Source of the DNA: Arthrobacter woluwensis
GTDB lineage: Bacteria; Actinomycetota; Actinomycetes; Actinomycetales; Micrococcaceae
Reading direction: 5' to 3'
DNA length: 64,000 nt
Assembly (NCBI RefSeq): GCF_030816155.1
Contig: NZ_JAUSXR010000001.1
Coordinates: 2,046,001 to 2,110,000, forward strand
Made by a program: the position numbers and the translations under genes. How positions within the stretch are numbered: the first letter of the stretch is position 1; every line of letters begins with the position of its first letter. This document shows positions 1 through 64,000 of the stretch, one piece after another. A model generated the notes under the pieces. That model was not told the origin of the DNA and did not search any database. It saw only the letters and a program-made list of their open reading frames with translations.

Positions 1-277
1 CCACGATCAGCTGGTGCTCTCCGCCGATCTCGGCCAGGGCCACGGTGGCCTCCCCGGGGGTGACCTCGGGCAGCGCGTCAGCCGTGAGGGACCACTGGTC
101 GAGGTCCGCCTCGGGCAGCACCCACTGGCCCGTCTTGGCGATGCCGATCGGGATCACGTCGTACTTCTCCCGGTCGATGGCTCCCAGGACGCCCGCTGCG
201 GTGACACAGCTGACGGCGTGCTCACTGGAGCGTCCTCCGAAGAGGACGGCGATGCGGGGCTTCCGGGCGTCAGTCAC
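1..277 (-). CDS. ddl: D-alanine--D-alanine ligase, N-terminal part (cut by window edge)
   Basis: Joins two D-alanines with ATP to make the dipeptide of the peptidoglycan precursor in the cytoplasm. Only the first 92 codons are present; the gene continues past base 1. The reverse-strand frame opens with a GTG at 277 and reads VTDARKPRIAVLFGGRSSEH, followed by AVSCVTAAGVL. The FGGRSSEH segment is the classic Ddl N-terminal signature. It follows gpsA by about 70 bases on the same strand, and gpsA-ddl is a common actinobacterial order, so it is probably co-transcribed with gpsA. No strong ribosome binding site precedes the GTG, so the start is probable rather than certain. Confidence 0.88.
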   Translation of the reverse strand, partial: MTDARKPRIAVLFGGRSSEHAVSCVTAAGVLGAIDREKYDVIPIGIAKTGQWVLPEADLDQWSLTADALPEVTPGEATVALAEIGGEHQLIV

Positions 278-346
278 AGTGGTTCCGTTCAGGTTGTCGA
301 AGGAGCGGTTCGTCGAAGGTGCGGTTCGTGGGTCTGAGCGGCCGGC

Positions 347-1411
347 TCAGTAGCCGTCCTCGGACTTCAAGGAGCGGTTCAGGAGCAGCGGGCCCAGATC
401 CTCGACAGCCAGCTTACCGGCGAGCACCGCCACGACGGCGGCGGTGATGGGCATCTCGACGCCCTGGCGCGCCGCCAGCTCCTGCACGGCGTCCGCGGAC
501 TTCACACCCTCCGCGGTCTGGGTCATGCGCTCCACCACTTCATCCAGCGTCAATCCCTGGCCGAGCAGCTTGCCGGCCGTGTGGTTGCGGGAGAGGGGCG
601 AGGCACAGGTGGCCACGAGGTCGCCCAGACCCGCCAGGCCGGCCAGGGTGTGTGCTTCGCCGCCCAGCGCCAGCGCCAGGCGGGTGGTCTCGGCGAGGCC
701 GCGCGTGATCACGGAGGCCTTGGTGTTGTCCCCCATGTCCCGGCCCTCGCAGATGCCGACGGCCAGGGCGATGACGTTCTTGACGATCCCGCCGATCTCC
801 ACCCCGACCACGTCCGAGCTCATGTACGGGCGGAAGTACGGCGCCGTGCAGAGTTCCGCGACGCGCTGCGCCATGGCTTCATCCGCGCACGCCACCACGG
901 AGGCGGTGGGTTCCTCCCGCGCGATCTCCATGGCCAGGTTCGGACCGGAGAGCACCAGGATCTGGGAAGCGGGCGTCCCCCACTCCTGGGCGATCACCTC
1001 GCTCATCCGCTCATCCGTGCCACGCTCCAGGCCCTTCATGAGGGAGACCACCAAGGCGCCGGGCGCCACGGCGTCCTTCCAGGCGCGCAGCTGCTCGCGC
1101 AAGGACTGCGCAGGGACCGCCAGCACGACGACGACGGCGTCCCGCAGGGCCTCGACGGCACTGTCCGTGGCGCGCACCGCGTGCGGCAGCGGGATCTGCT
1201 GCAGGTAGCGGCTGTTGCGGTGCTCGCGGTTGATCTCCTCCGCGGCCTCGGCACGCCGGGCCCAGAGCACGACGTCCCGGGGTTCGCCCGCCGCGAGGGC
1301 GGCGTCGCCCAGGACCTTCGCGAAAGTGGTCCCCCAGGATCCGGCGCCCATGACGGCGATCTTCTCCACAGCTGCCTTTCCCGGTGCGGTGGCGGTGTCG
1401 TGAGCGCTCAC
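347..1411 (-). CDS. gpsA: Glycerol-3-phosphate dehydrogenase (NAD(P)+)
   Basis: Reduces dihydroxyacetone phosphate to sn-glycerol 3-phosphate, the backbone for phospholipids, in the cytoplasm. The 354-residue product opens VSAHDTATAPGK and then carries the dinucleotide-binding segment KIAVMGAGSWGTTFAKVL near residue 20. Later come SLMKGLERGT, the GGIVKNVIALAVGICEG segment containing the catalytic lysine, and GLGDLVATC, all typical of GpsA. The frame is open far upstream, but the GTG at 1411 overlaps the plsC stop by 4 bases (GTGA), which points to translational coupling and decides the start. It supplies the substrate for the acylation steps of which PlsC, encoded just before it, is the second. 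Confidence 0.95.
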   Translation of the reverse strand: MSAHDTATAPGKAAVEKIAVMGAGSWGTTFAKVLGDAALAAGEPRDVVLWARRAEAAEEINREHRNSRYLQQIPLPHAVRATDSAVEALRDAVVVVLAVPAQSLREQLRAWKDAVAPGALVVSLMKGLERGTDERMSEVIAQEWGTPASQILVLSGPNLAMEIAREEPTASVVACADEAMAQRVAELCTAPYFRPYMSSDVVGVEIGGIVKNVIALAVGICEGRDMGDNTKASVITRGLAETTRLALALGGEAHTLAGLAGLGDLVATCASPLSRNHTAGKLLGQGLTLDEVVERMTQTAEGVKSADAVQELAARQGVEMPITAAVVAVLAGKLAVEDLGPLLLNRSLKSEDGY

Positions 1412-2217
1412 GCGGCGCCGCCGTCGTCGTTCTTCGGGGCCGGAGCGGCGCCCGTCGGGTCGAGCCGGCCCGTGGCGCTCTGGCCGTGGGCGGCCGGATC
1501 CCAGCGCTCGGCCGGCGCGGGCTCCTGCCGGAGCTCCGCGACCAGGGCGGTCACGGCGTTCATGATGCGCGTGGTGGCCTCGGTGAGCACGGTCTTGGTC
1601 ATGGGCTTGCCGCGCAGGTCCTCCAGGTCCACCGGCGGGCCGACCACCACCCGTACCGTCTTCCGCGGGAAGACGTGGAGCTTCTTGGCGTAGCGCGGGA
1701 AGAGCTCCTGGGCGCCCCAGTGGCCGATCGGGACCACGGGCGCACCGGTCTGCAGCGCCAGCCGCGCTGCGCCCGTGTGCCCCTTCATGGGCCACAGATC
1801 GGGGTCACGCGTCAGGGTGCCCTCCGGGTAGATGATGATGGAGCCACCGGCGTCCACCACCTCCTGCGCCACCTTGAGCGAGTTGTTCGCTCCGGCGGTG
1901 GTGCGCTCCACCGGGATCTGCCGCGAATTGTGCAGCAAGCGTCCGAACACCGGGATCTTGAACAGACTCGCCTTGGCCAGGAAGTGCGGCGGGCGCTTGG
2001 CGTTGTAGAGCATGTGCCCCACCACGACCGGATCGATCTCCGTGACGTGATTGGGCGCGGCGATGAAACCCCCCTCGGGCAGGTTCTCCAGGCCTTCCCA
2101 GCGCTTGGAGAGCACCAGGTTGATGAGAGGCCGGAGCACACCGGCCAGGAAGGCGAAGGTGGCCCGGGTCCCCAGGCTCTCCTTCATACCGTGCTGAGTC
2201 GTCTCGTTCTTCCCCAT
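1408..2217 (-). CDS. plsC: 1-acyl-sn-glycerol-3-phosphate acyltransferase (PlsC family)
   Basis: Transfers an acyl chain to lysophosphatidic acid, giving phosphatidic acid at the inner face of the membrane. The 269-residue protein has the acyltransferase motif NHVTEIDP (HX4D, about residue 57) and the substrate-binding motif YPEGTLTRDP near residue 132, in the expected order. The C-terminal 40 residues are a low-complexity tail rich in Ala, Pro and Gly. It starts 6 bases after murA and overlaps gpsA by 4, so murA-plsC-gpsA is one operon. The family also includes acyltransferases with other acceptors, so the exact substrate is inferred from the motifs and from gpsA next door. Confidence 0.88.
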   Translation of the reverse strand: MGKNETTQHGMKESLGTRATFAFLAGVLRPLINLVLSKRWEGLENLPEGGFIAAPNHVTEIDPVVVGHMLYNAKRPPHFLAKASLFKIPVFGRLLHNSRQIPVERTTAGANNSLKVAQEVVDAGGSIIIYPEGTLTRDPDLWPMKGHTGAARLALQTGAPVVPIGHWGAQELFPRYAKKLHVFPRKTVRVVVGPPVDLEDLRGKPMTKTVLTEATTRIMNAVTALVAELRQEPAPAERWDPAAHGQSATGRLDPTGAAPAPKNDDGGAA

Positions 2218-2223
2218 CGGGTT

Positions 2224-3546
2224 CTACGCTCCGGTGAGTTCGAAATCGGCGCCGAGCCCGGCGATCTTCTCGGTGAAACGCTCATAGCCGCGCTGGATCA
2301 CTTCGGTGCCGGTGACGCGGGAGACGCCCGTGGCGGCGAAGGCCGCGATCAGGTGACTGAAACCGCCCCGCAGATCCGGGACGTCGATGTCCCGTCCCAC
2401 GAGCGGCGTGGAGCCGGAGATGACGGCCGAGTGCAGGAAGTTCCTCTGACCGAAGCGGCACGGCACGCTACCGAGGCATTCGCGGTGCAGCTGGATGTTC
2501 GCGCCCATGCGGGTGAGGGCCTGGGTGAAGCCGAAGCGGTTCTCGTACACGGTCTCGTGCACGATCGACACGCCGTCCGCCTGGGTCAGGGCCACCACGA
2601 GGGGCTGCTGCCAGTCGGTCATGAATCCGGGGTGCACATCGGTCTCGAGCACGAGCGGGTTGAGCTTGCCACCCGGGTGGTAGAAGCGGATGCCCTCGTC
2701 CATGATGTCCATGCCACCGCCCACCTTCCGGTAGGTGTTGAGGAAGGTCATCATGTCGTGCTGGGCGGCGCCCTCGACGAAGATGTCGCCCTGGGTCACG
2801 AGCGCGGCGGAGGCCCAGGAGGCCGTCTCATTGCGGTCCGGGAGCGCCCGGTGGTCGTAGCCGCGCAGCTCGGAGACGCCTTCGATCCGGATCGTCCGGT
2901 CCGTCTGGACGCTGATGATGGCGCCCATCTTCTGGAGCACCGCGATGAGGTCCACCACTTCGGGTTCCATGGCGGCGCCGCGCAGCTCCGTGATGCCCTC
3001 GGCACGGGTGGCGGAGAGCAGCACCTGCTCGGTGGCGCCGACGCTCGGGTAGTCGAGGGTGATCTTGGCGCCCTTGAGTCCTTCCGGCGCCGAGAGGTGG
3101 ATGCCGTTGCCGGTCTTCTCCACCACGGCGCCGAACTTACGCAGGACGGCGAGGTGGAAGTCGATGGGCCGGTCGCCGATGCGGCAGCCGCCCAGGTCCG
3201 GGATGAAGGCCGCGCCAATCGCGTGGATGAGCGGTCCGCAGAGCAGGATCGGGATGCGGGAGTCACCGGCGTGCGCGTCGATCTCGGTGTGGGAGGCGTT
3301 CCTGGCGTTGGCCGGATCCAGGCTCAGATCCCCGGTCACCGGGTCCTTCTCCACCGTCACGCCGTGCAGCTGGAGCAGGCTGGTGACGACCTCGACGTCC
3401 TTGATCTCCGGGACGTTGCGGAGCACGGAGGGCTCGCTGCCGAGCAGTGCCGCGACCATCGCCTTGGGCACCAGATTCTTGGCGCCCCGCACGGAAACCT
3501 TGCCACTGAGCGGAACCCCGCCCCGGATGGTCAGCACACTACTCAT
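2224..3546 (-). CDS. murA: UDP-N-acetylglucosamine 1-carboxyvinyltransferase
   Basis: First committed step of peptidoglycan synthesis: transfers enolpyruvate from phosphoenolpyruvate to UDP-GlcNAc. The 440-residue product opens MSSVLTIRGGVPLSGKVSVR and then GAKNLVPKAMVAALL, the family's N-terminal lobe signature. The loop GGCRIGDRPIDFHL holds Cys121, the residue modified by fosfomycin in sensitive enzymes; mycobacterial enzymes have Asp there. The frame is open 18 codons further upstream, but the ATG at 3546 sits 9 bases after an AGGG sequence; an ATG two codons earlier is an alternative. It heads the minus-strand murA-plsC-gpsA-ddl run. In other actinobacteria leuCD lies close upstream of gpsA-ddl; here a sugar-uptake module separates them. 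Confidence 0.94.
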   Translation of the reverse strand: MSSVLTIRGGVPLSGKVSVRGAKNLVPKAMVAALLGSEPSVLRNVPEIKDVEVVTSLLQLHGVTVEKDPVTGDLSLDPANARNASHTEIDAHAGDSRIPILLCGPLIHAIGAAFIPDLGGCRIGDRPIDFHLAVLRKFGAVVEKTGNGIHLSAPEGLKGAKITLDYPSVGATEQVLLSATRAEGITELRGAAMEPEVVDLIAVLQKMGAIISVQTDRTIRIEGVSELRGYDHRALPDRNETASWASAALVTQGDIFVEGAAQHDMMTFLNTYRKVGGGMDIMDEGIRFYHPGGKLNPLVLETDVHPGFMTDWQQPLVVALTQADGVSIVHETVYENRFGFTQALTRMGANIQLHRECLGSVPCRFGQRNFLHSAVISGSTPLVGRDIDVPDLRGGFSHLIAAFAATGVSRVTGTEVIQRGYERFTEKIAGLGADFELTGA

Positions 3547-3655
3547 CGACATCTGCCCTCGCACTTCTACGTTCGGAGCTGGGTCCCAGCTCCTCATCAA
3601 GCATAGAGCCCTGACGGCGCGCGGGCGGGACCCTGCGCCCCTGTCCCGGCGTGGA

Positions 3656-4882
3656 TCAGACCCGTTCGGCCGGGGTCCGGCGCAGCGACGCAGGGTACAC
3701 GTCCAGGGCGTTCTCCTCGACGTAATCGAGGGCGTGGCGGACGGCTCCGAGGGACACGATGCCCTCTCCCAGGGACGACACGAGCACCCGCGGCGGGGTG
3801 TGGGTGTAACGCGGCAGCTCGCGGGCGATCCCGGGCAGCAGCGCTCCCGCAGACTCGGCCACGGCCCCGGCGATGACCACGGCTTCCGGGTTCACCATGG
3901 TGCTCAGCGCGCCGATGACCCGCGCCATACGCCGGGCCACCCTGTCGAGGATCCCGACGGCGGTCGCGTCGCCGTCCGCCGCGGCCGAGAACACCATCTC
4001 CGCGCTCAGTGCGGAGGGGTCCCCGCCGCAGAGGACGCGCAAGGTGGTGTCCGCGCCGTCGTCGAGAGCTTCCCGCGCCCACTGCGCCACGTGGTGCGCG
4101 ATGCCGTGCGTGTCGCCGACCCCGTCGAGGTGCTCGAGGTAGCCGAGTTCGCCGAAGCCCCCGAGCTGGCCGTGCAGGAGCCGGCCGGACTCGAGCACGC
4201 CGGAACCGAGCCGGTCGCCGGCCAGCATGACCGCGAGGTTGTCGATGCCCTGCGCGACGCCCATCCAGCGTTCGGCGAGCGCGGCGAGGTTGGCGTCATT
4301 CTCCAGGAGCACGTGCCAGCCGTGACGTTCGGAGACGATGGCCCGGACGTCGAAGGACCGCCAGAACTCCTGGACGGTGAGGACGTTCCCGTCCCGGCCG
4401 ACCGGGGCCGCCACGCCCACCGACACCGCGAGCACCGAATCGGCCGCCACGCCGGCGTCGGCGAGCGTCTGGGCGGCGAGGCGGTCCAGGACGTCCGCTC
4501 GTTCGTCGGCGGCGACGTTGTCGGCGCGGAACGGCAGGGTCACCTGGGACAAAGGGGTTCCGGCCATGTCCGCCACGATGGCAGTGATCTTGTTGGCGCC
4601 GATGTCGATGCCCAGGACACTCGCGGCACGGTCATCGAAGACGAAACGGCGGGCCGGGCGGCCCTTGACGTAGTCGCCCGCGTCCCGCTGGTTCCCCAGC
4701 TCGCGGAGCCAGCCGAGCCGCACGAGTTCGTCACAGATCGAGATGACGGTGGCCCGGGAGAGACCGGTCCCCGCCATGAGTTCAGTGCCCGTGAGGACCC
4801 CGGCGCCGCGCATGGCCTGCAGCATGGCTCTCGCGTTGATCCTGCGCACCACCTGGGTCGAAGGCGCGGTCTCGCTCATCAT
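3656..4882 (-). CDS. ROK-family transcriptional repressor (probable regulator of the sugar module)
   Basis: A 408-residue ROK regulator. The N-terminus has a winged helix-turn-helix (about residues 12-60, including TGLSRATVISICDELVRLGW). The ROK fold follows: the phosphate-binding segment GIDIGANKITAIVAD and LLENDANLAALAERW. The zinc cluster usual in ROK proteins (CxCGxxGC after a GH segment) is absent; the region reads GELGYLEHLDGVGDTHGIAH. The Asp of the ENDAN motif is kept. An AAGGAG precedes the chosen ATG by 11 bases; the GTG four codons earlier overlaps that site and cannot use it. The gene is divergent from the binding protein at 5115, with a palindrome between them, so sugar-responsive repression of the transporter and alpha-glucosidases is the likely role. 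The inducer is unknown. Confidence 0.88.
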   Translation of the reverse strand: MMSETAPSTQVVRRINARAMLQAMRGAGVLTGTELMAGTGLSRATVISICDELVRLGWLRELGNQRDAGDYVKGRPARRFVFDDRAASVLGIDIGANKITAIVADMAGTPLSQVTLPFRADNVAADERADVLDRLAAQTLADAGVAADSVLAVSVGVAAPVGRDGNVLTVQEFWRSFDVRAIVSERHGWHVLLENDANLAALAERWMGVAQGIDNLAVMLAGDRLGSGVLESGRLLHGQLGGFGELGYLEHLDGVGDTHGIAHHVAQWAREALDDGADTTLRVLCGGDPSALSAEMVFSAAADGDATAVGILDRVARRMARVIGALSTMVNPEAVVIAGAVAESAGALLPGIARELPRYTHTPPRVLVSSLGEGIVSLGAVRHALDYVEENALDVYPASLRRTPAERV

Positions 4883-4978
4883 CGACGCCCACACTCCTTC
4901 TGCCTGCGAGGCCCGTCCGCGGGCCTGCTCTGAAATCTAGCTCATGAATCGAGGTGGCGAAACACGTCACGACCGCCC

Positions 4979-5038
4979 TTGACGGCGTGAGCCGGGTCAC
5001 CTCTATACTGTCGATAGGTTATAAATTTACCTCCTATC
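4979..5038 (+). promoter_or_regulatory. Promoter and palindromic operator of the sugar operon
   Basis: TTGACG (4979-4984) and TATACT (5004-5009), 19 bases apart, form a recognisable promoter towards the binding-protein gene. Just after it lies an AT-rich inverted repeat, GATAGG at 5013-5018 and CCTATC at 5033-5038, with an inner AGGT/ACCT pair around TATAAATTT. Its position over the predicted transcription start suits a repressor site, most simply for the divergent ROK protein. Protein binding is inferred. Confidence 0.6.
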
Positions 5039-5114
5039 TAAACTCGCCCGGCAACTCTCAGAAGGACTCTCCCGCCCGGCGCCTGCGGCTCGGCCGCACG
5101 ACGAAAGGACAACG

Positions 5115-6407
5115 GTGTCTGTGAAACCGACACGGGCCAAGCGCACGGCGGGGCTGGCGCTGAGCCTCGCCCTGCTGGGCGGCCTGCTCTCAGGGTGCGC
5201 GAGCGACGGCGGGACGGAGACCATCCGTTTCACCTTCAGCAAGCGCGAAGCGATCCCCTTCATGACCAAGGTGGTCAACGAGTACAACGCGTCCCAGAAC
5301 AAGACGCGGGTGGTGCTGGACACCTCGGGCGTGGACGTGGTCTCGGCGAGTTTCGTCCGCGGCAACCCGCCGGATCTGATGCTGGCGAACTACAACACCG
5401 AGGTCTCGCGGTTCATCGACCGCTGCGCGCTCAGCGATCTGAGCGGGACGGCCGCCGCCGGTCAGATCCGCCAGGACTACCAGCCCTTGCTGGATCAGTA
5501 TGGGCACTGCGAGGGACGCCAGAGCGCACTCCCCTACTCCGTCATGGCGTCCTCGGTCATCTACGACAAGAAGATCTTCGCCGCCCACCGCATCGCCGTG
5601 CCGAAGACCTGGGATCAGCTGCTCGCGGCCTGCGAAGCACTCAAAGCCTCCGGCGTCACTCCCTTCCAAGCGACCATCATGGACAACTGGACGGTCGGCC
5701 AGGGCTGGTTCGACTACGCGGTGGGCGGCTCGCTCAACTTGGTGGACTTCTACCAGCGGCTCGCGGCCGAAGGCGACACGGTGGGCACGACGTCCACGAC
5801 GTCCTTCTCCCAGGCGTTCACCGCGCCGATGGACCGGATGCAGCAGCTCCTGAAATACGCGAACAAGAACGCTTCAAGCCAGACCTACGGCGACGGCAAT
5901 CTCGCCTTCGCCCAGGGCAAGGCGGCCATGTACCTGCAGGGGCCGTGGGCCTTCAGCGAGATCGCCAAGACGGCGCCCGATCTGGAGCTCGGCACCTTCC
6001 CCCTGCCGATGACGAACAACGAGAAGGACCTGGCCGTGAGGGTCAACCTGGACCTGGCGGCCATGGTGCCCCAGGCCTCGAAGCACCAGGAGGCCGCCCG
6101 GGCCTTCCTGGACTACCTCTACAAGCCCGAGCACATCCAGGCCTACAACGACTCCCAGCTGGGGTTCACCCCGCTCAAGGGCGCGGCACCGCCGAAGGAC
6201 CCGCGGGTCGCCGGGATGATCCCCTATGTCGACCAGGGCAAGGTCTACCAGGGCCCCTCGGTGCTCATCCCGAAGACCATCCCGGTCTTCAACTACGCCC
6301 AGGCGATCGCCCTCGGCGCCGAGCCCGAAGCCACCCTGCGCACCCTCGACGCCGACTGGGCCCGGCTCGCGTTCCGGGCGCCGGCCACGAAGGAGAAGAC
6401 GAAATGA
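5115..6407 (+). CDS. Sugar ABC transporter substrate-binding lipoprotein
   Basis: Captures an oligosaccharide outside the membrane and delivers it to the two permeases that follow. The 430-residue protein opens with a GTG preceded by AAAGGAC. It has a lipoprotein signal: KRTAGLALSLALLGGLLSGC, with the lipidated Cys about residue 32. The mature part has features of family 1 solute-binding proteins, such as ANYNTEVSRFID, GVTPFQATIMDNWT and GKAAMYLQGPWAFSEI. It overlaps the first permease by 4 bases (ATGA). No ATPase gene is present; in actinobacteria a shared MsiK-type ATPase often serves such systems. The substrate is probably an alpha-glucoside, given the downstream hydrolases. Confidence 0.93.
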   Translation: MSVKPTRAKRTAGLALSLALLGGLLSGCASDGGTETIRFTFSKREAIPFMTKVVNEYNASQNKTRVVLDTSGVDVVSASFVRGNPPDLMLANYNTEVSRFIDRCALSDLSGTAAAGQIRQDYQPLLDQYGHCEGRQSALPYSVMASSVIYDKKIFAAHRIAVPKTWDQLLAACEALKASGVTPFQATIMDNWTVGQGWFDYAVGGSLNLVDFYQRLAAEGDTVGTTSTTSFSQAFTAPMDRMQQLLKYANKNASSQTYGDGNLAFAQGKAAMYLQGPWAFSEIAKTAPDLELGTFPLPMTNNEKDLAVRVNLDLAAMVPQASKHQEAARAFLDYLYKPEHIQAYNDSQLGFTPLKGAAPPKDPRVAGMIPYVDQGKVYQGPSVLIPKTIPVFNYAQAIALGAEPEATLRTLDADWARLAFRAPATKEKTK

Positions 6408-7306
6408 GCACCTCCACCAGCGCCGCAAGGCGCACGGTCCGGCGCGGCCGGCGTCGTGTCGAACCCGTCTACTGGCTCTTCCTGCTGCCGAGCCTCGTCC
6501 TGTTCACTCTGGCCATCACGGTCCCCGGCATCATCGGCATCACGTTCAGCTTCACCGACTCCATCGGCGTCGGTGACTGGAGCTTCAACGGCCTGACGAA
6601 CTACATCGCCCTGTTCAGTGACCCGGCCATCCTGCAGAGCTACCTGTTCACGTTCGGCTTCTCGATCGTCACTGTGCTCGTGGTGAACGTGATCGCCTTC
6701 CTCCTGGCGATCGGTCTCACCGCGCGCATCCGTTTCAAGACCGGGCTCCGCACCGTCTTCGTGATCCCGATGGTCATCTCCGGCATCATCATCGCCTACG
6801 TCTTCAACTTCCTGTTCTCGAACTCGCTGCCCGCCGTCGGCTCCGCCACAGGCGTGACCTGGCTCCAGACGAGCCTGCTCGCCAACCCGGACCTCGCCTG
6901 GGTGGCGATCGTGGCCGTCACCGCCTGGCAGGCCATCCCCGGCACGCTGCTCATCTACATCGCCGGGCTCCTCTCGGTCCCGGGCGACGTCTACGAAGCG
7001 GCCGATCTGGACGGCGCCAGCAAGACGCAGCAGCTCCTGCGGGTGACCATGCCGCTCGTGGCGGGCTACGTGGTCATCAATGTCATCCTCGGCTTCAAGG
7101 GCTTCCTGAACGCCTACGACATCATCAAGGGCCTCACCGACGGCGGCCCGGGCACCTCGACCCGCAGCATCGCCATGAGCATCATCGCCGGATTCAACGG
7201 CGGCGATTACGGCTACCAGATGGCCAACGCGACGATCTTCTTCGTCGTCGCGGTCCTCATCTCCCTGCTCCAGCTCTCGCTGACCCGCGGAAGGAACGCA
7301 CTCTGA
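6404..7306 (+). CDS. Sugar ABC transporter permease (MalF type)
   Basis: A 300-residue inner-membrane permease with about six hydrophobic segments. The first spans VYWLFLLPSLVLFTLAITV. The EAA loop that docks the ATPase is visible as EAADLDGASKTQQLLRVTMP, about residue 205. The ATG overlaps the stop of the binding-protein gene by 4 bases, so translation is coupled. It pairs with the permease starting at 7306. The N-terminus has an arginine-rich cytoplasmic stretch (RRTVRRGRRRVEP). The sugar specificity cannot be read from the sequence. Confidence 0.93.
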   Translation: MSTSTSAARRTVRRGRRRVEPVYWLFLLPSLVLFTLAITVPGIIGITFSFTDSIGVGDWSFNGLTNYIALFSDPAILQSYLFTFGFSIVTVLVVNVIAFLLAIGLTARIRFKTGLRTVFVIPMVISGIIIAYVFNFLFSNSLPAVGSATGVTWLQTSLLANPDLAWVAIVAVTAWQAIPGTLLIYIAGLLSVPGDVYEAADLDGASKTQQLLRVTMPLVAGYVVINVILGFKGFLNAYDIIKGLTDGGPGTSTRSIAMSIIAGFNGGDYGYQMANATIFFVVAVLISLLQLSLTRGRNAL

Positions 7307-8214
7307 TGTCGACACAGACGCTTCTCACCCCCGAGGCTTCCGCCACCGACGGCGAGCGCGGCCGCGGCCTGGGCCGCACGCCCCGTGTCCGATTGGAACG
7401 GGTCAACTGGCCCGCCACCGTCCTGCTCCTGCTCTGCGCGGTCACCGTGCTCCTGCCGCTCTACGTCACCCTCTCGATGGCGTTCAAGACCGGGGCGCAG
7501 GCCGTGGACGGCAACGCGTTCTCCCTGCCCGCGCCGTTCTCGGTCGACGGCTTCGTGCAGGCCTGGAATCTGACGAGCTTCCCCGTGGGGGCCGGGGTCA
7601 GCCTCCTGGTGACCGCAGGCACCGTGGTGCTCACCATTGTGCTCTCCGCGTTCACGTCCTATGCGATCGTGCGCAACTGGGACCGCAAGGTGTTCCGCTA
7701 CTCGTTCTACTACCTGCTGGCCGCGATGTTCATCCCGTTCCCCGTGGTGGCGCTGCCGCAGATCCAGCTCACCGGGCTCTTGCACCTGGACAACCCGCTG
7801 GGAGTCATCCTGCTGGCGAGCATGTTCCAGCTGAGCTTCAGCGTGCTCCTGTTCACCGCGTTCCTTCGGTCGATCCCGCTCGAACTCGAAGAGAGCGCCC
7901 GGATCGACGGGGCGAGCACCTGGGTCACCTTCTGGCGCATCATCTTCCCGCTGCTCGCCCCCATGAGCGCCACGGTGGGCATCTTCGCGTTCCTGTACGC
8001 GTGGAACGACTTCATGATGCCGTCCCTCATCATCTCGGATCCGGCACTGCAGACCCTTCCGGTTCGGCAGAACCTGTTCCAGACTCAATTCAGCAACAAC
8101 TACAACGTGTCGTTCGCGTCTTATCTCATGGCGATGGCTCCCGCGATCGTCGCCTACCTGTTCACGCAGCGCTGGGTCATGGCGGGCGTCACCCAGGGCG
8201 CCGTCAAGGGCTGA
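7306..8214 (+). CDS. Sugar ABC transporter permease (MalG type)
   Basis: The second 302-residue permease of the importer. It has six likely membrane segments and an EAA-type loop ESARIDGASTWVTFWRIIFP near residue 200, ending with the family's usual tail (QRWVMAGVTQGAVKG). Its ATG shares one base with the upstream stop (TGATG). The first alpha-glucosidase starts 50 bases later, so import and intracellular hydrolysis are in one transcription unit. Confidence 0.93.
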   Translation: MSTQTLLTPEASATDGERGRGLGRTPRVRLERVNWPATVLLLLCAVTVLLPLYVTLSMAFKTGAQAVDGNAFSLPAPFSVDGFVQAWNLTSFPVGAGVSLLVTAGTVVLTIVLSAFTSYAIVRNWDRKVFRYSFYYLLAAMFIPFPVVALPQIQLTGLLHLDNPLGVILLASMFQLSFSVLLFTAFLRSIPLELEESARIDGASTWVTFWRIIFPLLAPMSATVGIFAFLYAWNDFMMPSLIISDPALQTLPVRQNLFQTQFSNNYNVSFASYLMAMAPAIVAYLFTQRWVMAGVTQGAVKG

Positions 8215-8263
8215 CGCCCACTCCGCCGCATCCGTCACACCGACTTCCCCGAGGAATCCCCCC

Positions 8264-9970
8264 ATGGCAGCAGAACCCGTCCTCCTCCCCGAGGCCACCT
8301 GGTGGCGTCAGGCCGCCGTCTACCAGATCTACCCCCGCTCTTTCGCGGACGCCAACGGCGACGGCATCGGCGATCTGCGCGGCATCATCTCGCGGGTGCC
8401 GTACCTGGCCGGCCTGGGGATCGACGCCGTGTGGCTGAGTCCCTTCTACCCCTCGGCACTCGCGGACGGCGGCTACGACGTGGCGGACTACCGCGACATC
8501 GACCCGCGGATCGGCACGCTCGAGGAGTTCGACGAGATGGTGACGGCCCTGCACGCGGCCGGCATCCGCGTCATCGTGGACATCGTGCCGAACCACTCCT
8601 CGGACGAGCACGCGTGGTTCCGGGAGGCCCTGGCCTCGCCCCGCGGCTCCGCGGCCAGGGAGCGGTACCTCTTCCGGGACGGGCTGGGTGAGCACGGGGA
8701 GAACCCGCCGTCGGACTGGGACTCGGTGTTCGGCGGCCCCGCCTGGGAGCGCATCACCGAACCGGACGGGACGCCGGGCCAGTGGTACCTGCACACCTTC
8801 GCCAAAGAGCAGCCGGACTTCAACTGGGACAACCCGGAGGTCCGCGAGGACTTCCTGAGGACCCTGCGTTTCTGGTCCGATCGCGGCGTGGACGGCTTCC
8901 GCGTGGACGTGGCGAACCTGCTGGTGAAGGACCTTCCGGAGACGCTGCCCAGCCGCGCGGAACTGGAGGCCCTGGACCGCGACTCCGGCACGCACCCGCT
9001 CATGGACCGGGACGAGGTGCACGAGATCTACGCCGACTGGCGCGCCGCGTTCAACGAGTACGACCCGCCCCGCACCGCCGTCGCCGAGGCCTGGGTCGAC
9101 TCGCCGGTTCGCCGCGCGAAGTACGCCTCGCCGGACGGGCTGGGCCAGGCCTTCAACTTCGATCTCCTGACCGCGGACTTCGACCCGGAGGCGTTCCGGC
9201 GGATCGTCACGGAGAACCTCGCCCAGTCGGCGACCACCGGCTCCTCCTCCACCTGGGTGCTCTCCAATCACGACGTCACCCGCCACGCCACCCGCTATGG
9301 GCTGCCGCCGCTGGGCGACCGCAAGGGCGTGAAGCAGGGCATCGAGTGGATGATCGCCGGGGCGCCGGCCGACGGCGTCGATCCCGCGCTCGGCCTCGCC
9401 CGGGCCCGCGCCGCGACGCTCTTCCTCCTGGCCCTGCCCGGCAGCACCTACCTCTACCAGGGTGAGGAGCTCGGGTTGCAGGAGGTCGGTGATCTGCCGG
9501 CCGAGGCGCGGCAGGACCCGGCCTACCACCGCTCGGTGCACCAGCCGGCCTGGTCCTACGACGGCCTGGGGCGCGACGGCTGCCGCGTGCCCCTGCCCTG
9601 GACGTCGTCCGGACCGTCGTTCGGCTTCGGGCCGGGCGGCGCCCATCTGCCCCAGCCGGCGTGGTTCGGCGCGTACTCGGTGGAAGCCGAGGACTCGGAT
9701 CCGGCGTCGACCCTCCATCTGTACCGCACGGCTCTGCGCCTGCGCAGCACGCTGCAGGGCGCCGAGACGCTGGACTGGGTGGAGACGCCCCCTGCAGCGC
9801 TCGGCTTCACCCGTCCCGGCGGCTGGCTGACGATCACCAACTTCGGCCAGGAACCCGTGGACCTGCCCGTGGGAGAGCTGCTGCTCGTGAGCGCGCCCGC
9901 GGAGAACGGCCTGCTGCCCGGCTCCGCGACCGCCTGGCTGCGTGTCCCGGGCACCGCGGCCTCGGCCTGA
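8264..9970 (+). CDS. GH13 alpha-glucosidase (first of a tandem pair)
   Basis: A 568-residue intracellular glycoside hydrolase without a signal peptide, expected to cut glucose from imported alpha-glucosides. The GH13 regions appear in order: VDIVPNHSSDEHAWF, GFRVDVANLL with nucleophile Asp215, TAVAEAWV with acid/base Glu275, and WVLSNHDVTRH with Asp337. The N-terminal WWRQAAVYQIYPRSFADANG is typical of oligo-1,6-glucosidase or alpha-glucosidase enzymes. Maltose, isomaltose, sucrose and trehalulose-type activities are all possible; bond specificity cannot be told from motifs. It follows the permeases by 50 bases and is followed 74 bases later by a close paralogue. Confidence 0.92.
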   Translation: MAAEPVLLPEATWWRQAAVYQIYPRSFADANGDGIGDLRGIISRVPYLAGLGIDAVWLSPFYPSALADGGYDVADYRDIDPRIGTLEEFDEMVTALHAAGIRVIVDIVPNHSSDEHAWFREALASPRGSAARERYLFRDGLGEHGENPPSDWDSVFGGPAWERITEPDGTPGQWYLHTFAKEQPDFNWDNPEVREDFLRTLRFWSDRGVDGFRVDVANLLVKDLPETLPSRAELEALDRDSGTHPLMDRDEVHEIYADWRAAFNEYDPPRTAVAEAWVDSPVRRAKYASPDGLGQAFNFDLLTADFDPEAFRRIVTENLAQSATTGSSSTWVLSNHDVTRHATRYGLPPLGDRKGVKQGIEWMIAGAPADGVDPALGLARARAATLFLLALPGSTYLYQGEELGLQEVGDLPAEARQDPAYHRSVHQPAWSYDGLGRDGCRVPLPWTSSGPSFGFGPGGAHLPQPAWFGAYSVEAEDSDPASTLHLYRTALRLRSTLQGAETLDWVETPPAALGFTRPGGWLTITNFGQEPVDLPVGELLLVSAPAENGLLPGSATAWLRVPGTAASA

Positions 9971-10044
9971 CCGCCTTCATTCCCGTTCCCGGCCCGGGTG
10001 ACCCCTCGGCCGGGAACACCCCCGACCTTCCGACAAGGAGCATT

Positions 10045-11763
10045 GTGAGCACCACCGCCCCCGAGGCACAGCACCGCGACGCCGACCACCTGAGCGACCC
10101 CGACTGGTGGCGCCAGGCGGCCGTCTATCAGATCTACCCGCGCAGCTTCGCCGATTCCAACGGCGACGGCATCGGCGATCTGCCCGGCATCACGTCCAAG
10201 GTCGGATACCTCAGGGAACTGGGGGTCGACGCCGTCTGGCTGAGTCCGTTCTACCCCTCAGCGCTGGCCGACGGCGGCTACGACGTGGACGACTACCGCG
10301 ACGTCGACCCCCGGCTGGGGACGCTCGCGGACTTCGACGACATGGTCGCCGCGCTCCACGCAGCCGGCATCCGTCTCATTGTGGACATCGTGCCGAACCA
10401 TTCCTCAGACCGCCACGCGTGGTTCCGGGAGGCACTGGCCTCGGAGCCCGGCTCGCCTGCCCGCAACCGGTACATCTTCCGCGACGGCAAGGGCGAGCAC
10501 GGCGAGCTGCCCCCGGCCGACTGGGATTCGGTCTTCGGCGGGCCCGCCTGGGAACGCATCACCGAACCGGACGGCACTCCCGGCCAGTGGTACTTCCACC
10601 TCTTCGCCAAGGAACAGCCCGACTTCAACTGGGACAACCCCGAGGTGCGTGAGGACTTCCTGAAGACCCTGCGCTTCTGGTCCGACCGCGGTGTCGACGG
10701 CTTCCGCGTGGATGTGGCGCATGGGATGGTGAAGGACTTCTCCGAGCCGATGCCGTCCAAGGCGGACCTCCAGGCACTGAACACCGGCACGGACGGGTTC
10801 GTGGACGGCTCCCACCCGTTCTGGGATCGCGACGCGGTGCACGAGATCTACGCCGAGTGGCGCACGGTCTTCAACGAGTACTCCCCCGCCCGCACGGCCG
10901 TGGCCGAGGCCTGGGTGCACCCGGACCGCCGAGCCCGGTACGCGAGCCCGGAGGGACTGGGCCAGGCGTTCAACTTCGACCTCCTCCAGGCGGACTTCCG
11001 GGCCGACGACTTCCGTGCGGTCATCACGAAGAACCTCGCCGAGGCAGCGGCAAGCGGCGCCTCCTCCACGTGGGTCTTCTCCAACCACGACGTCGTCCGG
11101 CACGCCACACGCTACGGGCTGCCAGAGTCCGGCCCGGCGGAGTCCGGCGCCATCATGGCGAACGCCGGCAAGTCCTGGCTGCTCGACGGCGGCGACCCCG
11201 CCGCGGTGGACGCCGCACTCGGCCTGCGACGCGCCCGCGCCGCAACGCAGCTCATGCTCGCCCTGCCGGGCTCGTCCTATCTGTACCAGGGCGAGGAGCT
11301 CGGGCTCCAGGAAGTCGGTCAGATCCCGGACTCGGAGCGGCAGGACCCGTCCTTCTTCCGGAACCCCGGCGTGGAGATCGGCCGCGACGGCTGCCGCGTC
11401 CCCCTGCCCTGGACGTCGTCCGGACCGTCGTTCGGATTCGGGCCCGGCGGCTCCCACCTGCCCCAGCCCGCGTGGTTCGCGGACTACTCGGTGCAGGCGG
11501 AGGAAGCGGATGAGGACTCCACGCTGAGCTTCTACCGCAAGGCCCTGGCTCTCCGTGCCGAGCTCCAGGGCGCCGAGGACCTCGAGTGGCTGCCCACTGA
11601 GGAGCCCTCGGTGCTCGCCTTCCGGCGTCCCGGCGGCTGGATCAGCGTCACGAACTTCGGCGACGCTCCGGCCACGCTCCCGGACGGCGAGGTGCTGCTG
11701 AGCAGTGCCCCGCTCAAGGGACACACCCTCCCGGGCGCGACCACCGCCTGGCTGCGGGGCTGA
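10045..11763 (+). CDS. GH13 alpha-glucosidase (second of a tandem pair)
   Basis: A 572-residue paralogue of the enzyme ending at 9970; the two share long identical blocks (for example VYQIYPRSFAD, the WLSPFYPSALADGGYDV segment and KEQPDFNWDNPEVREDFL). Catalytic residues are present: Asp223 in GFRVDVAHGM, Glu288 in TAVAEAWV, Asp349 in FSNHDVVRH. The start is a GTG at 10045 with AAGGAG four bases upstream; the frame is open further upstream inside the first gene but without reason to start there. Loops after the nucleophile differ (an extra TGTDGFVDGSHPFWD segment here), so the two copies may prefer different substrates. A strong terminator follows. Confidence 0.92.
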   Translation: MSTTAPEAQHRDADHLSDPDWWRQAAVYQIYPRSFADSNGDGIGDLPGITSKVGYLRELGVDAVWLSPFYPSALADGGYDVDDYRDVDPRLGTLADFDDMVAALHAAGIRLIVDIVPNHSSDRHAWFREALASEPGSPARNRYIFRDGKGEHGELPPADWDSVFGGPAWERITEPDGTPGQWYFHLFAKEQPDFNWDNPEVREDFLKTLRFWSDRGVDGFRVDVAHGMVKDFSEPMPSKADLQALNTGTDGFVDGSHPFWDRDAVHEIYAEWRTVFNEYSPARTAVAEAWVHPDRRARYASPEGLGQAFNFDLLQADFRADDFRAVITKNLAEAAASGASSTWVFSNHDVVRHATRYGLPESGPAESGAIMANAGKSWLLDGGDPAAVDAALGLRRARAATQLMLALPGSSYLYQGEELGLQEVGQIPDSERQDPSFFRNPGVEIGRDGCRVPLPWTSSGPSFGFGPGGSHLPQPAWFADYSVQAEEADEDSTLSFYRKALALRAELQGAEDLEWLPTEEPSVLAFRRPGGWISVTNFGDAPATLPDGEVLLSSAPLKGHTLPGATTAWLRG

Positions 11764-11793
11764 CCAGCCGCACACCGGCTGACGCACCCAGCA

Positions 11794-11839
11794 CACGACG
11801 ACGGCGGCCCCTCCCGCAGGAGGGGCCGCCGTCGTCGTG
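11794..11839. terminator. Bidirectional terminator between alpha-glucosidase and leuD
   Basis: A perfect 21-base-pair inverted repeat (11794-11814 with 11819-11839) around a CGCA loop. It lies between convergent genes and probably ends both the sugar operon and leuCD. It lacks long T-runs, as is usual in high-GC actinobacteria. Confidence 0.8.
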
Positions 11840-11887
11840 CGTCACGTCAGTCCTGGCCGGCTGCGCGGCCGTTCAGCACGCTCCCGT

Positions 11888-12487
11888 TCAGCTTTTGGCG
11901 GGGAGCGTCTTCGGCTTGAAGGACGGCCGCGTCGCCTCGTAGGCGGTGATGTCCTCTTCGTGCTGCAGGGTCAGCCCGATGTCATCCAGGCCTTCCAGCA
12001 GGCGCCAGCGGGTGTAGTCGTCGATCTGGAACGGCGCCACGACGTTGCCGCATTCCACGACCTTGGACTGCAGGTCCACGCGGATCTCGGTGCCCGGCGC
12101 GTTCTCGAGGACCTTCCAGATCAACTCGATGTCGTCCTGCTCCAGCACAGCGGCCAGGAGGCCCTGCTTACCGGAGTTGCCGCGGAAGATGTCGGCGAAG
12201 CGGGAGGACAGCACGGCCTTGAACCCGTAGTCCTTGAGCGCCCAGACGGCGTGCTCGCGGGACGAACCGGTGCCGAAGTCGGGCCCGGCCACCAGCACGG
12301 AACCGCGGCTGAAGGGCTCCTGGTTCAGGATGAAGTTCTCATCCTTGCGCCAGCCCGCGAACAGCGCGTCCTCGAAGCCCGTCCGGGTGATGCGCTTGAG
12401 GTAGACGGCGGGGATGATCTGGTCCGTGTCGACGTTGCTCTGACGCAGCGGGACGCCGATGCCGGTGTGGGTGGTGAATTTTTCCAT
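11888..12487 (-). CDS. leuD: 3-isopropylmalate dehydratase small subunit
   Basis: Small subunit of the leucine-pathway isomerase that converts 2-isopropylmalate to 3-isopropylmalate. The 199-residue protein has the swivelling-domain signatures [17 protein letters not shown] near the start and [19 protein letters not shown] around residue 70. An AGGAG lies 6 bases before the ATG. It follows leuC by 33 bases on the same strand, so both subunits come from one message. Confidence 0.97.
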
Positions 12488-12520
12488 CGTGTGCTCCTGG
12501 GAATTCGTGTCGCGGCGGGC

Positions 12521-13972
12521 TCAGGCGGCGGCGGTGCCGGCGTCTTCCTGTGCCAGGGGTTCCAGATCCGACGGGGAGCTCAGCGTCCCGCGGACCGCGG
12601 TGGCGGCGGCCACCACGGGCGAGACCAGGTGGGTGCGCCCACCCTTGCCCTGACGGCCTTCGAAGTTGCGGTTGGACGTGGACGCGCAGCGCTCGCCCGG
12701 GGCCAGCTGGTCCGGGTTCATGCCGAGGCACATCGAGCAGCCCGCGAAGCGCCACTCGGCGCCGAACTCCTTGAAGACCTTGTCCAGGCCGATCGCCTCC
12801 GCCTCCAGGCGGACGCGGGCGGAGCCGGGGACCACCATCATGCGGATGTTGGGATCCTTGCGGCGGCCACGGATGACGTCCGCGGCGGCCTGCAGGTCCT
12901 CCAGGCGGGAGTTGGTACAGGAGCCGAGGAAGACCGTGTCCACCCGGATGTCCTTCATCGGGGTGCCGGCTTCCAGGTCCATGTACTCCAGGGCGCGGCG
13001 CGCGGCGGCCTTCTGGTTCTCGTCACCGAAGGACTCGGGGTCCGGGACGGCCTGCGAGAGAGAGACGCCCTGGCCCGGGTTGGTGCCCCAGGTGACGAAC
13101 GGCTCGAGGGTGTCGGCGTCCAGGAACACCTCTTCGTCGAAGACGGCGCCCTCATCGGTGTGCAGGCTGTTCCAGTACTCGACGGCGGCGTCCCAGTCGG
13201 CTCCTTCGGGAGCGTGCGGGCGGCCCTTCATGAAGTCGTACGTGGTCTGGTCCGGCGCCACCATGCCGGCGCGGGCGCCGGCCTCGATCGACATGTTGCA
13301 GATGGTCATGCGCGCTTCCATGGACAGCGCCCGGATGGCGGAGCCGCGGTATTCCAGGACGTAGCCCTGCCCGCCGCCCGTGCCGATCTTGGCGATGACC
13401 GCCAGGATGATGTCCTTCGAGGAGACGCCCGGCTTCAGGGTGCCCTCCACGTTGATGGCCATGGTCTTGAACGGCTTCAGGGACAGCGTCTGCGTGGCCA
13501 TGACGTGCTCGACCTCGGAGGTGCCGATGCCCATGGCCAGCGCGCCGAACGCGCCGTGCGTGGAGGTGTGGGAGTCGCCGCACACCACGGTCATGCCGGG
13601 CTGCGTCAGGCCGAGCTGGGGGCCGACGACGTGGACGATGCCCTGTTCCTTGTCACCCAGCGAGTGCAGGCGGACGCCGAACTCCTTGCAGTTGGCGCGC
13701 AGCGTCTCGATCTGGGTGCGGCTGGTGGGGTCCGGGATCGGCTTGTCGATGTCGATCGTCGGGGTGTTGTGGTCCTCGGTGGCGATCGTCAGATCCGGGC
13801 GGCGCAGCGGACGGCCGGCCAGGCGCAGGCCCTCGAAGGCCTGCGGGGAGGTCACCTCGTGCACCAGGTGAAGGTCGATGAAGAGGAGATCGGGCTGGGC
13901 GTTGACTCCTTCGCCCTCGCCTTTACGCACGATGTGCGCGTCCCAGACCTTCTCGGCCAGTGTCTTCGGCAT
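12521..13972 (-). CDS. leuC: 3-isopropylmalate dehydratase large subunit (4Fe-4S)
   Basis: Large subunit of isopropylmalate isomerase; binds the 4Fe-4S cluster and forms the active site with LeuD. The 483-residue product opens [15 protein letters not shown]. Cluster cysteines lie in FLGSCTNSR and in GCSMCLGMN, and HTSTHGAFG and other aconitase-family motifs are visible. GGGAGAAGG precedes the ATG. The gene is divergent from an IclR-family regulator, with a palindrome in the shared region, and is probably controlled by that protein in response to leucine. Confidence 0.97.
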
Positions 13973-14070
13973 GGCCTTCTCCCTTCATTGCGCGGGCCGG
14001 TGGCCCCGCGGTGTGCTGATGCTGTATTTCAACTGTTCCAGCCCGCACCGGAGAGTGCCAGCGAAATGAT

Positions 14071-14105
14071 TTGCATCTCAGATATTGAGACGGCAATATC
14101 ATTGT
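14071..14105. promoter_or_regulatory. IclR-type operator in the leuC / regulator intergenic region
   Basis: The palindrome TCTCAGATATTGAGA occupies 14076-14090. For the rightward regulator gene, TTGCAT (14071-14076) and CAATAT (14094-14099) are 17 bases apart and the -10 ends six bases before the ATG at 14106, suggesting a leaderless message. The palindrome then fills the spacer, a good place for autorepression. Related palindromes occur upstream of leuB (24602-24618) and the ilvB leader (41065-41080). Confidence 0.6.
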
Positions 14106-14825
14106 ATGGACACTTCAAGTGGCGTCGGCGTCATCGACAAAGCGGCTCAGGTTCTCGACGCTCTCGAGGCCGGACCGACCACCCTGGCACAGCTGGTCGC
14201 TGCCACCGGACTCGCACGCCCCACCGTGCACCGGCTCGCCCTCGCCCTGGTGCACCACCGACTGGTGAGCCGCGACATGCAGGGCCGCTTCGTGCTCGGC
14301 AGCCGCCTCGTCGAGCTGGCCTCCGCCGCGGGTGAGGACCGCCTGATCGCCTCCGCCGGCCCGGTGCTCCTCCAGCTGCGGGACGCCACCGGCGAGTCCG
14401 CCCAGATCTTCCGCCGCCAGGGCGAGTGGCGCGTGTGCGTCGCGTCCGCCGAGCGCCCCGTCGGCCTGCGGGACACCATCCCCGTCGGCACCCAGCTGTC
14501 GATGAAGGCCGGCTCGGCCGCCCAGGTGCTGCTCGCCTGGGAGGACCACGACCGCCTGCTGGAGGGTCTGCAGAACGCCCGCTTCACCCCCACCGTCCTC
14601 GCTGGCGTACGACGCCGCGGCTGGGCTCAGAGCCTCGGTGAACGCGAGCCGGGGGTCGCCTCAGTCTCGGCCCCCGTGCGCGGGCCGTCCGGCCGCGTGA
14701 TCGCCGCCGTGTCGATCTCCGGACCGATCGAGCGCCTCACGCGCCAGCCGGGCCGGATGCACGCCGAGGTCGTCTGCAACGCCGGGCGACTGCTCACCGA
14801 GGCCTTGCGCAAGGGAAACGACTGA
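14106..14825 (+). CDS. ltbR: IclR-family regulator of leucine biosynthesis (LtbR/NdgR type)
   Basis: A 239-residue IclR protein: an N-terminal winged helix (VIDKAAQVLDALEAGPTTLA, then VAATGLARPTVHRLALAL, about residues 8-45) and a C-terminal effector-binding domain with GTQLSMKAGSAAQVLLAW and ISGPIERLT. It is divergent from leuC, the arrangement of C. glutamicum ltbR and Streptomyces ndgR, which control leuCD and other branched-chain genes. The ATG at 14106 fits a leaderless promoter; the frame is open seven codons earlier. The symbol is transferred by synteny and family, not by a direct comparison. Related palindromes upstream of leuB and ilvB suggest a wider regulon. Confidence 0.85.
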   Translation: MDTSSGVGVIDKAAQVLDALEAGPTTLAQLVAATGLARPTVHRLALALVHHRLVSRDMQGRFVLGSRLVELASAAGEDRLIASAGPVLLQLRDATGESAQIFRRQGEWRVCVASAERPVGLRDTIPVGTQLSMKAGSAAQVLLAWEDHDRLLEGLQNARFTPTVLAGVRRRGWAQSLGEREPGVASVSAPVRGPSGRVIAAVSISGPIERLTRQPGRMHAEVVCNAGRLLTEALRKGND

Positions 14826-14840
14826 GGCACGGTTGACGTC

Positions 14841-15380
14841 ATGACCGAGCCGCACCGCTACGCCGTCTTCCTCCGCGGGATCAACGTGGGAGGGATCAAC
14901 ATCCGGATGGCGGATCTCAAGGCCTGCCTGAGCGAAGGGCCCTTCCGGAACGTGAAGACGCTGCTGGCCACGGGCAATGTGATCCTGGAGGCGGATGCCG
15001 GGCCGGATGTCGTGAAGAAGGCCTGCGAAGACGCCCTGCGGGCCCGGTTCGGCTACGACGCCTGGGTGATCGTCACGGACCGCGAGGAGATCGACCGGAT
15101 CGTCGAGTCCACCCCCTATCCGGCCGACGACCCGGCCCAGCACTCCTACGTCACCCTGGCCAGCGACCCCACGGTGCTGGACTCCCTGATCGAGGCCGCC
15201 TCGGCCCTCGGTCCCACGGGCATCGTCCGCCTGACACCGGGTGCCATCGCAACCCAGGTGGCCGTGGGATCCAGCACGGACGCTCCCGTCTCCAAGCTCA
15301 TGGCACGGGCCGCCTACAAGCCCTACACCACGACCAGGAATCTCCGGACGCTCCTGAAGGTCCAGGCCGCCCTCGCCTGA
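14841..15380 (+). CDS. DUF1697 family protein
   Basis: A 179-residue cytoplasmic protein of the DUF1697 family, recognised by its opening YAVFLRGINVGGINIRMADL and by LLATGNVILEADAGPD. The ending (LMARAAYKPYTTTRNLRTLL) is also typical. The biochemical role of the family is not established. It begins 15 bases after the IclR regulator and may be co-transcribed with it. No membrane or signal segments are visible. Confidence 0.88.
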   Translation: MTEPHRYAVFLRGINVGGINIRMADLKACLSEGPFRNVKTLLATGNVILEADAGPDVVKKACEDALRARFGYDAWVIVTDREEIDRIVESTPYPADDPAQHSYVTLASDPTVLDSLIEAASALGPTGIVRLTPGAIATQVAVGSSTDAPVSKLMARAAYKPYTTTRNLRTLLKVQAALA

Positions 15381-15433
15381 GAGCCGCGCGTCGGTGACGC
15401 CTCGCACCCACACCCCCACGACCCCCACCCGCT

Positions 15434-15500
15434 GAGTTCGGGGGGTTCGTTGCGAGCGCGGTGGCTGCAACCCGGGTATTCGAAACGAACCCCCGAACTC
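15434..15500. repeat. REP-like inverted repeat
   Basis: Arms GAGTTCGGGGGGTTCGTT (15434-15451) and AACGAACCCCCGAACTC (15484-15500) are complementary apart from one extra G. They enclose a 32-base GC-rich loop. The arms are too regular and the loop too long for a simple terminator, and a separate terminator lies just downstream, so an interspersed palindromic element is the better reading. A genome-wide count would decide. Confidence 0.55.
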
Positions 15501-15534
15501 GGTGAACAGCCAACAGCCGAACAGGCTTAAACGC

Positions 15535-15568
15535 AAGAATCCCCGGCCCATGAGGACCGGGGATTCTT
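15535..15568 (-). terminator. Terminator of the tRNA-Gln/Glu/Glu unit
   Basis: A 12-base-pair stem (15535-15546 with 15557-15568) with a ten-base loop begins 3 bases after the CCA end of the last tRNA on the minus strand. It probably ends the tRNA transcript. Confidence 0.7.
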
Positions 15569-15570
15569 CG

Positions 15571-15646
15571 TGGTGACCCCAGCGGGATTCGAACCCGCGT
15601 TACCGCCGTGAGAGGGCGGCGTACTAGGCCGCTATACGATGGGGCC
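15571..15646 (-). tRNA. tRNA-Glu (CTC anticodon), CCA encoded
   Basis: Cloverleaf on the minus strand: acceptor GGCCCCA with TGGGGTC, anticodon stem CCGCC/GGCGG around loop CTCTCAC (anticodon CTC, reads GAG), and T-arm GCGGGTTCGAATCCCGC. Discriminator A is followed by an encoded CCA at 15573-15571. It is the last of three tRNA genes on this strand. Apart from the CCA it is identical to the copy at 15749. Confidence 0.96.
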
Positions 15647-15748
15647 GAGCACTTGCGGCTCTTGTTCCGGAGAACAACGCCGCACCGATTATCGTCTGCG
15701 AACAGACGTGAAGACCATCCACCCGGCATGCCGCGTGAATGGATTCCG

Positions 15749-15821
15749 TGACCCCAGCGGGATTCGAACCCGCGTTACCGCCGTGAGAGGGCGGCGTACT
15801 AGGCCGCTATACGATGGGGCC
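15749..15821 (-). tRNA. tRNA-Glu (CTC anticodon), second copy
   Basis: Same 73-base tRNA body as the copy at 15574-15646, including the CTC anticodon. Here the discriminator A is followed by CGG, so the CCA must be added by the nucleotidyltransferase. The two copies are about 100 bases apart in the same orientation. Confidence 0.96.
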
Positions 15822-15886
15822 AGTACTTTTCGGAGGATCAGAGAGAACTCGACCTTCCGGCTGTTTTTCCCGAAGGAAATCCTGCG

Positions 15887-15958
15887 CTGGGATACCAGGA
15901 CTCGAACCTAGAATGACGGTACCAGAAACCGTAGTGTTGCCAATTACACCATATCCCA
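15887..15958 (-). tRNA. tRNA-Gln (CTG anticodon)
   Basis: Minus-strand cloverleaf with acceptor TGGGATA/TATCCCA, anticodon stem ACGGT/ACCGT around TTCTGGT (anticodon CTG, reads CAG), and T-loop GGTTCGAGTCC. CCA is not encoded. It is first in the three-tRNA run, upstream of the two tRNA-Glu genes. Confidence 0.95.
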
Positions 15959-16073
15959 TCGGCATTTCAGGGCATTCGCCGGTTCCCACTTGCGGTTCAC
16001 CGTGCCCCTCAGCACGAGTAATTACTTTACCTGCTCGCCTGGCCGCTGACAAATCGGCGGCCGGAGCGGTGGA

Positions 16074-16928
16074 TCACACCGCGTCACCGACGCTCAGGGA
16101 CTCCCTCGCCGGGTCGTCGAGACCGAGCAGAGCCGGCACCTCGGACAGGGAACGGATGGTCAGACGCTCCCCGGCAGGCCGCACGAATCCGGGCACGGGA
16201 GAGTTCCCGGAGCTGCCGCTCCCGGGGATCCCGCGATCCAGGTACACGCCCTTCAGCCCGGCGGCCACGGCGCCGTCGTGGTCCACCACCGGGTTGTCCC
16301 CCACGTACCAGCACTCGGCCGGCGGAACGGCCAGCTGGCGCGCGCCCTCGTGGAAGATGGCGGGGTCGGGCTTGGTCACGCCGAGGGTGTCGGTCCCCAC
16401 CACCACGGCGATGCGGGACAGCCCGGCATAGCCCAGCTTGGCCCGCTGGAAAGCCTCCACGTTGTTGCTGACCGCTCCATACGGGATACCGTGCACGTCG
16501 AGGAAGTCGAGCACGGGCAGCACGTCCGGGAACGGGGTCACCCCGGACTCGGCGAGCTCCGCGAACCGGACGACCCAGCGCAGGGCCAGCTCGTCGTCGA
16601 CCCTCAGACCGAGCGGTTCCGCCGCCCGGTGCAGCCGCAGGATCCGCATGGACCGGAAGTCCAGCCGGCCGGTGAGGTAGTCGTCGTAGGCGCCGGTGAC
16701 GTCCTGCACGAAGTGCTCACTGAACGCCAGCCAGCGACGGCGGGCCTCGGCGTCGTGCGCGGAAAGCCCCGCGCCGTCCGCGGCAGGCACGCCGGAACCC
16801 AGTCCCAGAGACGCCAGCGCCCCGGGCGGCAGGACCTCGAGGAGGCTGCCGCCCAGGGCGCGGGTCATGGCGGAGGCCAGGTCCACGAGGGTGTCATCGA
16901 TGTCGAACAGGACTCCCGTGGGGACCAT
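16074..16928 (-). CDS. HAD-superfamily hydrolase
   Basis: A 284-residue phosphatase-type protein. Motif I is LFDIDDTLVD near residue 8, with the nucleophile Asp. A helical cap follows, then motif II VSNNVEAF, motif III with GVTKPDPAIF and motif IV YVGDNPVVDHDGA. It is nearest to haloacid-dehalogenase subfamily I phosphatases; the substrate cannot be predicted. It starts 8 bases after gltX and is likely in the same transcript. Confidence 0.88.
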   Translation of the reverse strand: MVPTGVLFDIDDTLVDLASAMTRALGGSLLEVLPPGALASLGLGSGVPAADGAGLSAHDAEARRRWLAFSEHFVQDVTGAYDDYLTGRLDFRSMRILRLHRAAEPLGLRVDDELALRWVVRFAELAESGVTPFPDVLPVLDFLDVHGIPYGAVSNNVEAFQRAKLGYAGLSRIAVVVGTDTLGVTKPDPAIFHEGARQLAVPPAECWYVGDNPVVDHDGAVAAGLKGVYLDRGIPGSGSSGNSPVPGFVRPAGERLTIRSLSEVPALLGLDDPARESLSVGDAV

Positions 16929-16936
16929 GGCGCGCC

Positions 16937-18454
16937 TCAGCGGGTGGCGCGGAAAGCGCGGAGGCGGGCCAGGGAGGAGTCCTTCCCTAGGATCACCATC
17001 GACTCGAACAGCGGCGGGGAGATCCGGCGGCCGGAGAGGGCCGTGCGGACCGGCCCGAAGGCCAGGCGGGGCTTGAGGCCCAGGCCGTCCACCAGAGCGC
17101 CTCGCAGGGCCTCCTGGATGGTCCCGGCGTTCCAGTCCTCCAGGGCGTCCAGCGCGTCGACCGCGGCATCCAGCGCCTCGCCGGCGTTCTCCGGCATGCC
17201 CTTCAGCGCGTCATCCGCGACGTCGATCGCGTCGTCGGCCTTGAAGAGGAAGGCAAGCATCTCCGGGGCCTCGCCCAGCAGGGTGATGCGCTCCTGGACC
17301 AGCGGCGCGGCTTCGGTGAGGATCTCCTCCTCGCGACCGGTGAGGGTCTCCCCCACCAGGCCCGCGGCGCGCAGGTACGGCACCAGGCGGTTGCGGAAGT
17401 CCTCGGCGCCGAGGAGACGGATGTGCGTGCCGTTGATGGCGTCCGCCTTCTTCTGATCGAAACGCGCCGGGTTGGCCAGCACGTCGTGGATGTCGAAGTT
17501 CTCCACGAGCTGGTCCACCGTGAAGATGTCCTCGTCGGCGGAGAGCGACCAGCCGAGCAGGGCCAGGTAGTTCAGCAGACCCTCCGGGATGAAGCCGCGG
17601 TCGCGCTGCAGGAAGAGGCTGGACTGCGGGTCGCGCTTGGAGAGCTTCTTGTTGCCCTCGCCCATCACGTACGGCAGGTGGCCGAAGAGCGGCATGTACT
17701 CGGCGACGCCGATGGCGTAGAGCGCGCGATAGAGCGCGATCTGGCGCGGCGTGGAGGACAGCAGATCCTCGCCGCGGAGCACGTGCGTCACGCCCATGAG
17801 CGCGTCGTCCACCGGGTTCACCAAGGTGTAGAGGGGCTGGCCGTTGGCGCGGACCACCACGAAGTCCGGGACGGAGCCCGCCTTGAAGGTGATCTCGCCG
17901 CGCACCAGGTCGGTGAAGGTGAGGTCCTCGTCCGGCATGCGCAGGCGCAGCACGGGCTCGCGGCCCTCCGCCTTGAACGCCGCCACCTGGTCCTCGCTCA
18001 GCTCACGGTCGAAACCGTCGTAGCCGAGCTTCGGATCGCGGCCTGCGGCACGGTGCCGGGCCTCGATCTCCTCCGGGGTGGAGTAGGACTCGTAGACGTG
18101 CCCGCCGGCGACCAGCTTGGCGATGACGTCCTGGTAGATCTCACCGCGCTGCGACTGGCGGTACGGCTCGTGCGGGCCGCCGGTCACGACGCCTTCATCC
18201 CAGGTGATCCCAAGCCACGCCAGGGCCTCGAGGAGCTGCTGGTAGCTCTCCTCCGAGTCGCGCTGCTGGTCCGTGTCCTCGATGCGGAAGATCATCTTGC
18301 CGCCGGTGTGGCGGGCGTAGGCCCAGTTGAACAGGGCGGTGCGGATCAGGCCGACATGCGGGGTGCCCGTGGGAGACGGGCAGAAGCGTACGCGGACAGG
18401 CGTGGTGTCATCGACGCTGGGGATTTCGGAGCCAAGGCGTTCAGCGGTAGTCAT
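16937..18454 (-). CDS. gltX: Glutamyl-tRNA synthetase
   Basis: Charges tRNA-Glu with glutamate. The 505-residue enzyme has [13 protein letters not shown] (HIGH-class motif) near residue 25, [11 protein letters not shown] and the KLSKRD motif at about residue 250, all standard for GluRS. The reading frame is open upstream to 18487, but the ATG at 18454 gives the usual N-terminus ([10 protein letters not shown]). No clear ribosome binding site is present; a TAAAGT sits 10 bases upstream, so the message may be nearly leaderless. The two tRNA-Glu genes are under 1.5 kb away. Confidence 0.96.
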
Positions 18455-18519
18455 AGTGGTTCTAACTTTACGACTTTCCGGGAGCATCCCACGGACGCCG
18501 CGGCTCAGTCCGGACAGCG

Positions 18520-18557
18520 CGACGGCGCGTCGCGGCTTCCGCCGCCACGCGCCGTCG
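18520..18557 (-). terminator. Hairpin terminator after the FAH-family gene
   Basis: An 11-base-pair outer stem (18520-18530 with 18547-18557) and a 4-base-pair inner stem lie between the FAH-family stop and gltX on the same strand. It separates the two transcripts. Confidence 0.6.
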
Positions 18558-18595
18558 TGACCGTACAGGCCGTCCGAGAGGCCCGGGTGGGACGC

Positions 18596-19372
18596 TTAGC
18601 GCCGCACCACCGGGTTGGTCAGCGTCCCGATGCCCTCGATCTCCACGGAGACCCGGTCCCCCTCGTTCAGCAGCCCGACGCCGGCCGGGGTGCCCGTGAG
18701 GATGACATCGCCGGGCAGAAGGGTGAACGCGCGGGACACCTCGGCGACGAGCTCCTTGACGCCCCAGACCATGTCCGCGGTGCTGCCGTCCTGCTTGACC
18801 TCGCCGTTGACCAGGGTGCGCAGGCCGAGCGACTCGGTGTCCAGCTCGGTCTCGATCCACGGGCCCAGAGGCGCGGAACCGTCGAATCCCTTGGCACGGG
18901 CCCACTGCTTCTCGCGGCGCTGCACGTCGCGGGCGGTGAGGTCGTTGGCGCAGGTGTACCCGAAGATGACCTCGTCGGCACGCTCCACCGGCACGTCTTT
19001 GCAGATGCGGCCGATCACGACGGCGAGCTCGCCTTCGAAGGAGATCTCATCGCTGAATTCAGGCAGGAAGACGGGCTCACCGGGGCCGATCACGGAGGTG
19101 TTGGGCTTGAAGAAGAGCAGCGGCTCCTCGGGAACCTCGTTGCCCAGCTCGGCGGCGTGTTCGGCGTAGTTGCGGCCGACGCCCACCACCTTGCTGCGCG
19201 GGATGATCGGGGCCACGAGGCGGACGTCGACGAGCGGGTGGGTGGTTCCGGTCCGCTCGACACCGTTGAAGAACGGGTCGCCGTGGATGACGGTCACGGT
19301 CTCGGACCCGGCGGGGCCGTCGACGATGCCGTACTGGGGTTCGGAGTCAAGGACGAAACGGGCGATACGCAT
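18596..19372 (-). CDS. Fumarylacetoacetate hydrolase family protein
   Basis: A 258-residue protein with the FAH-fold signatures GVGRNYAEHAAE, FEGELAVVIGRICKDV (metal-binding Glu), YTCANDLTARDVQ and GDVILTGTPAGVG. Members include acylpyruvases, oxaloacetate decarboxylases and catabolic diene hydrolases; the sequence does not settle which. A TAGACT sits seven bases before the ATG with no ribosome binding site, suggesting a leaderless message. It stands alone between two terminated units, so no pathway context helps. Confidence 0.9.
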   Translation of the reverse strand: MRIARFVLDSEPQYGIVDGPAGSETVTVIHGDPFFNGVERTGTTHPLVDVRLVAPIIPRSKVVGVGRNYAEHAAELGNEVPEEPLLFFKPNTSVIGPGEPVFLPEFSDEISFEGELAVVIGRICKDVPVERADEVIFGYTCANDLTARDVQRREKQWARAKGFDGSAPLGPWIETELDTESLGLRTLVNGEVKQDGSTADMVWGVKELVAEVSRAFTLLPGDVILTGTPAGVGLLNEGDRVSVEIEGIGTLTNPVVRR

Positions 19373-19423
19373 GGTGCTAAGTCTAGGGGGCGCGGAAACC
19401 GATTCCGGGCGCAGAACACGGTC

Positions 19424-20047
19424 TCAGTCCAGCGGCTCAGACCCGTCCCGGACGCTGAGCACTCCGGCCAGGTCCAGGTCATCGGCCGTGCCGTCGGCGC
19501 CGGCCCGGGCGAGGAGCGCCGCCCCCAGCGCCGTGCTCCAGAAGGTGCGGGCCTCGGCTTCAAGAGGCCGCGCCGTCACCCACCCCCGGCCGTCGATCTG
19601 CTGCCGCAGGAACCGCTCCGACTGGCGGAACAGCAGGTGCAGGTGGTGATCGACCACGGGAGCGAGTTCAGGCTTGGCGACCCCGGTCGCGAGGGCCTTC
19701 GCCACGAGAGGAAGCGCGGGAAGGGCCAGCACGGCCCGGGATATGTTCCGCCGGAACGCCCCGGCGTCGGGGGCCTGCCGCCCGATCCGCTCAACCCTCC
19801 GCGTCTCCTGCAGCAGTACCAGGAAGGCGGCCTGCAGGAGCAGGGAGTCCTTGGACCCGAAGTGATACGTGACCTGGTTGGGGAAGACGCCGGCCTCCCG
19901 GGCGATCTCCGCCACGCTCACGTCGAGACTCCGCCGTTCGGAGCAGAGCCGTGCGGCGGTGGCCATCAGCCGGTTCCGGGTGGCGCGGCCCCGCTCCCCT
20001 CCCGAGGAGAGGGCTGCGGCGGACGCCGAGTGTCGTTCCACGATCAT
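19424..20047 (-). CDS. TetR-family regulator divergent from a ketoacyl synthase
   Basis: A 207-residue TetR protein. The DNA-binding domain includes RATRNRLMATAARLCSERR and VSVAEIAREAGVFPNQVTYH, then FGSKDSLL, about residues 20-65. The C-terminal domain is helical and not assignable. The ATG at 20047 follows TTGAGG directly, and a TACAAT ends six bases before it, so the message is probably leaderless. One of two matching palindromes (20055-20069) covers that -10. It most likely represses itself and the divergent synthase; an acyl ligand is a guess from the neighbour. Confidence 0.88.
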   Translation of the reverse strand: MIVERHSASAAALSSGGERGRATRNRLMATAARLCSERRSLDVSVAEIAREAGVFPNQVTYHFGSKDSLLLQAAFLVLLQETRRVERIGRQAPDAGAFRRNISRAVLALPALPLVAKALATGVAKPELAPVVDHHLHLLFRQSERFLRQQIDGRGWVTARPLEAEARTFWSTALGAALLARAGADGTADDLDLAGVLSVRDGSEPLD

Positions 20048-20054
20048 CCTCAAA

Positions 20055-20096
20055 TTGTATGTGATACAACTTTAAGCATTGTTGTATCGCATACAA
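20055..20096. promoter_or_regulatory. Twin TetR operators TTGTAT-N3-ATACAA
   Basis: Two palindromes with identical six-base arms: TTGTATGTGATACAA at 20055-20069 and TTGTATCGCATACAA at 20082-20096. Their centres are 27 bases apart. The left one overlaps the TACAAT -10 of the tetR gene; the right one lies just upstream of the synthase ribosome binding region. The paired exact arms leave little doubt of a regulatory function; the protein is inferred to be the adjacent TetR. Confidence 0.82.
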
Positions 20097-20110
20097 GAAA
20101 GGCGATCCCC

Positions 20111-21337
20111 TTGGAATCCTCCGATGTGGTCATCACCGGCCTCGGCGCCATCACTCCCCTGGGCCAGGACGTCCCCTCGACCTGGGCCGCGTTGCTCGCA
20201 GGCGACTCCGGGCTGGGCATCGTCACCCTGCCCGGCACCGGGGTCGCGGAACTCGCCCCACAGGTCGCGGGCCGGATGGCGGCGGATCCGGCCACCCTGC
20301 TGGATCCCGTCCAGGCCAAGCGTCTCGACCGCTCCCAGCAGGCGGCCCTGGTGGCGACGGCGGAGGCATGGGCGGACGCGGGGACACCCGACGTCGACCC
20401 GGACCGTTTCGCCGTCGCCATCGGCACGGGCATCGGCGGGGTGACCACGCTGCTCGAGCAGGACGACGTGCTGGAAACGTCGGGGCAGCGCCGCGTCTCC
20501 CCGCGGACGATCCCCATGCTCATGCCCAATGCCGCCGCCGCGACCGCCAGCATCCAGTACGGCGCCCGCGGCGGGGCATACACCCCGGTGTCGGCCTGCT
20601 CGTCAGGCGCCGAGGCCATCGCGCTCGGGGCCCGGCTCATCAGGTCCGGAGAGGCGGACGTGGTCATCGCGGGAGGAACCGAGGCCGCCATCGCGCCGAT
20701 CACCGTGGCCGGATTCGCCCAGACCCGCGCCCTCGCTCAGCCCGGCGAGGACCCCGCCTCCGCCTCGCGGCCCTTCGCCGCCGACCGGCGGGGCTTCGTG
20801 CTCTCCGAAGGCGCCGCCGTCGTCGTCCTGGAGAGCGCTGAGCATGCGCGACGCCGCGGGGCTGCGGTTCACGCGGTCTTGGCCGGGGCGGGCATCACCT
20901 CCGACGCACACCACATCACAGCCCCGGCTCCCGACGGCTCGGGGCAGACCGCCGCCATGTGCAAGGCCCTCGCCCAGGCCGGGCTGCGCCCGGAGGACAT
21001 CTCGCACGTCAACGCTCACGCGACCGGGACGCCGGTGGGCGATTCCGGCGAGGCCCGCGCGATCCGCGAAGTCTTCGGACGGGCCACCGTCACCGCGCCG
21101 AAAGCCGCCCTGGGCCACCTGTTCGGCGCCGCGGGCGCAATCGAGGCGCTCCTGGCGGTCCTGAGCGTGGAACACGGGGTCGTCCCGCCCACCCGGAACC
21201 TCTCTCCGGGCACGGTGGACCCGGACATCGATCTGGATCTCGTGGTCGAGCGCCGGGAGGCTCCTCAGGACGCGGTGCTGAGCAATTCCTTCGGCTTCGG
21301 CGGGCAGAACGTGTCCCTCGTGGTCACCCGCGCCTAG
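20111..21337 (+). CDS. Beta-ketoacyl-ACP synthase (KAS I/II, FabF type), stand-alone
   Basis: Condenses malonyl-ACP with acyl-ACP in fatty acid or related chain elongation. The 408-residue protein has the full Cys-His-His triad: Cys163 in PVSACSSGAEA, His303 in NAHATGTPVGD and His336 in KAALGHLFGAAGA. The start is taken as TTG at 20111, after AAAGG about 8 bases upstream; a GTG five codons later is possible. No acyl carrier, reductase or malonyl transferase gene is nearby, so it is not the core fab cluster. Control by the divergent TetR suggests a conditional role such as membrane adjustment. Its TAG and the convergent MBL gene's TAG share a single CTAG. Confidence 0.9.
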   Translation: MESSDVVITGLGAITPLGQDVPSTWAALLAGDSGLGIVTLPGTGVAELAPQVAGRMAADPATLLDPVQAKRLDRSQQAALVATAEAWADAGTPDVDPDRFAVAIGTGIGGVTTLLEQDDVLETSGQRRVSPRTIPMLMPNAAAATASIQYGARGGAYTPVSACSSGAEAIALGARLIRSGEADVVIAGGTEAAIAPITVAGFAQTRALAQPGEDPASASRPFAADRRGFVLSEGAAVVVLESAEHARRRGAAVHAVLAGAGITSDAHHITAPAPDGSGQTAAMCKALAQAGLRPEDISHVNAHATGTPVGDSGEARAIREVFGRATVTAPKAALGHLFGAAGAIEALLAVLSVEHGVVPPTRNLSPGTVDPDIDLDLVVERREAPQDAVLSNSFGFGGQNVSLVVTRA

Positions 21338-22212
21338 GCGTCGCGAGACTCCCGCAAGTACCGCAGTTGCGCTTCGATGCTCAGGCGCGCGGCGCGGCGC
21401 ACGCCGTCCGACACGTCGGGGTAGACGGCGGCGGTGACCGCGTCGACGTCGTCGCCCACGGCGGTGACGGCGCGGCGCACCTCGGCGAGCCGGGCCAGGC
21501 GGTGCTCCCGGTACTCCCGCACGACGACGCCGAGGTCCCCGCCCAGCCCGCCGTGGGCCGGGAGCAGGGTCACCGGAGCCCCGGCGTCCTCCGCGAGGGC
21601 GGCCAGCTTCCCGAGGCTGGCGAGGTAGTCGGCGACCGTGCCGTCCGGGTGGTCCAGCATCGTGGTGCCGGTGCCGAGGATCGTGTCACCGCTCAGGAGG
21701 CTTCCGCCGTCCGGTCCCCCACCCACACAGGACGCCTGCTTGCCCAGCACGTGGAAGCAGAGCGAGTCGGAGGTGTGGCCCGGCGTCGCGAGAACCCGGA
21801 TCTCCAGATCGCCCACCGCCAGGATCTCGCCGTCCGCCAGCGGTTCGGCGTCGCGGCAGAAGGCCGAGGACGCGGCCCGCACCGGCGCACCCGTCAGGGT
21901 CCGGAGCCGGTCGATCCCCGCGGTGTGGTCGGCGTGGCGATGCGTGACCAGGATCAGCACCGGACGGAGGGCCGCCAGAGCCGCCAGATGACCCTCGTCC
22001 TCGGGTCCGGGATCCACGATCACACAGGAACCGTCCGGCCCGATCACGTAGCTATGCGTGCCGCGCAGGCTCATGGGCCCGGGGTTCGGGGCGAGCAGCA
22101 CCCGGAGGCCGGAGCCGGCGTCGCTCAGGACACCCGGAAGCAGCTCGGCGGCAGAATCCCCCGCCCGCGGCTCAGACACGGGAGGGACGGCGTCAGGTGT
22201 GGTGTCCGGCAT
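21334..22212 (-). CDS. Metallo-beta-lactamase-fold hydrolase
   Basis: A 292-residue MBL-fold protein. The metal site THRHADHTAG (HxHxDH) lies near residue 105, preceded by IVDPGPEDEGHLAAL and followed by ATPGHTSDSLCFHV and LSGDTILGTGTTML. The long C-terminal helix resembles the LACTB2-like group (nuclease or thioesterase-type hydrolases), so a nuclease or glyoxalase-like role is possible. The ATG at 22212 is preferred because the ilvE terminator fills the DNA just upstream. Its stop overlaps that of the convergent ketoacyl synthase. Confidence 0.85.
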   Translation of the reverse strand: MPDTTPDAVPPVSEPRAGDSAAELLPGVLSDAGSGLRVLLAPNPGPMSLRGTHSYVIGPDGSCVIVDPGPEDEGHLAALAALRPVLILVTHRHADHTAGIDRLRTLTGAPVRAASSAFCRDAEPLADGEILAVGDLEIRVLATPGHTSDSLCFHVLGKQASCVGGGPDGGSLLSGDTILGTGTTMLDHPDGTVADYLASLGKLAALAEDAGAPVTLLPAHGGLGGDLGVVVREYREHRLARLAEVRRAVTAVGDDVDAVTAAVYPDVSDGVRRAARLSIEAQLRYLRESRDA

Positions 22213-22236
22213 GAGGACAGCTTGCCAGATGCGGCC

Positions 22237-22275
22237 GTGGCCGCCCAGCGACGCGATGCGTCGCCGGGCGGCCAC
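22237..22275 (-). terminator. Terminator after ilvE
   Basis: GTGGCCGCCC and GCGACGC pair with GCGTCGC and GGGCGGCCAC, 17 base pairs with one central mismatch and a GAT loop. It lies 26 bases past the ilvE stop and before the MBL gene on the same strand. Confidence 0.8.
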
Positions 22276-22301
22276 CAGATGCAGGACCGGGAGGAACGGA
22301 C

Positions 22302-23414
22302 TCAGGCCAGGCGGGTCAGCCAGCCGTGAGTGTCCTCGACCTTGCCGGTCTGGATGCCGAGCAGGCGTTCGCGGATGGCCATGGTGACCTCGCCGGCCTT
22401 GGCATCCTCGCTGCCGATGCTCTCGGTCTCATCCTTGAGCAGGCCGATCGGGGTGATGACCGCTGCGGTGCCACAGGCGAACACCTCGGCGATCTCGCCG
22501 GAGGCCACGCCGTCGCGCCACTCATCCAGGGTGATCTTCCGCTCGACCACTTCGCGGCCCATTTCGCGGGCCACGGTGATGATGGAGGACCGGGTCACGC
22601 CTTCGAGGATCGTGCCGCTGAGGGCCGGAGTCACCAGGGAGCCGTCCTTGAGGACGAAGAAGACGTTCATGCCGCCGAGCTCTTCGACCGCGTTGTCATT
22701 GAACGGGTCCAGGAAGAGGACCTGCTTGCAGCCGTGCGACTCGGCTTCCATCTGTGCGATCAGTGATGCGGCGTAGTTGCCGCCGCACTTGGCCGCACCG
22801 GTGCCGCCGCGGCCCGCACGGGCGTATTGACGGGAGATCCAGATGGAGACGGGCTTCAGCTCGCCGCCGAAGTAGTTGCCGGCCGGGGACGCGATGACAC
22901 GGAAGGAGACCTCGCGTGCCGGGCGGACACCCAGGAAGGCCTCCGTGGCGATCATGAACGGGCGGAGGTAGAGGGCCTCGCCGTCTCCGGACGGGACCCA
23001 GTCCTGGTCCTCGGCCACGAGCCGCTTGATCGCTTCGACGAAGACCTCTTCGGGAAGCTGCGGCAGCGCGAGACGCTCGGCGGACTTGTTCAGACGGCGG
23101 GCGTTGGCGTCGGGACGGAAGGTCCAGATGGAACCGTCGGCGTGACGGTACGCCTTGAGGCCTTCGAAGATCTCCTGGCCGTAGTGCAGCACGCCGGCCG
23201 CGGGGTCCAGGCTGATCGGGCCGTAGGGCTCGACGCGGGCGTCATGCCAGGAACCGTTGCCGTCCGCGTCGACGGTGTAGTCGACGACGGCGGTGTGGTC
23301 GGTGAAGTGGTTGCCGAATCCCGGGTTCGCCAGGATCTCGGCGCGTTCCTCAGCGGACTTCGGGGTCTCCGAGCGCTGGATGGTGAAGGTGACGTCTTGA
23401 GCCGTCGCAGTCAT
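22302..23414 (-). CDS. ilvE: Branched-chain amino acid aminotransferase
   Basis: PLP enzyme for the last step of leucine, isoleucine and valine synthesis (and the first of their breakdown). The 370-residue protein is a class IV aminotransferase: EIFEGLKAYRHADGSIWTFR, the GGTGAAKCGGNYAASL segment with the PLP lysine, GGMNVFFV and the FACGTAAVITPIG phosphate site. GGAGG lies five bases before the ATG. leuB ends 86 bases upstream on the same strand, with a hairpin plus T-run between them. Confidence 0.96.
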   Translation of the reverse strand: MTATAQDVTFTIQRSETPKSAEERAEILANPGFGNHFTDHTAVVDYTVDADGNGSWHDARVEPYGPISLDPAAGVLHYGQEIFEGLKAYRHADGSIWTFRPDANARRLNKSAERLALPQLPEEVFVEAIKRLVAEDQDWVPSGDGEALYLRPFMIATEAFLGVRPAREVSFRVIASPAGNYFGGELKPVSIWISRQYARAGRGGTGAAKCGGNYAASLIAQMEAESHGCKQVLFLDPFNDNAVEELGGMNVFFVLKDGSLVTPALSGTILEGVTRSSIITVAREMGREVVERKITLDEWRDGVASGEIAEVFACGTAAVITPIGLLKDETESIGSEDAKAGEVTMAIRERLLGIQTGKVEDTHGWLTRLA

Positions 23415-23423
23415 GATTCCTCC

Positions 23424-23444
23424 AAAAAGTGCCGCTGAAGCGGC
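23424..23444 (-). terminator. Hairpin and T-run directly before the ilvE ribosome binding site
   Basis: On the minus strand GCCGCT-TC-AGCGGC is followed by AC and five T residues, and the T-run runs into the GGAGG of ilvE. The shape is that of an intrinsic terminator, either ending leuB or modulating read-through into ilvE. No leader peptide rich in branched-chain residues is visible. Confidence 0.5.
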
Positions 23445-23500
23445 GCCTGCTCATCGCTGAGGGGACGCCGCCTGCGGCTGGTGAGTTGTCCTTGCCAAGC

Positions 23501-24562
23501 TTACGCTTTGCGGACGGCTTCGGTGATGGCTGCGCCGATCTCGCTCGTGGTGCGCGGGGCACCCGTGCGGGACTCGACGTCGGCCGCCGCGGCCGTCTCA
23601 ATGCGCCGGGCCGCCTCGTGGTGGCCCAGATGATCGAGCAGGAGCGCGGCGGAGAGGATGGCCGCCGTGGGGTCCGCCTTCTGCTGGCCGGCGATGTCGG
23701 GCGCCGAGCCGTGCACGGGTTCGAACATGGACGGTGCGGTGCGGTCCATGTTGATGTTCCCGGACGCCGCCAGGCCGATGCCACCCGTGACGGCAGCGGC
23801 GAGGTCGGTGAGGATGTCACCGAAGAGGTTGTCCGTGACGATCACATCGAAGCGGCTGGGATCGGTCACCAGGAAGATGGTGGCCGCGTCGATGTGCAGG
23901 TAATCATGGCTGACCTCAGGGAACTCCTGAGCGACAGCCTCCACGGTGCGCTTCCACAGATGTCCGGCGAAGACCAGGACATTGTGCTTGTGCACCAGGG
24001 TGACCTTCTTGCGAGGGCGCTGGCTGGCACGCCGGAAGGCGTCCCGGACCACGCGCTCGACGCCGTAGGCCGTGTTGAGCGAGACCTCGGTGGCCACCTC
24101 CTGCGGGGTCCCCGTGCGGAGGGAGCCGCCGTTGCCCACATACGGGCCTTCGGTTCCTTCGCGGACCACGACGAAGTCGATCTCCCCCGGGTTCGCCAAG
24201 GGGCTGCCCACCGTGCCGTACAGGCGGGAGGGGCGCAGATTCACGTAATGGTCCAGGGAGAAGCGCAGCTTGAGGAGCAGTTCGCGCTCGATCAGGCCGG
24301 ACGGGATGCGGGTGTCGCCCGGCGCGGCGCCAATGGCTCCGAACAGGATCGCGTCCCGGGTCTTCAGGTCCTCCAGCACGGATTCCGGTAGGGTCTCGCC
24401 GGTCTCGAGCCAGTGCTGGGCGCCCAGTGCGTAGTGCGTGGGCGAGACCTGAACGCCGTCACGTTCGACGGCGGCGGTGAGCACGGCGAGCGCCTCAGCG
24501 GTGACTTCGGGTCCGATGCCGTCGCCGGGGATGACTGCCAGATCAATGGTGCTCGTGCTCAT
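23501..24562 (-). CDS. leuB: 3-isopropylmalate dehydrogenase
   Basis: Oxidative decarboxylation of 3-isopropylmalate to the leucine keto acid precursor. The 353-residue protein has [17 protein letters not shown] at its start, [22 protein letters not shown] and the [20 protein letters not shown] motif with metal-binding Asp residues. The frame is open 12 codons upstream, but the ATG at 24562 fits a leaderless promoter exactly (TTGACC, 18 bases, CACTGT, six bases, ATG). An IclR-type palindrome abuts the -35. ilvE follows after 86 bases. Confidence 0.96.
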
Positions 24563-24568
24563 GTTTCC

Positions 24569-24618
24569 ACAGTGCCAGAGCATCCAGAATATGGTCAACG
24601 CGTCTCACATTGTGAAAC
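24569..24618 (-). promoter_or_regulatory. leuB promoter with upstream IclR-type palindrome
   Basis: On the minus strand TTGACC (24598-24593) and CACTGT lie 18 bases apart, the latter ending six bases before the leuB ATG. Three bases upstream of the -35 is GTTTCACAATGTGAGAC (24618-24602), similar to the leuC/ltbR palindrome. A site just upstream of -35 is more typical of activation than repression. The protein is inferred to be the IclR regulator at 14106. Confidence 0.6.
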
Positions 24619-24701
24619 GGACCTCTCCTGGGGCGGGTGCGCGCCGATTTCCGACCCAGGGTTGAGGACCCTGCCGGGGTGGTGGCATAAGGTCGGGAAC
24701 G

Positions 24702-25928
24702 ATGGAATTCTGGCAGCGCATCACCCATTGGACCCACCGGCACCACTTCATCGTGGACGTGATCGTGGCGGTCCTCGTCATCCTCGGCGTGGAGTCCATC
24801 TACCTGCTGTCGACGGTCACCTCACCGGACCCGGGCGATCCGATGTACACGAGCAGGATCTGGGGCGCCATCCTGAGCCTCCCCATGCTCGCGACCCTCG
24901 CCTGGCGCCGGACCCGGCCGCGGATCGCGATGTGGACCCTCGCGGTGCTCTGTCTCGCGAGCCTGGGGATCGAGTACGACCTGGCGGGCGGCATCCTCGC
25001 CGTCCCCTTCATCATCTACGCCGCGGCGGCGTACGGCCGACGCTGGGACGGCCGCTTCGCCCTGATCCTCGGCCTGCTCGGCGGTGTCCTGCTCCCCGCC
25101 AAGATCCTCGCGCAGAATGTGAACGACTTCTCCCGGGGCGAGATCTTCGGCGTCGCGATGGCCGCCGTCACCCTGTGGCTCGTGGTCCTCTTCTGCTGGA
25201 CGCTCGGCGCCCTCACCCGGGCACGCCGCATCAGGATCCAGGCCCTGGAGGACCGAGCCCGGCGGCTGGAGATCGAGAACCAGCAGGAACGCGCCCTGGC
25301 CGCCGCGGACGAGCGGGCGCACATCGCTCGGGAGATGCACGACATCGTGGCCCACTCCCTCTCGGTCATCATCACCCAGGCCGACGGCGGCCGGTACGCC
25401 GCGGTTGCCGATCCGGAGATGGGGCGCAAGGTGCTGGAGACGATCGCTCAGACCGGCCGCTCCTCACTCGCCGAGATGCGCAGGCTCCTCGGAGTACTGC
25501 GGCAGGAAGAGGACACGGAGTACCGTCCCCAGCCCGGGCTCGAGGACATCCCGCATCTGGTGACGGACATGCGGGCCAGCGGGCTCGTCGTCGCGCTCCA
25601 GGAGGAAGGCGCACCGCGCTCGGCACTGCCCGCCGGCGCGGGGCTGACCGCCTATCGGCTGGTCCAGGAGGCGCTCACCAACTGCCTCAAGCACGCCGGT
25701 CCCGCTGCCTCAGTCGACACCACGCTGCGCTGGAGCGGCAAGGGCCTGCACCTCACGGTCAAGGACGACGGCCGCGGAGCTGCCGCCGATCCGCCGTCGG
25801 CCGGCGGCGGGAACGGACTGCGCGGGATGGCCGAGCGCGTGGCGCTCTACGATGGAAAGGTCACGGCAGGCCCCGCTCCCGGCGGAGGATTCACCGTGGA
25901 AGCACTGATCCCCTACTCGGAGGCCTGA
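24702..25928 (+). CDS. Sensor histidine kinase (NarL-type two-component system)
   Basis: A 408-residue membrane kinase. Hydrophobic segments lie at about residues 17-36, 53-70, 75-92, 97-112, 118-136 and 148-170, with no large external sensor domain. A short coiled-coil follows, then the HisKA_3 motif ERAHIAREMHDIVAHSLS with the phosphorylated His213. An HATPase domain follows (DDGRGAAADPPSAGGGNGLR and GGGFTVEALIPYS). The response regulator begins 2 bases after the stop. The ABC pair downstream is a plausible target, as in many antibiotic- or envelope-stress systems. Confidence 0.92.
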   Translation: MEFWQRITHWTHRHHFIVDVIVAVLVILGVESIYLLSTVTSPDPGDPMYTSRIWGAILSLPMLATLAWRRTRPRIAMWTLAVLCLASLGIEYDLAGGILAVPFIIYAAAAYGRRWDGRFALILGLLGGVLLPAKILAQNVNDFSRGEIFGVAMAAVTLWLVVLFCWTLGALTRARRIRIQALEDRARRLEIENQQERALAAADERAHIAREMHDIVAHSLSVIITQADGGRYAAVADPEMGRKVLETIAQTGRSSLAEMRRLLGVLRQEEDTEYRPQPGLEDIPHLVTDMRASGLVVALQEEGAPRSALPAGAGLTAYRLVQEALTNCLKHAGPAASVDTTLRWSGKGLHLTVKDDGRGAAADPPSAGGGNGLRGMAERVALYDGKVTAGPAPGGGFTVEALIPYSEA

Positions 25929-25930
25929 CC

Positions 25931-26644
25931 ATGCAGGAACCCACCCCCATCCGCGTCGCACTGGTTGATGACCAGCAGCTGGTCCGTTCGGGCTTCAGCA
26001 TGCTCATCAACTCCCAGCCGGATCTGAGTGTGGTGGCCGAGGCGTCCAACGGTCTCGAAGCGCTCCAGAATCTCGCGGCCACCACGGCCGACGTGGTCCT
26101 CATGGACGTGCGCATGCCGGGGATGGACGGGATCGAAGCCACCCGCCGGCTGCTGGAGGACTCGTCCCGTCAGAACCCCGGTTCGCAGCGTGCCGGCCTC
26201 AAAGTCGTGGTCCTGACCACCTTCGACCTGGACGAGTACGCACTCGAGGCCATCCAGGCCGGCGCCAGCGGATTCCTCCTGAAGGACGCGCCCCCGGAGG
26301 AGCTCCTGGAAGCCATCCGGACCGTGCACCGCGGCGACGCCGTGATCGCCCCCTCCACCACCCGCAGGCTGCTGGACCACGTGGCGCCCATGCTCCGCAA
26401 CAGCCCCCAGGCCCGAGGCAACCACCAGGAGGAGCTCGACTCCCTCACGCCCCGCGAACGCGAGGTGTTCGAGATGATCGCAGCCGGCGATTCCAACCCG
26501 GAGATCGCCGCCCGCCTGTTCGTCTCCGAGGCCACCGTCAAGACCCATGTGGGCCACGTCCTGGCCAAGATGCAAGCCCGGGACCGCGTCCAGCTGGTCG
26601 TCATGGCGTACGAGGCCGGAGTGGTCACCCCGGGCGTCGGCTGA
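25931..26644 (+). CDS. LuxR/NarL-family response regulator
   Basis: A 237-residue partner of the kinase upstream. The receiver domain opens VALVDDQQLVRSGF with phosphorylated Asp59 in VVLMDVRMPGMDG, and has a conserved Lys in FLLKDAPPEELLEAI. The C-terminal LuxR-type helix-turn-helix reads LTPREREVFEMIAAGDSNPE, then SEATVKTHVGHVLAKM. Genes 26758-30068, 113 bases downstream, are a likely target. Confidence 0.93.
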   Translation: MQEPTPIRVALVDDQQLVRSGFSMLINSQPDLSVVAEASNGLEALQNLAATTADVVLMDVRMPGMDGIEATRRLLEDSSRQNPGSQRAGLKVVVLTTFDLDEYALEAIQAGASGFLLKDAPPEELLEAIRTVHRGDAVIAPSTTRRLLDHVAPMLRNSPQARGNHQEELDSLTPREREVFEMIAAGDSNPEIAARLFVSEATVKTHVGHVLAKMQARDRVQLVVMAYEAGVVTPGVG

Positions 26645-26757
26645 CCCTGGTCGGAGGCGCGCCCTCCGAGGCTCATCCCGCGGTATGAGCCCGCCAGTCC
26701 CGAAAGGCAGACCCTGGCCCGATCCGCCGGAGTGGCGCCGCGCCATAGCGTGGAATC

Positions 26758-27534
26758 ATGACCACCACAACGCACCAAGTCCCTTCCCCAGGTTCACCTT
26801 CCGGGGCTACGAACCTGGCCGTCAGCGCCCGCAATCTCGTGAAGAACTACGGCAAGGGCGAAACCGCCGTGGCCGCCCTGAGGGACGTCAGCATCGACTT
26901 CGCCAAGGGCCGCTTCACGGCCATCATGGGCCCCTCCGGCTCCGGCAAGTCGACCCTCATGCACCTTCTCGCGGGCCTGGACACCGCGGATTCCGGGCAG
27001 ATCCACCTCGGCGACACCGAGATCACCGGCCTGAACGACACCCAGCTCACGACCCTCCGGCGCGAGAACGTCGGATTCGTGTTCCAGGCCTTCAACCTGG
27101 TCCCCACCCTCACCGCGGAGCAGAACATCCTGCTCCCCATCGAACTCGCCGGCGGGAAGCCCGATCTCGAGTGGTTCGACTTCATCGTGGACGTCCTCGG
27201 TCTCAAGGACCGCCTGAAGCACCGCCCGCACGAGCTCAGCGGTGGCCAGCAGCAGCGCGTCGCCGTGGCACGCGCCCTCCTGACCCGCCCCCACGTGCTG
27301 TTCGGTGACGAGCCCACTGGAAACCTGGATTCCCGCTCCGGCGCCGAGGTCCTCTCGCTCCTGCGCCGCAGCAGCAAGGAACTGGGCCAGACCATCATCA
27401 TGGTCACCCACGACCCGGTGGCCGCGAGCTACGCGGACCGCGTCATCCTGATGAGCGACGGCCAGGTGGTGGGACAGATCGAGGAGCCCACCGCGGAATC
27501 CGTCCTGGCCGCCATGAGCGAGCTGGGGGCCTGA
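26758..27534 (+). CDS. ABC transporter ATP-binding protein (MacB/LolD type)
   Basis: A 258-residue ATPase with Walker A GPSGSGKST, Q-loop GFVFQAFNLVPT, signature LSGGQQQRVAVARAL, Walker B VLFGDEPTGNLDS and the switch His in VTHDP. It shares one base (TGATG) with the permease gene, so the two form one exporter or mechanotransmission complex. The upstream two-component system suggests induced expression. The substrate is unknown; related pairs handle peptides, lipids or envelope stress. Confidence 0.94.
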   Translation: MTTTTHQVPSPGSPSGATNLAVSARNLVKNYGKGETAVAALRDVSIDFAKGRFTAIMGPSGSGKSTLMHLLAGLDTADSGQIHLGDTEITGLNDTQLTTLRRENVGFVFQAFNLVPTLTAEQNILLPIELAGGKPDLEWFDFIVDVLGLKDRLKHRPHELSGGQQQRVAVARALLTRPHVLFGDEPTGNLDSRSGAEVLSLLRRSSKELGQTIIMVTHDPVAASYADRVILMSDGQVVGQIEEPTAESVLAAMSELGA

Positions 27535-30068
27535 TGCTGCGCGTCGCACTCTCCCAATTGCGCACCCACGGGCGGCGCTTCATCGCCGTGGGCCTGGCCA
27601 TCATGCTCGCGGTGGCCTTCCTGGTCAGCACCCTGCTGGTGTCCTCCAGCACCAAAGCGTCCCTGGCCGCCAGCCTCGGTGAGAGCTATCACCGCGCCGG
27701 CCTCGTGGCGGCCCCGGTCAAGGGCACCGAGAACTTCACCGCTCAGGACGTCAAGACCCTGGCCAAAGTGCCCGGCGTCGAATCCGTGTACGGCCAGTCC
27801 AATGCCATGACCCTCGTGGACGGCCGCAATGCCTCCTTCCTCGGCATGGTCCAGAACTCCGCCCCCGCCGAACTGGAATCCGCGCGGACCCGCTCGGGCC
27901 ATCTCCCCGGCGGCACCGGCGAAGTGGCCATCGACGCGAGCACGGCCGGGCAGTTCCGGCTCAGCGTCGGGTCCGTGCTGAAACTTCAGCCGGCCGGAGC
28001 TGCGGACGAAGGCGCGGGAGCGAGCAAGCCCGAGCCGATCACCCTGAAGGTCTCCGGCATCCTGGAACCGAGCTCGGATCCACTGCGCGGGAGCTTCGCT
28101 CAGCTCCTCGCGCCCGCCTCCGTGGTCTCGCAGCTCTCGGGTGGCGAGGACCGGGTGTCCATGATCCAGCTCAAGCTCGCCTCCGGCGCGGATCTCGGTC
28201 AGGTGAAGCAGGAGGTCTCGAAGGCCCTCGCCGCCGGCCCCGTCGCCGCAGCCGTCCGCACGCCGGAGGAGGCCGCCGTCGCGCAGGTCCAGCAGTTCAC
28301 GGACGGTCAGGATCAGCTGACCGTCGTGCTGCTCGCCTTCGCGGTGATCGCCTTGTTCGTCTCCGCCCTGGTGGTGTCCAACACCTTCTCCGTGATCATC
28401 GCCCAGCGCACCCGCGAACTCGCTCTGCTCCGCTGCATCGGCGCGACACGGTCCCAGATCCGTTCGTCCGTGCTCGTGGAGGCCGCGATCGTGGGCCTCG
28501 TCTCCTCGGTGGTCGGCGCCCTGGCGGGTGTCGGCGTCATGGCCGGGCTGATCGCTCTGGCCAAGACCGATCCCACCCGTTCCTTCGCCACCCTCGCCGT
28601 CGATCCACTCGCCCTCGTGGCGGGCGTGCTCATCGGCGTGATCATGACCTTCATCGCGGCGCTGGTGCCCGCCCGGGCCGCGACGCGTGTCGCCCCGCTG
28701 GCGGCCCTCCGTCCCCTCGACGACGCCTCGCTGAGCAACCGCCGCGGCCGGGTCCGTCTGGTGATCGGCTTCATCCTGCTGGTCATCGGTCTGCCGATGC
28801 TGCTGGGCGGAGCCTGGATGAACAGCCTCCTCGTGGCTCTTCCCGGCGGTCTCCTGACCTTCCTGGGCGTCCTGTTCTGCGCCGGGCTCTTCATCCCCGG
28901 CGCCGTGCGCGCCGTGGGCCGGCTGGCCCAGCCGAGCGGAGTCCCCGGCCGGCTGGCCGCCCTCAACGCGGTCCGCAACCCCGCCCGCACCTCCGCGACG
29001 GCGTCGGCACTGCTCATCGGCGTGACGCTCGTGACCATGATGATGGTGGGGGCGGGCTCCGCCAAGGCGGCCCTGGGACAGGGTCTTGCCGAACGGTACC
29101 CCGTGGACATCAGTGTCAGTTCACCCGCCGGTCCGGCTGTAGGTCAGCAGGGTTCCTCCGCCAAGGGGTTCACCCCGGCCTCGGCCCAGAGCGTCGCCGG
29201 TCTGAAGGGTGTCGCGGCGACCGCGATGCTGGTCACCGCGGGCAACGTCGTCGACACTTCCGAAGGCGCCAACGGGTCTCAGATGACCGTCTACGCGGTG
29301 GATCCGAGTGCAGCCCGCACAGTGCTCAACGACCAGAACCGGCAGCCTCAGAACGGGACACTCCTGGTGTCGCGCACCGGGCCCAAGGGCCCAGTGACCG
29401 TGAACGGCCCGCGCGGCAAGATCGTGCTCGAGGCCATCCGCACCAGGACCGATGAGATGGTCCCGGTCATGACGCTCGACGACGCCCGCGCCATCAACAA
29501 CGCCCTCCCCGCCAGCGGGGAACGGCTCTGGGTGAAGCTCAACGCCGACGTGCAGGCCAGCGACATCCGCGGCGTGGTCAACACGATCGCCACAACCCTG
29601 GACGTCCCGGCCGCCTACGTGAGCGGGGCCGTCATGGAACGGGCCGCGTTCGAGGAGGTCATCAACGTCATGCTCCTGGTGGTCACCGCCCTGCTGGCGG
29701 TGGCGGTCTTCATCGCCCTGATCGGTGTGGCCAACACCCTGAGTCTCTCGGTGCTGGAACGCACCCGGGAGAACTCGCTCCTCCGGGCACTCGGTCTGAC
29801 ACGGCGCCAGCTCCGGCTCATGCTGGCCCTGGAAGCGGTCCTGATCGCGGGCGTCTCGGCACTCCTCGGTGTGCTGCTGGGCGGAGCGTTCGGCTGGCTC
29901 GGAGCGAAGTCCGCCCTCGGCGTGATGGGTCCCGTCCCGTTCGACGCCCCGTGGCTGGGTGTCGCCGGGGTGCTGCTGGTGGCGATCGTGGCGGCGCTGC
30001 TCGCCTCCATCGTCCCGGCACGGCGTGCGGCACGACTCTCCCCCGTGGAAGGTCTGGCCGTGAGCTGA
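27534..30068 (+). CDS. ABC transporter permease (FtsX/MacB family)
   Basis: An 844-residue permease with two FtsX-like units. The first membrane helix (about residues 15-37) is followed by an extracellular domain to about residue 260, then three helices. A central pair precedes a second extracellular domain (about residues 510-705), and three helices end the protein. FtsX signatures are IAQRTRELALLRCIGATRSQ and VLERTRENSLLRALGLTRRQ. Only four membrane segments belong to each half, as in non-translocating MacB-type systems. It ends at a strong terminator. Confidence 0.92.
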   Translation: MLRVALSQLRTHGRRFIAVGLAIMLAVAFLVSTLLVSSSTKASLAASLGESYHRAGLVAAPVKGTENFTAQDVKTLAKVPGVESVYGQSNAMTLVDGRNASFLGMVQNSAPAELESARTRSGHLPGGTGEVAIDASTAGQFRLSVGSVLKLQPAGAADEGAGASKPEPITLKVSGILEPSSDPLRGSFAQLLAPASVVSQLSGGEDRVSMIQLKLASGADLGQVKQEVSKALAAGPVAAAVRTPEEAAVAQVQQFTDGQDQLTVVLLAFAVIALFVSALVVSNTFSVIIAQRTRELALLRCIGATRSQIRSSVLVEAAIVGLVSSVVGALAGVGVMAGLIALAKTDPTRSFATLAVDPLALVAGVLIGVIMTFIAALVPARAATRVAPLAALRPLDDASLSNRRGRVRLVIGFILLVIGLPMLLGGAWMNSLLVALPGGLLTFLGVLFCAGLFIPGAVRAVGRLAQPSGVPGRLAALNAVRNPARTSATASALLIGVTLVTMMMVGAGSAKAALGQGLAERYPVDISVSSPAGPAVGQQGSSAKGFTPASAQSVAGLKGVAATAMLVTAGNVVDTSEGANGSQMTVYAVDPSAARTVLNDQNRQPQNGTLLVSRTGPKGPVTVNGPRGKIVLEAIRTRTDEMVPVMTLDDARAINNALPASGERLWVKLNADVQASDIRGVVNTIATTLDVPAAYVSGAVMERAAFEEVINVMLLVVTALLAVAVFIALIGVANTLSLSVLERTRENSLLRALGLTRRQLRLMLALEAVLIAGVSALLGVLLGGAFGWLGAKSALGVMGPVPFDAPWLGVAGVLLVAIVAALLASIVPARRAARLSPVEGLAVS

Positions 30069-30105
30069 CCCGCTCCGTGAGTCGGGGTTCCCCCTGACGC
30101 GAGAG

Positions 30106-30150
30106 AACAGCTGAGGCCCGGAAAACATGGTTTTCCGGGCCTCAGCTGTT
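30106..30150. terminator. Bidirectional terminator between the ABC permease and metG
   Basis: A perfect 21-base-pair stem (30106-30126 with 30130-30150) and an ATG loop between two convergent genes. The A4/T4 runs are inside the stem near the loop. It probably works in both directions. Confidence 0.82.
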
Positions 30151-30173
30151 CCTTCGCGGAAGACGACGGAGGG

Positions 30174-31730
30174 TCAGGCCTCCTCGGGCTCCTCGTACTT
30201 GGGGAAGACGGGAGCCGGGGCGGGCAGTGCCGTGCCGGCCACCAGGCGCGTCGGAAGCGCCGCGAACAGGCGGCTCTCCTCGGTGTCCTGGCCGAGCAGG
30301 TCGAGCACCTTGCCTGCGGAGGCGGGCATGACGGGCTGGCTCAGGATGGCCACCTGGCGCAGCACTTCCAGGGTCACGTAGAGCACCGTGTTCATGCGGG
30401 CGGGGTCGGTCTTGCGCAGGACCCACGGCTGCTGCTCGGCGAAGTACGCGTTGCACTCCCCCAGCACGTGCCACATGGCCTCCAGGGCCCGTGAGAACTG
30501 CTGCTCCTCGAACTCCGCGCGCACGGTCCCGAGCAGCGCGTCCGCCTGTGCCAGCATGGCCTCGTCCGCGGCGGTGAAGTCACCGGGGACCGGCACGGCG
30601 CCGTCGCAGTTCTTCGCCACCATGGACAGCGACCGCTGCGCCAGGTTGCCGAAGTTGTTGGCCAGATCGGCGTTCATGCGGCCCACGATCGCGTCATGGC
30701 TGTAACTGCCGTCCGCGCCGAAAGGCACCTCCCGCAGGAAGAAGTAGCGCACCTGGTCCAGGCCGTACTGCGCCACGAAGTCAGCTGGCGCCACCACATT
30801 GCCCAGCGACTTGGACATCTTCACGCCGTTGTTGTGCAGGAAGCCGTGGATCATCACGCGCTTCGGCAGCGGCAGCCCGGCGCTCATGAGGAACGCCGGC
30901 CAGAAGATGGCGTGGAACCGGGAGATGTCCTTGCCGATCACGTGGACATCGGCGGGCCAGAACCGCTGGAACTTCTCGCTGGACTCGTCCGGGAACCCGA
31001 CGCCGGTCAGGTAGTTGGTCAGCGCATCCACCCAGACGTACATGACGTGCTTGTCATCGCCCGGGACGGGAACGCCCCAGTCGAAGGTGGTGCGGCTGAT
31101 GGAAAGGTCCTCCAGACCGCCCTTGACGAAGCTGATGACCTCGTTGAAGCGGCCGCGCGGGTAGCCGAATTCCGGCTGCTCCTCATAGAGGGCCAGGAGC
31201 TTCTCCTGGTACTGGGAGAGCCGGAAGAAGTAGCTCTCCTCCTCGGTCCAGGTCAGCTCGGTGTCCGTGGCCTTGGAGTAGCGCTTGCCGTCCTCGCGGA
31301 GCTCGGTCTCGTCCTCGCCGTAGAACGCCTCGTCACGCACCGAGTACCAGCCCTCGTACTTGCCGAGGTAGATGTCGCCGTTGGCCTCCATGCGGCGCCA
31401 GATCTCCTGGCTGGCCGCGTAGTGGTCCTCATCCGTGGTCCGGATGAAGCGGTCGTAGCTGATGCCCAGCTCCGCGTGCGTGGCCTTGTAGATCTCCGCG
31501 TTGCGGTCCACGAGCTCCTGGGGCGTGATGCCCTCCTTCTCGGCGGCCTGCGCGATCTTCATGCCGTGCTCGTCCGTGCCGGTGAGGAACATGACGTCGA
31601 AGCCGTCCAGCCGCTTGAAGCGGGCCATCGCGTCCGTGGCGATGTACTCGTAGGCGTGCCCGATGTGCGGGACGCCATTCGGGTACGTGATGGCCGTGGT
31701 CAGGTAGTAGGACGGCTTCTGCTGCGTCAC
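30174..31730 (-). CDS. metG: Methionyl-tRNA synthetase
   Basis: Charges initiator and elongator tRNA-Met. The 518-residue enzyme has the HIGH-type motif [13 protein letters not shown] near residue 17 and [11 protein letters not shown] (KMSKS) near residue 310. The connective region ([20 protein letters not shown]) lacks the Cys-X2-Cys zinc knuckles of the E. coli enzyme, so it is the zinc-free form, and there is no C-terminal tRNA-binding domain. The start is a GTG with AGGAGAG eight bases upstream. It ends 24 bases from a strong terminator. Confidence 0.96.
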
Positions 31731-31773
31731 GGTGTGTTCTCTCCTGCTGTGCGTGCGGTGCGCTGGGCGGTGA

Positions 31774-32586
31774 TCAGTTGAGTTCGGTCATCGTGTCGGA
31801 CACGCGGATGAGCTCGTGGTCGTGCGAGGCGACCAGGACCGAGATGCCGTCCTTGGTGGTGTCCTTGAGGATGCCGATGATCTTGTTGGCCGCGGCGCGG
31901 TCCAGGCTGGCGGTGGGTTCGTCGACCACCAGCACGCGGGTGCCGAGGATCAGTGCGCGGGCGATCGCCACGCGCTGACGCTCACCGCCGGACAGCTGGG
32001 CCGGACGGTGCTTGATGCGCTTGCCGAGACCGACCAGCTCGAGCAGGTCCTTCGCGGCTTCGGTGCGCTGTTCCACCTCGCCGTCCGGGACGGCGGGCAG
32101 CAGCACGTTCTCCAGGGCGCTCATGCCCTCGATCAGGGCGCCGCCCTGGTCCACATAGCCGATGAGCGCGCGACGGCGGTCGGCCACCTCGTCGTCGTTC
32201 ATCGCGTCGAGCGGGGCGTCCTCCCAGAACACGCGGCCACTCGTGGGCAGCGTCAGGCCCGCGCTCACGGTCAGGATGGACGTCTTGCCGGAACCGGAGC
32301 GGCCCGCGACGCAATGCATCTCACCGGCGTCGAGGTTCATGGTGAAATTCTCGACCACGGTGACGCGCTCGGCGCCATTGCGCTCCCCGCCGTAGCGGAT
32401 GGTGACGTCCTCCAGGCGCAGCGGGGTCTCGTGGTCGGCCACCTTGATGATGGTGTTCGCACGGGTCTGGAGTTCGGTGCCGTCCACGGCGGACTGCTCC
32501 ACGCTCACGGTGTTCTCCTGGTCCTGGGTCGGGGCGGGGCGCTCTTCGGCGCGGCGGTTCTTCCGGGATTCCGGTTCAATGGTCAT
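31774..32586 (-). CDS. ABC transporter ATP-binding protein
   Basis: A 270-residue ATPase with a 50-residue charged N-terminal extension before the nucleotide domain. Walker A is [12 protein letters not shown], the Q-loop is [12 protein letters not shown], the signature [15 protein letters not shown] and Walker [14 protein letters not shown], with the switch His in ASHDHE. The ATG overlaps the stop of the upstream permease by 4 bases, so the pair is translated together. metG follows at 44 bases but looks unrelated. Confidence 0.92.
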
Positions 32587-35378
32587 CGAATGATCCTTGT
32601 CGCTACGGGAACCCACACCACGACGGCGAGCAGACCGGCCAGGCCTGCCCAGACAGCCGCGTAGGGGGCGAGGAAAATACCCAGGAGCGCGGCACCCAGC
32701 ACGCCGATGGGGAGGGCGTACAGGCCCACGAGGGCGTGTTCGAAGAAACGGACCTGACGGAGCATGTCAGGGTTCCAGCCCATCGCGTTGAGCACGCCGA
32801 TCTGTTCGCGCTTGGCGCCCAGTTCGAAGCGGCCCGTCACGATGGTCAGGAACAGCCCCACCACGGCGCCGGCCACGGCCAGGATGATGGCCGGGAGCAC
32901 GATGCTCCCCGCCGCCAGACCGCCCAGGGCGGAAGCGCCGGCTGCTCGCGGGATGTCCACGAGGACCGAGACGAGCGCGCCGACCGCGGCACCGAAGACG
33001 CCGACCGCGACGGCCAGGGACAGGGTGTTGAAGCGGTGGGTCTTCAGCTGACGGTTCGCGAAGGTCAGCGGCGAATCGATCGTGATGAGGCTCGAGTCGT
33101 CCACGACTTCCTGATCGACCACGTGATGGTGGCGCAGCTGGCGCACGGCCAGCCAGGCCGCGACCGCGTAGATGACGAGGACGAGCAGCGAGACGATCGC
33201 GGTGGCGAGGTTCCAGCTCAGGAGGCTGAGGATCAGACCTGCGGCGGCCAGCGCCGCGGCGCCCACGCCGAACTCCTGAAGGACCCACTTCCTGATCTGC
33301 TTCTGGTTCCAGCCCATGGCCCGCAGGATGCCGGCGTCGCTCCGGCGCTTGCGCACATAGCTGACGGTGGAGGCCGCGGTCAGCAGGGTGGCGCCCAGCA
33401 GGGCGAGGAAGAGGAGCATGATGTTGGTCCCGGAGAGCGAGCTGCTCACCGCGGCCGCGGCGTCCTGACGGACCCACGACTGCTGGACGGTGCCGAGGGC
33501 CTGCTCGGCGCCGGAGGCGTCCTTGCTGTAGCCGGGCACGAAGATGTTCGCGTCCTCACGGGCGGAACCGGAGACGATCGTGGCCTTCAGGCCCAGGGCA
33601 CGGATCTGGTCGGCGAGCTTGGCGATGTCGCCGCCGGCCTGACGCCAGCCGCCCTCCGCCTTGGCACGCACGCGGATGGCATCCACGACGTCGGCGTCCT
33701 TGGTATAGCCGCGGGCGGCGGCCAGGCCGTAGTAGTCCGTGATCGCGCCGGCGGACTGGCTGACCAGACCCGTGGCGCTCAGGCTCGGCTTGAGGGCCTT
33801 CGAGCCGGCGTCGCCGCCCGAAGCGTCCTTCGCGAGGCTGAACGGCACAGGGTCGTAGCCACCGAGCGGCAGACGGTTGATGTCACCCGCGGCCTTCTGG
33901 ACCGCGGAGGGGTCGAAGGTGCCGTAGACGATGGGCAGCGGGGTCGCCTTGGCGTCGCCACGGGCGACGTCCTTGCGGTAGGAGCGGTCCTGGACCGGCT
34001 TGCGCTGGCCCTGATCCACGGCCGTGCCGTCGAGGGCGCGCTCCGGGAGGCTGTTGACCGTGACCCAGTCACCGGGGACGGCCTGCTTCTCCTCGGAGCC
34101 GTTGGCTTCGGTGCTCTTGGCGGAGTAGTCCGGCGCGGCCGCGAACTGGGTGCTCCAGGTGGCGGGGTCGTACAGACCGGACGCGAAGCTGGAGGTGGAG
34201 CCCAGAAGGTCGGAGTGATCCGTGCCGCCGGGCCACTGCAGGACGAACGGGGACTTGGAGACGAACGGGAGGTAGCCGTCACCGAGGTTCTTGGAGACGG
34301 TGCCGACCTCCTTGGTGACGTTGCCGGCGTCGTCGAGCTCTTCGATCTTGACGTTGTACTTGACGTCCAGGTTGGTGCCCTGGCGCACCACCAGCGGGAT
34401 GGCCTGGGAGTCGTCGGTGATCTGCTTGCTGCGCACGCTCGCCTCATACTGCATGAGCGTGGGGGCCCAGTACTTCAGGCGGACGCCCAGGAAGTCCGGG
34501 CCGTCCTGGATGTCCTGCTGGGACATGCCGGAGGAGAGCTTCTCCTGGAAGAAGCGACCGATGGCGCCGGCGTTGCGGCCGTCCGCGGGCGGAGCCTTCT
34601 CGAGGGGTGCGAGGAACGCGCCGGCCTCACCGAGCAGAGCACGCTCGGCGGTCGGGTCCACGGCCACCACGGACTCACTGATCTCCGGGGCGAGCGGCAG
34701 CGCGATGTTGGCGTTGAAGAGGGTGTGGGTGGAGGTGCCGGCGGGGGCGGGGAACTTGATACCCGTCTCGCCTTCCGGAGCCTGGATCTGCACGGACTTG
34801 CCGCCGGCGACCGTGGTCTGGACGACCTTGGCCTTGCCGAGCGTCCCCTCGCCCACGGTGCTGAACAGCTGCCGCTCGGTCACCCCGTCCGAGCTCGTGG
34901 CGCTGGCCGTGATCCGGTACTTCGTCGCCTTGTCCGGAAGCACGGACTCGGCCTGCGGCCACTTCGAGCCGTCGGTGGAGCCGGGGGTGCTGGTCTGCTG
35001 CAGCCCCACCAGGCCCGAGTTGTATCCGAGGTAGTCCATCGCCCGCAGCTGCGGGGCTTCGAGGTTCTGCGTCACGCGGGACACCAACGAGATGGGCGCG
35101 GCCACCGCGGTGCCGTCCATCTGGCGGATCTTGTCCAGCTGATCGAAGCTGATCCCGCCCTGGCCGGTCACGATGTCCGGCTGCATGAGCTTGCCCTCGC
35201 CCTGTCCCGGCGCCTGCACCAGGATGTCGTAGAGGCCGCGGGAGTTCTGGTCCACGGTCTTCACCAGAGCCGCCTGTGAGCTGCTCTGGACCAGGACGGA
35301 CAGCGCCATGGTCGCGATCAGGATGGTCGCGGTCAGCAGCAGCACGCGGCTCCTGATGAACCGTTCAACGGCGTTCAT
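32583..35378 (-). CDS. Large ABC transporter permease with extended extracellular domain
   Basis: A 931-residue membrane protein. The start at 35378 is preceded by AGGAG at 4 bases; the frame is open 26 codons further. One membrane helix (about residues 12-30) is followed by roughly 600 extracellular residues, rich in polar and Gly segments and without obvious repeats. Three helices with an FtsX-type motif (RRSDAGILRAMGWNQKQIRKWV) follow. The C-terminal part repeats the pattern (GAKREQIGVLNAMGWNPDML). It is an FtsX/MacB-superfamily permease with its own ATPase. The ectodomain is much larger than the usual 200 residues or so and was not recognised. Confidence 0.85.
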   Translation of the reverse strand: MNAVERFIRSRVLLLTATILIATMALSVLVQSSSQAALVKTVDQNSRGLYDILVQAPGQGEGKLMQPDIVTGQGGISFDQLDKIRQMDGTAVAAPISLVSRVTQNLEAPQLRAMDYLGYNSGLVGLQQTSTPGSTDGSKWPQAESVLPDKATKYRITASATSSDGVTERQLFSTVGEGTLGKAKVVQTTVAGGKSVQIQAPEGETGIKFPAPAGTSTHTLFNANIALPLAPEISESVVAVDPTAERALLGEAGAFLAPLEKAPPADGRNAGAIGRFFQEKLSSGMSQQDIQDGPDFLGVRLKYWAPTLMQYEASVRSKQITDDSQAIPLVVRQGTNLDVKYNVKIEELDDAGNVTKEVGTVSKNLGDGYLPFVSKSPFVLQWPGGTDHSDLLGSTSSFASGLYDPATWSTQFAAAPDYSAKSTEANGSEEKQAVPGDWVTVNSLPERALDGTAVDQGQRKPVQDRSYRKDVARGDAKATPLPIVYGTFDPSAVQKAAGDINRLPLGGYDPVPFSLAKDASGGDAGSKALKPSLSATGLVSQSAGAITDYYGLAAARGYTKDADVVDAIRVRAKAEGGWRQAGGDIAKLADQIRALGLKATIVSGSAREDANIFVPGYSKDASGAEQALGTVQQSWVRQDAAAAVSSSLSGTNIMLLFLALLGATLLTAASTVSYVRKRRSDAGILRAMGWNQKQIRKWVLQEFGVGAAALAAAGLILSLLSWNLATAIVSLLVLVIYAVAAWLAVRQLRHHHVVDQEVVDDSSLITIDSPLTFANRQLKTHRFNTLSLAVAVGVFGAAVGALVSVLVDIPRAAGASALGGLAAGSIVLPAIILAVAGAVVGLFLTIVTGRFELGAKREQIGVLNAMGWNPDMLRQVRFFEHALVGLYALPIGVLGAALLGIFLAPYAAVWAGLAGLLAVVVWVPVATRIIR

Positions 35379-35531
35379 TGCACTCCTGGGGTGAGGGAAC
35401 GGGAGAGGGCTGCACTGCAGACATGGCTTCGCCCACGCTCCGACGGGGTGGTTCAAGACTTCGGGCCGGCCTGCCGACCGCTGTGACGCTCAAAGCGCCA
35501 TAGCTATTGTAGGCAGACCGGCCCAGGTTCC

Positions 35532-35548
35532 CGGGACCTTCGGTCCCG
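35532..35548 (-). terminator. Small hairpin after serA
   Basis: CGGGACC (35532-35538) pairs with GGTCCCG (35542-35548) 12 bases past the serA stop. It is short and may be a weak terminator. The DNA from here to 35378 shows nothing else. Confidence 0.45.
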
Positions 35549-35559
35549 TCAGTGTGGCC

Positions 35560-37155
35560 CTACGACTCGAGGTCGACCTCACGCACGGCGTTGGCGCCCA
35601 CGCCCGCCTTGATGGCGTCGAGGACCTGCTGCGGGACGGAGGAATCGACCGTCAGCAGTGCCAGGACGTCGCCGCCTTCAGCGCTGCGCGCCACCTGCAT
35701 GCCGCCGATGTTGATGTTGTTCATGCCCAGGATGTGGCCGATGGTGCCGACGACGCCGGGACGGTCCTGGTAGCTGACCACGATCAGGTGATCGGTGATG
35801 GGGATCTCGATGTCGAAACCGTTGACGCCCACGAGCTTCTCGACCTGCTTCGGACCGGTCAGGGTGCCGGACACCGTGATCTGCGACCCGTCGCTCAGCG
35901 CGCCGCGGAGGGTCAGCACATTGCGGTAGTCCTCGGCGTTCTCGGTAGTGATCAGGCGGACGTTGATGCCGCGCTGCTCGGCGATCACCGGGGCGTTGAC
36001 GTAGGAGACCTGCTCGGAGACGACATCGGCGAACACACCCTTCAGGGCGGACAGCTCGAGGACCTTGACGTCCAGGGCTGCGATCTCACCGGCCACCTCG
36101 ACGTCGATCTGGGTCACCGAGTCGTGCGTGAGCGCGGTGAAGATCCGGCCCAGCTTCTCGATCAGCGGGATGCCGGGGCGGACGTCGGAGTGGATGACGC
36201 CGCCGGCCACGTTGACCGCATCGGGGACGAGCTCGCCGGCCAGGGCCAGACGGACCGACTTCGCCACGGAGATGCCGGCCTTCTCCTGAGCCTCCGCGGT
36301 GGACGCGCCGAGGTGCGGGGTGACGACCACGTTGTCCAGGCCGAAGAACGGCAGGTCCGTGGAGGGCTCCTTGGAGAACACGTCGATGCCGGCGCCGGCG
36401 ATCTTGCCGGCCACGAGCGACTCGTGCAGGGCGGTCTCATCGACCAGGCCACCACGGGCGACGTTGACCACGTACGCGGTCTCCTTCATCTTCTCGAAGG
36501 CGTCCGCGCCGAGCATGCCCACGGTCTCGGGGGTCTTCGGCATGTGGATGGTGATGAAGTCGGACTGCGCCAGGAGCTCATCCAGGGTCACGAGCTTCAC
36601 GCCGAGCTGTGCGGCGCGGGCCGAGGTGACGTAGGGGTCGTAGGCGAGGATCTCGGTGCCGAAAGCCTGGAGACGAGCGGCGACGAGGGCGCCGATGCGG
36701 CCGAAGCCGATGATGCCGATCTTCTTCTCGAACAGCTCGGTGCCCGAGTACTTGGAGCGCTTCCACTCCCCCGCCTTGAGGGCGCCGCAGGCCTGCGGGA
36801 TGTGGCGGGCCAGGCTGAGGATGTGGCCGACCGTGAGTTCGGCGGCGGAGATGATGTTCGAGGTGGGCGCGTTGACCACCATGACACCGGCCTGGGTGGC
36901 GGCCTTGATGTCGACGTTGTCGAGGCCGACGCCGGCGCGGGCGATCACCTTGAGGTTCGGCGCGGCGGCGATGGCTTCGGCGTCCACCTGAGTGGCGGAG
37001 CGAACCAGGATGGCGTGGGCGTCGGCCAGGGCCGGCAGGAGCTGGGAACGGTCGGCGCCGTCGGTCTGCCGGATGTCGAAATCCGGTCCCAGTGCCGCCA
37101 CGGTGGCAGGCGATAGTTCTTCGGCAATGAGTACTACGGGCTTGGTGTCTGTCAC
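35560..37155 (-). CDS. serA: D-3-phosphoglycerate dehydrogenase
   Basis: First step of serine synthesis: oxidises 3-phosphoglycerate to phosphohydroxypyruvate with NAD. The 531-residue protein is the long type: catalytic domain, NAD-binding KIGIIGFGRIGALVAARL near residue 150, ASTAEAQEKAG, an intervening regulatory domain (about residues 320-450) and a C-terminal ACT domain (ISYQDRPGVVGTIG-like, here IVVSYQDRPGVVGTIGHILG). The start is a GTG with AGAGG six bases upstream. Serine feedback through the ACT domain is known in the family. A palindrome 41 bases upstream of the start may be an operator. Confidence 0.97.
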   Translation of the reverse strand: MTDTKPVVLIAEELSPATVAALGPDFDIRQTDGADRSQLLPALADAHAILVRSATQVDAEAIAAAPNLKVIARAGVGLDNVDIKAATQAGVMVVNAPTSNIISAAELTVGHILSLARHIPQACGALKAGEWKRSKYSGTELFEKKIGIIGFGRIGALVAARLQAFGTEILAYDPYVTSARAAQLGVKLVTLDELLAQSDFITIHMPKTPETVGMLGADAFEKMKETAYVVNVARGGLVDETALHESLVAGKIAGAGIDVFSKEPSTDLPFFGLDNVVVTPHLGASTAEAQEKAGISVAKSVRLALAGELVPDAVNVAGGVIHSDVRPGIPLIEKLGRIFTALTHDSVTQIDVEVAGEIAALDVKVLELSALKGVFADVVSEQVSYVNAPVIAEQRGINVRLITTENAEDYRNVLTLRGALSDGSQITVSGTLTGPKQVEKLVGVNGFDIEIPITDHLIVVSYQDRPGVVGTIGHILGMNNINIGGMQVARSAEGGDVLALLTVDSSVPQQVLDAIKAGVGANAVREVDLES

Positions 37156-37195
37156 CGGTGACCTCTTTGTGGCGATCGATACTGCAGTGGCTTGT

Positions 37196-37210
37196 CTCAG
37201 GTGTCCTGAG
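37196..37210. promoter_or_regulatory. Palindrome upstream of serA
   Basis: CTCAGG-TGT-CCTGAG is a perfect inverted repeat 41 bases upstream of the serA GTG. Its spacing differs from the IclR-type sites near leu and ilvB. It may be a binding site for an unknown regulator or a transcript hairpin. Confidence 0.35.
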
Positions 37211-37219
37211 CGTGGAATC

Positions 37220-37248
37220 GCCGGACCCGCACAGCGTGCGGGCCCGGC
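37220..37248 (-). terminator. Terminator after ilvC
   Basis: CCCGCAC-AGC-GTGCGGG with outer GCCGG/CCGGC arms lies about 100 bases past the ilvC stop. It separates ilvBNC from serA on the same strand. Confidence 0.6.
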
Positions 37249-37348
37249 GTCCTTGCTTCACACGCCTGCCACCGAGATTACTGGCTCGGTGCGGCGTGCC
37301 GGGAATCGGCTTCCCTTTTGTGAAGGATCACGGTCCTTCGGGCGGCGA

Positions 37349-38937
<1,589 letters not shown>

Positions 38938-38939
38938 GA

Positions 38940-40829
38940 TCAGTCCTCTTCTTCCCACTCGGGGGTCATGTTCCGGGCGACCTGGATCTGGTCATTGCTC
39001 ACGCCGGAGGGCACCATCGGCCACACCATGGCGTTGGGGCTGACCACGAAGTCGATCACGACGGGGCGGTCGTTGATCTCCAGGGCCTTCTGGATGGTGG
39101 CGTCGATGTCCTCTTCCCGCTCACAGCGCAGCGCGGCGCAGCCGTAGGCGTCGGCGAGCTTGACGAAGTCCGGGATCCGGACGGTGTCGTGGCCGGTGTT
39201 CAGGTCGGTGTTCGAGTACCGGCCTTCATAGAACAGGGTCTGCCACTGGCGGACCATGCCCAGCGAGGAGTTGTTGATGATCGCGACCTTGATCGGGATG
39301 TTGTTGATGGCGCAGGTGGCGAGTTCCTGATTGGTCATCTGGAAGCAGCCGTCGCCGTCGATCGCCCAGACCACGCGGTCCGGGTTGCCGACCTTGGCGC
39401 CCATGGCCGCCGGGACGGAGTAGCCCATGGTGCCGGCACCGCCGGAGTTCAGCCAGGCGTGCGGGCGCTCGTACTTGATGAACTGCGCGGCCCACATCTG
39501 GTGCTGGCCGACGCCTGCCACGAAGACGCCTTCGGGACCGGTCAGCTCGCCGATCCGCTGCAGCACGCGCTGCGGGGCGATCAGGCCATCCTCCGGTTCG
39601 GTCCAGCCGAGCGGGTAGGTCTCCTTGAGGTTGTTCAGGAACGCCCACCAGGCGCCGAGGTCCGGCTTGCCGTTGGCCTCGAAGTACGCGCGGAGGACCT
39701 CGGTCAGCTCGGGGATGATCTCCTTGACGCTGCCCACGATCGGCACATCCGCGGTGCGGTTCTTGGAGATCTCGGCCGGGTCGATGTCGGCGTGGATGAC
39801 CTTGGCGTTCGGCGCGAAGGTCTTCAGCACGCCGGTCACGCGGTCGTCGAACCGGGCGCCGAGCGTGATGAGCAGATCCGCCTGCTGCAGTGCGGTGACC
39901 GCGGACACCGTGCCGTGCATGCCGGGCATGCCGACGTGCTGCGGATGGGAGTCCGGGAAGGCGCCCTTGGCCATGAGGGTGGTGACCACGGGGGCGCCGC
40001 TCAGCTCGGCGAGTTCCTTGAGCTCCTCGCAGGCATGGCCCTTGAGCACGCCGCCGCCCACGTAGAACACGGGCTTCTTGGCGGCGCCGATCAGCTTGGC
40101 GGCCTCACGCAGCTGCTTACTGTGACCGCGCAGCACGGGACGGTACCCGGGCAGGTCGATCTTCGGCGGCCAGGAGAACAGGGTCTTGGCGACCTGGGCG
40201 TCCTTGGCGAAGTCCACCAGGACGGGGCCGGGACGGCCCGTGGAGGCGAGGTGGAAGGCCTCGGCCATGACCCGGGGGATCTCGTCCGGGTCCGTGACCA
40301 GGAACGAGTGCTTGGTGATCGGCATGGTGATGCCGACGATGTCCGCCTCCTGGAAGGCGTCCGTTCCGATCACACCACTGCTGACCTGACCGGTGATGGC
40401 GACCATCGGCACGGAGTCCATGTGGGCGTCCATGATGGCGGTGACCAGGTTGGTGGCGCCAGGACCGGAGGTGGCGATGCACACGCCCACCTCACCGGTG
40501 ACCATGGCATAGCCCTGCGCGGCGTGGCCGGCTCCCTGCTCGTGACGGACCAGGATGTGATTCAAACTGGAAGCCATCAACGGGTCGTAGGTGGGCAGGA
40601 TGGCACCACCGGGCAAACCGAAAATGTCCTTGACGCCGAGTTCTTCGAGCGAGCGGACGAGTGCTTGTGAGCCGGTCATCTCCGTTGGGGGTACAACGTT
40701 GTTCGGCCCGAGGACAGGAGAGAGGGCCGCTGCGTCATCGGCAGCGGTGACGGCGCGCTCGGACTTTTCCGCATTCTTCGCGGACTTTGCAGCCAACAGC
40801 GTGGGGCTGATGGGCGATCCTTTGCTCAT
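38940..40829 (-). CDS. ilvB: Acetolactate synthase large (catalytic) subunit
   Basis: Thiamine-diphosphate enzyme for the first common step of valine, leucine and isoleucine synthesis. The 629-residue protein has a 50-residue N-terminal extension, then [20 protein letters not shown], the catalytic Glu in [20 protein letters not shown]-binding segments and the TDP motif [25 protein letters not shown] lies before the ATG. It heads ilvBNC, and a leader peptide and terminator upstream show attenuation control. Confidence 0.97.
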
Positions 40830-40901
40830 CGGACTCTTCCTCGTTGGTGCCCCAAACGGGGCGATTTCGGGTGGGCGACTGATCGTGGCGTCTGTAGCAA
40901 C

Positions 40902-40938
40902 AAAAAAACCCCTCAGCCGTGAGGCTCTTCGAGGGGTT
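40902..40938 (-). terminator. Attenuator terminator upstream of ilvB
   Basis: On the minus strand AACCCCTC (40938-40931) pairs with GAGGGGTT (40914-40907), extended by AGCC/GGCT with a bulge, and is followed by a run of seven T. It lies between the leader-peptide stop and the ilvB start. RNA complementary pairs upstream (TTACCA with TGGTAA; GCGCGTG at 40979-40973 with CACGCGC at 40945-40939) could form mutually exclusive structures. Confidence 0.85.
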
Positions 40939-40966
40939 GCGCGTGACTGACCGTTACCAGCTTGGC

Positions 40967-41014
40967 TTATGCCACGCGCTTGGTAAGGACTACGACGATC
41001 ACGGTTTCAGTCAT
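40967..41014 (-). CDS. ilvBNC leader peptide (attenuation)
   Basis: A 15-residue peptide, [15 protein letters not shown], with six of its residues Val, Ile or Leu in a nearly unbroken VIVVVL block plus a final Val. Placed between the promoter and a T-run terminator, it is a typical ribosome-stalling leader: starved ribosomes would pause in the block and free the downstream RNA to avoid the terminator. The promoter -10 candidate AACACT ends six bases before the ATG, so the peptide may start at the transcript's first base. C. glutamicum ilvBNC has known attenuation; here it is inferred. Confidence 0.85.
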
Positions 41015-41020
41015 GGCTAC

Positions 41021-41080
41021 AGTGTTCCCCGTGGCGCGATTTAGTGTCAACTGCTGGACGCCTCGTCTCACAATGTGGAC
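41021..41080 (-). promoter_or_regulatory. ilvB leader promoter and IclR-type half-palindrome
   Basis: TTGACA (41050-41045), 18 bases, then AACACT, with the leader ATG six bases later. Upstream, 41065-41080 reads GTCTCACAATGTGGAC on the plus strand, close to the leuB site. The operator ends 14 bases before the -35, against 3 bases at leuB. Binding by the IclR regulator is inferred. Confidence 0.55.
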
Positions 41081-41101
41081 CGCCGCGTCCGGCATGCGGG
41101 C

Positions 41102-41134
41102 ACGACGACGGCGGTGAGCCGCCGCCGTCGTCGT
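41102..41134 (-). terminator. Terminator after ilvD
   Basis: A 13-base-pair stem, ACGACGACGGCGG with CCGCCGTCGTCGT, and a seven-base loop. It lies 14 bases past the ilvD stop and separates ilvD from the ilvB leader. Confidence 0.7.
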
Positions 41135-41148
41135 TGCGAGAGCGTGGG

Positions 41149-42852
41149 CTAGCCGCAGTACGCGCCCGTGGACGCCGAATTGACCAGCTTGGCGTACTTG
41201 GAGAGGACGCCCGTGGTGAAGCGCGCCGGCAGAGGCGCCCAGCCCACCTTGCGGGCCGCGAGCTCGTCCTCGTCCACCAGGAGATCGAAGGACCGGGCCG
41301 CGATGTCCACCCGGATCCGGTCGCCGTCCTGGACGAAGGCGATGGGCCCGCCGTCGACGGCTTCCGGCGCGACGTGTCCGATGCAGAGCCCGGTGGTGCC
41401 GCCGGAGAAGCGCCCGTCCGTCAGCAGCAGGACGTCCTTGCCGAGGCCCGCGCCCTTGATCGCGCCGGTGATGGCGAGCATCTCGCGCATGCCCGGGCCG
41501 CCCTTGGGGCCCTCGTAGCGGATGACGACGACGTCGCCCTTCTGGATCTCGCCGCGGTCCAGCGCGTCGAGGGCGCCCTGCTCCCGCTCGAAGACGCGGG
41601 CCGTGCCTTCGAAGATGTCGGCGTCGAAGCCCGCGGTCTTGACCACGGCGCCCTCCGGGGCGAGCGATCCGTGCAGGATGGTGATGCCGCCGGTCTTGTG
41701 GATCGGATTGTCGAGAGCCCGCAGGATCTTGCCGTCCACATCCGGCGGGTTGATCGCCTCGAGGTTCTCGGTCACGGTGCGACCGGTGACGGTGAGGCAG
41801 TCGCCGTGGAGGAGGCCGGCGTCGAGCAGCGCCCGCATGATGACCGGGACGCCGCCGATGCGGTCGACGTCGGTCATCACGTAGCGGCCGAACGGTTTGA
41901 GGTCGCCCAGGTGCGGCACCTTGTCGCCGATGCGGTTGAAGTCGTCGAGGACGAGGTCGACGCCGGCCTCCCGCGCGATCGCGAGAAGGTGCAGCACCGC
42001 GTTGGTCGAGCCGCCGAAGGCCATGGTGACGGCGATGGCGTTCTCGAACGCGGGCTTGGTCATGATGTCCCGCGCCGTGATGCCCAGCCGCAGCAGGTTG
42101 ACCACGGCTTCACCGGAGCGCCGCGCGAAGTCGTCACGACGCCGGTCGGCCGAGGGCGGCGCGGCGGAGCCGGGCAGGGACATCCCGAGTGCTTCGCCGA
42201 TGCACGCCATGGTGTTCGCCGTGTACATGCCGCCGCATGCACCCTCCCCCGGACAGATCGCGCGCTCAATGCGGTCCAGGTCTCCCCTGCTCATCCGGCC
42301 CGCGGCGCAGGCGCCCACCGCTTCGAAGGCGTCGATGAGGGTGACTTCCTTCTCGGAGCCGTCCTCCAGACGGACCCAACCGGGCATGATCGAACCCGCG
42401 TAGAGGAAGACGCTCGCGAGATCCAGGCGCGCGGCGGCCATCAGCATTCCGGGGAGGGACTTGTCGCAGCCCGCGAGGAGCACCGAGCCGTCGATCCGCT
42501 CGGCCTGCATCACGGTCTCCACCGAATCCGCGATCACCTCGCGGGAGACGAGCGAGAAGTGCATGCCGTCGTGACCCATGGAGATCCCGTCTGAGACGGA
42601 GATCGTGCCGAACTGCATCGGGAACCCGCCTCCGGCGTGCACGCCCTCCTTCACCGCCAGCGCGAGGCGATTGAGCGACAGATTGCACGGGGTGATCTCA
42701 TTCCACGAACTCGCGACGCCGATCTGCGGCTTCGCGAAGTCCTCATCGCCCATGCCCACGGCGCGGAACATGCCGCGCGCCGGAGCCGCGTGGATGCCGT
42801 CCGTCACCACCCGGGAACGCGGCTTGATGTCTGGAGTGGGTTCTGCGGTCAT
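41149..42852 (-). CDS. ilvD: Dihydroxy-acid dehydratase (Fe-S)
   Basis: Third step of valine and isoleucine synthesis: dehydrates the dihydroxy acids to keto acids. The 567-residue protein has cluster cysteines in [27 protein letters not shown] and [16 protein letters not shown], and the C-terminal [25 protein letters not shown] lies five bases before the ATG at 42852. The frame is open almost 100 codons upstream but that part has no family resemblance. It is transcribed separately from ilvBNC. A half-site CCTCACA lies about 70 bases upstream; it is too weak to call. Confidence 0.96.
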
Positions 42853-43139
42853 GGCATCCTCCGTCGCTCGGGAGCCAGGGCCCAGCAAGCAAGGCCCGGC
42901 ACGTTGCGGCCAGTCTATGACGTGCCTCACAGAATGGCACCGGACGAGTTGCTGGCGGTCTGATTGCGACAGCGCCCGGCATCCACTCCCCCGGAAAACC
43001 GGGGCAGAAGGACCTGCGGGACCGCTCCGAGGCGCCCCGGAGGCCTCGATTTCACTTTTGCGGAAAACTCCAGTAGAGTTCTTACTCGTTGCGGGGAACG
43101 CAGACGGGAAGAAAAGCCCGCCTGAGAAGCCACAACGAT

Positions 43140-43215
43140 GCACCTCTAGCTCAACTGGCAGAGCAATTGACTCTTAATCAATGGGTTCCGGGTTCGAGTC
43201 CCGGGGGGTGCACCA
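43140..43215 (+). tRNA. tRNA-Lys (CTT anticodon), CCA encoded
   Basis: Acceptor GCACCTC with GGGGTGC (one G-T pair), anticodon stem ATTGA/TCAAT around CTCTTAA (anticodon CTT, reads AAG), T-arm CCGGGTTCGAGTCCCGG, then A and an encoded CCA. A possible promoter is TTCACT (43051-43056), 17 bases, TAGAGT (43074-43079). The core from the anticodon arm to the T-loop (43163-43196) recurs inverted at 46858-46891. Confidence 0.97.
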
Positions 43216-43218
43216 ACG

Positions 43219-43265
43219 AGTCCCGCTCGATCTGCTGAAAAGCAAGATCGGGCGGGACTTTTTTG
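43219..43265 (+). terminator. Rho-independent terminator after tRNA-Lys
   Basis: A 15-base stem with one mismatch (43219-43233 with 43245-43259) and a T-run from 43259. It starts 4 bases after the tRNA CCA end. Confidence 0.85.
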
Positions 43266-43845
43266 TGTCGCGCATCGTCGCATCTCTTAGATGCTGCGGG
43301 AAGACCGTGCGCCCGCGTTTCAGCGCCATGCGACCTGCCTCAGCACGACTCCATTCCTTGACGCGGACGCCCGGGCAATCATGTCTCGTGTGGGCACCAT
43401 GGACAGGACCTCCAGGCCCCCTGCTCAATGGGACGTGCTAGCCGGCGACCGCCATGAGGAACCACGGCCACCCGAACCAGCACATGCACGCCTCCGTCGA
43501 ATGCACCCGCCGGGCTGAACTCGGCGCAGAACCGCCACACACCCGCTTGGCGCGGTCGGCACCCGCTTCGTAGAGGTCGGGCTCTGGGCGCAGATCGCGC
43601 GCTCACCCATCCCGACTTCTGGTTCCCCCACAAGGTCGGGCTGCCCCCAGAACGTTCAAACGCGCCCCGCCGCTTCGCCAGTTTCGGGCAGGCCGTATGA
43701 ACAGGCCCTAATTATTCTCAAATCGGTGTAGAAAATACCCCCTAGGCGCGACAGCAACTGTCACGTCGCGTCGGCTAGCGTGAAAAATGGCCAGTACGAT
43801 CGGTCAAAAATTTCCAAGTCAACAAGCAGTTCAGGGGAGAACTAA
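43266..43845. other. Non-coding or degenerate stretch upstream of the secreted-protein gene
   Basis: About 580 bases with no convincing gene: the short open frames on both strands have no ribosome binding sites or recognisable sequence. The right part is AT-rich (ATTATTCTCAAATCGG) and holds a palindrome GACAG-CAA-CTGTC at 43750-43762, about 80 bases before the next gene, which could be an operator. Confidence 0.4.
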
Positions 43846-44742
43846 ATGTCAGCACTGAAGAAGTTACTGACGGGCGCGGCAGCCGCATTCGTCGTCGCAA
43901 CATCGTTGGGAGTCGCCGGACCGGCGAACGCCGCCGAGGCGAACCACCACAAGGATCCGCTCGCCGTGGTCCAGCAGCAGGGCCTCATCGGTTCACCTGC
44001 CGCCAAGGCGCAGAACGAGATCGCCGCACGAAACCTGGCGGCCAAGCCCGCGAGCGAGTCGAAGGTCGCCCCCGTGAACCTCACGGCCTCCGTACCCGGC
44101 ACTACCGCCACCGTCGAGAACGGCGCCAAGGTCAACCGCGCCCGCGGAAACGACTACGGAACCGTCGTCGGCACCGGCCCGAACGGCACCAAAGCCGGAT
44201 ACGTGGTGATCAACACCCCCACGGCTCCGAGCGAGTACAAGTTCATCGTCGGAGACGCCAACACCAAACTGAGCCTCAACAAGAACGGCTCCGTCACCGT
44301 CAAGAACGCCGCCGGCGAGCAGGTGAACAACATCCTGCCGCCGTGGGCGAGTGACGCCACAGGGAAGTCCCTCCCCACCTCGTACACGGTGGCAGGTAAC
44401 ACGCTCCTTCAGAAGGTCGATCACCGTGGCGCGGCGTACCCGGTCGTGGCAGACCCAGAGTTCGGGTGCGGCGTCCCGTGGTGCTCGATCTACTTCGACA
44501 GGGGCGAGACCGCGGCTATCGCCTCCGGAGGTTCACTCGGGCGACAGTACATCTCTGCGGCCTGCCAAGCAGCTCCTGGCCCTGCTGCAATCGCCTGTCG
44601 GCTCGCAACGGCGTATGTGACGATTACCGCTGGCGTTGCAACGGCCCAGCAGAAGTGTGTCGGAATTATCGGCTACCCAATCCCACTTCCGCCATACGCT
44701 TCGTGGAACACGTTCGTCTACAGTGGAAGTCAATGCCACTAG
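43846..44742 (+). CDS. Secreted protein with six-cysteine C-terminal domain (possible bacteriocin or toxin)
   Basis: A 298-residue exported protein. Residues 1-30 form a Sec signal peptide (KKLLTGAAAAFVVATSLGVA, then ANA cleavage). Residues 31-165 are a low-hydrophobicity prodomain-like region. A segment WASDATGKSLPTSYTVAGN, then VDHRGAAYPVVADPE (167-205), separates it from a compact C-terminus. All six cysteines lie there (208, 213, 240, 251, 271, 297), which would allow three disulfides, with YFDRGETAAIASGG at 216-229 and a hydrophobic stretch about 244-268. From memory, actinobacterial secreted proteins of unknown role share this layout. GGGGAG precedes the ATG by 7 bases. A small membrane protein follows after 15 bases. 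Antimicrobial activity is a hypothesis. Confidence 0.75.
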   Translation: MSALKKLLTGAAAAFVVATSLGVAGPANAAEANHHKDPLAVVQQQGLIGSPAAKAQNEIAARNLAAKPASESKVAPVNLTASVPGTTATVENGAKVNRARGNDYGTVVGTGPNGTKAGYVVINTPTAPSEYKFIVGDANTKLSLNKNGSVTVKNAAGEQVNNILPPWASDATGKSLPTSYTVAGNTLLQKVDHRGAAYPVVADPEFGCGVPWCSIYFDRGETAAIASGGSLGRQYISAACQAAPGPAAIACRLATAYVTITAGVATAQQKCVGIIGYPIPLPPYASWNTFVYSGSQCH

Positions 44743-44757
44743 TTGGGAGGCGAAGTC

Positions 44758-44970
44758 GTGAAGAAGGAGAATTTCCTCAAGATTCTGAAAGTCGTCATGG
44801 CGTTGATCGCGACATCCTTCGTGGGCTGGCTCGCCGGCCCACTCCTGCTCCACCCAACGGTTGAGAGCTGGTTCTACATCGCACTTATTGCGGCTGGTGG
44901 ACACATCATCTACGTGGAGGGCACGAGGATGATTTTGTACTTCGCCAATAAGGAATGGCTCCGAAATTGA
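44758..44970 (+). CDS. Small two-helix membrane protein (possible immunity protein)
   Basis: A 70-residue protein with two membrane segments: about residues 8-30 (ILKVVMALIATSFVGWLAGP) and 37-62. The start is a GTG at 44758 with GGGAGG 7 bases upstream; a TTG five codons earlier overlaps that site. It begins 15 bases after the secreted-protein gene in the same direction and ends just before a terminator. Two-gene units of a secreted peptide and a tiny membrane protein often encode a bacteriocin and its immunity protein, but no homology is claimed. Confidence 0.7.
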   Translation: MKKENFLKILKVVMALIATSFVGWLAGPLLLHPTVESWFYIALIAAGGHIIYVEGTRMILYFANKEWLRN

Positions 44971-45015
44971 TGAGTTTCCCATCGGGTAGGTTGTGGCGTT
45001 ATAGGTCGCGCCACA

Positions 45016-45054
45016 AAGAGGCCCGGGTCGGCGGTTTGTCGGCCCGGGCCTCTT
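45016..45054 (+). terminator. Terminator after the secreted-protein unit
   Basis: A 12-base-pair perfect stem (45016-45027 with 45043-45054) 46 bases past the small membrane gene. It closes a two-gene transcript. Confidence 0.75.
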
Positions 45055-45189
45055 GCGTGCCACGGCCAGTCGATTCAAAATCTGCGGTGAGGCCGCAGCG
45101 CGGCCACCGACGTATTCCACCACACCGCCCAGCAGCCCTCGCCCCCGAGCACCCTTCCCGGGTGCCATTTCATGCCCGAAAGCCTGACC

Positions 45190-45294
45190 ATGCCCACCCT
45201 GTTCCTCTTCCCACCGCCGCTCTGCGGACAGTGCAAACACCCCACCCACCTGAACAGGAGCTGCGTGCGGGCATGCACAACCTGCCGGCTCTGA
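45190..45294 (+). CDS. Possible small cysteine-rich (zinc-ribbon-like) peptide
   Basis: A 34-codon frame reading MPTLFLFPPPLCGQCKHPTH, then LNRSCVRACTTCRL. The pattern CxxC, then CxxxCxxC, suggests a zinc-binding fold. The ribosome binding site is weak and no neighbour supports it, so it may be a remnant of a mobile element gene. Confidence 0.3.
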   Translation: MPTLFLFPPPLCGQCKHPTHLNRSCVRACTTCRL

Positions 45295-45341
45295 TGGCCC
45301 TTCACCGACCAACCCGTTTACACAGCACAAGGACAAAGGAC

Positions 45342-45446
45342 ATGAACTCCGCACTGTTCCCCGGCTTGGAGCCGGAGGACCCCAAAACCGCGGCGCCGCC
45401 GGACCAGCGGACTGTCAACTACGAGACCATCCACGGCGAGCACTAG
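45342..45446 (+). pseudogene. Possible broken small gene interrupted by TAG
   Basis: Opens MNSALFPGLEPEDPKTAAPP after an AAGGACAAAGGAC sequence, a plausible ribosome binding site. After 34 codons a TAG ends it, yet the same frame continues IDATAIGTYTCGHAV with protein-like composition. It may be a truncated gene from a mobile element. The product is not recognised. Confidence 0.3.
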
Positions 45447-45500
45447 ATCGACGCAACCGCCATCGGGACCTACACCTGCGGCCATGCCGTGTTGCTCTTC

Positions 45501-45953
45501 TCACCCCGCGTGCGCACGCACCAGGTCCGCCTCTTTGACCAGCACGCCGTTCTCCGCGCTCGTCAGGCCGTACAGCATCGCCCCCGGGGCGGCGTCGGCG
45601 GCGAGCGCCTCCACCTCGTCCCACAACGGCCGGCACGTGTGGCAGCCCCCGTGCGCGAGATAGTCCGCCGGGACCCAGAAGGACACGAACGGGTCATCGG
45701 CGAAGCGGACCTTCAGCAGGACGCCTGCCGTGTATGGCGACGACGCGGAGAACTGGCCCAGGAACTCCACCTCAGGGCTCATGCCCCGGTCCATGGCGGT
45801 CCGGTGCCCGAGCCGAGCGAACGGGAGGTACACCGCTCCCCCGGACAAGATGTGGTCGACGACGGCCAGCGCTTCCGAGCTGAGCCCGTCGCGATGGTCC
45901 CCCGTGAGACGAAGCGTCGCCGGCAGACGGTCGATGAAGGAGAGGGTGCTCAC
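45501..45953 (-). CDS. Hypothetical protein
   Basis: A 150-residue soluble protein, not recognised. The start is taken as the GTG at 45953, with AGAAGG nine bases upstream (VSTLSFIDRLPATLRL); an ATG at 45986 is possible. Visible features are DPFVSFWVPADYLAHGGC and HTCRP (two Cys and two His close together, residues about 105-115, a possible metal site). It is the last of three minus-strand genes of the island. Confidence 0.6.
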   Translation of the reverse strand: MSTLSFIDRLPATLRLTGDHRDGLSSEALAVVDHILSGGAVYLPFARLGHRTAMDRGMSPEVEFLGQFSASSPYTAGVLLKVRFADDPFVSFWVPADYLAHGGCHTCRPLWDEVEALAADAAPGAMLYGLTSAENGVLVKEADLVRAHAG

Positions 45954-46041
45954 GGTGTGCCGCCTTCTGGTGTGTTCCGGATCCATATGCAACGATTCGG
46001 AGCCACACGCGGGAACGGATTGGAGCCGCCCGGCCCCCGCG

Positions 46042-46242
46042 CTACTTCCGGGCGGACCCCCGCGGCGGCGGTTCACGACGGTCGCGCCACAGCCATCCCG
46101 CGATGACCACGACGGCCATCACTGAGCTCGCCGTCACCAGCCCGATCTTCCACCCCGGGCTGTGGTCCGACAGAGCGTTGCTCACCGCCAGGAAGATGAA
46201 CAGTGAACCTTGCCAGCAAGCGGCCTTCTTGCAGTAGCTCAT
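46042..46242 (-). CDS. Small membrane protein, unknown
   Basis: A 66-residue protein with a weak hydrophobic segment (about 13-22) and a strong one (about 33-52, GLVTASSVMAVVVIAGWLW), then a basic tail RDRREPPPRG. AGGAG lies four bases before the ATG. It starts 13 bases after the neighbouring hypothetical gene, so the two are probably co-transcribed. Confidence 0.6.
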   Translation of the reverse strand: MSYCKKAACWQGSLFIFLAVSNALSDHSPGWKIGLVTASSVMAVVVIAGWLWRDRREPPPRGSARK

Positions 46243-46255
46243 CGCGCTCCTCTCG

Positions 46256-46684
46256 TCAGCCTCGGCCGACGGTATCGAAGGGTTCCGCTCCGGTCGGCCC
46301 AGGCTTCACGACGGCGAAACGCAGGTGGACGTCTGCGGTTTCAAGGGTCAGAGTGTCCTCCAGTGACAGCGACGGCATCAGAGGAAAGGCGATGTCCTCC
46401 ATACCCGCAAAGGGCCCGTCGCTGAACCCGGCTGATTGCAGAGGACTCAGCCGGTTGCCCGATTCATCGGACAGGTTCACTCCGTCCGCCAGGAGGCTCC
46501 GCCGTGTGAGACGCACACCTCTGGGCGTGTCCACGTATTCCTGCCGTTCGTCGTCGACGCGCAGACGCACCAGGAGATACCCCTCCACGATTTCCACGGT
46601 CTGCACCTCGAATCCCGGGCTCGAACCTTCCAGCGTTTCCGTCCTCAGCAGCACAGCGGTCTCCCCCTGACCTTCCGGCCGCAC
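46256..46684 (-). CDS. Hypothetical protein, start uncertain
   Basis: A soluble protein of about 142 residues, counted from an in-frame GTG at 46684; the frame is open to 46825. Segments such as VQTVEIVEGYLLVRLRVDDE and FPLMPSLSLEDTLTLETADV look like a real beta-rich protein. No ribosome binding site marks a start, and the upstream end lies near the tRNA fragment, so the 5' end may be truncated. The product is not recognised. Confidence 0.5.
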   Translation of the reverse strand: MRPEGQGETAVLLRTETLEGSSPGFEVQTVEIVEGYLLVRLRVDDERQEYVDTPRGVRLTRRSLLADGVNLSDESGNRLSPLQSAGFSDGPFAGMEDIAFPLMPSLSLEDTLTLETADVHLRFAVVKPGPTGAEPFDTVGRG

Positions 46685-46857
46685 GCGTCGTAGAGTGTGG
46701 CCATTTCGTCGCGTCGTGGGCACAGCCGCCGGGCGGCGTCGTACACACGGCGCGAAGTTCGATTCAAACCGTCCTCCGATCCAAGCACGCCCCTGAGACA
46801 AGCGATAGTCGCAAGGAAAGGCCACCTAAAGCGAGTAGCGCCGACCGCCGTCCATTG

Positions 46858-46891
46858 CGAACCCGTAACCCATTGATTAAGAGTCAATTGC
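46858..46891 (-). repeat. Inverted tRNA-Lys core fragment (possible attachment-site scar)
   Basis: On the minus strand 33 of 34 bases match tRNA-Lys 43163-43196: the anticodon arm, variable loop and T-stem to the T-loop, with A for C at one position. Similarity ends sharply on the T-loop side and fades on the other (GGCA-CC for GGCA-GA). No acceptor stem can form, so it is not a working tRNA. Integrase attachment cores commonly cover this part of a tRNA. Confidence 0.85.
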
Positions 46892-47016
46892 GGTGCCGCA
46901 ATGTGTGCCGGTGCACTCGGGATGCGCGTTCACGCAGGCACGTGCAACGATCTGTGGGAGAGGCACGGTTCCCGACGGACGCCTCCTGAGCGACGACACC
47001 CGAGAAGGAACCCCGC

Positions 47017-48270
47017 ATGAGTGAGACCCCTGCGCTGGCACGCCGTCTCGGCACCCTCGACGCCGTGCTGATCGGGCTCGGGTCCATGATCGGCGCCGGA
47101 GTGTTCGCGGCCTTCACCCCGGCGGCTGCGGCGGCCGGGTCGGGGCCGCTCATCGGACTGCTGGTGGCCGCGTTCGTGGCCTTCTGCAATGCGAGCTCCT
47201 CGGCGCAGCTCGCCGCGGCGTATCCGGCCTCGGGCGGCAGCTACCTCTACGGCAGGGAGAGGATCGGTCCGTGGGCCGGATTCCTGGCCGGCTGGGGGTT
47301 CGTGATCGGTAAGACCGCGAGCGCCGCCGCCATGGCCATGACGTTCGCCGCGTATGTCGCGCCGCCCGGCTGGGAACGCCCGGTGGCCATCCTGGCGGTG
47401 ATCGCGCTCGCCGCGGTGAACTACCGCGGCATCACCCGGACCGCTCGGCTGACCCGCATCCTCATGGTCCTGGTCCTGGCCGCGCTGACCATCATCGTCG
47501 CCGCCTGCTGGGCGGGATCCTCCCCCGATCTGGGCAAGGTCGCCGGAGAAGGTCTCCTGGCGCACGGCTGGTACGGCATTCTGCAGTCCGCAGGGCTGCT
47601 GTTCTTCGCGTTCGCCGGGTACGCCCGCATCGCGACCCTGAGCGAGGAGGTCCGCGAACCCCGGCGGACCATCCCCCGTGCCATCCTCATCGCCCTGGCC
47701 GTGACCGCCGTCGTGTACGCGACGGTGGCCGTCACGCTGCTCGCCACGCTCGGACCGTCCGGCGTCGCCGCGGAACCAGCACCGCTCGCCGCTGCCGTCG
47801 CGTCGGGAAACGCTGCCTGGGCGACGCCGGTCGTGCGCGCCGGAGCGGCGGTCGCCGCGCTCGGGGCTCTGCTCGCCCTCATCGCCGGTCTCGGAAGGAC
47901 GAGTCTGGCGATGGCCCGCGAACACGACCTGCCCCACTGGCTCGCGGCCGTGCACCCCCGGTACCGGGTGCCGCACCGGGCCGAGGTGACGGTCGCCGTC
48001 GCGATCTGCGGGATCATCGCGGTGGCAGATCTCCAGGGAGCCATCGGCTTCTCGTCCTTCGGCGTGCTGATCTATTACCTCGTGGCCAACCTCGCCGCAT
48101 TCACCCAAGTGGGCGCGGACCGCCGGTATCCGCGCGTGTTCCAGGTCCTCGGCGCGCTGGCCTGCGTCGGACTGGCCGCGACCCTGCCCCTGCCGTCCGT
48201 GGTCGCCGGGGCGGCGGTGTTCGCCGTCGGCGTCATCGTGCGCTGGATCCGCATCGCCAGGACCTCTTGA
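47017..48270 (+). CDS. APC-family amino acid permease
   Basis: A 417-residue membrane transporter with about twelve hydrophobic segments. The first has the APC signature LGSMIGAGVFAAFTPAAAAA; SGGSYLYGRERIGPWAGFLAGW and FFAFAGYARIATLSEEVREP follow, all typical of the amino acid/polyamine/cation family. GAAGGA precedes the ATG. It stands alone next to the island boundary. The substrate cannot be read from the sequence. Confidence 0.9.
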   Translation: MSETPALARRLGTLDAVLIGLGSMIGAGVFAAFTPAAAAAGSGPLIGLLVAAFVAFCNASSSAQLAAAYPASGGSYLYGRERIGPWAGFLAGWGFVIGKTASAAAMAMTFAAYVAPPGWERPVAILAVIALAAVNYRGITRTARLTRILMVLVLAALTIIVAACWAGSSPDLGKVAGEGLLAHGWYGILQSAGLLFFAFAGYARIATLSEEVREPRRTIPRAILIALAVTAVVYATVAVTLLATLGPSGVAAEPAPLAAAVASGNAAWATPVVRAGAAVAALGALLALIAGLGRTSLAMAREHDLPHWLAAVHPRYRVPHRAEVTVAVAICGIIAVADLQGAIGFSSFGVLIYYLVANLAAFTQVGADRRYPRVFQVLGALACVGLAATLPLPSVVAGAAVFAVGVIVRWIRIARTS

Positions 48271-48396
48271 AACCGCCTGCCCGCGGCATCAGTCTGATTA
48301 GGGCGCCCCTGGCCCGGACTATAGGCTGAAAGACACCGACGGCCCCGCGCAGCCGGCGCCGTCGTCCCCCGGATCACCGCTTCAAGGAGGAGACTC

Positions 48397-48882
48397 TTGC
48401 CCACGTCCACCACTCCGCGCCTCACGCCGGGAACCCCGGCTCCGGACTTCACACTGAAGAACGCCCAGGGCGACGACGTCACGCTCTCCTCGCTCCGCGG
48501 CCAGCGGGTCATCCTCTTCTTCTACCCGCAGGCCGACACCCCGGCGTGTGCGCAGCAGGCCTGCGACTTCCGCGACAACGTGGCGCGTTTCGGTCAGGAG
48601 GGCTACACCGTGCTGGGCATCTCCCCCGACTCGGTGGACAAGCTCGCCGCCTGGGACCAGCGGGAGCACTTCGGCTACACGATGCTGGCCGATGAGGGCC
48701 ACCTCGTGGCGGAGCGCTATGCCGTCTGGGGCGAGAAGCTCAACTACGGCAAGCCGTACCAGGGGATCATCCGCAGCACCTTCGTGATCGACGAGGGCGG
48801 GAACGTCGCGGTGGCCCAGTACAACGTGCGCGCCAAGGGCCACGTGGCCAAGCTGCGCCGGGACCTCAAGCTCCCCGCCTAA
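48397..48882 (+). CDS. bcp: Thioredoxin-dependent peroxiredoxin (BCP/PrxQ)
   Basis: Reduces hydrogen peroxide and organic peroxides in the cytoplasm using thioredoxin. The 161-residue protein has the peroxidatic Cys51 and the nearby Cys56 in FYPQADTPACAQQAC, the five-residue spacing typical of BCP with an intramolecular disulfide. The start is a TTG with AAGGAGGAG six bases upstream. It is a single-gene unit ended by a strong hairpin. Confidence 0.94.
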   Translation: MPTSTTPRLTPGTPAPDFTLKNAQGDDVTLSSLRGQRVILFFYPQADTPACAQQACDFRDNVARFGQEGYTVLGISPDSVDKLAAWDQREHFGYTMLADEGHLVAERYAVWGEKLNYGKPYQGIIRSTFVIDEGGNVAVAQYNVRAKGHVAKLRRDLKLPA

Positions 48883-48890
48883 TCCTGCAC

Positions 48891-48931
48891 GGGTCCTGAT
48901 GCGGCGGCCACGGACCGCCGCATCAGGACCC
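48891..48931 (+). terminator. Terminator after the peroxiredoxin gene
   Basis: A perfect 17-base-pair stem (48891-48907 with 48915-48931) with a seven-base loop, nine bases past the stop. Confidence 0.82.
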
Positions 48932-49010
48932 ACATCACGCAATTCGCTGAGCCGACTCCCCGGCGATTGCGTCTAGACTTGAGCGTGGCGTTCAGCGCCG
49001 CACAGCACCA

Positions 49011-49095
49011 GCGCGAGTGGTGAAATTGGCAGACACGCAGGATTTAGGTTCCTGTGCCTTCGGGCGTGTGGGTTCAAGTCCCACCTTGCGCACCA
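49011..49095 (+). tRNA. tRNA-Leu (TAG anticodon), CCA encoded
   Basis: An 85-base class II tRNA: acceptor GCGCGAG/CTTGCGC, anticodon stem CAGGA/TCCTG around TTTAGGT (anticodon TAG, reads CUA), a long variable arm (GCCTTCGGGC) and T-arm GTGGGTTCAAGTCCCAC, then ACCA. Confidence 0.97.
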
Positions 49096-49172
49096 GTGAC
49101 ACAGCATGACCCCAGAACACCAAGCAGTCCACGGGCCGCCGGACAGCCGGCGGCCTTTCCACACGTGAGGTG

Positions 49173-50846
49173 ATGAAGCCAGTGGCCCCAGCCCGCTCCG
49201 TCCGTGTTCCGCGCACGCGGCGCCTGCTGGCGGCCGCCAGTGCCGCCGTCGTCCTTCTCAGTGGCTGTACGCCCACCACGACGCCCGAGCCGAGCATCAG
49301 CTCCTCCACCGCCCCCACCAAGGCGTTCCGCTTCGGAACTCCGGCGCCGCCTGTGGGCCTCGACCCGGCGCTCACCTCCGATCTGGAGTCCTACCGGGTG
49401 ACCCGGCAGGTGCTGGAGGGCCTCCTGACCGTCGACGCCATCACGGGCAAGCCCGCGCCGTCTCTCGCCACTGAATGGAAGGCGTCCGACGACGGTCTGC
49501 GCTACGACTTCACCCTCCGCCAGGGCGTGAGCTTCCAGGACGGGACCCCCTTCAACGCCCAGGCCGTCTGCGCCAATTTCCAGCGCTGGTACAAGCTGAG
49601 CCCGGCCCTCCGCAAGGAGAGCAGCGCGACCTTCGGCACGATCTTCCGCGGCTATTCGGACGAACCGGCCAAATCGATCTACCGGGGCTGCACCACCAAG
49701 GACGCCCATCATGTCTCGATCGATCTGGCGGAACCCTTCACCGGTTTCCTCCAGTCGCTCACGATGCCGTCGCTGGCGATCTCCTCCCCCAAGGCCCTCA
49801 CCGAGGGCAAGGCCGACGCCCTCACGCAGACCAAGGCCGGAACGAAGGTGTCCGCCTATGGCACCCACCCCGTGGGGACCGGGCCCTTCCAGTTCGCGTC
49901 CTGGGACGACTCCGAGGTCACTCTGAAGGCCAACCCGCGGTACTGGGGCGACCGTGGCGAGATCGGCACCGTGACATTCCGCGTCATCTCGCACCCCGAG
50001 GTGCGCCGCGAAGCCCTCGACAAGGGTGAGATCGACGCCTACGACAACATCACCGTGGACACCATGGAGGCCCTGGTCAAAAAGGGTCAGCAGGTGGTCC
50101 AGCGCGACCCCTTCTCCGTGATGTACCTGGGCATGAACCAGTCCGTGGCCCCGCTGAACAATCTCAAGGTCCGGCAGGCCATCGAGTACGCCGTGGACAA
50201 GAACACGATCGTGCGGCGCTTCTACCTGGATGGCACCGCCCAGGCGACGCAGTTCGTCCCGCCGCGGCTGTCCGGTTTCAACAACGGCGCCCCGGCGCTC
50301 GGCTACGACCCGAACAAGGCCAAGGCCCTCCTCAAGGAGGCCGGCTACGACGGCAAGCCCATCCCGTTCTACTACCCGGTCAACGTGACCCGGGCGTACC
50401 TGCCGTCCCCGGAGAAGGTCTACGCAGAGATCGCCCGCGAGCTGACCGCCGTCGGCCTGGTGATCAAGCCGGTGCCCGTCCCCTGGACGGACGGCTACGC
50501 GCAGAAGGTGACCTCGGCGGGAACCCACGGCCTTCACCTGTTCGGCTGGAACGGCTCGTACGCCGATCCGGACAACTTCCTCTCGCCGCTTTTCGGCTCC
50601 ACGCGCAGTGAGTTCGGTTACACCGACGCGGACGTCTTCAAGGACATCGCACGTGCCCGCACCCTCCCGGACGGGGACGAACGCTCCACGCTCTACCGCT
50701 CCATCAACGAGGGGATCGCGAAGGCGCTGCCCGCCCTGCCCATCGCCTATCCGATCTCGGCTCTGGCGATGTCGGACCGCGTGGTGAGCTACCCTTCGTC
50801 CCCCGTTCTGAACGAAGTCTTTTCGAAGGTAAAACTCAAAGGATAA
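49173..50846 (+). CDS. ABC transporter substrate-binding lipoprotein, family 5 (peptide type)
   Basis: A 557-residue lipoprotein: a basic start, hydrophobic RRLLAAASAAVVLLSGC with the lipidated Cys about residue 33, then a Thr/Ser/Pro-rich linker. The mature part has the family 5 signatures ESYRVTRQVLEGLLTVDAIT, LRQGVSFQDGTPFNA and VGTGPFQFASWD. No permease or ATPase genes lie beside it, so it must serve a transporter encoded elsewhere. Several start codons cluster at 49170-49184. The substrate is likely a peptide or similar compound. Confidence 0.9.
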   Translation: MKPVAPARSVRVPRTRRLLAAASAAVVLLSGCTPTTTPEPSISSSTAPTKAFRFGTPAPPVGLDPALTSDLESYRVTRQVLEGLLTVDAITGKPAPSLATEWKASDDGLRYDFTLRQGVSFQDGTPFNAQAVCANFQRWYKLSPALRKESSATFGTIFRGYSDEPAKSIYRGCTTKDAHHVSIDLAEPFTGFLQSLTMPSLAISSPKALTEGKADALTQTKAGTKVSAYGTHPVGTGPFQFASWDDSEVTLKANPRYWGDRGEIGTVTFRVISHPEVRREALDKGEIDAYDNITVDTMEALVKKGQQVVQRDPFSVMYLGMNQSVAPLNNLKVRQAIEYAVDKNTIVRRFYLDGTAQATQFVPPRLSGFNNGAPALGYDPNKAKALLKEAGYDGKPIPFYYPVNVTRAYLPSPEKVYAEIARELTAVGLVIKPVPVPWTDGYAQKVTSAGTHGLHLFGWNGSYADPDNFLSPLFGSTRSEFGYTDADVFKDIARARTLPDGDERSTLYRSINEGIAKALPALPIAYPISALAMSDRVVSYPSSPVLNEVFSKVKLKG

Positions 50847-50924
50847 CTCCCAGGGGCAATTTTTGATAGAGACCGCCAGGGGATATTCTGCTACTGCCCA
50901 ATGTTGCTGCAATCGGAGTTCACT

Positions 50925-52436
50925 GTGACCTTCATTTCCAAGACTTCCTCCGCCGACGTCGTCCTCATCGGTGGAGGCATCATGAGCGCCACCCTCGGTG
51001 CGTTCCTCAAGCAGCTCCAGCCGGACTGGTCGATCGTGCTCTACGAGCGCCTCGACCAGGCGGGCCTGGAAAGCTCCGATCCCTGGAACAACGCGGGCAC
51101 CGGCCACTCCGCCTTCTGCGAGCTGAACTACATGCCGCAGGCCAAGGACGGTTCCGTGAACCCGGCCAAGGCGCTCGGCATCGCCGAAGGTTTCCAGCTC
51201 TCCCGGCAGTTCTGGTCCCACCTGGTCTCCGAACAGCTCATCGGCTCCCCCAAGGGCTTCATCAACACCGTGCCGCACATGAGCTTCGTGCTCGGTGACG
51301 ACCACTCCGATTACCTCAAGAAGCGCTACGAGGCCCTGAAGCCGCACCCGCTCTTCTCCACCATGGAGCACAGCGAGGACGCCGCGACCATCGGGGGCTG
51401 GGCACCCCTGGTGATGGAAGGCCGTCAGCCGGGCCGCTTCGCCGCCACCCGCGTGGCCGAGGGCACCGACGTCGACTTCGGCGCCTTGAGCCGCGAACTC
51501 ACCGCGTACCTGGAGCGCTCCGGCGTGGAGGTCAACTACTTCCACGACGTCACCGACCTGGAGAAGCTGTCCTTCGGCCGCGGCTGGCAGGTCTCCACCC
51601 GTCACCTGGGATCCAACGAACGGGGCAGCGTCAAGGCCAAGTTCGTCTTCGTGGGCGCCGGGGGCGGCGCACTGCACCTGCTCCAGGCCTCCGGCATCCC
51701 CGAGTCCAAGGGCTACGGCGGATTCCCGGTGTCCGGCAAGTTCTTCCGCTGCACCGACGAGACCGTCACCGCGCAGCACAACGCCAAGGTCTATGGCCAG
51801 GCCTCCGTGGGCGCCCCGCCCATGTCCGTGCCGCACCTCGACACCCGCTATGTGGGCGGCCAGCGCTCCCTGCTGTTCGGCCCGTACGGGGGCTTCTCCA
51901 CCAACTTCCTCAAGAACGGCTCGTACTGGGACCTCCCCGGCAGCGTGCGCCCCAACAACATCGTGCCGATGCTGGGCGTCGCCAAGGACAACCTGGACCT
52001 GGTCGCGTACCTGGTCAAGGAGGTCACCAAGAGCCATGGCGCCAAGGTCGAGGCCCTGCGCGAGTACTACCCCAAAGCCGACGGCGACAAGTGGGAACTG
52101 ATCACGGCCGGCCAGCGCGTGCAGATCATCAAGAAGGATCCCAAGCGTGGCGGCGCCCTGCAGTTCGGGACCGAGGTCATCACGAGCCGTGACGGCTCGA
52201 TCGGCGCCCTGCTCGGCGCCTCCCCCGGAGCCTCCACCGCGGTTCCGATCATGCTCGAGCTCCTCAAGCGCTCCTTCCCCGCGCAGTTCAAGGGCTGGGA
52301 AGGCAAGATCAAGGAGATGCTCCCCGGCTACGGCGTGCGCCTGAACGACAACCCGGAACTGGCCCGTGAGCTGGCAGCCCACACCGCCACCGTGCTCCAG
52401 CTGGACGAGGCCAATACCGTCAGGACCGCACAGTAA
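50925..52436 (+). CDS. mqo: Malate:quinone oxidoreductase
   Basis: Membrane-associated FAD enzyme that oxidises malate to oxaloacetate and feeds electrons to quinone, the main malate oxidation route in many actinobacteria. The 503-residue protein has the FAD motif [20 protein letters not shown] at its start, then [20 protein letters not shown], typical of Mqo, and [19 protein letters not shown]. The GTG at 50925 has GGAG seven bases upstream; the frame opens eight codons earlier. It ends at a terminator. Confidence 0.95.
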
Positions 52437-52486
52437 GATTGCCCTCAGCAACAGTGTTTGGCAGCGCGGGTCCTTGAACCCGTGAC

Positions 52487-52512
52487 GAACCCCCGCCCTG
52501 TGGCGGGGGTTC
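52487..52512 (+). terminator. Terminator after mqo
   Basis: GAACCCCCGCC pairs with GGCGGGGGTTC (11 base pairs, CTGT loop), 50 bases past the stop. Confidence 0.78.
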
Positions 52513-52563
52513 TCTGCATTCACGGCCGAGTCCCGCACTGACCGTTCCTGCTCAAGGAGTACC

Positions 52564-55500
52564 GTGTTCCGCCTCTCCCAGCTCTCCCTCGCCAACAGGG
52601 CCCTGATCGCGCTGATCACGGTGTTCGCCGCGGTGTTCGGCGTCATCACGATGGGCTCCCTCAAGCAGGAGCTCATCCCGTCGATCGAGTTCCCCCAGAT
52701 CTCCGTGCTCAGCACCATGCCAGGCGCCTCCGCCGAAGTGGTGGACAAGCAGGTCGGCGAGCCTCTCGAACAGGCCCTGGGCGGCGTGGAGGCGGTCGAG
52801 TCGACCACCTCCACCTCGCGCAGCGGCGTCTCCACGGTGAGTCTCAAGTTCGCTTACGGCACCAATCTGGACCGGGCCCGCAACCAGGTGGACCGCGCGA
52901 TCTCCAGCGCCAAGCGCAACCTGCCGGCCGACGTCGACCCCCAGTCCTATGCCGGCAACATCAACGACTTCCCGGTCGTCTACCTCGCCGTGTCCTCGGA
53001 CCAGCCGCTGAGCGTGCTCAGCGAGCAGCTGAACCGCCTGAGCGTGCCGCGTTTGCTCAAGCTCGACGGCGTGCGCGGCGCCGAAGTCAGCGGCGCCACC
53101 GGTCAGTACGTCTCGATCCTGCCGCAGACAGGAGCGCTCGCCCAGCGCGGCCTCAGCGCCCAGTCGATCCGACAGGCCCTCAAGGACAACGGCTCGGTCA
53201 TCCCGGTCGGGACCATCACCGAGCAGGGCAAGGAACTGTCCCTGCAGGTCGGGACCCGGGTCGACACCCTGGACGCCGTGAAGGCGCTCCCGCTTACGGG
53301 GGCGAACACCCCGACCACGATCGGCGACATCGCCCAGGTCCAGCTCAAGGACAACCCCGCCACCTCCATCACGCGCACCAACGGCGTGCAGACGCTCGCG
53401 CTCTCCGTCACGAAGAAGCCGGAAGCGGACACCGTGGCGCTCTCCCACGCGGTGCGGGACGCGATCCCGGCCCTGCAGGACGAACTCGGTCACGGCGCCA
53501 AGTTCACCTCGGTCTTCGATCAGGCGCCCTTCATCGAGAAGTCCATCAAGGACCTCACCACGGAAGGTCTTCTGGGCCTCGGATTCGCCGTGGTCATCAT
53601 CCTGCTGTTCCTGCTCTCCGTGCGGTCCACGCTGGTCACGGCCATCTCGATCCCGCTCTCCCTGCTCATCACGTTCATCGGGCTCGGGGCTGCCAAGTAC
53701 TCCCTGAACATCCTGACGCTCGGCGCCCTGACCATCGCGATCGGACGGGTGGTGGACGACTCGATCGTGGTGATCGAGAACATCAAGCGGCACCTCAGCT
53801 ACGGCGAAGACAAGAAGACGGCCATCCTGACCGCCATCCGCGAGGTGGCCGGGGCCGTGACGGCCTCCACCCTCACCACAGTGGCAGTGTTCCTGCCGAT
53901 CGCCTTCGTGGGTGACATCGCGGGCGAGCTGTTCCGGCCGTTCGCGCTCACGGTGACCATCGCCCTGCTCGCCTCGCTCTTCGTCTCCCTCACCATCGTC
54001 CCCGTCCTCGCGTACTGGTTCCTGAAGTCGGGGAACGTCCAGGGCCGCGAGCAGGCGGAGATCGAGCGGGAGGCCCACGCCAAGGAGGAGCGCTCCTGGC
54101 TCGCCCGTGGCTACGTCCCCGTCCTGCACGCCACGCAGCGCCATCCCGTCATCACCCTGGTCTCCGCCGTCGTGATCCTGGTGGCGACCTTCGCCATGAC
54201 GCCGCTGCTGCCCACCAACCTGCTGGGCGACTCGGGCCAGAACAGCTTCACCATCCGGCAGTCCCTGCCTGCGGGCACCACCCTGGACGATTCCAGCAAG
54301 GCCGCGGCGAAGGTGGAGAGCGCGCTCAAGGACGTCGACGGCGTCAAGGACGTCCAGGTCATCCTCGGCAACGCCGGGACCGGCTACGGCGCCATGGTCT
54401 CCAGCGGCTCCTCCGACGCCAACTTCACGGTGACCACGGATGAGAAGAAGAACCAGCTGAAGCTCCAGGACGCGGCACGGGCCAAACTCGACGACCTGAA
54501 GGACGCGGGCAAGCTCACGATCGGCTCGCAGCAGGGCGGCTTCGGCAGCTCCAACACGGTGGACGTGACCATCCGCTCGGGCGACTCGGACGCCCTCGCC
54601 AAGGCCTCCCAGCAGCTCGTCACGGCCTTCGGCGACGTGCCGAACACCACCTCCGTGACCAGCAATCTGGCGTCCTCCTACCCCGTGGTCCAGGTGGAGG
54701 TGAACCGGGCCAAGGCCGCGGCGCTGGGCCTCTCGGAGCAGCAGATCGGCGGCCTGCTGGCCAGCGCGTCCAACCCGCCGCTCGATGTGAAGCTGCGCCT
54801 CGGCGTCACGGACTACTCCGTCCGCGTGGGCGAGGCCCAGCCGTTCCGCAGCATCCAGGAGCTCAAGGACAGCAAGATCCCGGGCACTCCGCTGACGCTC
54901 TCCGCGGTGGCCGACGTCCAGCAGGTCAACGTGCCGTCCAGCATCACCAGCAGCAACGGCCAGCGCACCGCCGTCGTCTCGGTCACTCCGGACGGCAGCA
55001 ATCTGGGCGCGGTCAGCACGGAGGTGCAGAAGCGTCTGGCGTCCATCAAACTCCCGGCCGGCACGACGGCGGCCGTGGGCGGCGCGACGACGCAGCAGGC
55101 CGACTCCTTCCGTCAGCTGGGGCTGGCCCTGCTGGCCGCCGTCGCGATCGTCTACGTGATCATGGTGGCGACGTTCAAGTCCCTGGTCCAGCCGCTCATC
55201 CTGCTCGTCTCGATCCCGTTCGCCGCGACGGGCGCGATCGGCCTGCTCCTCGTGTCCCGTGTGCCGCTCGGCCTGCCGTCCCTGATCGGCATGCTCATGC
55301 TGGTGGGCATCGTGGTCACGAACGCGATCGTGCTGATCGACCTCATCAACCAGTACCGGCGGGCGGAGCCGGGGCGCAAGGCGATGTCCGTGGCGGATGC
55401 GATCGAACACGGCGCCCGCCGCCGTCTGCGGCCGATCCTCATGACGGCGGCGGCCACGGTGTTCGCCCTGACCCCGATGGCCCTCGGCCTGACGGGCGGC

Positions 55501-55671
55501 GGCGGTTTCATCTCGCAGCCGCTGGCGATCGTGGTGATCGGCGGGCTGGTGTCCTCCACGCTTCTCACCCTGGTCCTGGTGCCGGTCCTCTACCGCCTCG
55601 TCGAGGGGCGACGGGAACGGCGTCAGGAACGGAAGCAGGAGCACCACCGGCACGTCGCCGTGCAGGAGTGA
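52564..55671 (+). CDS. RND-superfamily efflux transporter (AcrB-like)
   Basis: A 1035-residue proton-driven pump. It has a first helix (ANRALIALITVFAAVFGVIT), two large external domains (about residues 40-320 and 550-850) and two groups of helices. The proton-relay Asp pair is present in TIAIGRVVDDSIVVIENIKR, the helix 4 signature. GTG start with AAGGAG. Single-membrane bacteria with such pumps include B. subtilis SwrC. No membrane-fusion or outer-membrane partner gene is adjacent. The substrate may be lipopeptides, drugs or metals; this is not determinable here. Confidence 0.92.
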   Translation: MFRLSQLSLANRALIALITVFAAVFGVITMGSLKQELIPSIEFPQISVLSTMPGASAEVVDKQVGEPLEQALGGVEAVESTTSTSRSGVSTVSLKFAYGTNLDRARNQVDRAISSAKRNLPADVDPQSYAGNINDFPVVYLAVSSDQPLSVLSEQLNRLSVPRLLKLDGVRGAEVSGATGQYVSILPQTGALAQRGLSAQSIRQALKDNGSVIPVGTITEQGKELSLQVGTRVDTLDAVKALPLTGANTPTTIGDIAQVQLKDNPATSITRTNGVQTLALSVTKKPEADTVALSHAVRDAIPALQDELGHGAKFTSVFDQAPFIEKSIKDLTTEGLLGLGFAVVIILLFLLSVRSTLVTAISIPLSLLITFIGLGAAKYSLNILTLGALTIAIGRVVDDSIVVIENIKRHLSYGEDKKTAILTAIREVAGAVTASTLTTVAVFLPIAFVGDIAGELFRPFALTVTIALLASLFVSLTIVPVLAYWFLKSGNVQGREQAEIEREAHAKEERSWLARGYVPVLHATQRHPVITLVSAVVILVATFAMTPLLPTNLLGDSGQNSFTIRQSLPAGTTLDDSSKAAAKVESALKDVDGVKDVQVILGNAGTGYGAMVSSGSSDANFTVTTDEKKNQLKLQDAARAKLDDLKDAGKLTIGSQQGGFGSSNTVDVTIRSGDSDALAKASQQLVTAFGDVPNTTSVTSNLASSYPVVQVEVNRAKAAALGLSEQQIGGLLASASNPPLDVKLRLGVTDYSVRVGEAQPFRSIQELKDSKIPGTPLTLSAVADVQQVNVPSSITSSNGQRTAVVSVTPDGSNLGAVSTEVQKRLASIKLPAGTTAAVGGATTQQADSFRQLGLALLAAVAIVYVIMVATFKSLVQPLILLVSIPFAATGAIGLLLVSRVPLGLPSLIGMLMLVGIVVTNAIVLIDLINQYRRAEPGRKAMSVADAIEHGARRRLRPILMTAAATVFALTPMALGLTGGGGFISQPLAIVVIGGLVSSTLLTLVLVPVLYRLVEGRRERRQERKQEHHRHVAVQE

Positions 55672-55820
55672 CTCGTCCCCCGGCTTGACCTGGGGGAACT
55701 CCACAGGACCCGGCCCGTCCGGGGCCTCGGCAGCACGCCGGCGCCCGGGGCGGGCCGCTCCGTTCCACCTCCGGATCCCCGGGAATAGATCCAGACCCTC
55801 CAGCGCTGACACGAGTGAAA

Positions 55821-55841
55821 TTAGATGCAAATGCATATAAT
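55821..55841 (+). promoter_or_regulatory. Operator over the -10 of the luciferase-like gene
   Basis: The imperfect palindrome TTAGATGCAAATGCATATAA (55821-55840) has inner arms ATGCA-AA-TGCAT and overlaps a TATAAT -10 (55836-55841). It lies 34 bases before the gene. A MarR-type site is likely because the second gene of the unit encodes a MarR protein. Confidence 0.6.
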
Positions 55842-55874
55842 TTGGTAGAGTTGGACGTGGCCAAGGAGGCAGCA

Positions 55875-57008
55875 ATGCAATTCGGAATCTTCACCGTGAG
55901 TGACATCACCACGGACCCCACCACGGGCACCACCCCCACGGAGCACGAGCGGATCAAGGCGACGGTCGAGATCGCCAAGAAGGCCGAGGACGTGGGCCTG
56001 GACGTGTTCGCACTCGGCGAGCACCACAACCGCCCGTTCTTCTCCAGCTCCCCCACCACCACGCTGGCGTACATCGCGGCGCAGACGGAGAAGCTGATCC
56101 TCTCCACCTCCACCACGCTCATCACCACGAATGACCCGGTGAAGATCGCCGAGGACTTCGCGATGCTGCAGCACGTGGCCGATGGCCGCGTGGACCTCAT
56201 GCTCGGCCGCGGCAACACCCCGCCGGTCTACCCCTGGTTCGGCAAGAACATCCAGGACGGGGTGAACCTGGCGATCGAGAACTACAGCCTGCTGCGTGAG
56301 CTGTGGGACAAGGACATCGTCAACTGGCAGGGCAAGTTCCGCACCCCGCTGCAGAACTTCACCTCCACTCCGCGTCCCCTGGACGACGTCGCGCCGTTCG
56401 TCTGGCACGGCTCCATCCGCACCCCGCAGATCGCCGAGCTGGCGGCCTACTTCGGTGACGGGTTCTTCGCCAACAACATCTTCTGGCCGAAGGAGCACTT
56501 CCAGCGGCTCATCGCCCTGTACCGCGAGCGCTACGAGCACTACGGCCACGGCACGGCGGAGCAGGCCATCGTGGGTCTCGGCGGGCAGTTCTTCATGCGC
56601 CGGAACTCCCAGGACGCCGTCCGCGAATTCCGCCCGTACTTCGACAACGCCCCCGTCTACGGCCATGGCCCGTCCCTGGAGGACTTCACCTCGCAGACGC
56701 CGCTCACCGTCGGAAGCCCGCAGGAGGTCATCGAGAAGACCCTGAGCTTCCGTGAGACCTTCGGCGACTACCAGCGCCAGCTCTTCCTGGTGGACCACGC
56801 CGGCCTGCCGCTGAAGACGGTCCTGGAGCAGCTGGACCTGCTCGGTGAGATCCTGCCGGAGCTCCGCAAGGGCTTCGCCGAAGGCCGTCCCGCCACCGTG
56901 CCGGACGCCCCGACGCACGCCTCGCTCGTGGCCGCCAAGGAGGCCAAGCAGGCCGAGGGTGACGCCGCAGGACAGGACGAACCGGCCGGGCAGGTCGCGA
57001 CGTCATGA
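55875..57008 (+). CDS. Luciferase-like (LLM class) flavin-dependent oxidoreductase
   Basis: A 377-residue flavin enzyme. It has MQFGIFTVSDIT at the start, VGLDVFALGEHHNRPFFSSS, an Ile/Leu-rich barrel strand pattern and DGRVDLMLGRGNTPPVYPWF, typical of bacterial luciferase-like monooxygenases. AAGGAGG lies six bases before the ATG; the open frame extends 20 codons upstream through the operator. It overlaps the MarR gene by 4 bases. The substrate is unknown. The Ala/Gln/Glu-rich 40-residue C-terminal tail looks disordered. Confidence 0.92.
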   Translation: MQFGIFTVSDITTDPTTGTTPTEHERIKATVEIAKKAEDVGLDVFALGEHHNRPFFSSSPTTTLAYIAAQTEKLILSTSTTLITTNDPVKIAEDFAMLQHVADGRVDLMLGRGNTPPVYPWFGKNIQDGVNLAIENYSLLRELWDKDIVNWQGKFRTPLQNFTSTPRPLDDVAPFVWHGSIRTPQIAELAAYFGDGFFANNIFWPKEHFQRLIALYRERYEHYGHGTAEQAIVGLGGQFFMRRNSQDAVREFRPYFDNAPVYGHGPSLEDFTSQTPLTVGSPQEVIEKTLSFRETFGDYQRQLFLVDHAGLPLKTVLEQLDLLGEILPELRKGFAEGRPATVPDAPTHASLVAAKEAKQAEGDAAGQDEPAGQVATS

Positions 57009-57478
57009 GCAAGGCACCGCACGTCCGCACCGCTGCCGCCACCTGGGAGTCCCTCTTCCGGGCCCAGGTGGCGGTCATGCGGCGCCTCAATGAGGCTCCC
57101 GCCTTCCGGCAGGTCGGCGTGTCCCACAAGGTCAGCGTGAAGGAGTACGACGTCCTGTTCACGCTCAGCCGCTGTCCGGAGGGCTGGCTGCGCCTGCACG
57201 AGATCAACGATCGCGTGCTCCTCAGCCAGTCGAGCCTGAGCCGGCTGGTGGAGCGCCTGCAGAACCGTGGGCTGATCGAGCGTCAGACCGCGCCGGACGA
57301 CGGTCGGGGCATCCTGATCCGCCTCACGCCAGAAGGCCGCGCGGTGCAGAAGGAGATCGGCCGGGCGCACGTGCGGGACATCGCCGCCGTCGTGGGCCCG
57401 GCGCTCAGTGAGGACGAGATGGCCGACCTCATGCGCCTGACCGAGAAGCTGCGGCAGGGACTCGGGCACCCGGAATAG
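57005..57478 (+). CDS. MarR-family transcriptional regulator
   Basis: A 157-residue winged-helix protein: SVKEYDVLFTLSRCPEGWLR, the recognition helix SQSSLSRLVERLQNRGLIER and the wing TAPDDGRGILIRLTPEGR, with flanking dimer helices. It overlaps the oxidoreductase by an ATGA. Self-regulated MarR units like this commonly derepress on binding a phenolic or oxidised ligand; a palindrome over the shared promoter supports this. Confidence 0.92.
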   Translation: MSKAPHVRTAAATWESLFRAQVAVMRRLNEAPAFRQVGVSHKVSVKEYDVLFTLSRCPEGWLRLHEINDRVLLSQSSLSRLVERLQNRGLIERQTAPDDGRGILIRLTPEGRAVQKEIGRAHVRDIAAVVGPALSEDEMADLMRLTEKLRQGLGHPE

Positions 57479-57580
57479 GGCCCGGCCCTCCGCACGACCG
57501 GTGGTGGCCGGCCAGGAAATCCCCAGCCACCGCACAGCAATCCACCGGCACGCCACAGGGTGCCGTGAAAGACTGAGAGC

Positions 57581-58111
57581 ATGAGCAGCAGCACCACCGG
57601 GACCGTCGGAAGCACGGCCGCCGCGGAACCCGGACCCGGGTCGCCGGCGGCCGTCGCCGTGACGGCTGAACCCGGCGGCGCCTCCACTGCGCGACCCACG
57701 ACGGCGGCCTCCCGCCTCTGGGGCCAGATCGGCCGGTTCACGGTGGTGGGCGTGCTGTGCACGGCGGCGTCGATCGGACTGTACGCGCTGCTGCGCCCCT
57801 CCGTCGGACCCCAGTGGGCCAACGCGCTCGCTCTGGTCTCGACGTCGATCCTCAACACGGCCCTGAACCGAGCCGCCACGTTCCGCATCCAGGGCGGACA
57901 GGGCGCGGCCCGGGATCACGCGCGCGGACTCCTCGTGATGGGCATCGCCTGGGTCATCACGGCGTCCAGCCTGGCCCTGCTGCACTGGCTCCAGCCGGAA
58001 GCGACCGTCACCGAGGAACTCTGGACCACCACCCTGGCCGGGTTCCTGGCCACCGTGGTCCGCTTCACCCTGTTCCGGCAGTGGATCTTCCGCCGCGCAC
58101 GGAACGCGTGA
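57581..58111 (+). CDS. GtrA-family membrane protein
   Basis: A 176-residue protein with a 45-residue Ala/Gly/Thr-rich tail, then four membrane helices (about residues 50-70, 78-95, 112-132, 147-167). Motifs include RFTVVGVLCTAASIGLYALL, NALNRAATFRIQG-like (here NTALNRAATFRIQGGQGA) and TLFRQWIFRRA. GtrA proteins are thought to move lipid-linked sugars across the membrane for wall or teichoic glycosylation. It faces nadS, convergent. Confidence 0.88.
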   Translation: MSSSTTGTVGSTAAAEPGPGSPAAVAVTAEPGGASTARPTTAASRLWGQIGRFTVVGVLCTAASIGLYALLRPSVGPQWANALALVSTSILNTALNRAATFRIQGGQGAARDHARGLLVMGIAWVITASSLALLHWLQPEATVTEELWTTTLAGFLATVVRFTLFRQWIFRRARNA

Positions 58112-58152
58112 GCACGCAACACCTGAGCACGGAACGCCCGAGCGCCTGAGGA

Positions 58153-59310
58153 TCAGACGGTTCCGGCGCCCAGCCTGCTGAAGATGTCGCCCAGCGCTCG
58201 CGCGGTCACCGTCAGGTCTTCGTCGCTCGTGTCCCGCGGCAGGCTGAAGCGCACCGCCGTGAGCGCCACGTCCGCCGGATGACCCATGGCCGTCAGGACG
58301 GCCGACGGCTCGCTGGACCCGGCGGCGCACGCCGAGCCGCTCGAACAGACGATTCCCCGCCGCTCCAGCTCGAGCAGCACCGTCTCCCCCGCCACACCGG
58401 GGAAGCAGAACGAGGCTGAACCGGGAAGCCGGTTCACGGGATCGCCCGTGAGCACCGCACCCGGGACGGTGTCCTGGACGGCGCGGATGAAGCGGTCCCG
58501 TCGAGCCGCTGCGGCGGCGCCGTCCGCGGCCCGGCGTTCGTCCTCGGCGAGTTCCAGCGCGGTCGCGAACGCCACCGCTCCCGCCACGTCCTCGGTTCCT
58601 GAACGGCGGTCCCTCTGCTGGCCACCGCCGTGCAGGAGCGGTTCAAAGGGAGTCCGGGCCTTCAGGTACAGCACGCCGTTGCCCTTGGGCGCGCCCAGCT
58701 TGTGACCCGCGAGGGACAGCGCCGCGACACCCAGCTCCCGGACGTTCAGCGGGAGTGCACCGGCTGCCTGCACGGCGTCGCTGTGCAGCGGGGCGCCGGC
58801 CTGCTGCGCGAGGGCCGCCAGGGCCGGGATGTCCTGGACGGTGCCCACTTCGTTGTTCGCATACATGACGCTCGCCACCGCCGTGCGTTCCCCCAGGAGC
58901 GCGGCGAAGTCCTCGGCGAGGACCACGCCCCGGTGGTCCACCGGAACGACATCCACCGCGAAGCCGTGCACCCTGGCAAGATACTCCGCCGATTCCGTCA
59001 CCGCGGGGTGTTCGATCGCGCTGATCAGGACCCGGTCGAGCCGGGGATCGCGCGCCCGGCGGGCGAGGGCGATGCCCTTCAGCGCCGCGTTGTCGGCTTC
59101 GGTGCCGCCGGAGGTGAAGAGCACCTCCGCGGGGCGGCAGCCGAGCACGGCGGCCACCCGGCGTCGTGCGTCCTCCAGGACCGCCCGGGCGCTTTCGCCC
59201 ACTTCGTGGTGGCTCGCCGGATTGCCGAACGTCCCGGACAGCACCGGCCAGAGCGCCTGCAGCACCTCGGGGCGGACCGGGTTGGTGGCCGCCGCGTCCA
59301 GGTAGATCAC
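58153..59310 (-). CDS. nadS: Cysteine desulfurase of the NAD operon (NadS/IscS type)
   Basis: PLP enzyme that takes sulfur from cysteine; here it probably builds the NadA iron-sulfur cluster. The 385-residue protein has YLDAAATNPVRPEVLQAL, SGGTEADNAALKG, the PLP lysine in SLAGHKLGAPKGNG and the active-site Cys in CSSGSACAAGSSEPS. Its start overlaps the nadC stop by 4 bases, placing it in the nad operon. The symbol reflects this position; other desulfurases of the family are similar. Confidence 0.9.
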   Translation of the reverse strand: MIYLDAAATNPVRPEVLQALWPVLSGTFGNPASHHEVGESARAVLEDARRRVAAVLGCRPAEVLFTSGGTEADNAALKGIALARRARDPRLDRVLISAIEHPAVTESAEYLARVHGFAVDVVPVDHRGVVLAEDFAALLGERTAVASVMYANNEVGTVQDIPALAALAQQAGAPLHSDAVQAAGALPLNVRELGVAALSLAGHKLGAPKGNGVLYLKARTPFEPLLHGGGQQRDRRSGTEDVAGAVAFATALELAEDERRAADGAAAAARRDRFIRAVQDTVPGAVLTGDPVNRLPGSASFCFPGVAGETVLLELERRGIVCSSGSACAAGSSEPSAVLTAMGHPADVALTAVRFSLPRDTSDEDLTVTARALGDIFSRLGAGTV

Positions 59311-60209
59311 GGCGTGCCCTGGGAGTGGATGTCCATGTCGAGGCCCAGGTCCAGGTTGGCGACGCTGTGCGTGATCGCGCCGGAGGAGATGATGTCCACC
59401 CCGGTGGCGGCGATCGCCGCGATGGTGTCCAGCCGGACGTTGCCGCTCGCCTCCACGAGCGCCCGTCCCGCCACCCGGCGCACGCCCTCGGCGAGGTCCT
59501 CGAGGGAGAAATTGTCCAGCATGATGGTGTCCACCTCGGCGGCCAGCACAGGTTCGATCATCTCCAGACCGTCGACCTCCACCTCGAGGTGCACCGTGTG
59601 CCCAAGGCGGGATTTGCCGTCCAGAAGCGCCTGGGTGATCTTCCCGGGGTCTCCGCCGGTGAGGACCGCCAGGTGGTTGTCCTTCACCATGACCGCGTCG
59701 GACAGACTGTAGCGGTGATTGTGCCCGCCACCGCAGCGCACGGCGTACCGTTCGAGGTTCCGCAGGCCCGGCGTCGTCTTCCGGGTGTCGACCACCCGGG
59801 CACGGGTCCCGGCCACAGCCTCCACGAGCTCGTGGGTGGCGGTGGCGATGGCGCTCATCCGCTGCATCAGGTTCAGCGCGATCCGCTCGCCCAGCAGCAC
59901 CGAGCGGGCCGGGCCCTCGATCAGGGTCAGCCGCTCTCCCGGCTCGAACGACCGGCCGTCCTCCACAAGCGGCGTCACCCGGACCCGGGGATCGACCAGC
60001 GCGAACACCCGCTGCACCACGGGTCCTCCGCTCAGCACACCCGGGACCCGGGCCCGCACCACTGCCTCCGCGGTCGCCTCCAGCGGAATGAACGTCTCAC
60101 TGGTGACATCGCCGTGCGCGGCGTCCTCCTCGAGCGCGGTCAGGATGACCCGGTCCAGGGCCCGCTCGTCCGGGCCTGCCAGGAATCCGGTGGTCAGCGT
60201 CTGGTTCAT
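59307..60209 (-). CDS. nadC: Nicotinate-nucleotide pyrophosphorylase (quinolinate phosphoribosyltransferase)
   Basis: Turns quinolinate and PRPP into nicotinate mononucleotide. The 300-residue protein has EDAAHGDVTSETFIP, VVDTRKTTPGLRNLERYAVR (substrate-binding Arg and Lys), GGGHNHRYSLSDAVMVKDNH and EVEVDGLEM. Its ATG overlaps the nadB stop by 4 bases, and its end overlaps nadS by 4. Confidence 0.96.
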   Translation of the reverse strand: MNQTLTTGFLAGPDERALDRVILTALEEDAAHGDVTSETFIPLEATAEAVVRARVPGVLSGGPVVQRVFALVDPRVRVTPLVEDGRSFEPGERLTLIEGPARSVLLGERIALNLMQRMSAIATATHELVEAVAGTRARVVDTRKTTPGLRNLERYAVRCGGGHNHRYSLSDAVMVKDNHLAVLTGGDPGKITQALLDGKSRLGHTVHLEVEVDGLEMIEPVLAAEVDTIMLDNFSLEDLAEGVRRVAGRALVEASGNVRLDTIAAIAATGVDIISSGAITHSVANLDLGLDMDIHSQGTP

Positions 60210-61990
60210 GGGGTGGGGATCCTTCCGGAAGGCGAGGGGACGACGACGGCGCGCGGCTCGGCGCGCCAGCTGAGGTGCCGCTGGTCGACAGGCCGTCCGA
60301 GTGGGGCGTCCGCGCGGTGATGAGCGCCGACACTGACCTCACGGGAGAGGGCTCCCGCCACGAGGACCCGGGCGGCGAGGAGACTGTGCCGGAACGCGGG
60401 GGTGTTCGACCTCGCGAGCCAGCCGTCCAGCACGGACGCGGCGTGGGACAGCCCCTCCGCGGTGCGGGACATGCCGGCCTCCGCGGTCATGAGGTGCTGC
60501 AGCGCCTCGAGGCCCGGGGACTCAAGACTCGGGTCCTCACGACTCAGGGCCTCGGGGCGGGACGTCGCGGCGCCGGACACGGGCGCGCCGCCTTCGGTAG
60601 CCTCACCGGGGATCATCACCGGCAGCTCTGCCACGCCCGCCGCCGGATTGCCGGCGGGCCACCGGGTCCCAGCGGATTCGCCGGAACCCGCCCGTTCCGC
60701 CGAGAGCGCCTCGATGACGCGGCGGGCGAACACCAGCCCTTCCAGCAGAGAGTTGGAGGCGAGCCGGTTCGCACCGTGCACGCCGGTGCACGCCACCTCG
60801 CCGGCGGCCCAGAGGCCGGGGACGGACGTCCTGCCCCAGAGATCCGTGGCGACGCCTCCCATCCAGTAGTGGGCGGCGGGGGCCACCGGGACGGGCTCGC
60901 GCTCCCAATCGATTCCGGCGAGCGCCAGCGCGGCGCTGATACTCGGGAAACGGCGCGCCAGGAATCCCCGGCCCTCGCGTTCCACGAGTGGCCTGGCATC
61001 GAGGAACACGGCCCCTTCGGGGGTGCCGCGGTCGGCGAGGTGGGCGGCGACCGCCCGCGAGACCACATCGCGCGGAGCCAGCTCGGCCAGAGGGTGATAA
61101 TCCGGCATGAAACGACGGCCCTCGTCGTCCAGCAGCACAGCGCCCTCGCCACGGACAGCTTCGGAGACCAGCCAGCCGTCCTGTGCCTGGCCCGGCAGCC
61201 GCAGCGCGGTCGGGTGGAACTGCAGGAATTCGGCATCCGTCACGACCGCGCCGGCCTCCAGTGCCAGGCCGACGCCCTCCCCGAGAGCCCCGGACGGATT
61301 GGTGGTCCGGGCGAAGAGACGGCCGGCGCCGCCGGTGGCCAGGAGCACCCCTGCCGCCGGCAATTCGTGGCGCACGCCGTCCCGCTCGAACACGACGCCG
61401 CGGACGCTTCCGCCGTCGCGGGCATCAGGCAGCAGCGCCGTGACCCAGGCGTTCTCCACCAGACTGACCCGTCCGGCCAGCACCTGGGCGATGACGGCCG
61501 AGACCAGGGCACGGACGATCCCGGCCCCGGTAGCGTCCCCACCGACGTGAAGGATCCGGGGGTGGGAGTGCGCGGCTTCCAGGCCGAGCGCCGGATCGCC
61601 GGACGCCCCGGCGTCGAAGCGCACGCCGAACCGTTCCAGATTCCGCACGTCCAGCTGCGCGCCCGAGCAGAGGATGCGGACAGCCTCCGGATCGCACAGT
61701 CCGGCCCCCGCGGCCAGCGTGTCCCGGACGTGGGCCTCCACCGAGTCCCCGGGGGCACGGCGGGCCTCGTCCAGGACGGCGCAGATCCCGCCCTGGGCCG
61801 CGAAGCTGTTACTGGCCTCCAGTTCGCTCCGGGTCAGGAGCACCACGGGGATTCCGGCTTCGGCGGCGAGCAGCGTGGCGTAGAGGCCCGCGATCCCGGC
61901 GCCGACCACGGCGAGCCCGGCGGACGGCGCGCGACCTTCGGATGGTGTGGCGGCGTCGTCGGCCCTGGGAAGGTCCGGACGGGCTGTCAT
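60206..61990 (-). CDS. nadB: L-aspartate oxidase
   Basis: FAD flavoprotein that oxidises aspartate to iminoaspartate for NadA. The 594-residue protein has LAVVGAGIAGLYATLLAAEA, SNSFAAQGGICAVL, EFLQFHPTALRLPG and LWAAGEVACTGVHGANRLAS, then NSLLEGLVFARR. After about residue 415 a low-complexity stretch (Gly, Ser, Pro, Glu) of about 60 residues precedes the terminal helical domain, an insert relative to the usual 540 or so residues. The ATG overlaps nadA by 4 bases. Confidence 0.95.
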   Translation of the reverse strand: MTARPDLPRADDAATPSEGRAPSAGLAVVGAGIAGLYATLLAAEAGIPVVLLTRSELEASNSFAAQGGICAVLDEARRAPGDSVEAHVRDTLAAGAGLCDPEAVRILCSGAQLDVRNLERFGVRFDAGASGDPALGLEAAHSHPRILHVGGDATGAGIVRALVSAVIAQVLAGRVSLVENAWVTALLPDARDGGSVRGVVFERDGVRHELPAAGVLLATGGAGRLFARTTNPSGALGEGVGLALEAGAVVTDAEFLQFHPTALRLPGQAQDGWLVSEAVRGEGAVLLDDEGRRFMPDYHPLAELAPRDVVSRAVAAHLADRGTPEGAVFLDARPLVEREGRGFLARRFPSISAALALAGIDWEREPVPVAPAAHYWMGGVATDLWGRTSVPGLWAAGEVACTGVHGANRLASNSLLEGLVFARRVIEALSAERAGSGESAGTRWPAGNPAAGVAELPVMIPGEATEGGAPVSGAATSRPEALSREDPSLESPGLEALQHLMTAEAGMSRTAEGLSHAASVLDGWLARSNTPAFRHSLLAARVLVAGALSREVSVGAHHRADAPLGRPVDQRHLSWRAEPRAVVVPSPSGRIPTP

Positions 61991-63300
61991 GGCCGTGCCG
62001 CCAGCATCCGTTCCAGGGCGACGCGGGCGCCCTGCTGCACGGCGTCGTCTACGACGATCTGGTTCACGACCCGGCCCTGCACCAGTTCCTCCAGCACCCA
62101 GGCCAGGTAGGCGGGGTGGATGCGGTACATGGTGGAGCAGGGGCAGATCACGGGGTCGAGGCAGAAGATCGTGTGCTGCGGGTACTCGGCGGCGAGCCGG
62201 TTGACCATGTTGATCTCGGTGCCGATGGCGAAGGTCGTGGGTTCGGTGGCGGATGCGACGGCCTTCCGGATGTGGTCGGTGGACCCCGCCGAGTCCGCCG
62301 CGTCCACCACCTCCATGGGGCACTCGGGGTGGACGATCACGGTCACGCCCGGGTGGTCCTGACGGGCCTTCTCGATCTGCGCCACGGTGAAGCGCTTGTG
62401 GACCGAGCAGAAGCCCTGCCAGAGGATGACCTCGGCCTCCTCCAGGGTGGCCTCGCTGTTGCCGCCCAGGTCCTTGCGAGGATTCCAGAGGGGCATGTGC
62501 TCGAGCGGCACGCCCATGGCCTTCGCCGTGTTGCGGCCCAGGTGCTGGTCCGGGAAGAACAGGACCCGCTGCCCGCGTTCGAAGGCCCATTCCAGCACCG
62601 TCGCGGCGTTGGAAGACGTGCAGACGATCCCCCCGTGCTCACCGCAGAACGCCTTCAGTGCGGCCGAAGAGTTCATGTAGGTCACCGGGATGACGGGGAG
62701 CCTGCCGTCGGCATCCGGTGCGGTGCCGTAGATCTCCTCGAGCTGCTCCCAGCACTCCTGCACGGAGTCGATGTCCGCCATGTCCGCCATGGAGCAGCCG
62801 GCCGCCAGGTTGGGCAGGATCACGGCCTGGCGGTCCGTGGAGAGGATGTCCGCGGTCTCGGCCATGAAGTGGACCCCGCAGAAGATGATCGCCTCCGCCT
62901 CGGGACGGGTCAGGGCGGCGTTCGCGAGCTGGAAGGAGTCGCCCACGAAGTCGGCGTACTTGACCACTTCATCGCGCTGGTAGAAGTGTCCCAGGATCAC
63001 GGCCCGGTCTCCCAGCACCTCTTTGGCGGCCAGGATGCGGCGGTCCAGTTCGGCGTCGCTCGCCTGCTTGTACTCGGCGGGGATCTCACCCTGGCGGGGC
63101 GTGCTCGACGGCGCGACGTCGGCGCTGGAGGCGCCCGGCCCGTACGCGGGGACGCCGCGAGCGGCCTCGGCGGCGTCGTACTCCCAGGGGCCGCTGGCCA
63201 GCTCGGTGCTGCACGTGCTCTGCCCGGCAGCCCGGGACAGCGCCGCGCTTTCGGCCTGCTCGCGGGTCAGGAGCTGAATGGTGGCGTTGACGCTGCTCAT
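61987..63300 (-). CDS. nadA: Quinolinate synthase (4Fe-4S)
   Basis: Condenses iminoaspartate with dihydroxyacetone phosphate to quinolinate. The 437-residue protein has a 70-residue variable N-terminus, then AVILGHFYQRDEVVKYADFV, FCGVHFMAETADIL, CTSSNAATVLEWAF and DPVICPCSTMYRIHP, which carry the cluster cysteines. Its ATG overlaps the stop of the upstream Nudix regulator by 4 bases. The frame is open further upstream, inside that gene. Confidence 0.96.
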   Translation of the reverse strand: MSSVNATIQLLTREQAESAALSRAAGQSTCSTELASGPWEYDAAEAARGVPAYGPGASSADVAPSSTPRQGEIPAEYKQASDAELDRRILAAKEVLGDRAVILGHFYQRDEVVKYADFVGDSFQLANAALTRPEAEAIIFCGVHFMAETADILSTDRQAVILPNLAAGCSMADMADIDSVQECWEQLEEIYGTAPDADGRLPVIPVTYMNSSAALKAFCGEHGGIVCTSSNAATVLEWAFERGQRVLFFPDQHLGRNTAKAMGVPLEHMPLWNPRKDLGGNSEATLEEAEVILWQGFCSVHKRFTVAQIEKARQDHPGVTVIVHPECPMEVVDAADSAGSTDHIRKAVASATEPTTFAIGTEINMVNRLAAEYPQHTIFCLDPVICPCSTMYRIHPAYLAWVLEELVQGRVVNQIVVDDAVQQGARVALERMLAARP

Positions 63301-64000
63301 GAGGGGTTCCTTGCTGTGTTCGGTGCTGTCCGGGGAGTGCTCGACGGCGCGGGGCCGGTGTAGCGGTAGAGGCGCGGCGGGCGGTGCTTGCCGCCCTGGA
63401 GGTAGCGGTCGCTGGGTTCGATGCCGACGGCGCTGGTCACGTGCCGCCGGAAGTTCGCGGGATCGAGAGGCTTGTCCAGGACGGCCTCGTAGACCTCCCG
63501 CAGCTGGGCCAGCGTGAAGTACTCCCCGAGGAAGTGGAACGCGATCGAGGCGTATTCCATCTTGTTGCGGAGCCGCCAGAGGGCGTAGTCCACGATCTCC
63601 TGGTGGTCGAAGGCCAGGTCCTCGACCTTGTCCGCCCGGAACCAGCGGACGTTCTCCTCCTCCCCGGGCAGCTCGGCCTCCTCCGGCTGGACCAGCGCCC
63701 AGTAGACGATGCTCACCACGCGCTGAGCGGGCGAGCGGTGCAGGCCACCGAAGGCGTAGAGCTGTTCCAGGTAGCGGGGAGCCAGCCCCGTGGTGTCGAG
63801 GAGGTTCCGCGAGGCGGCCTCGGGCAGCGATTCGTCGTGGCGGAGGGGGCCGCCCGGGAGCGCCCACTGTCCTTTGAACGGCTCCCGGATCCGTCGGACC
63901 AGGGGAAGCCAGAGCGTCGGACGACCGGAGGTCTCGCTGGGTTTCAGCGCGAAGATGACCGTGGAGATCGCCAGCCCGGGCGCCGCGAGGCGGCGTTCCT
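63297..64000 (-). CDS. nrtR: NrtR-like Nudix-domain regulator of the nad operon (5' end outside window)
   Basis: Only the last 233 residues are present. The Nudix domain includes LAISTVIFALKPSETSGRPT and the box GGPLRHDESLPEAASRNLLD. In that box the catalytic RE-U-xEE pattern is replaced by RN-LL-DT, so pyrophosphatase activity is unlikely. A C-terminal winged helix follows (about the last 75 residues: KMEYASIAFHFLGEYFTLAQ, then LREVYEAVL). This is the layout of NrtR, which binds ADP-ribose and represses NAD genes. The stop overlaps the nadA ATG. The gene symbol is by layout and context. Confidence 0.82.
   Translation of the reverse strand, partial: ERRLAAPGLAISTVIFALKPSETSGRPTLWLPLVRRIREPFKGQWALPGGPLRHDESLPEAASRNLLDTTGLAPRYLEQLYAFGGLHRSPAQRVVSIVYWALVQPEEAELPGEEENVRWFRADKVEDLAFDHQEIVDYALWRLRNKMEYASIAFHFLGEYFTLAQLREVYEAVLDKPLDPANFRRHVTSAVGIEPSDRYLQGGKHRPPRLYRYTGPAPSSTPRTAPNTARNPS

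Follow-up and report, generated by a model that had tools for sequence, protein, structure and literature searches.

A candidate pro-bacteriocin and membrane immunity pair of Arthrobacter woluwensis, read as one allele of a polymorphic family on a closticin-type N-terminal domain

Closticin 574 of Clostridium tyrobutyricum is reported to be made as a 309-residue preprotein with a probable 27-residue signal peptide, which is processed, most probably outside the cell, to a C-terminal bacteriocin of 82 residues (PMC10888436). The same source describes a closticin-like gene, the predicted mature part of which was amplified from a proline codon (primer ATG-CCA-GAT-TGG...) and which had no activity against two indicators. 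Placing that proline at a DP motif is our own step; so placed, it would fit a cut between Asp and Pro. Polymorphic toxin systems are a second point of reference. They have a conserved N-terminal export region, exchangeable C-terminal modules and a downstream immunity gene (Zhang et al. 2012, PMC3482391), and the main text of that paper names none of DUF2599, DUF4258, DUF2283, DUF1963 or closticin. The T7SS LXG pairs TspA/TsaI (PMC7456083) and EsxX/ExiCD (PMC12744356) are described as combining a membrane-depolarising C-terminal domain with a membrane-bound immunity protein, and the CDI ionophore toxins as having polymorphic ionophore domains and highly diverged cognate immunity proteins (PMC11630599). 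Membrane immunity is not a rule, as the membrane toxin TelE is reported to be neutralised by a protein without transmembrane (TM) helices (PMC10434224).

The locus considered here lies in a 64,000-nucleotide stretch of the genome of the soil bacterium Arthrobacter woluwensis, hereafter the window. Like closticin 574, the window protein has a signal peptide, a long prodomain and a C-terminal domain, that of closticin being freed after secretion. Unlike the closticin type, its C-terminal module, unrelated by profile, holds six cysteines. The polymorphic toxin systems resemble the window family in all three of the traits given above; however, no dedicated secretion apparatus is implied for the latter. 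The LXG pairs are alike in the mechanism that we propose but not in their LXG/T7SS export, and are regarded as analogues, with no sequence relation claimed. The CDI toxins differ in their Gram-negative CdiA delivery and five-helix bundles. A paper describing the present toxin family was not found in the literature searched, which misses most subscription journals.

The initial annotation described a 298-residue exported protein with a prodomain-like region, six cysteines in its last 91 residues and a hydrophobic stretch at residues 244–268. The reading frame opens with ATG and has the length claimed, a signal peptide is visible by eye, and the cysteines are residues 208, 213, 240, 251, 271 and 297 (Table 1). 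The prodomain-like region is common to a protein of phage BN12 annotated as the bacteriocin closticin. The C-terminal stretch is indeed hydrophobic, but only moderately so: the best 19-residue Kyte-Doolittle mean is 1.47, at about residues 247–265, against the usual 1.6. Searches of Pfam, NCBIfam, PHROGs and PADLOC gave no match above cut-off for this protein or for its 70-residue neighbour. The same genome has a second toxin copy (G000:C1:664803), 51% identical to the window protein and followed, at a gap of 41 nt, by a small membrane ORF of 81 residues.

The neighbour was described as a two-helix membrane protein 15 bases on. A GTG start does lie 15 nt past the toxin stop, and the first helix is clear (1.98), the second weaker (1.40). 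The protein is present in 2 of 295 genomes of the family, namely the two that carry this toxin type. A large protein set yielded three close homologues, one of which shares its strain name with the toxin homologue P0003. The terminator said to close the unit stands as a strong 17-bp stem, the fold energy of which is reached by 0 of 200 shuffles, but it has no T-run and is not among the calls of a consensus terminator scan.

The pair had also been placed inside an island, which agrees with its setting: it adjoins a tRNA-Lys gene in a variable spot, where the sister genome G003 has other DNA between conserved flanks. That is, G003 keeps the flanks (95% and 89%) and has 1.42 kb of different sequence in place of the interval, including a gene for a TM2-domain protein of 141 residues beside tRNA-Lys (L219, 3246–3671; Pfam E 2e-18). 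The cassette (44449–44970) has 57.7% GC and the window 68.5%; only 2 of 635 segments of 500 bp are that low in GC, and both are the cassette's own. Further along the window, 40 bp of the tRNA-Lys gene recur in inverted form at 46858–46897 on the minus strand (92.5% identity); the sister genome G002 has this piece too.

Table 1. Features of the locus, in window coordinates.
Feature	Position	Strand	Remarks
tRNA-Lys(CTT) bordering the variable spot	43140..43215	+	ARAGORN
Interval differing in sister genome G003; contains the cassette	43268..45499	.	blastn of window 42000-48300 against L219
Ribosome-binding-site-like GGGGAG, toxin gene	43834..43839	+	by eye
Pro-bacteriocin / polymorphic toxin gene	43846..44742	+	298 aa, predicted role
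Signal peptide, residues 1-29	43846..43932	+	KK n-region, hydrophobic core, AxA site 27-29; by eye
Conserved beta-sandwich 'VADP' N-domain (closticin-type prodomain), residues 79-204	44080..44457	+	AF2 model; HMM in 182 genes
Asp203-Pro204, end of N-domain	44452-44457	+	
C-terminal 'NRxET' module with six Cys, variable, residues 205-298; released bacteriocin domain (predicted)	44458..44739	+	
Ribosome-binding-site-like GGGAGG, immunity gene	44745..44750	+	by eye
Membrane protein of 70 aa with two helices, GTG start; cognate immunity protein (predicted)	44758..44970	+	
Strong stem-loop, probable terminator without T-run	45016..45054	+	RNA fold -49.5 kcal/mol, z -6.0

An alignment of 17 homologues displays a conserved N-terminal region ending PWAxDA...GAAYPVVADP and then a variable C-terminus, of about 95 residues in the window toxin. 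Profile search finds the N-domain in at least 57 of 295 genomes of the family, at least 73 of 396 of the order and at least 44 of 394 of the class; these sets overlap, and the counts are lower bounds because scoring was limited to the few best candidates of each genome. Within the genus, two of four genomes have a match. The matches fetched gave 141 distinct N-domain genes, those left out being mainly weak ones, and the addition of named records brought the set to 182. HMM matches stopping before model position 195 were left out before counting, genes with identical last 150 residues were collapsed, and loci with under 400 or 600 bases downstream were omitted in two analyses, the partner counts below using 600. 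The Asp-Pro dipeptide stands at the junction of N-domain and C-terminus in 181 of the 182 genes, a count that leans towards the motif because the HMM itself terminates in VADP; it is suggestive of cleavage at this point. N-domain relatives also occur on 14 plasmids among the matches listed, including Curtobacterium pCPAA3 (NRxET type, L172). One of the listed plasmid proteins, from Rhodococcus, is labelled 'TNT domain-containing' and two are labelled 'DUF4258 domain-containing', with Clavibacter among the DUF4258 carriers.

The shared N-domain carries unrelated C-terminal modules: the six-Cys NRxET module of the window, DUF2599, DUF4258, EndoU-like, HNH-like and others. Profile-profile comparison with hhalign gives a probability below 1% between the NRxET, closticin-type and DUF2599-type modules (0.2% for NRxET against closticin-type), while two halves of the NRxET set, the positive control, give 99.6%. 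Known domains of nuclease type are recognised as follows. EndoU_bacteria is above the Pfam cut-off in one of three genes (26.1 against 25.3 bits), the others scoring 21.9 and 21.7, and DUF4258, which we take to be toxin-like, is above it in four of five. The HNH-like modules have an EWHHIV ('WHH') motif by eye, and none of the four scanned has a Pfam nuclease match. DUF2599, of unknown function, is the C-terminal module in L021, L012 and 40 cluster-1 genes. Four loci (L098, L099, L107 and L143) have a C-terminal module of just 48 residues and then, in every case, a charged, helical-looking ORF of 93–104 residues; possibly, these are a short bacteriocin and a soluble immunity protein.

By iterated profile, 78 of the 182 genes are of the NRxET type. 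The 77 modules counted have six cysteines in 35 cases, four in 31, two in 10 and three in one. Thus, the number is even in 76 of 77, and in 62 of 63 without the 14 near-alike Streptosporangiales-type modules, as expected for disulfides. The cysteines are the most conserved residues of the module, and the N-domain has 0.03 Cys per gene. AlphaFold2 models the module alone (97 residues) as strand-strand, two pairs of short helices and again strand-strand, with a mean pLDDT of 86.5. An enzyme or adhesin fold had been named beforehand as evidence against a toxin; the C-terminal model has no such match, nor any other, at E<=0.001 by Foldseek in PDB or BFVD, which leaves a known fold still possible. 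The best hydrophobic segment reaches 1.6 in 30 of the 77 modules and stays below this TM threshold in 47, the window module among them; at such modest values, pore formation is not established. The module is also found on other carriers. One NRxET module (L229) directly follows a signal peptide, without an N-domain, and has a 68-residue membrane ORF 15 nt on; another (L232) follows a PG_binding_1 domain, also without a closticin-type N-domain, with no partner seen. L230 and L235 have decayed-looking toxin copies, by eye, with the membrane ORF still downstream, as orphan immunity genes would.

Phage relatives tie the N-domain to closticin. The Paenibacillus phage BN12 protein annotated 'putative closticin' has the same N-domain (HMM E 5e-28 in a search of two sequences) and aligns with P0001 at 36% over 105 residues (BLASTP, E 5e-14). 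After VADP come 82 more residues, and a membrane ORF of 120 residues lies downstream. The N-domain therefore looks like a closticin 574-type prodomain, the sequence comparison having been made through this phage protein rather than closticin 574 itself. Closticin-type C-termini are found among the actinobacterial genes as well, in L109 (E 1.5e-5) and L105 (E 1.5e-4). Microbacterium phage Min1 encodes the N-domain with an NRxET C-terminus (profile E 6e-18), and a 61-residue membrane ORF comes 7 nt after. Both phage-borne pairs (BN12, L239 2375–3411; Min1, L240 1710–2766) lie near annotated holin genes.

If the 70-residue protein is an immunity protein, a comparable neighbour should accompany the homologues, and its general absence had been named in advance as evidence against the pairing. 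A partner was scored when a small ORF with at least one hydrophobic helix started between -30 and +100 nt of the toxin stop. Such an ORF follows 58 of 69 genes of the hydrophobic types and 9 of 262 control ORFs (Fisher p 2e-43). It is also found behind 33 of 40 DUF2599 types and 11 of 31 other types, and on the upstream side, other strand, in 6 of 129. The controls are the longest non-overlapping ORFs of the window and of another 20 stretches of 20 kb, not curated genes, and encode any protein, not just secreted ones. A count under other settings gives 57 of 69 for the hydrophobic types. Looser settings give 58 of 69 and 34 of 40 for the two main groups and 26 of 262 and 10 of 129 for the controls; with a ribosome site required, the four numbers are 43 of 69, 24 of 40, 4 of 262 and 1 of 129. 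Other C-terminal types have other neighbours: DUF2283 proteins behind five of five DUF4258 types, DUF1963 proteins behind four of four HNH-like types and, next to the three EndoU types, ORFs of 177–191 residues without a TM call. At five DUF2599 loci (L015, L026, L027, L130 and L137), the one-TM partner has an outside domain or a lipoprotein-like start, a hint of a toxin that acts outside the membrane.

Comparison of pairs makes evident that the type of partner gene goes with the C-terminus and not with the N-domain. Among 111 partner pairs, partner similarity correlates with that of the C-termini (r 0.48, and 0.41 as a partial correlation controlling for the N-domain), the partial correlation with N-domain similarity being 0.06, and 0 of 500 permutations reach the C-terminal value. 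With near-identical gene pairs removed, the partial correlations are 0.27 for the C-terminus and -0.03 for the N-domain. The counts and this tracking support the earlier proposal of a toxin with its immunity protein.

A conserved membrane neighbour holds for most of the hydrophobic types, but not for the Streptosporangiales-type NRxET genes (Nonomuraea, Planobispora and Bailinhaonella; order checked), where it is present in 0 of 14. A further 12 of the 64 other NRxET genes lack a small TM partner at the threshold used. Among these 12, L185 has a weakly hydrophobic 65-residue ORF at +15 that the threshold missed, and L167, a relative of P0010, has no candidate partner visible. The partnerless loci of Nonomuraea and related records are L181–L184, L186–L188, L190, L192–L194, L197 and L205, and L187 has two genes in tandem. 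These genes are perhaps domesticated.

Pairs of proteins indicate that modules have been swapped, since near-identical N-domains are found with different C-termini, and vice versa. P0002 and P0005 are 97% alike in the N-domain and 68% in the C-terminus; P0001 and P0002 are 100% alike in the C-terminus and 92% in the N-domain, and P0003 and P0005 are 99% and 90% alike, respectively. The DNA of the window genome (G000) and G002 presents the same picture. Identity is 86.8% in the upstream intergenic region and 91.9% in the N-domain; it is 99.0% in the C-terminal part, 98.6% in the immunity gene, 100% over 44971–45100 and 97.5% over 45101–45500. The high-identity tract thus starts just before the VADP junction and extends past the terminator, a pattern that a recent exchange would leave. 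We infer the G000/G002 exchange with reserve, because the N-domain difference is concentrated in 44280–44399, where identity is lowest (75–82%), and because the tract passes the terminator. The protein mosaics and the DNA comparison are not independent, since the allele of P0002 and that of the G002 gene may be almost identical.

To summarize, the family has the features by which polymorphic toxins are recognised: a conserved N-terminal region with unrelated C-terminal modules, known toxin domains, a downstream gene that co-varies with the C-terminus, and C-terminal exchange. At the level of sequence, comparison establishes the modular toxin architecture, the cognate partner and the exchange of modules; toxicity, immunity and membrane action of the window pair are what we infer. 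The reading that we consider probable is that the window gene encodes a Sec-exported pro-bacteriocin that is cut near Asp-Pro to release a disulfide-bonded, probably membrane-active domain, that the 70-residue protein is its immunity protein, and that the pair represents a single allele within a large family of polymorphic toxins. The toxin would be exported via Sec and, on the model of closticin 574 with its reported processing outside the cell, cut at or beside Asp203-Pro204. Once released, the domain of about 95 residues, held by disulfides, would act on the cytoplasmic membrane of related bacteria, and the 70-residue protein would shield the producer by binding either the toxin or the toxin's target in the membrane.

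The nearest alternative keeps the polymorphic toxin and its immunity protein and replaces pore formation by a block or modification of an envelope target, such as a membrane protein or lipid II, which the small membrane protein would shield. We think this rather unlikely. The hydrophobicity of most modules, which stays below the TM threshold, the helices that AlphaFold2 sets between beta strands and the membrane partners of DUF2599 modules, some of them one-TM with an outside domain, all argue for it; against it, no enzyme-like fold was matched, and it is cysteines, not a catalytic-looking set, that are best conserved in the module. A housekeeping role, in which a secreted or surface protein would have a membrane helper (anchor or chaperone) and be no weapon, seems improbable. 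The Streptosporangiales-type relatives, among them many Nonomuraea records, do have similar modules and no partner, as a domesticated protein would, but the patchy presence of the family, the swapping of C-termini, the occurrence on this N-domain of nuclease-type modules paired with fitting soluble partners and the low-GC cassette in a variable spot all speak against this.

We give hardly any credence to a toxin-antitoxin or phage-defence module acting inside the producer. The DUF4258/DUF2283 types presumably resemble toxin-antitoxin pairs, which counts in its favour, and a paper naming both domains was not found in the literature searched. An export signal and even, conserved cysteines do not suit a module of this sort, and PADLOC matched none of the five proteins scanned.

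A broader reading is also possible, though we lean slightly against it: Gram-positive bacteria and their phages would share a large, hitherto unrecognised polymorphic toxin system that depends on Sec and uses the closticin-type prodomain as its carrier. Such a system would use no secretion machine and would release its toxins at the invariant Asp-Pro, perhaps by self-catalysis; NRxET and closticin-type modules, as membrane-active bacteriocins, would each come with a matching immunity gene, as would the uncharacterised DUF2599 module and the nuclease-type modules. If this is true, the question is raised of how Sec-exported nuclease-type modules enter target cells without a machine. Closticin 574, a little-studied precursor, would then be the part seen so far of a modular family of weapons across Actinobacteria. 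Many 'hypothetical' secreted proteins, and DUF2599, would gain a testable role, and a set of antibacterial domains, held by disulfides and supplied with their own immunity controls, would come into view.
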